Shown in pieces: positions 1 through 11,547 of a DNA stretch of 11,547 bases. Within the stretch, counting starts at the first letter, position 1, and each line of letters begins with the position of its first letter. This stretch comes from JAUXIQ01 sp030620925 [NCBI: Nitrospinota bacterium]. GTDB taxonomy: Bacteria; JAUXIQ01. A program made the position numbers and the translations under genes. The DNA lies in contig JAUXIQ010000025.1 of assembly GCA_030620925.1 (NCBI GenBank), positions 1 to 11,547 on the forward strand, read 5' to 3'. The notes below the pieces were generated by a model that made no database searches, was not told the DNA's origin, and worked only from the letters and a program-made list of their open reading frames with translations.

Positions 1-609
1 CTTGGCGATAAGGTCCATTATCTGCGCCTGAATGGTTACGTCCAGAGCGGTGGTGGGCTCGTCGGCAATAAGTATCTTCGGGTTGCAGGCCAGGGCCATC
101 GCTATCATGGCCCGCTGACGCATTCCACCGCTCAATTGATGCGGGTATTCTAAAACGCGCTGTTCGGGGTCGGAAATTTCCACCGTCCTGAGCAGTTCTA
201 TCGCTTTCTCCAAGGCGTCTTTCTTGTTAAGATTCTGATGCAGGATGAGGGACTCGGCTATCTGATTGCCCACGGTGAAGACGGGATTGAGGGCGGTCAT
301 CGGTTCCTGAAAGATCATGGATATATCGTTGCCGCGAATTTTCCGCATGTCTTCCAATGAGAGTTTCAGCAGGTCTACACCCTGGAACAGTACCTCTCCG
401 GAGACGATCTTCCCTGGAGGCTGGGGGATGAGGCGGAGAATGGAAAGGGCGGTGACCGTCTTCCCGCAGCCGCTTTCACCCACCAGACCCAGTGTCTCAC
501 CGGCGTCCAGCTCGAGGTCCACACCGTCCACCGCCCGGCTTACGCCCTCGGAAGCGTAGAAATAAGTCCTCAAATCTGTTATGCGCAGAAGTTTATCAGT
601 CGTGTTCAT
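1..609 (-). CDS. Oligopeptide/dipeptide ABC transporter ATP-binding protein (DppD/OppD type), 3' part cut off by window edge
   Basis: Translating the minus strand from the ATG at 609 gives 203 uninterrupted codons that run off the window. It is one of the two cytoplasmic ATPase subunits that power peptide or nickel uptake through a DppBC-like permease. Visible motifs in order are Walker A GESGCGKT (about residues 44-51), a Q-loop in [12 protein letters not shown], the ABC signature LSGGMRQR, and Walker [13 protein letters not shown]. The phrase [16 protein letters not shown] is typical of the DppD/OppD branch. The family is usually about 320-340 residues, so the H-loop and the C-terminal oligopeptide-binding domain lie beyond the edge. 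The start overlaps the end of the upstream DUF4911-like gene by 14 bases, implying translational coupling. The substrate cannot be told from this part, and the permease and binding-protein genes are not in the window. Confidence 0.93.
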
Positions 610-823
610 CGAGCAGTTCTAACCCTACTTCTATCTGCAATTCGGCCAATATTTCTTTTACCTCTTTCAGGAAAGATGGGGAAACGGCTATGCGGATAAG
701 TCCTTTTTCGGGGTCGATGGTGGTTACTGTGGCCAATCCCTCGTATCCTTCCATGGTGTGGCTCACGTAGGCGATGTCTTTCCTCTGCACGCGGGCATTT
801 AAAAATAGGGTTTCCATTCTCAT
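596..823 (-). CDS. Small DUF4911-like protein
   Basis: This gene encodes 75 residues from the ATG at 823, or 73 from the ATG at 817. The frame is open further upstream to 976, but that extension (KRRPATILSRVVY...) looks non-coding and crosses the likely promoter, so I prefer 823. The core pattern, R-K-D-I-A-Y-V-S then [21 protein letters not shown], then a helix [12 protein letters not shown], resembles the DUF4911 family: a short alpha/beta protein with no established function. No signal peptide or membrane segment is present. It overlaps the start of the peptide ABC ATPase gene in the ATGA style, so the two are probably co-transcribed and translationally coupled. Whether it acts with the transporter is unknown. 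The family assignment rests on recalled motif shape, not on a search. Confidence 0.7.
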
Positions 824-889
824 TGTGTAAGCGGATAAGAACAAAGTTTTTTCTTGCACCGATGACCGGTTGGTCTGAATTGATTTTTT

Positions 890-918
890 AATATAACATA
901 AGGCGATAATAGAGTAAA
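890..918 (-). promoter_or_regulatory. Predicted sigma70-like promoter for the DUF4911-ABC operon
   Basis: Read on the minus strand, TTTACT (918-913) is followed by a 17-base spacer and TATATT (895-890), matching 4/6 and 5/6 of the consensus. Transcription would start near 883 and leave a leader of about 60 bases. It is divergent from the rhomboid promoter about 75 bases away. Confidence 0.42.
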
Positions 919-966
919 CCACTCTCGATAAAATAGTGGCAGGTCGGCGCTTGAAAAAAATTAAAG

Positions 967-995
967 TTGACACCAACTTAAACGTTTAATAGATT
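967..995 (+). promoter_or_regulatory. Predicted sigma70-like promoter for the rhomboid gene
   Basis: A perfect -35 box TTGACA (967-972) is followed by a 17-base spacer and TAGATT (990-995), 4/6 of the -10 consensus. An AT-rich stretch then leads to a strong ribosome binding site AAGGAGG (1010-1016), placed to serve the TTG start at 1027. Confidence 0.6.
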
Positions 996-1026
996 TCTAT
1001 AAAATATAAAAGGAGGTATTTTCGTT

Positions 1027-1833
1027 TTGTCACGTTATTACATGCGTTCCTCGGAATACGGCACTGGATGTTCTCCTACCCCTATAGTCAAGAGGCTGCT
1101 GATAATCAACATCGTCGTATTCTTGGTCGCATCGGCCTTTCCTCGCTCGGTTTTATATCTTGGACTCCTACCTTTCGCCGTCACCCACGGGCACTGGTAC
1201 TGGCAGTTCCTCACCTATATGTTTATGCACGGCGGATTCATGCATATTCTCTTTAATATGTATGCGCTGTTACTGTTCGGAAGCCAGGTGGAGGGGGCGC
1301 TGGGCAGCAGGTCGTTCCTGCGCTTCTACCTGGTCACGGGAATAGGGGCTGGCATTATAACCTATCTTTTCGACATCGATGCCAGGATACCTACAGTGGG
1401 CGCATCCGGTGCGATTTTCGGAATACTGGTCGCCTATGGCATGATGTTCCCCAACAGGATCATTCTGGCCTTTTTCATAATCCCCATGAAGGCATGGCAG
1501 TTCGTCCTTTTCTTCGGTTTCATTGAACTCATGGCATCTATCTCCTCCGGCGGGACGGGCGGCGGCATCGCCCACAACGCGCACCTGGGCGGCCTGGGCA
1601 TCGGGTTTCTCTACATACGCTACGGCGAGAGGGTGAAATACTACTGGCGGGGCATAAGAAGGGGCTGGCAGGATTCACAGCGGCACCACGAGGCTCAGCG
1701 GGAAACGGAATCCCAGGATTATATACGCCGAGAGATAGACCCCATTCTGGATAAAATCTCGAAGTCCGGCATTCACAGCCTCACCCGCAAAGAAAAAAAG
1801 AAGCTCAAAGATGCCAGAGACCGCCTCCGCTGA
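1027..1833 (+). CDS. Rhomboid-family intramembrane serine protease
   Basis: This 268-residue membrane protein starts at TTG 1027, fixed by AAGGAGG ten bases upstream; the next ATG (1042) is too far from that site. Rhomboids cut transmembrane segments of other proteins within the lipid bilayer. The family signatures are all present: H68-x4-H73-x3-N77 in HGGFMHILFNM (transmembrane helix 2, oxyanion side), the nucleophile Ser127 in VGASGAIFG, and the catalytic His186 in HNAHLGG. About six hydrophobic segments can be seen between residues 22 and 197, matching the basic six-helix bacterial fold. After residue 200 comes a charged cytoplasmic tail of nearly 70 residues, rich in Arg, Lys and Glu and ending TRKEKKKLKDARDRLR. 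The tail is longer than in minimal rhomboids. The gene has its own promoter. Substrates are unknown. Confidence 0.93.
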   Translation: MSRYYMRSSEYGTGCSPTPIVKRLLIINIVVFLVASAFPRSVLYLGLLPFAVTHGHWYWQFLTYMFMHGGFMHILFNMYALLLFGSQVEGALGSRSFLRFYLVTGIGAGIITYLFDIDARIPTVGASGAIFGILVAYGMMFPNRIILAFFIIPMKAWQFVLFFGFIELMASISSGGTGGGIAHNAHLGGLGIGFLYIRYGERVKYYWRGIRRGWQDSQRHHEAQRETESQDYIRREIDPILDKISKSGIHSLTRKEKKKLKDARDRLR

Positions 1834-1936
1834 TTTTTTGTAGTTTTGAAACAACCCTTCCTGTTGGGTAGCTGCATCGATATCCCCGGTACCCATTTCC
1901 GCAGTACAGAAAAATCTCCCTCCGGGCAATCCCTTG

Positions 1937-1965
1937 TTGATTAGAGGACATTTCTGAAGTAAACT
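1937..1965 (+). promoter_or_regulatory. Possible promoter for the acyl-CoA dehydrogenase gene
   Basis: TTGATT (1937-1942), a 17-base spacer and TAAACT (1960-1965) give 4/6 matches at both boxes, with a leader of about 60 bases to the ATG at 2035. The 201-base gap holds no convincing terminator for the rhomboid gene. Read-through from that gene is therefore also possible. Confidence 0.3.
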
Positions 1966-2034
1966 CCCTCCGTATCAGCGGTCTGAAAACTGCTATTCTC
2001 AAATCCAAGGATCAGTATATTCAAGGGGGAAAAA

Positions 2035-3213
2035 ATGGACTTTCATCTCACCGAAGAACAGAAAAGGCTTAAAAAGACGGTGCGAGACCTGGCTGAGAGC
2101 GAGTTCAGAGACAAAGCGCACATCTGGGACCAGAACGATGAGTTCCCCCGTGAAAACGTCATGAAGCTCGCCGAAATGGGGCTGTTGGGGATCACCATAC
2201 CCAAGGAATACGGCGGGGGAGGGGGGACCATATTCGATGTGGTGCTGACCATCGAGGAGCTGGCTCGCGTCTGCCGGGCGACGTCCACCATTCTGGTCAC
2301 CCAGGTAGGAGACGCCGAAGCCATCAAGGAACACGGAAGCGATAACCTCAAAGAGAAATACCTGCCGGGCATGGCCAAAGGCGAGATTCTCTCCTGCATC
2401 ACCATCTCCGAGCCGCAGGCAGGCTCAGACGTTACCGCCATGTCCACCACCGCCGAGCTGGACGGCGATTCCTACGTCCTTAACGGCATCAAACACTTCA
2501 TCACCAACGGCGACGTGGCGGACCTCTACATGGTCTTCGTGCGCTACGGGAAGGAGTCCAGCGGCGCACACGGCATAGGCTCCATCCTGGTGGACGGCGG
2601 CACGCCGGGCCTCATCGTGGGCAAGAACGATATCATGATGGGAATCAGGGGCGCCGGCCACCCGGAGATAATCTTCGAGAACTGCCGTGTACCCAAGGAG
2701 AATGTTCTGGTGCAGGGTGATCCGTCAAACAACGAGGGGTTCAAAAAAATATTGGCCTCCTTCAATTCCGAGCGTTGTTTCAACTCCGCCAACTGCCTGG
2801 GCATCGCCCAGGGCGCATTCGACGAAGCCCTGAAATACTCCCAGGAGCGGGAGACCTTCGGCAAGAAGGTATCCGATTACCAGGGCATACAGTGGATGCT
2901 GGCGGATATGGCCATTAAGCTGGAAGCATCGAGATGGCTCCTCTATCGCGCCGCCGTCAACGGCTCAGAAGGGCATCCCGAGCTGCTGGAGGTCTCCATC
3001 GCCAAGACTTTCGCCAACGATATGTCCCTCGAGGTATGCAACGCCGCCATGCAGATTCACGGCGGCTACGGCTACTGCGTCGAGTTTCCACTTGAAAGAG
3101 CATGGAGAGACGCCAGGGCATATTCCTTCGGTGCGGGCACGCCGCAGATACAGCGCAACATGATCGCCCAGCAGCTACTCAGGGGAAAGCTGGATGTTAT
3201 AAGAAACAGATAA
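2035..3213 (+). CDS. Acyl-CoA dehydrogenase family flavoprotein
   Basis: This complete 392-residue protein has the usual family length. The ATG at 2035 follows an AAGGGGG ribosome binding site. It is a soluble FAD enzyme that oxidises acyl-CoA thioesters to 2-enoyl-CoA (or runs in reverse), passing electrons to an electron-transfer flavoprotein or to a fused complex. An N-terminal helical domain (about 1-115) is followed by the beta-domain signature ITISEPQAGSDVTAM (122-136) with FITNG (155-159), then the C-terminal helical domain with RETFGKKVSDYQ (272-283) and MQIHGGYGY (339-347). The catalytic glutamate of the medium/short-chain type, normally in a YEGT motif, is absent: the equivalent stretch is FGAGTPQIQR (A367). 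A glutamate, E246 in FNSERCF, sits where isovaleryl-CoA-type enzymes carry their base. Substrate cannot be assigned. No electron-transfer flavoprotein genes are adjacent. Confidence 0.92.
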   Translation: MDFHLTEEQKRLKKTVRDLAESEFRDKAHIWDQNDEFPRENVMKLAEMGLLGITIPKEYGGGGGTIFDVVLTIEELARVCRATSTILVTQVGDAEAIKEHGSDNLKEKYLPGMAKGEILSCITISEPQAGSDVTAMSTTAELDGDSYVLNGIKHFITNGDVADLYMVFVRYGKESSGAHGIGSILVDGGTPGLIVGKNDIMMGIRGAGHPEIIFENCRVPKENVLVQGDPSNNEGFKKILASFNSERCFNSANCLGIAQGAFDEALKYSQERETFGKKVSDYQGIQWMLADMAIKLEASRWLLYRAAVNGSEGHPELLEVSIAKTFANDMSLEVCNAAMQIHGGYGYCVEFPLERAWRDARAYSFGAGTPQIQRNMIAQQLLRGKLDVIRNR

Positions 3214-3234
3214 ATCGCTACAACTCACCTGTTA

Positions 3235-3264
3235 AAAGGGGTGGCATCCTGCCGCCCTTTTTTT
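3235..3264 (+). terminator. Rho-independent terminator after the acyl-CoA dehydrogenase gene
   Basis: A 12-pair stem (3235-3246 with 3250-3261, containing two G-T pairs) closes a three-base loop and runs into a T tract at 3258-3264. The A-rich left arm also makes it usable in the opposite direction. Confidence 0.88.
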
Positions 3265-3565
3265 CTTGAAACTGTATTGGGAAAATAGACGGTAAGTATT
3301 CGGAATGAATATAATGTCTTGACTATATGTCTGGTCAAGGGACGAGTATTTTCACGCCTCAGGAATAGACTTGCCGCAGTGTCCCCTCCAGTTAGCTATC
3401 CCCGGTTATAAAAATGCGTTTCCTCACAGGTAATATTTATCCGTCAATGAAGTAAATCGGTCGTGAATAATCTAATGTAGGTTGTAGAAACTGCCGAATA
3501 AATTTTTATACATCATCTGATTATTGATGTTTAGGACCTACAACTTTATTTAAGGAGTAATCCTG
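3265..3565. other. Intergenic region without a gene; candidate regulatory repeats
   Basis: About 300 AT-rich bases with no credible reading frame. Two items stand out: a spaced palindrome at 3318-3339 (listed separately), and a 7-base inverted repeat GTTGTAG (3481-3487) / CTACAAC (3538-3544). The latter encloses a small CATCA/TGATG stem (3511-3515 / 3525-3529) just before the ribosome binding site AAGGAG (3552-3557). The inverted repeat could fold in the leader of the exported-protein mRNA. No clear promoter was found, although one must lie here because the upstream gene is terminated. Confidence 0.5.
3318..3339. repeat. Spaced palindrome CTTGAC-N10-GTCAAG, possible operator
   Basis: Perfect 6-base arms (3318-3323 and 3334-3339) are separated by 10 bases. 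This is the geometry of a dimeric regulator site touching two successive major grooves. It lies between a terminator and the exported-protein gene, where a promoter is expected. The left arm contains TTGAC, so it could overlap a -35 box. No regulator is known. Confidence 0.4.
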
Positions 3566-4267
3566 ATGAATAAGGTAATGAAGGGCGGCGTAGCTTGGCG
3601 GTTGAGTGTGCTGATGGCGGTCTTTATGGTCATCGGTTTTATCGGTAACTCATGGGCTCAAGAGGCCAAAATAGACCTGGAAGCGCTTACCAATGAGACT
3701 CAAAAGATGGCTTCCGATCCGGATAAGATGACCCTTATTTGGTGGATTCCGGAAGAATATTGGCTGGCTTCTTTTTCTCAGGACCCTTCAATATCGGACG
3801 CCCAGGCTGAGGAGCTTGTGAGTGTTCTTCGTCCCTATACGCTTATTCTTGCAGTGGACGGTAATATAGGAACAATGGGAGGCGTAACATATAAATCTGA
3901 AGAAGTCATGAGAGCCGAGATACTGCTTAAAGATGTTAAGGGCAATGCATACCGCCCTTATGGAGAAGATAAGATTACCCCTGACGCAAAAAACTTCATG
4001 GCAATAATGAAACCGATTTTTGCGAATATATTGGGCCCCTTTGGCGAAAACATGCATTTTTTCCTCTTCCCGGCCAAAAACGGCGGTGTCGAGTACATTG
4101 CTCAAGCCAAGATGGAGGGGGGCTTCACTGTCAAAATGGGCGAAAGAGAGTTCAAGTGGAGATTGCCTTTAGGCTCGGTTCTGCCGCCGAAAATATGTCC
4201 GGTAGATGGTGAAAAGTTGAACGGCTCATGGAGATACTGCCCGTGGCACGGGGTAAAACTGGACTAG
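3566..4267 (+). CDS. Exported protein of unknown function with a C-terminal zinc-ribbon-like motif
   Basis: This gene encodes 233 residues. The ATG at 3566 follows AAGGAG (3552-3557). The N-terminus is a classic Sec signal peptide: basic start MNKVMKGG, hydrophobic core to about residue 27, and probable cleavage after SWA (residue 31). I do not recognise the mature domain. It has an aromatic N-terminal part (TLIWWIPEEYWLASF) and a predicted beta-rich middle including ILAVDGNIGTMGGVTY. The last 25 residues hold two paired knuckles, CPVDGEKL and CPWHGVKL. They look like a zinc ribbon in which the second cysteine of each CxxC is Asp214 or His228, leaving Cys211 and Cys225. The protein has no second membrane anchor, so it is either secreted or retained in the envelope by other means. 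The next gene encodes a membrane protein 63 bases downstream, so the two may form an operon. Confidence 0.82.
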   Translation: MNKVMKGGVAWRLSVLMAVFMVIGFIGNSWAQEAKIDLEALTNETQKMASDPDKMTLIWWIPEEYWLASFSQDPSISDAQAEELVSVLRPYTLILAVDGNIGTMGGVTYKSEEVMRAEILLKDVKGNAYRPYGEDKITPDAKNFMAIMKPIFANILGPFGENMHFFLFPAKNGGVEYIAQAKMEGGFTVKMGEREFKWRLPLGSVLPPKICPVDGEKLNGSWRYCPWHGVKLD

Positions 4268-4330
4268 CAGGGCGTGGATAAATATAGAGTACTGCCCTAA
4301 GAGATTTAACTTTATTATGAGAGTATTAAT

Positions 4331-4891
4331 ATGAAAACCGTTGAATTCACCAACGAGCAAACGAAAGCTACAGTCTCATCCCGAGCTGAGAGTGTGCAAT
4401 TTTCCAACGCACAGTCCGTGTGGAAATTTGTTCTACTTGCGGTATTGACTTTCGGCGTATATGAGATCATCTGGTTCAACCGTAATTGGAGGCAGCTAAA
4501 GGCGCACAAGAATTTGGATATCAGACCGGGCTGGAGGACAGTGGGTCTTTTTGTACCCTTTTATGGACTCGTTTTAATCTACCGGCAACTCAGTGATATA
4601 AGAGAATTCTCAAAGGAAGTAGGACTCGAGAAACTTTTTTCTCCGGGGTCGACTCTCCTTTTTTGGATGATTTTTACAGCCGCTTGGAAAGCCCCCGATC
4701 CCTATTGGCTTATAAGTAATCTTTCCGTGGTGCCACTGGTGGTCGTTCAAGGGGTATTAAATTCTTATTGGAAAAATGAACAGACGGGCCGGGCTGAGAG
4801 GAAAGGGTTTTCCGGGGGACAAATTGCATTATTGGTTATAGGCGCGATAGCTTGGGTTCTGGTACTTATCGGAATGTTTGTGTCGGAATGA
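4331..4891 (+). CDS. Multi-pass membrane protein, DUF4234-like
   Basis: This gene encodes 186 residues from the ATG at 4331. The ribosome binding site is weak (GAGAG at about 4319-4323). Hydrophobic segments lie at about 31-49, 69-84, 107-119, 125-145 and 163-183, which suggests four or five transmembrane helices. The segment VLLAVLTFGVYEIIWFNRNW resembles the opening of DUF4234-type proteins, where a helix ending in a Y-x2-x-W-F pattern is followed by a basic cytoplasmic stretch. This similarity is from memory and is modest. A polar N-terminus of about 28 residues precedes the first helix. No catalytic motif is visible. It follows the exported-protein gene closely and may be co-transcribed with it. 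Function is unknown. Confidence 0.78.
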   Translation: MKTVEFTNEQTKATVSSRAESVQFSNAQSVWKFVLLAVLTFGVYEIIWFNRNWRQLKAHKNLDIRPGWRTVGLFVPFYGLVLIYRQLSDIREFSKEVGLEKLFSPGSTLLFWMIFTAAWKAPDPYWLISNLSVVPLVVVQGVLNSYWKNEQTGRAERKGFSGGQIALLVIGAIAWVLVLIGMFVSE

Positions 4892-4920
4892 AAAATTCAC
4901 AACATGCGAAATCATGAAAC

Positions 4921-4957
4921 ATATTACTCTATATTATCAATAACATCAGAGTAATAT
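4921..4957. repeat. AT-rich inverted repeat downstream of the membrane-protein gene
   Basis: Perfect 10-base arms ATATTACTCT (4921-4930) and AGAGTAATAT (4948-4957) are separated by 17 bases. The repeat starts 29 bases after the stop codon. There is no T tract directly after the right arm, so it is not a standard terminator. It could stabilise the 3' end of the mRNA. Confidence 0.55.
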
Positions 4958-5070
4958 ATTAACATATTACGTCATAAGTTCAATAACTGAATTTAATATT
5001 CACTGGCGGGAAACGCTATCCTGTACACCCCCTTGATTGGAGTAAAAACAGAAGCGACCCGGCTGGTAGA

Positions 5071-5108
5071 AAGGGGCGAGCTTTACAGCTCGCCCCTTAA
5101 TATTTTAT
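5071..5108. terminator. Strong GC-rich hairpin, probable terminator
   Basis: A perfect 12-pair stem (5071-5082 with 5087-5098, core GGGGCGAGCT) encloses the tetraloop TTAC and is followed by a broken T-rich stretch TTAATATTTTAT. It is probably the terminator of the 3566-4891 unit, although it lies about 180 bases beyond the stop codon. It could equally end an unidentified transcript. Confidence 0.65.
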
Positions 5109-5376
5109 CCGCTAATTACCTGCTTTTAAAACCCGATTAAGGCTCACCGCACGGGACATATCCTCTGGTAGTCAATACCGGTTTGTGTAATCTTACAGAC
5201 GGCAAAATTGGGGTCGTTTGGGCAAGAAAAAAAGACCTTGGTTTATCACCATAAAAACGGTCTCAATTGTAGCTTGTAACTCATTGTATATAAAAAGATA
5301 TTCAGCACAGACCTTGGATTGTTGCATCTATTCTATAGAGGGGTGTATAACCAGGATTCAAGGAACTCAAAGAAAA

Positions 5377-5425
5377 TTAACCACAAAGACACTAAAAACT
5401 AAAGCTTTAGTGTTTTTGTGGTTAA
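5377..5425. repeat. 49-base palindromic repeat with TTAACCACAAAG ends
   Basis: The left arm TTAACCACAAAGACACTAAA (5377-5396) pairs with the right arm at 5406-5425 along all 20 positions, with one G-T pair and a 9-base loop. The arm sequence resembles the ACCACAAAG-type intergenic repeats common in environmental anaerobe genomes (recalled, not searched). The flank at 5430-5443 (CTGTGTTAATCTGT) has the same style. It codes for nothing. It may be a MITE or REP-like element, or a remnant of one. Confidence 0.6.
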
Positions 5426-5520
5426 TCTACCTGTGTTAATCTGTATGCACCCTTCGCTTCGCTCGAGAGCAAGCCTGCGGTTAGTATTGGTGTATTTGTG
5501 TTGAGTTTTTTAGGCGATTG

Positions 5521-5590
5521 GAGGTTGCTTAAGCAAGGGGGTGGGTAGGGGCAACCTCGCAGCAACGTTCGGTGTTGGGGGAACGCGAGG
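5521..5590. other. Structured G-rich stretch with alternative stems
   Basis: Two overlapping stem possibilities share the segment around 5551-5560. GAGGTTGC (5521-5528) can pair with GCAACCTC (5551-5558), or CCTCGC (5555-5560) can pair with GCGAGG (5585-5590) around a small CAAC/GTTG inner stem. Mutually exclusive stems about 100 bases before a start codon are the sort of arrangement seen in leader RNAs. However, no known riboswitch consensus is recognisable. Confidence 0.3.
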
Positions 5591-5612
5591 CGATCTGAAA
5601 AGAAATTTAGCG

Positions 5613-5642
5613 TTGAATATACCTGTCGGATATGAGAATAAT
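5613..5642 (+). promoter_or_regulatory. Possible promoter for the cyclase-family gene
   Basis: TTGAAT (5613-5618), an 18-base spacer and AATAAT (5637-5642) match 4/6 and 5/6 of the sigma70 boxes. Transcription would begin near 5649, leaving a short leader before the ATG at 5687. Confidence 0.38.
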
Positions 5643-5686
5643 AGAACATCAAATAGGTGGGGATTTCTCGAAAAATGGGGGGGAAA

Positions 5687-6313
5687 ATGAAAATCTACGA
5701 TGTCTCAGTTCCAATACACGAGGGGATGCACGACTTCCCAGGGAACCAGCCCTATACTAGCACCCGTATTTTGAACATGGACGATGGCGCCATTGCCAAC
5801 CTCACCTCTTTTACAATGAGTGCCCACACCGGAACGCATGTAGACGCCCCGCTCCATTTCGTACGAGACGGCCGCAACATGGATGAGATGGACCTGAGCG
5901 TGTTGATAGGGCCCGCCGTGGTATACCGATTGGATTCGGAGGAGAGAATAGAGCGGGGAGACCTGGAACAACTGAACCTGAAAGGAGTTGAGCGCGTCCT
6001 GTTCAAAACGTCCAACTCCGGCCTGTGGCGGAATGAAGGCTTTCAGACGCAGTACATTTATATAAGCGGCGAGGCGGCGCAGTATCTTGTAGATTCAGGA
6101 GTAAAACTGGTGGGGATAGACTACCTTTCCGTTCAGCAGTACGACAGCGAGGACATATCACCGCACACTGCCCTGCTGGGAAACGAAGTGGTGTTGCTGG
6201 AAGGCATAGACCTGTCAGAAGTGCCCCCTGGCAACTACCAGTTGGTGGCCTTACCCCTGAAGCTGGTGGGAGCCGAGGGCGCGCCTGCAAGGGCGGTTCT
6301 CATAGATGAATAA
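5687..6313 (+). CDS. Cyclase / kynurenine formamidase family metal-dependent hydrolase
   Basis: This gene encodes 208 residues from the ATG at 5687, preceded by a G-run ribosome binding site (5677-5683). Starts at GTG 5657 or ATG 5675 are possible, but the family normally begins with an M-x-I-Y-D-V-S-V-P-I type strand, which matches 5687. The family signature HTGTHVDAPLHF (residues 47-58) supplies the metal ligands His47, His51 and Asp53, with His57 close by. A second conserved block is VGIDYLSV (142-149), followed by His160 and Glu172 in LLEGIDLSEV, and the usual ending LPLKLVGAEGAPARAVL. Members hydrolyse N-formylkynurenine, cyclic amides or similar carbonyl substrates. No tryptophan-degradation genes are present, so the substrate is open. 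The gene lies just upstream of the ferredoxin-AOR operon but that operon has its own promoter. Confidence 0.9.
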   Translation: MKIYDVSVPIHEGMHDFPGNQPYTSTRILNMDDGAIANLTSFTMSAHTGTHVDAPLHFVRDGRNMDEMDLSVLIGPAVVYRLDSEERIERGDLEQLNLKGVERVLFKTSNSGLWRNEGFQTQYIYISGEAAQYLVDSGVKLVGIDYLSVQQYDSEDISPHTALLGNEVVLLEGIDLSEVPPGNYQLVALPLKLVGAEGAPARAVLIDE

Positions 6314-6325
6314 GCGCAAACAGGT

Positions 6326-6354
6326 TTTACATTTATTATGGAAAGTGTTAGAAT
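6326..6354 (+). promoter_or_regulatory. Predicted promoter of the ferredoxin-AOR-MoaD operon
   Basis: TTTACA (6326-6331), an exact 17-base spacer and TAGAAT (6349-6354) match 5/6 at both boxes. Transcription would start near 6361, about 55 bases before the ferredoxin ATG. No other good promoter was seen before the genes at 7007 and 9032. Confidence 0.65.
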
Positions 6355-6414
6355 CGGGCGCTCAATTTTAGTTATGGGTAGCGAACCTTCAAAACGCTAT
6401 AGGAGCTTCAAGAC

Positions 6415-6909
6415 ATGGGAGCCAAAAAAATCTTCAGCGTGGACAGCCGGTTGTGCGTAGGGTGCAAGCAGTGCGAGTTGGTCTGCTCGCTGACCAAGAC
6501 GGGCACTTTCAACCCCCATAAAGCGCGCATACGCGTCACCAGGAACCAGGTTAAAGGGAATTATGTACCTGGTATCTGTTACCACTGCAAGCAGCCGAAG
6601 TGCCAGCAGGCGTGCCCTGAGGACGCCCTGAAGCGAGACATAGAAACCGGAGCGGTGGTGCTGAACGAGTCGCTGTGCTCGGGCTGCCGCGCCTGCGTGG
6701 TGGCATGTCCCTTCGGCGCCGTCCAGGTAGACCCCGACGGCAATATCCTCAAGTGCGACCTGTGCGGCGGAGACCCCACTTGCGTTAAATACTGCTCCGA
6801 GCGGCCGGAGAACAGCAGCCCGCTAATGGCTAACCCCGAGGGGGCCAAAGCGCTTCAATACGTGGAGCCCCACCAGGTAACATATACCAGGCGCTATGCC
6901 CAGCTCTAA
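6415..6909 (+). CDS. Multi-cluster 4Fe-4S ferredoxin subunit of the aldehyde oxidoreductase
   Basis: This 164-residue soluble iron-sulfur protein has an ATG at 6415 with AGGAG (6401-6405) nine bases ahead. Sixteen cysteines fall into four groups: C14/17/20/24, C55/58/63/67, C88/91/94/98 and C114/117/123/127. That is enough for four [4Fe-4S] clusters in the HycB/DmsB-like electron-transfer fold. It is encoded directly before an AOR gene, so its probable role is to carry electrons between the AOR tungsten/Fe-S site and ferredoxin or another acceptor, as known for the polyferredoxin subunits of multi-subunit AORs. No signal peptide or twin-arginine motif is present, so it is cytoplasmic. The C-terminal 30 residues (after about 134) lack cysteines and may contact the large subunit. 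Confidence 0.92.
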   Translation: MGAKKIFSVDSRLCVGCKQCELVCSLTKTGTFNPHKARIRVTRNQVKGNYVPGICYHCKQPKCQQACPEDALKRDIETGAVVLNESLCSGCRACVVACPFGAVQVDPDGNILKCDLCGGDPTCVKYCSERPENSSPLMANPEGAKALQYVEPHQVTYTRRYAQL

Positions 6910-6934
6910 AAATACTTTTACGCATGATATTTCG

Positions 6935-6976
6935 GATTGCAACCATGATGAAAGAGAAGCATTCATGCTTGCAATC
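6935..6976 (+). repeat. Inverted repeat in the ferredoxin-AOR intergenic leader
   Basis: GATTGCAA (6935-6942) and TTGCAATC (6969-6976) are perfect 8-base arms, with an inner ATGAA/TTCAT stem (6948-6952 / 6962-6966). No T tract follows, so it is not a terminator. It lies between the two operon genes and just ahead of the AOR ribosome binding site, so it could set their relative expression by mRNA processing or stability. Confidence 0.5.
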
Positions 6977-7006
6977 GGATCCAGTGTGGGTAATAAGGAG
7001 TAGGCG

Positions 7007-8974
7007 ATGTACGGCTACGGCGAGATACTCAGGATAGACTTAAGCTCTGGAGACATAAGCACGGAGCCTATCCCTTCTCAGGTCATCCGCAAATATGTCG
7101 GTGGGGAGGGGATAAACGACTGGCTCCTGTGGCAGCATTTTACGAAGGTCGATCCTAAAATCGACCCTAAAGGGCCGGACAACGTGCTCATCGCCGGTCT
7201 AGGACCGCTGGGAGGCACCGCCACCGGTTTGGGCAGCAAGATGAAGTTCACCTTCAAGGGCCCGGCCTGGAACATGTTCGGGGACAGCGTTGCAGGAGGC
7301 ACTTTTGGTACGGCCATGCGTTATGCGGGCTACGACCACATAGTGGTAACCGGCCGGGCGGATAAACCCGTCTACATCTGGATCGATGACGACAAGGTGG
7401 AGATACGGGATGCTTCAGCCCACTGGGGTAAGGGAGTGAAGGAGGCCGTGAAGGGCATCCGCGACGAGCTTGGGGATACGGATATGTCGGTCGCCTGCAT
7501 AGGACAGGCCGGCGAAAACCTGGTCTCGTACGCTTCCGTGACAGTCACCGAAGAGCGCTCTGCGGGCCGCACGGGAGCGGGGTGCGTGTTCGGCTCCAAG
7601 AACCTGAAGGCCATCGCCGCCCGGGGCAGCAAGGGCATTTCGGTTTCCGATCCAAAAGGATATTTAGAAGCGACCGATGAGATATATCACCGCCTTAAAT
7701 CGGATCCCACTCACTGGGGTTTCAGGAAAAACGGCACGCTCGGGGTGGTGGGCTTTTACGACAGGATCGGCGGCAACGCTTACCGGAATAACCAGTTTTC
7801 CATGGTGCCACCGGAAAAGATCAAGGTAATGCTGGCCCGCTGGTTCGCCGATAACATGAAGACTCACGACTTTGCCTGCTCCACGGGCTGCACTATGGGC
7901 TGCTGCCAGATATGCGAAGTCAAGGGACATGAATCGCCCCTGGCAGAGCGTTACAAGGGTCTGACGGGCGAGGGCCCGGAATACTTTACGGTGGCCACCT
8001 TCGGGATGGGATGTGATATACCCGACTATGCGGCAATCACCCATTTTCACCATGCCTGCAACGACTACGGCATGGACCTTGGGGAGATAGGAGGCGCGGT
8101 GCCCTTCCTCATGGAGCTATGGGAGAGAGGCATAATTGATGAAGAGGACACCAAACGCTGGTGCGGCGAGCCCATCCGCTTCGAATGGGGTAACGTGGAG
8201 GCGGTGGAGAAGACCATTCAGTCAGTGGGCCTGCAAAATGATCGTCTGGGAGAGATACTGAAGGACGGTCTGGTCAAAGCGGCCCAGAATATCATGGAAG
8301 AGAAAGACGTGCCGGTGCAACAGTACGTAATCCACGGGAAGGGGGGCGCCACCTTCCACGAGGAGATAAGGTCTTTCCCCATCTGGGCCTTAAACTTCGC
8401 CGTGGCCAGCAGGGGTTGCGACCACCTCAAGGGCCTCAACATGATGGATAAGGGCTTTCGCAAGGATATCTCAAAGGCATGGTTCGGGAGCGAAAAGGCC
8501 GGAGAGGGATACACTCCTGATCTCAAGGGAAAAGCCGCGGCCCGGAGCGAGAACCACACCACGGCTATCAATATCACCGGTGTCTGCGTGTTCCGGACGG
8601 CGTTGAATCCGCTCAATATAGATTTGGATCTCATGGCTCGCGCCTATACCGCGCTCACAGGAATCGAGCTGAATGGGGAGGAACTTTACCTGGCCGGTGA
8701 GCGGACATATAATCTGGAAAAAGCTTTCAATTCGAGGTTGGGCCTCCGCCGCGAAGACGACACCCTCTGCGACCGCTGGATGAAGGAGCCCATCAAGGAA
8801 GGGCCGGGAAAGGGCATGAAGGCTGAGGATTGGTTCGATGATCTACTTGATGAGTATTACGAATACCACGGTTGGGATAAAAAGACCTCCCTTCAGACCC
8901 GAAAAAAGCTGGAGGCGCTGGATATGGTTGATGTCCTGGAAGTGCTGGAGAATGAAGGTGCCGCGACGGAGTAA
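7007..8974 (+). CDS. aor: Aldehyde:ferredoxin oxidoreductase family, tungsten-pterin catalytic subunit
   Basis: This complete 655-residue enzyme has a start supported by AAGGAG ahead of the ATG at 7007. The family oxidises aldehydes to carboxylic acids (or reduces acids) at a tungsten bis-pyranopterin centre next to one [4Fe-4S] cluster, in the cytoplasm. The order is an N-terminal pterin-binding domain (GEILRIDLSSG, residues 5-15; RKYVGGEGIN, 28-37; GAGCVFGSKNLKAIA, 190-204), then the domain-2 cluster motif C291-x3-C295-x3-C299 in FACSTGCTMGCC, a pterin motif NDYGMD (352-357), and ITGVCVF with the fourth cluster ligand Cys527. The tail GERTYNLEKAFN followed by REDDT is typical. Two features are unusual. 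The first cysteine spacing is C-x3-C instead of the classical C-x2-C, with additional cysteines at 300 and 303. Asn occupies both positions (352, 522) where the Pyrococcus enzyme has Asp. The specific substrate is unknown. Confidence 0.94.
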   Translation: MYGYGEILRIDLSSGDISTEPIPSQVIRKYVGGEGINDWLLWQHFTKVDPKIDPKGPDNVLIAGLGPLGGTATGLGSKMKFTFKGPAWNMFGDSVAGGTFGTAMRYAGYDHIVVTGRADKPVYIWIDDDKVEIRDASAHWGKGVKEAVKGIRDELGDTDMSVACIGQAGENLVSYASVTVTEERSAGRTGAGCVFGSKNLKAIAARGSKGISVSDPKGYLEATDEIYHRLKSDPTHWGFRKNGTLGVVGFYDRIGGNAYRNNQFSMVPPEKIKVMLARWFADNMKTHDFACSTGCTMGCCQICEVKGHESPLAERYKGLTGEGPEYFTVATFGMGCDIPDYAAITHFHHACNDYGMDLGEIGGAVPFLMELWERGIIDEEDTKRWCGEPIRFEWGNVEAVEKTIQSVGLQNDRLGEILKDGLVKAAQNIMEEKDVPVQQYVIHGKGGATFHEEIRSFPIWALNFAVASRGCDHLKGLNMMDKGFRKDISKAWFGSEKAGEGYTPDLKGKAAARSENHTTAINITGVCVFRTALNPLNIDLDLMARAYTALTGIELNGEELYLAGERTYNLEKAFNSRLGLRREDDTLCDRWMKEPIKEGPGKGMKAEDWFDDLLDEYYEYHGWDKKTSLQTRKKLEALDMVDVLEVLENEGAATE

Positions 8975-8982
8975 AATCCAAC

Positions 8983-8997
8983 CTTTGTTAAACAAAG
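8983..8997. repeat. 15-base odd palindrome between AOR and MoaD genes
   Basis: CTTTGTT and AACAAAG flank a central A at 8990. The tight loop and absence of a T tract argue against termination. It could be a protein-binding site or have arisen by chance. Confidence 0.3.
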
Positions 8998-9031
8998 CAA
9001 CTTCCCAAGGCTCACGTTCAGGAGGTATGAA

Positions 9032-9304
9032 TTGGTAATCAAGGTAAGGTTCGAGGGGCCCATAAAAGACGCTGCGCGGTCCGAAGGGGAGGATATAAAA
9101 CTCGAGGGTACTAACGTAGGGCAGCTTATCGGCGCCCTTGCCGACAGGTACGGCCCTCGCTTCAAGGAATTCCTGATCGATGAGGAGACCGGGGGGTACA
9201 AAGAGGGGATACTAATACTCTCCGGAGGACGACGAATGGACCTCGACACGGAACTGGAAGAGGGGCAGGAACTGGTCTTCATCCCCGCCATAGCGGGCGG
9301 CTAA
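9032..9304 (+). CDS. MoaD/ThiS-family sulfur-carrier protein with C-terminal Gly-Gly
   Basis: This 90-residue ubiquitin-like protein starts at TTG 9032, six bases after AGGAGG (9020-9025). An ATG at 9027 is out of frame. It has the beta-grasp pattern: opening strand VIKVRFEGPIKD, a helix NVGQLIGALADRYG, a loop with FLIDEE, then ILILSGGRRMDL and LEEGQELVFIPAIAGG. The terminal Gly89-Gly90 is the site that is adenylated and turned into a thiocarboxylate, which then donates sulfur to precursor Z during molybdopterin/tungstopterin synthesis. It follows AOR by 57 bases in the same transcript, so it is likely dedicated to the AOR cofactor. The natural E1 partner is the rhodanese-MoeB fusion at 10142. 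Its stop overlaps the hpt stop by four bases. Confidence 0.9.
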   Translation: MVIKVRFEGPIKDAARSEGEDIKLEGTNVGQLIGALADRYGPRFKEFLIDEETGGYKEGILILSGGRRMDLDTELEEGQELVFIPAIAGG

Positions 9305-9828
9305 TCTTCTTCCTCCAGGTAGGCTATGTAGGGCAGCCCCCGATGTTTCTCGGCCATATCCAGGCCGTAACCCACCACAAATCGGTTCGGTATATCGAAG
9401 CCCACGTAATCAAGGTGCAGAGGGGTACTCCGGCGGGCCTGTTTGTTCAGCAGTACGCAGACCCTGATATCAAGAGGGTTTTCCTGGCGAAGATGGTTGG
9501 TGAGAAACTCTAAAGTGAGGCCCGTATCCGCCACGCAGTCAACGATCAGAACGTGTTTATCCCGCACCGAGCCTGAGGGTCCTGATGAGAAGCTTATCCG
9601 GCCCGAGGAGTCTGTTCCGTCACCGTAGCTGGATAGGCGCACGAAATCGCATTGGTGATCGATCTCCAGCAGGCGCATGATGTCGGCCATGAAGACCAAC
9701 GCCCCCTTGAGAACTCCCAGGAGCACTACTTCCTTTCCTCGATAGTCATCGGAAATGGAGGCCGCCAACTCCCTGACCCTGGCTCTGATAGTCTCTTCGT
9801 CCAGGAGGGGGACGATTTTCTGTTTCAT
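9301..9828 (-). CDS. hpt: Hypoxanthine phosphoribosyltransferase
   Basis: This 175-residue cytoplasmic purine-salvage enzyme converts hypoxanthine or guanine plus PRPP to IMP or GMP. The ATG at 9828 has AGGAAAG upstream. Motifs seen are LLGVLKGALVFMADI (PRPP-binding cis-peptide loop, Lys41-Gly42), the flexible loop LSSYGDGTDSSG (65-76), the PRPP signature VLIVDCVADTGLTL (93-106), LLNK (126-129) for purine binding, and the ending GFDIPNRFVVGYGLDMAEKHRGLPYI. In the PRPP signature the usual Glu-Asp pair is Asp97-Cys98, whereas the catalytic aspartate Asp101 and the TGxT are kept. Length and everything else are normal. The gene is convergent with the MoaD gene, sharing four bases at the stops, and splits the AOR cluster from the MoeB-like gene. 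Confidence 0.93.
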   Translation of the reverse strand: MKQKIVPLLDEETIRARVRELAASISDDYRGKEVVLLGVLKGALVFMADIMRLLEIDHQCDFVRLSSYGDGTDSSGRISFSSGPSGSVRDKHVLIVDCVADTGLTLEFLTNHLRQENPLDIRVCVLLNKQARRSTPLHLDYVGFDIPNRFVVGYGLDMAEKHRGLPYIAYLEEED

Positions 9829-9856
9829 GCAGACTTTCCTCGCCCACTCAGTATTT

Positions 9857-9879
9857 CTCCGGTGTTAAACGGCCCGGAG
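9857..9879 (-). promoter_or_regulatory. Hairpin in the hpt leader
   Basis: CTCCGG (9857-9862) and CCGGAG (9874-9879) form a 6-pair GC-rich stem with an 11-base loop, lying between the predicted hpt transcription start and its ribosome binding site. It may affect mRNA stability or translation. No known riboswitch consensus was recognised. Confidence 0.35.
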
Positions 9880-9886
9880 GCGAAAA

Positions 9887-9913
9887 TTACTGCTCAGTAA
9901 ACTTATTATAGCA
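9887..9913 (-). promoter_or_regulatory. Extended -10 promoter of hpt with an overlapping palindrome
   Basis: On the minus strand TGC-TATAAT (9913-9905) is a perfect extended -10 element, with no good -35 box. Transcription would start at about 9898. A TTACTG-CT-CAGTAA palindrome (9887-9900) lies exactly over the expected start, where a repressor would act. Confidence 0.5.
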
Positions 9914-10040
9914 GACATCGGAGCTGAACTGGTATTCCTGGCTTTAAAGTGCGGGTTCTCCCGAGGCGCCATTGAGCCGCAGTTGCGGGGAGCGGGTGGA
10001 TGTGGTAGCATGAGGGCTTTCAAAACTGTGGTGGAGGGAT

Positions 10041-10069
10041 TTGATAGTATCGCCCCTGCAATGTATATT
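10041..10069 (+). promoter_or_regulatory. Predicted promoter of the rhodanese-MoeB gene
   Basis: TTGATA (10041-10046), an exact 17-base spacer and TATATT (10064-10069) match 5/6 at both boxes. Transcription would start near 10076, with a leader of about 66 bases and the ribosome binding site AGAGGA (10129-10134) seven bases before the ATG. Confidence 0.6.
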
Positions 10070-10141
10070 AATGGATATTGTAATAGTCATATTTAATAAT
10101 TGCGAAGTTGAGCCTTTGGGAAAAAAGTAGAGGATTCAGTT

Positions 10142-11320
10142 ATGGGCAAGAGCTATCAGGAAATGCTTAAGGAGATTAAGGAGCAGATCAAAGAGGTCAC
10201 CATAGAGCAGGTGAACGAGATGCTCAACAACGGTGATCGGGTCGTCCTCCTCGACGTGCGCGAGAAGGACGAATGGCGTGAGGGCTATATAGAGGGGGCC
10301 GTAAACGTCACCCGCGGCATGCTGGAGATGCAGATAGAGCGGTCTCTCACCGATAAAGCCGCCAAAGTTATCTGCTACTGCGCGGGGGGCGTGCGCTCGG
10401 CTTTCACGGCCAAAGTCATGATGGAGTTGGGCTACGAGGACGTGTCTTCCATGGCCGGGGGTTTTAACGCCTGGAAACAGGCGCGTTACAATTTTGTAAA
10501 AGACAGGATGCTGAGTTCTGACCAGTTGAGCCGATACAGCCGCCACTTCATGCTTCCCCAGCTGGGAGAGAAGGGGCAGGGCAAGCTCCTGGACGCTAAG
10601 GTGATTATGGTGGGCGCAGGCGGACTCGGTTCCCCCGCGGGCCTGTACCTGGCCGCTGCGGGAGTTGGCACTATGGGTATTGTCGATTCCGACGTGGTGG
10701 ACGTCACTAACCTTCAGCGGCAGGTGCTGCATAAGACGGCCGACGTGGGCAGGCCCAAGACGGAATCGGCCAAAGAGACCATCAACGCCATCAATCCCGA
10801 CGTCGAAGTAATCACCTATCAGGAGAAGCTCACATCCGAAAACGTAATGGACATCATTGAGGACTACGACGTGGTGGTTGACGGATGCGACAACTTCCCC
10901 ACCCGTTATCTGGTAAACGACGCCTGCGTCCTGGCCGGCAAACCCAACGTCCACGGCAGTATTTTCCAATTCGAGGGTCAGGCCACAGTGCTGTCGTCAG
11001 GCGAGGGACCCTGTTACCGCTGCCTCTATCCTGAGCCGCCTCCTCCGGGCATGGTCCCCAGCTGACAGGATGCCGGAGTGCTGGGGGTCTTACCCGGCAT
11101 AGTGGGCCTCATACAGGCTACCGAGGCGGTCAAACTCATCCTGGGCGTGGGGAACACGCTGGTGGGCAGGCTCCTGCTGTATGATGCCCTGGACATGAAG
11201 TTCAGAGAAGTTCGTTTAAAGAAGGACGATGGGTGCCCCATCTGCGGCGTAAGCCCCACCATAACTCACCTGATCGACTATGATGAATTCTGCGGCTTGA
11301 GCGTAAGCCAGACCACTTGA
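10142..11320 (+). CDS. moeB: Probable selenoprotein: N-terminal rhodanese fused to MoeB/ThiF-type E1 enzyme, Sec308 at in-frame TGA
   Basis: Read conventionally, the gene stops at TGA 11063-11065 after 307 residues. Read through, it gives 392 residues. The rhodanese domain (about 18-115) has DVREKDEW (38-45) and the persulfide loop CAGGVRSAF with Cys80. The E1 adenylation domain follows: ATP loop GAGGLGSPAG (158-167), DVTNLQRQ (187-194), DGCDNFPTR (247-255) and zinc pair C291-x2-C294. The TGA falls in MVPS-U-QDAGVLGVLPGIVG, exactly where MoeB/ThiF proteins carry a conserved Cys (E. coli MoeB Cys187; ThiF Cys184 forms the carrier conjugate). Downstream homology is intact: LIQATEAVKLILG, LLLYDALDM and the second zinc pair C365-x2-C368. 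A SECIS-like hairpin follows the TGA. It should activate the MoaD-like carrier at 9032. The alternative explanation is a nonsense mutation or sequencing error of a Cys codon. Confidence 0.87.
11063..11100 (+). promoter_or_regulatory. UGA selenocysteine codon and predicted bacterial SECIS hairpin
   Basis: The TGA (11063-11065, followed by C as in E. coli fdhF) is followed by a perfect 7-pair stem ATGCCGG (11070-11076) / CCGGCAT (11094-11100). Above it is a bulged A (11077), then three more pairs (11078-11080 with 11091-11093, the last G-T), and an apical loop CTGGGGGTCT (11081-11090). The loop ends in GGTCT, as I recall for the fdhF SECIS loop. It lies at 24-28 bases from the U of UGA, against about 22-26 in fdhF. 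This is the layout read by SelB, which delivers Sec-tRNA. It was folded by hand, not by computation. Confidence 0.82.
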
Positions 11321-11337
11321 TTCTGAAACGGAATTCC

Positions 11338-11384
11338 GGGGGACGTGCCTGATATCAGATGTTGAGGCGTGTCCCCCATTTTTT
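11338..11384 (+). terminator. Rho-independent terminator after the rhodanese-MoeB gene
   Basis: A 12-pair stem (11338-11349 with 11366-11377, two G-T pairs, GGGGGAC/GTCCCCC base) with a 16-base loop is followed by six T residues (11379-11384). It sits after the TAA-free read-through frame ends at TGA 11320, not after the internal TGA, which supports the longer gene as the real transcript unit. Confidence 0.85.
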
Positions 11385-11404
11385 AATCCGAAGGGGGAAC
11401 GACC

Positions 11405-11547
11405 ATGATAAAGCGGGTATTCGCATTCAAGTATGCGGAGGGGCAACCGGTGGACGAGATGGAGGATTGGTACCTGGATCAGCACACCCAGCTTGCCAAG
11501 AAGATGCCGGGCATAGTGCGCTACGTTACCTACAAGGCTATCCCCCA
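11405..11547 (+). CDS. EthD-like small protein, 3' end cut off by window edge
   Basis: Forty-seven codons are visible from the ATG at 11405, preceded by an AAGGGGG ribosome binding site. The sequence MIKRVFAFKY, then the EMEDWYLDQHTQLAKK stretch and MPGIVRYVTYK, follows the ferredoxin-like (dimeric alpha/beta barrel) pattern of the EthD family: an N-terminal strand, a helix with a conserved W-Y-x3-H, and a PG-x2-R-Y strand. Such proteins are about 100-200 residues long. Some support ring-degradation or polyketide steps, but most have no known function. It starts just 21 bases after the terminator T tract, leaving no room for a standard promoter between them. It is therefore probably transcribed by partial read-through or from a promoter inside the upstream region. 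Confidence 0.75.
   Translation, partial: MIKRVFAFKYAEGQPVDEMEDWYLDQHTQLAKKMPGIVRYVTYKAIP

Follow-up and report, generated by a model that had tools for sequence, protein, structure and literature searches.

An in-frame TGA at the conserved cysteine site of a rhodanese–MoeB/ThiF fusion gene predicts a selenocysteine enzyme with probable double-selenocysteine relatives

The in-frame TGA at codon 308 of a rhodanese–MoeB/ThiF fusion gene from a Nitrospinota bacterium (JAUXIQ01 sp030620925) almost certainly encodes selenocysteine (Sec). That the gene product is a full-length selenocysteine rhodanese–E1-like enzyme, with the TGA decoded by SelB and tRNA-Sec, is strongly supported, the selenium itself being predicted from sequence. 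The gene lies in the window, by which is meant the whole stretch of 11,547 nucleotides analysed. A selenocysteine MoeB/ThiF-type enzyme had been proposed in a first-pass annotation of this DNA, and the proposal is borne out by the pairing of TGA with Cys codons across phyla, by sel genes including a TGA-containing selD in the same genome, by purifying selection after the TGA and by synonymous constraint on a hairpin that follows it. Direct observations are the distribution of the Sec codon, the presence of sel genes and the homology of the sites. The features of the window are as follows.

6415-6906, plus strand: ferredoxin-type 4Fe-4S protein, a possible partner of the aldehyde:ferredoxin oxidoreductase (Pfam Fer4 families)
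7007-8971, plus strand: aldehyde:ferredoxin oxidoreductase (AOR) gene, the upstream context of the fusion (Pfam AFOR_N, AFOR_C)
9032-9301, plus strand: ThiS/MoaD-like carrier with C-terminal AIAGG, a Gly-Gly end (Pfam ThiS and translation)
9301-9828, minus strand: HPRT-like phosphoribosyltransferase gene between the carrier and the fusion
10142-11317, plus strand: rhodanese–MoeB/ThiF fusion of 392 residues with U308 (translation, Pfam, NF006444)
10379-10381, plus strand: codon 80, TGC, rhodanese active-site Cys (CAGGVRS); TGA in four relatives and GAC in five
11063-11065, plus strand: in-frame TGA, codon 308, at the crossover-loop Cys position (codon counts in 109 fusions; MoeB/ThiF/Uba4 alignment)
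11066-11112, plus strand: SECIS-like hairpin with an 8-bp upper stem, the 7-nt loop GGUCUUA and GU at +22/+23 after the TGA (RNA folding)

Aldehyde:ferredoxin oxidoreductases are a family of tungsten enzymes. At 11405-11547 an open reading frame begins that runs off the window end (MIKRVFAFKYAEGQ...), which we take to be EthD-like.

With TGA translated as U, codon 308 is in frame with the ATG at 10142, and 84 residues follow U308 before the next TGA, the terminal stop at 11318-11320. Pfam places the rhodanese domain N-terminally at residues 21-113 and the ThiF domain at 132-366, and of the two zinc pairs, CYRC (291-294) and CPIC, the latter lies downstream of the TGA. The NCBIfam model NF006444, scored with U308 entered as C, gave 566.3 bits against a cut-off of 449 over residues 5-386 (model positions 3-385 of 387), and the homology therefore continues past the TGA. 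The earlier reading of the frame as 84 codons of family sequence carrying the second zinc CxxC is thus upheld. The same is true of the placement of the UGA at the conserved E1 cysteine, as the conserved Cys of MoeB, ThiF and Uba4 chains from solved structures falls at codon 308 in the alignment and homologues have TGC or TGT there.

Relatives were collected by a scan with peptide patterns that exclude the site, in which 296 of 315 candidate stretches encoded a relative and the best 80 were kept, and by genome searches, which gave a match in 50 of 59 genomes at 1e-3. For the Planctomycetota phylum to which genome G080 belongs, 96 of 246 genomes gave matches (1e-90), and for that of genome G064, 23 of 247 (1e-110), at most 30 loci from each genome search being taken further. 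The 161 loci matching at 1e-50 comprised 117 N-terminal rhodanese fusions covering the site, 43 loci without that domain and one excluded locus (L099), which has TGC at 308 and a sequence that ends early; removal of eight duplicates of the same genes left 109 distinct fusion genes. At codon 308 these carry TGC in 62 cases, TGA in 35 and TGT in 12, a regularity far beyond chance and the UGA/Cys pairing among relatives that the first-pass annotation had proposed looking for. The only in-frame stops over the 40,662 codons of the 109 fusions, read to residue 375, were the TGA at 308 in 35 genes and a TGA at residue 80 in four. TGA at 308 is confined to fusions with an N-terminal rhodanese (35/109, vs 0/43 records without that domain, which have TGT in 22, TGC in 16 and another codon in five), and TAA or TAG was found at this codon in neither group. 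The 43 records are 42 distinct ones, six of them with a rhodanese-like match just downstream, and the count covers the loci that were read, further matches listed with stops, for example in G200, G255 and G304, falling outside it. One match without an N-terminal rhodanese that was listed with a TGA (contig C37 of genome G162) was considered as a counter-example and rejected, its codon 308 being TGC and its aligned stretch free of stops.

That a sequencing or assembly error hides a genuine TGC or TGT is hardly credible: a single-base difference would suffice, but the same base recurs in 35 of 109 distinct genes with TAA or TAG in none, and the TGA genes have a common synonymous signature at codons 313-314. 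On this recurrence and this signature the error was rejected.

Beyond the TGA, dN/dS of residues 309-372 in close pairs of TGA genes was 0.035 for L067/L071, 0.105 for L089/L090, 0.096 for L165/L166 and 0.143 for L140/L143, and values after the TGA ranged from 0.035 to 0.589 across the 25 printed pairs. The stretch after the TGA evolves under purifying selection in closely related TGA pairs. Decay after the site in relatives, which would speak against a Sec codon, is excluded by the low dN/dS and by the lack of stops other than the TGA at residue 80. That translation really ends at the TGA, or that the gene is decaying, with the remainder a pseudogene or an independent short protein, could be suspected in a source genome assembled in 445 contigs (2.5 Mb, 89.5% complete), but is very improbable given the same TGA in 34 other distinct fusions with no further stops except that at residue 80, the low dN/dS past the TGA in close pairs and the presence of sel genes, and was rejected on these grounds.

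The search of the source genome for selA, selB, selC and selD, also proposed in the first-pass annotation, found each above its cut-off (selA 611 bits, selB 415.5 bits, tRNA-Sec 78.3 bits), so that a lack of selB or selC is excluded. A second tRNA-Sec match, at 47.4 bits, is barely above the cut-off of 47. Two selD genes also scored above the cut-off, and in both the active-site motif GxG*ACK contains a single in-frame TGA (GGG*ACK and GAG*ACK). These selD genes, L182 and L183 on contigs C134 and C51, differ in sequence, either as paralogues or because the bin mixes two strains. On contig C342 of the same genome (G000), a short rhodanese-like match at positions 1830-2138 (minus strand) contains two in-frame TGA codons and is possibly another selenoprotein. 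Among the hosts of 23 other TGA loci, selB was above cut-off for 19, that is in 18 of 22 distinct genomes since L020 and L080 belong to one genome, the search having been confined to TGA genes other than those first found in the Planctomycetota, G064-phylum and L101-class searches. For the four that failed, G073 and G084 have fragments reaching the model end, and in G072 and G083 the matches are confined to the first part of the model. Such matches to the first part of the selB model are also given by other GTPases. In Cys-type hosts selB was above cut-off in 12 of 19. A genome-wide reassignment of TGA to another amino acid, as in a Trp or Gly code, had nothing found in its favour, is contradicted by the TGA at 11318 with which the fusion itself terminates, and was rejected; with Cys at the site in all 74 non-TGA fusions and with selA, selB, tRNA-Sec and selD present, its probability is close to nil.

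The energy of the hairpin downstream of the TGA is weak: over 44, 53 and 81 nt, z is −1.81, −1.72 and +0.29, and 12, 10 and 117 of 200 shuffles, respectively, do as well. An Rfam search for SECIS gave no match, its lone hit (E 6.4) being unrelated. The loop GU is present in 23/23 Sec and 45/46 Cys genes, and conservation of the peptide GVLGVLPG gives the Cys homologues a comparable hairpin. Despite the weak energy the contrast between the Sec and Cys groups is informative, all of the following p values ignoring kinship. Sec genes form 15.1 of 20 hairpin pairs vs 13.5 in Cys genes (p = 3e-4), and the synonymous-shuffle z is −0.80 in 35 Sec vs −0.13 in 74 Cys genes (p = 0.003). CTG at codon 314 occurs in 34/35 Sec vs 27/74 Cys genes (p = 2e-10) and GTC at codon 313 in 27/35 vs 12/74 (p = 9e-10); the window gene itself has GTG-CTG at codons 313-314.

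In a tree of 70 fusions the distribution of Sec308 and Cys308 needs at least two changes, the direction of change not being fixed by the tree. A Cys clade of nine is nested in the Sec region, where support is weak (88/72), and this clade has CTG in 3/9 and GTC in 0/9, that is, without the codon preference of the Sec genes.

A second TGA, at residue 80 of the rhodanese domain, is present in four of the 109 fusions, L053 (the same as L160) and the Planctomycetota genes L096, L101 and L107, and all four also have TGA at 308. Sec80 requires two changes on the 70-fusion tree, one in L053 and one in the three Planctomycetota. In the class of L101, 8 of 23 genomes carry the fusion (1e-125), all eight with TGA308, and residue 80 is TGA in three, GAC (Asp) in five and Cys in none; the five that combine Asp80 with TGA308, namely L105, L108, L140, L143 and L186, thus come from the same class as the three double-TGA genes. 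The class of L053 is represented by a single genome among those compared. Hairpin energy over 48 nt at the residue-80 TGA gave no signal in any of the four genes. For codons 85-93, a stretch picked after inspection, the three Planctomycetota had z values of −2.0, −2.1 and −1.5 and L160 one of −0.3, vs a mean of +0.1 in 100 Cys80 genes; the fraction of synonymous shuffles that equalled the hairpin was 0.003, 0.013 and 0.09 in the Planctomycetota genes and 0.35 in L160. There is little to indicate a SECIS at residue 80, and the four fusions are probable double selenoproteins with Sec at 80 and 308. We lean slightly towards the view that such relatives perform an intramolecular sulfur relay between two selenocysteines, with Sec80 as the persulfide-type donor and Sec308 holding the selenoester. 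On this double-Sec reading the same line has a single-Sec form, represented by the window protein.

Selenocysteine-containing MoeB is already known, and the mention of such proteins from metagenomic surveys in the first-pass annotation was correct: 11 sequences were reported from the Sargasso Sea in 2005 (PMC1088965) and 19 from the GOS data in 2008 (PMC2398784), and Sec-MoeB is listed in reviews of 2022 (PMC9312934) and 2026 (PMC13188914), the latter giving one Sec per MoeB protein. Like these, as far as the available parts of the papers describe them, the window protein is a MoeB/ThiF homologue (Pfam ThiF) with Sec aligned to the conserved Cys, its in-frame UGA being paired with Cys codons in homologues, and SECIS-like stem-loops were likewise reported downstream; the Sec site is likely the same as in the published sequences. 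Unlike the window protein, no rhodanese fusion of MoeB is mentioned in the available text of these surveys and reviews. The NF006444/PRK08762 MoeB model matches the window protein nearly full length, the rhodanese part included and above the curated cut-off, but 74 of the 109 collected fusions carry Cys at 308 where the window protein carries Sec. Uba4/MOCS3 also combines an adenylation domain, a crossover-loop Cys at the site of U308 and a rhodanese in the same chain; there the rhodanese is C-terminal and the site is Cys, whereas in the window protein the rhodanese is N-terminal and the site is Sec.

A tie of the enzyme to an AOR cluster had been put forward as perhaps new, and this stands only in part. 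In the window the AOR gene is indeed close by, and proximity of AOR and fusion is specific to the window among the 117 fusion loci compared. AOR was found beside 0 of 117 fusion loci (BLASTP of the window neighbours, E 1e-6, against flanking ORFs of at least 80 residues), which is a weak negative because flanks of no more than about 1.5 kb are common in the set and the locus record of the window itself also ends short of AOR. With none of the 117 loci showing it, many with short flanks, AOR as a general feature of the fusion was rejected. AOR–MoaD–MoeB–ferredoxin neighbourhoods, as well as E1–rhodanese–JAB–cysteine synthase neighbourhoods, were already described in 2006 (Iyer 2006, PMC1779556). 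As in the part of that account available, AOR, ferredoxin, a MoaD-like carrier and an E1 lie near one another in the window, but here the E1 is a Sec rhodanese fusion, parted from the carrier by the HPRT-like gene on the opposite strand. Known, then, as far as the available text of these sources goes, are Sec-MoeB and the AOR–MoaD–MoeB clusters. Our search of open-licence papers, in such text as was available, returned no description of a Sec rhodanese–MoeB fusion or a double-Sec form; nor were the restriction of TGA to N-terminal rhodanese fusions, the four double-TGA relatives in two lineages and the five Asp80 Planctomycetota found in print there. It is the double-Sec relatives that may be new.

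By analogy with Uba4, the ThiF/MoeB domain would adenylate a ThiS/MoaD carrier, probably that encoded at 9032-9301, at its Gly-Gly end. The crossover-loop residue Sec308 would then attack the acyl-adenylate and hold the carrier as a reactive selenoester. A persulfide on the rhodanese Cys80 would displace the carrier from Sec308, and the released carrier thiocarboxylate could supply the sulfur for the pterin cofactor, with tungsten or molybdenum, of the neighbouring AOR. This cycle as a whole we regard as reasonably likely; its selenoester, the identity of the carrier and the cofactor role are what we infer. The Uba4 residue aligned with U308 is the Cys of TSCGEAG in the C. thermophilum protein, where chain and residue numbers are offset and which we take to be Cys202. 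In Uba4, Urm1 becomes bound as a thioester to Cys202, a crossover-loop residue, until the rhodanese persulfide displaces it (PMC7527816, in the part available). The first-pass annotation had assumed a covalent link of the ThiF cysteine with its carrier, and this chemistry is less settled than claimed: Uba4 forms a thioester, but a 2026 review (PMC12954526), in its available text, states that MoeB and ThiF make no such bond with their carriers and describes even the Uba4 thioester as helpful, not essential. Since that review denies the MoeB/ThiF thioester and calls that of Uba4 non-essential, Sec308 may have another role.

A tentative alternative, which we hold to be rather unlikely, is accordingly that Sec308 is real but forms no acyl link in the cycle and instead protects or regulates, for example by redox switching or by blocking self-conjugation with the thiocarboxylated product. 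The equivalent Uba4 cysteine also guards against self-conjugation (PMC7527816), and thiocarboxylation can proceed without a thioester, which MoeB and ThiF reportedly do not form (PMC12954526), but a 2018 yeast study is cited in the available text of both sources for the thioester as the key intermediate, and the rhodanese and E1 domain set of the window protein is closer to Uba4 than to MoeB alone. The selenoester is favoured over a protective role because this domain set matches that of Uba4, in reversed order. In the five Sec308 relatives with Asp at the rhodanese site the persulfide step is impossible as stated.

The pairing with the carrier has one point against it, the HPRT-like gene on the other strand that parts it from the fusion. 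A Cys paralogue (L185, contig C357) in the source genome is 69% identical over residues 124-388, is without the N-terminal rhodanese, and has as neighbours a ThiS-like carrier of its own, a PALP enzyme, cysteine synthase-like in our reading, and two DsrE-family genes. Since this paralogue sits with its own carrier, the AOR-side carrier at 9032-9301 is the likely partner and substrate of the Sec enzyme. Elsewhere, a ThiS-domain protein cluster with a ThiS–NIL fusion as representative lies within 2.5 kb of 12 of the 117 fusion loci (6 TGA, 6 Cys), and JAB proteins lie within 2.5 kb of 12 (7 TGA, 5 Cys); the enzyme type is therefore not confined to pterin cofactors. Beside the Sec fusions of L165, L166, L167, L172 and L174 a ThiS-type carrier occurs together with a JAB protein and a PALP enzyme, presumably threonine synthase-like, the carrier being of ThiS–NIL type in L166, the one scanned. 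These neighbourhoods suggest thiocarboxylate-dependent amino acid synthesis. A search of open-licence papers tying together thiocarboxylate, JAMM, sulfur carrier protein and homocysteine found nothing.

Where annotation takes the TGA for a stop, these enzymes would appear truncated at residue 307. The catalytic role of the conserved Cys in MoeB/ThiF-type enzymes is unsettled, with a thioester in Uba4 and reportedly none in MoeB or ThiF, and natural Sec versions offer a direct handle on that Cys because Sec is costly and unlikely to be retained where the residue is dispensable. This chemistry could be tested on a series that nature provides: fusions of shared architecture with either Sec or Cys, the Cys paralogue that the source genome also carries, the double-Sec forms and the relatives that combine Sec with Asp.
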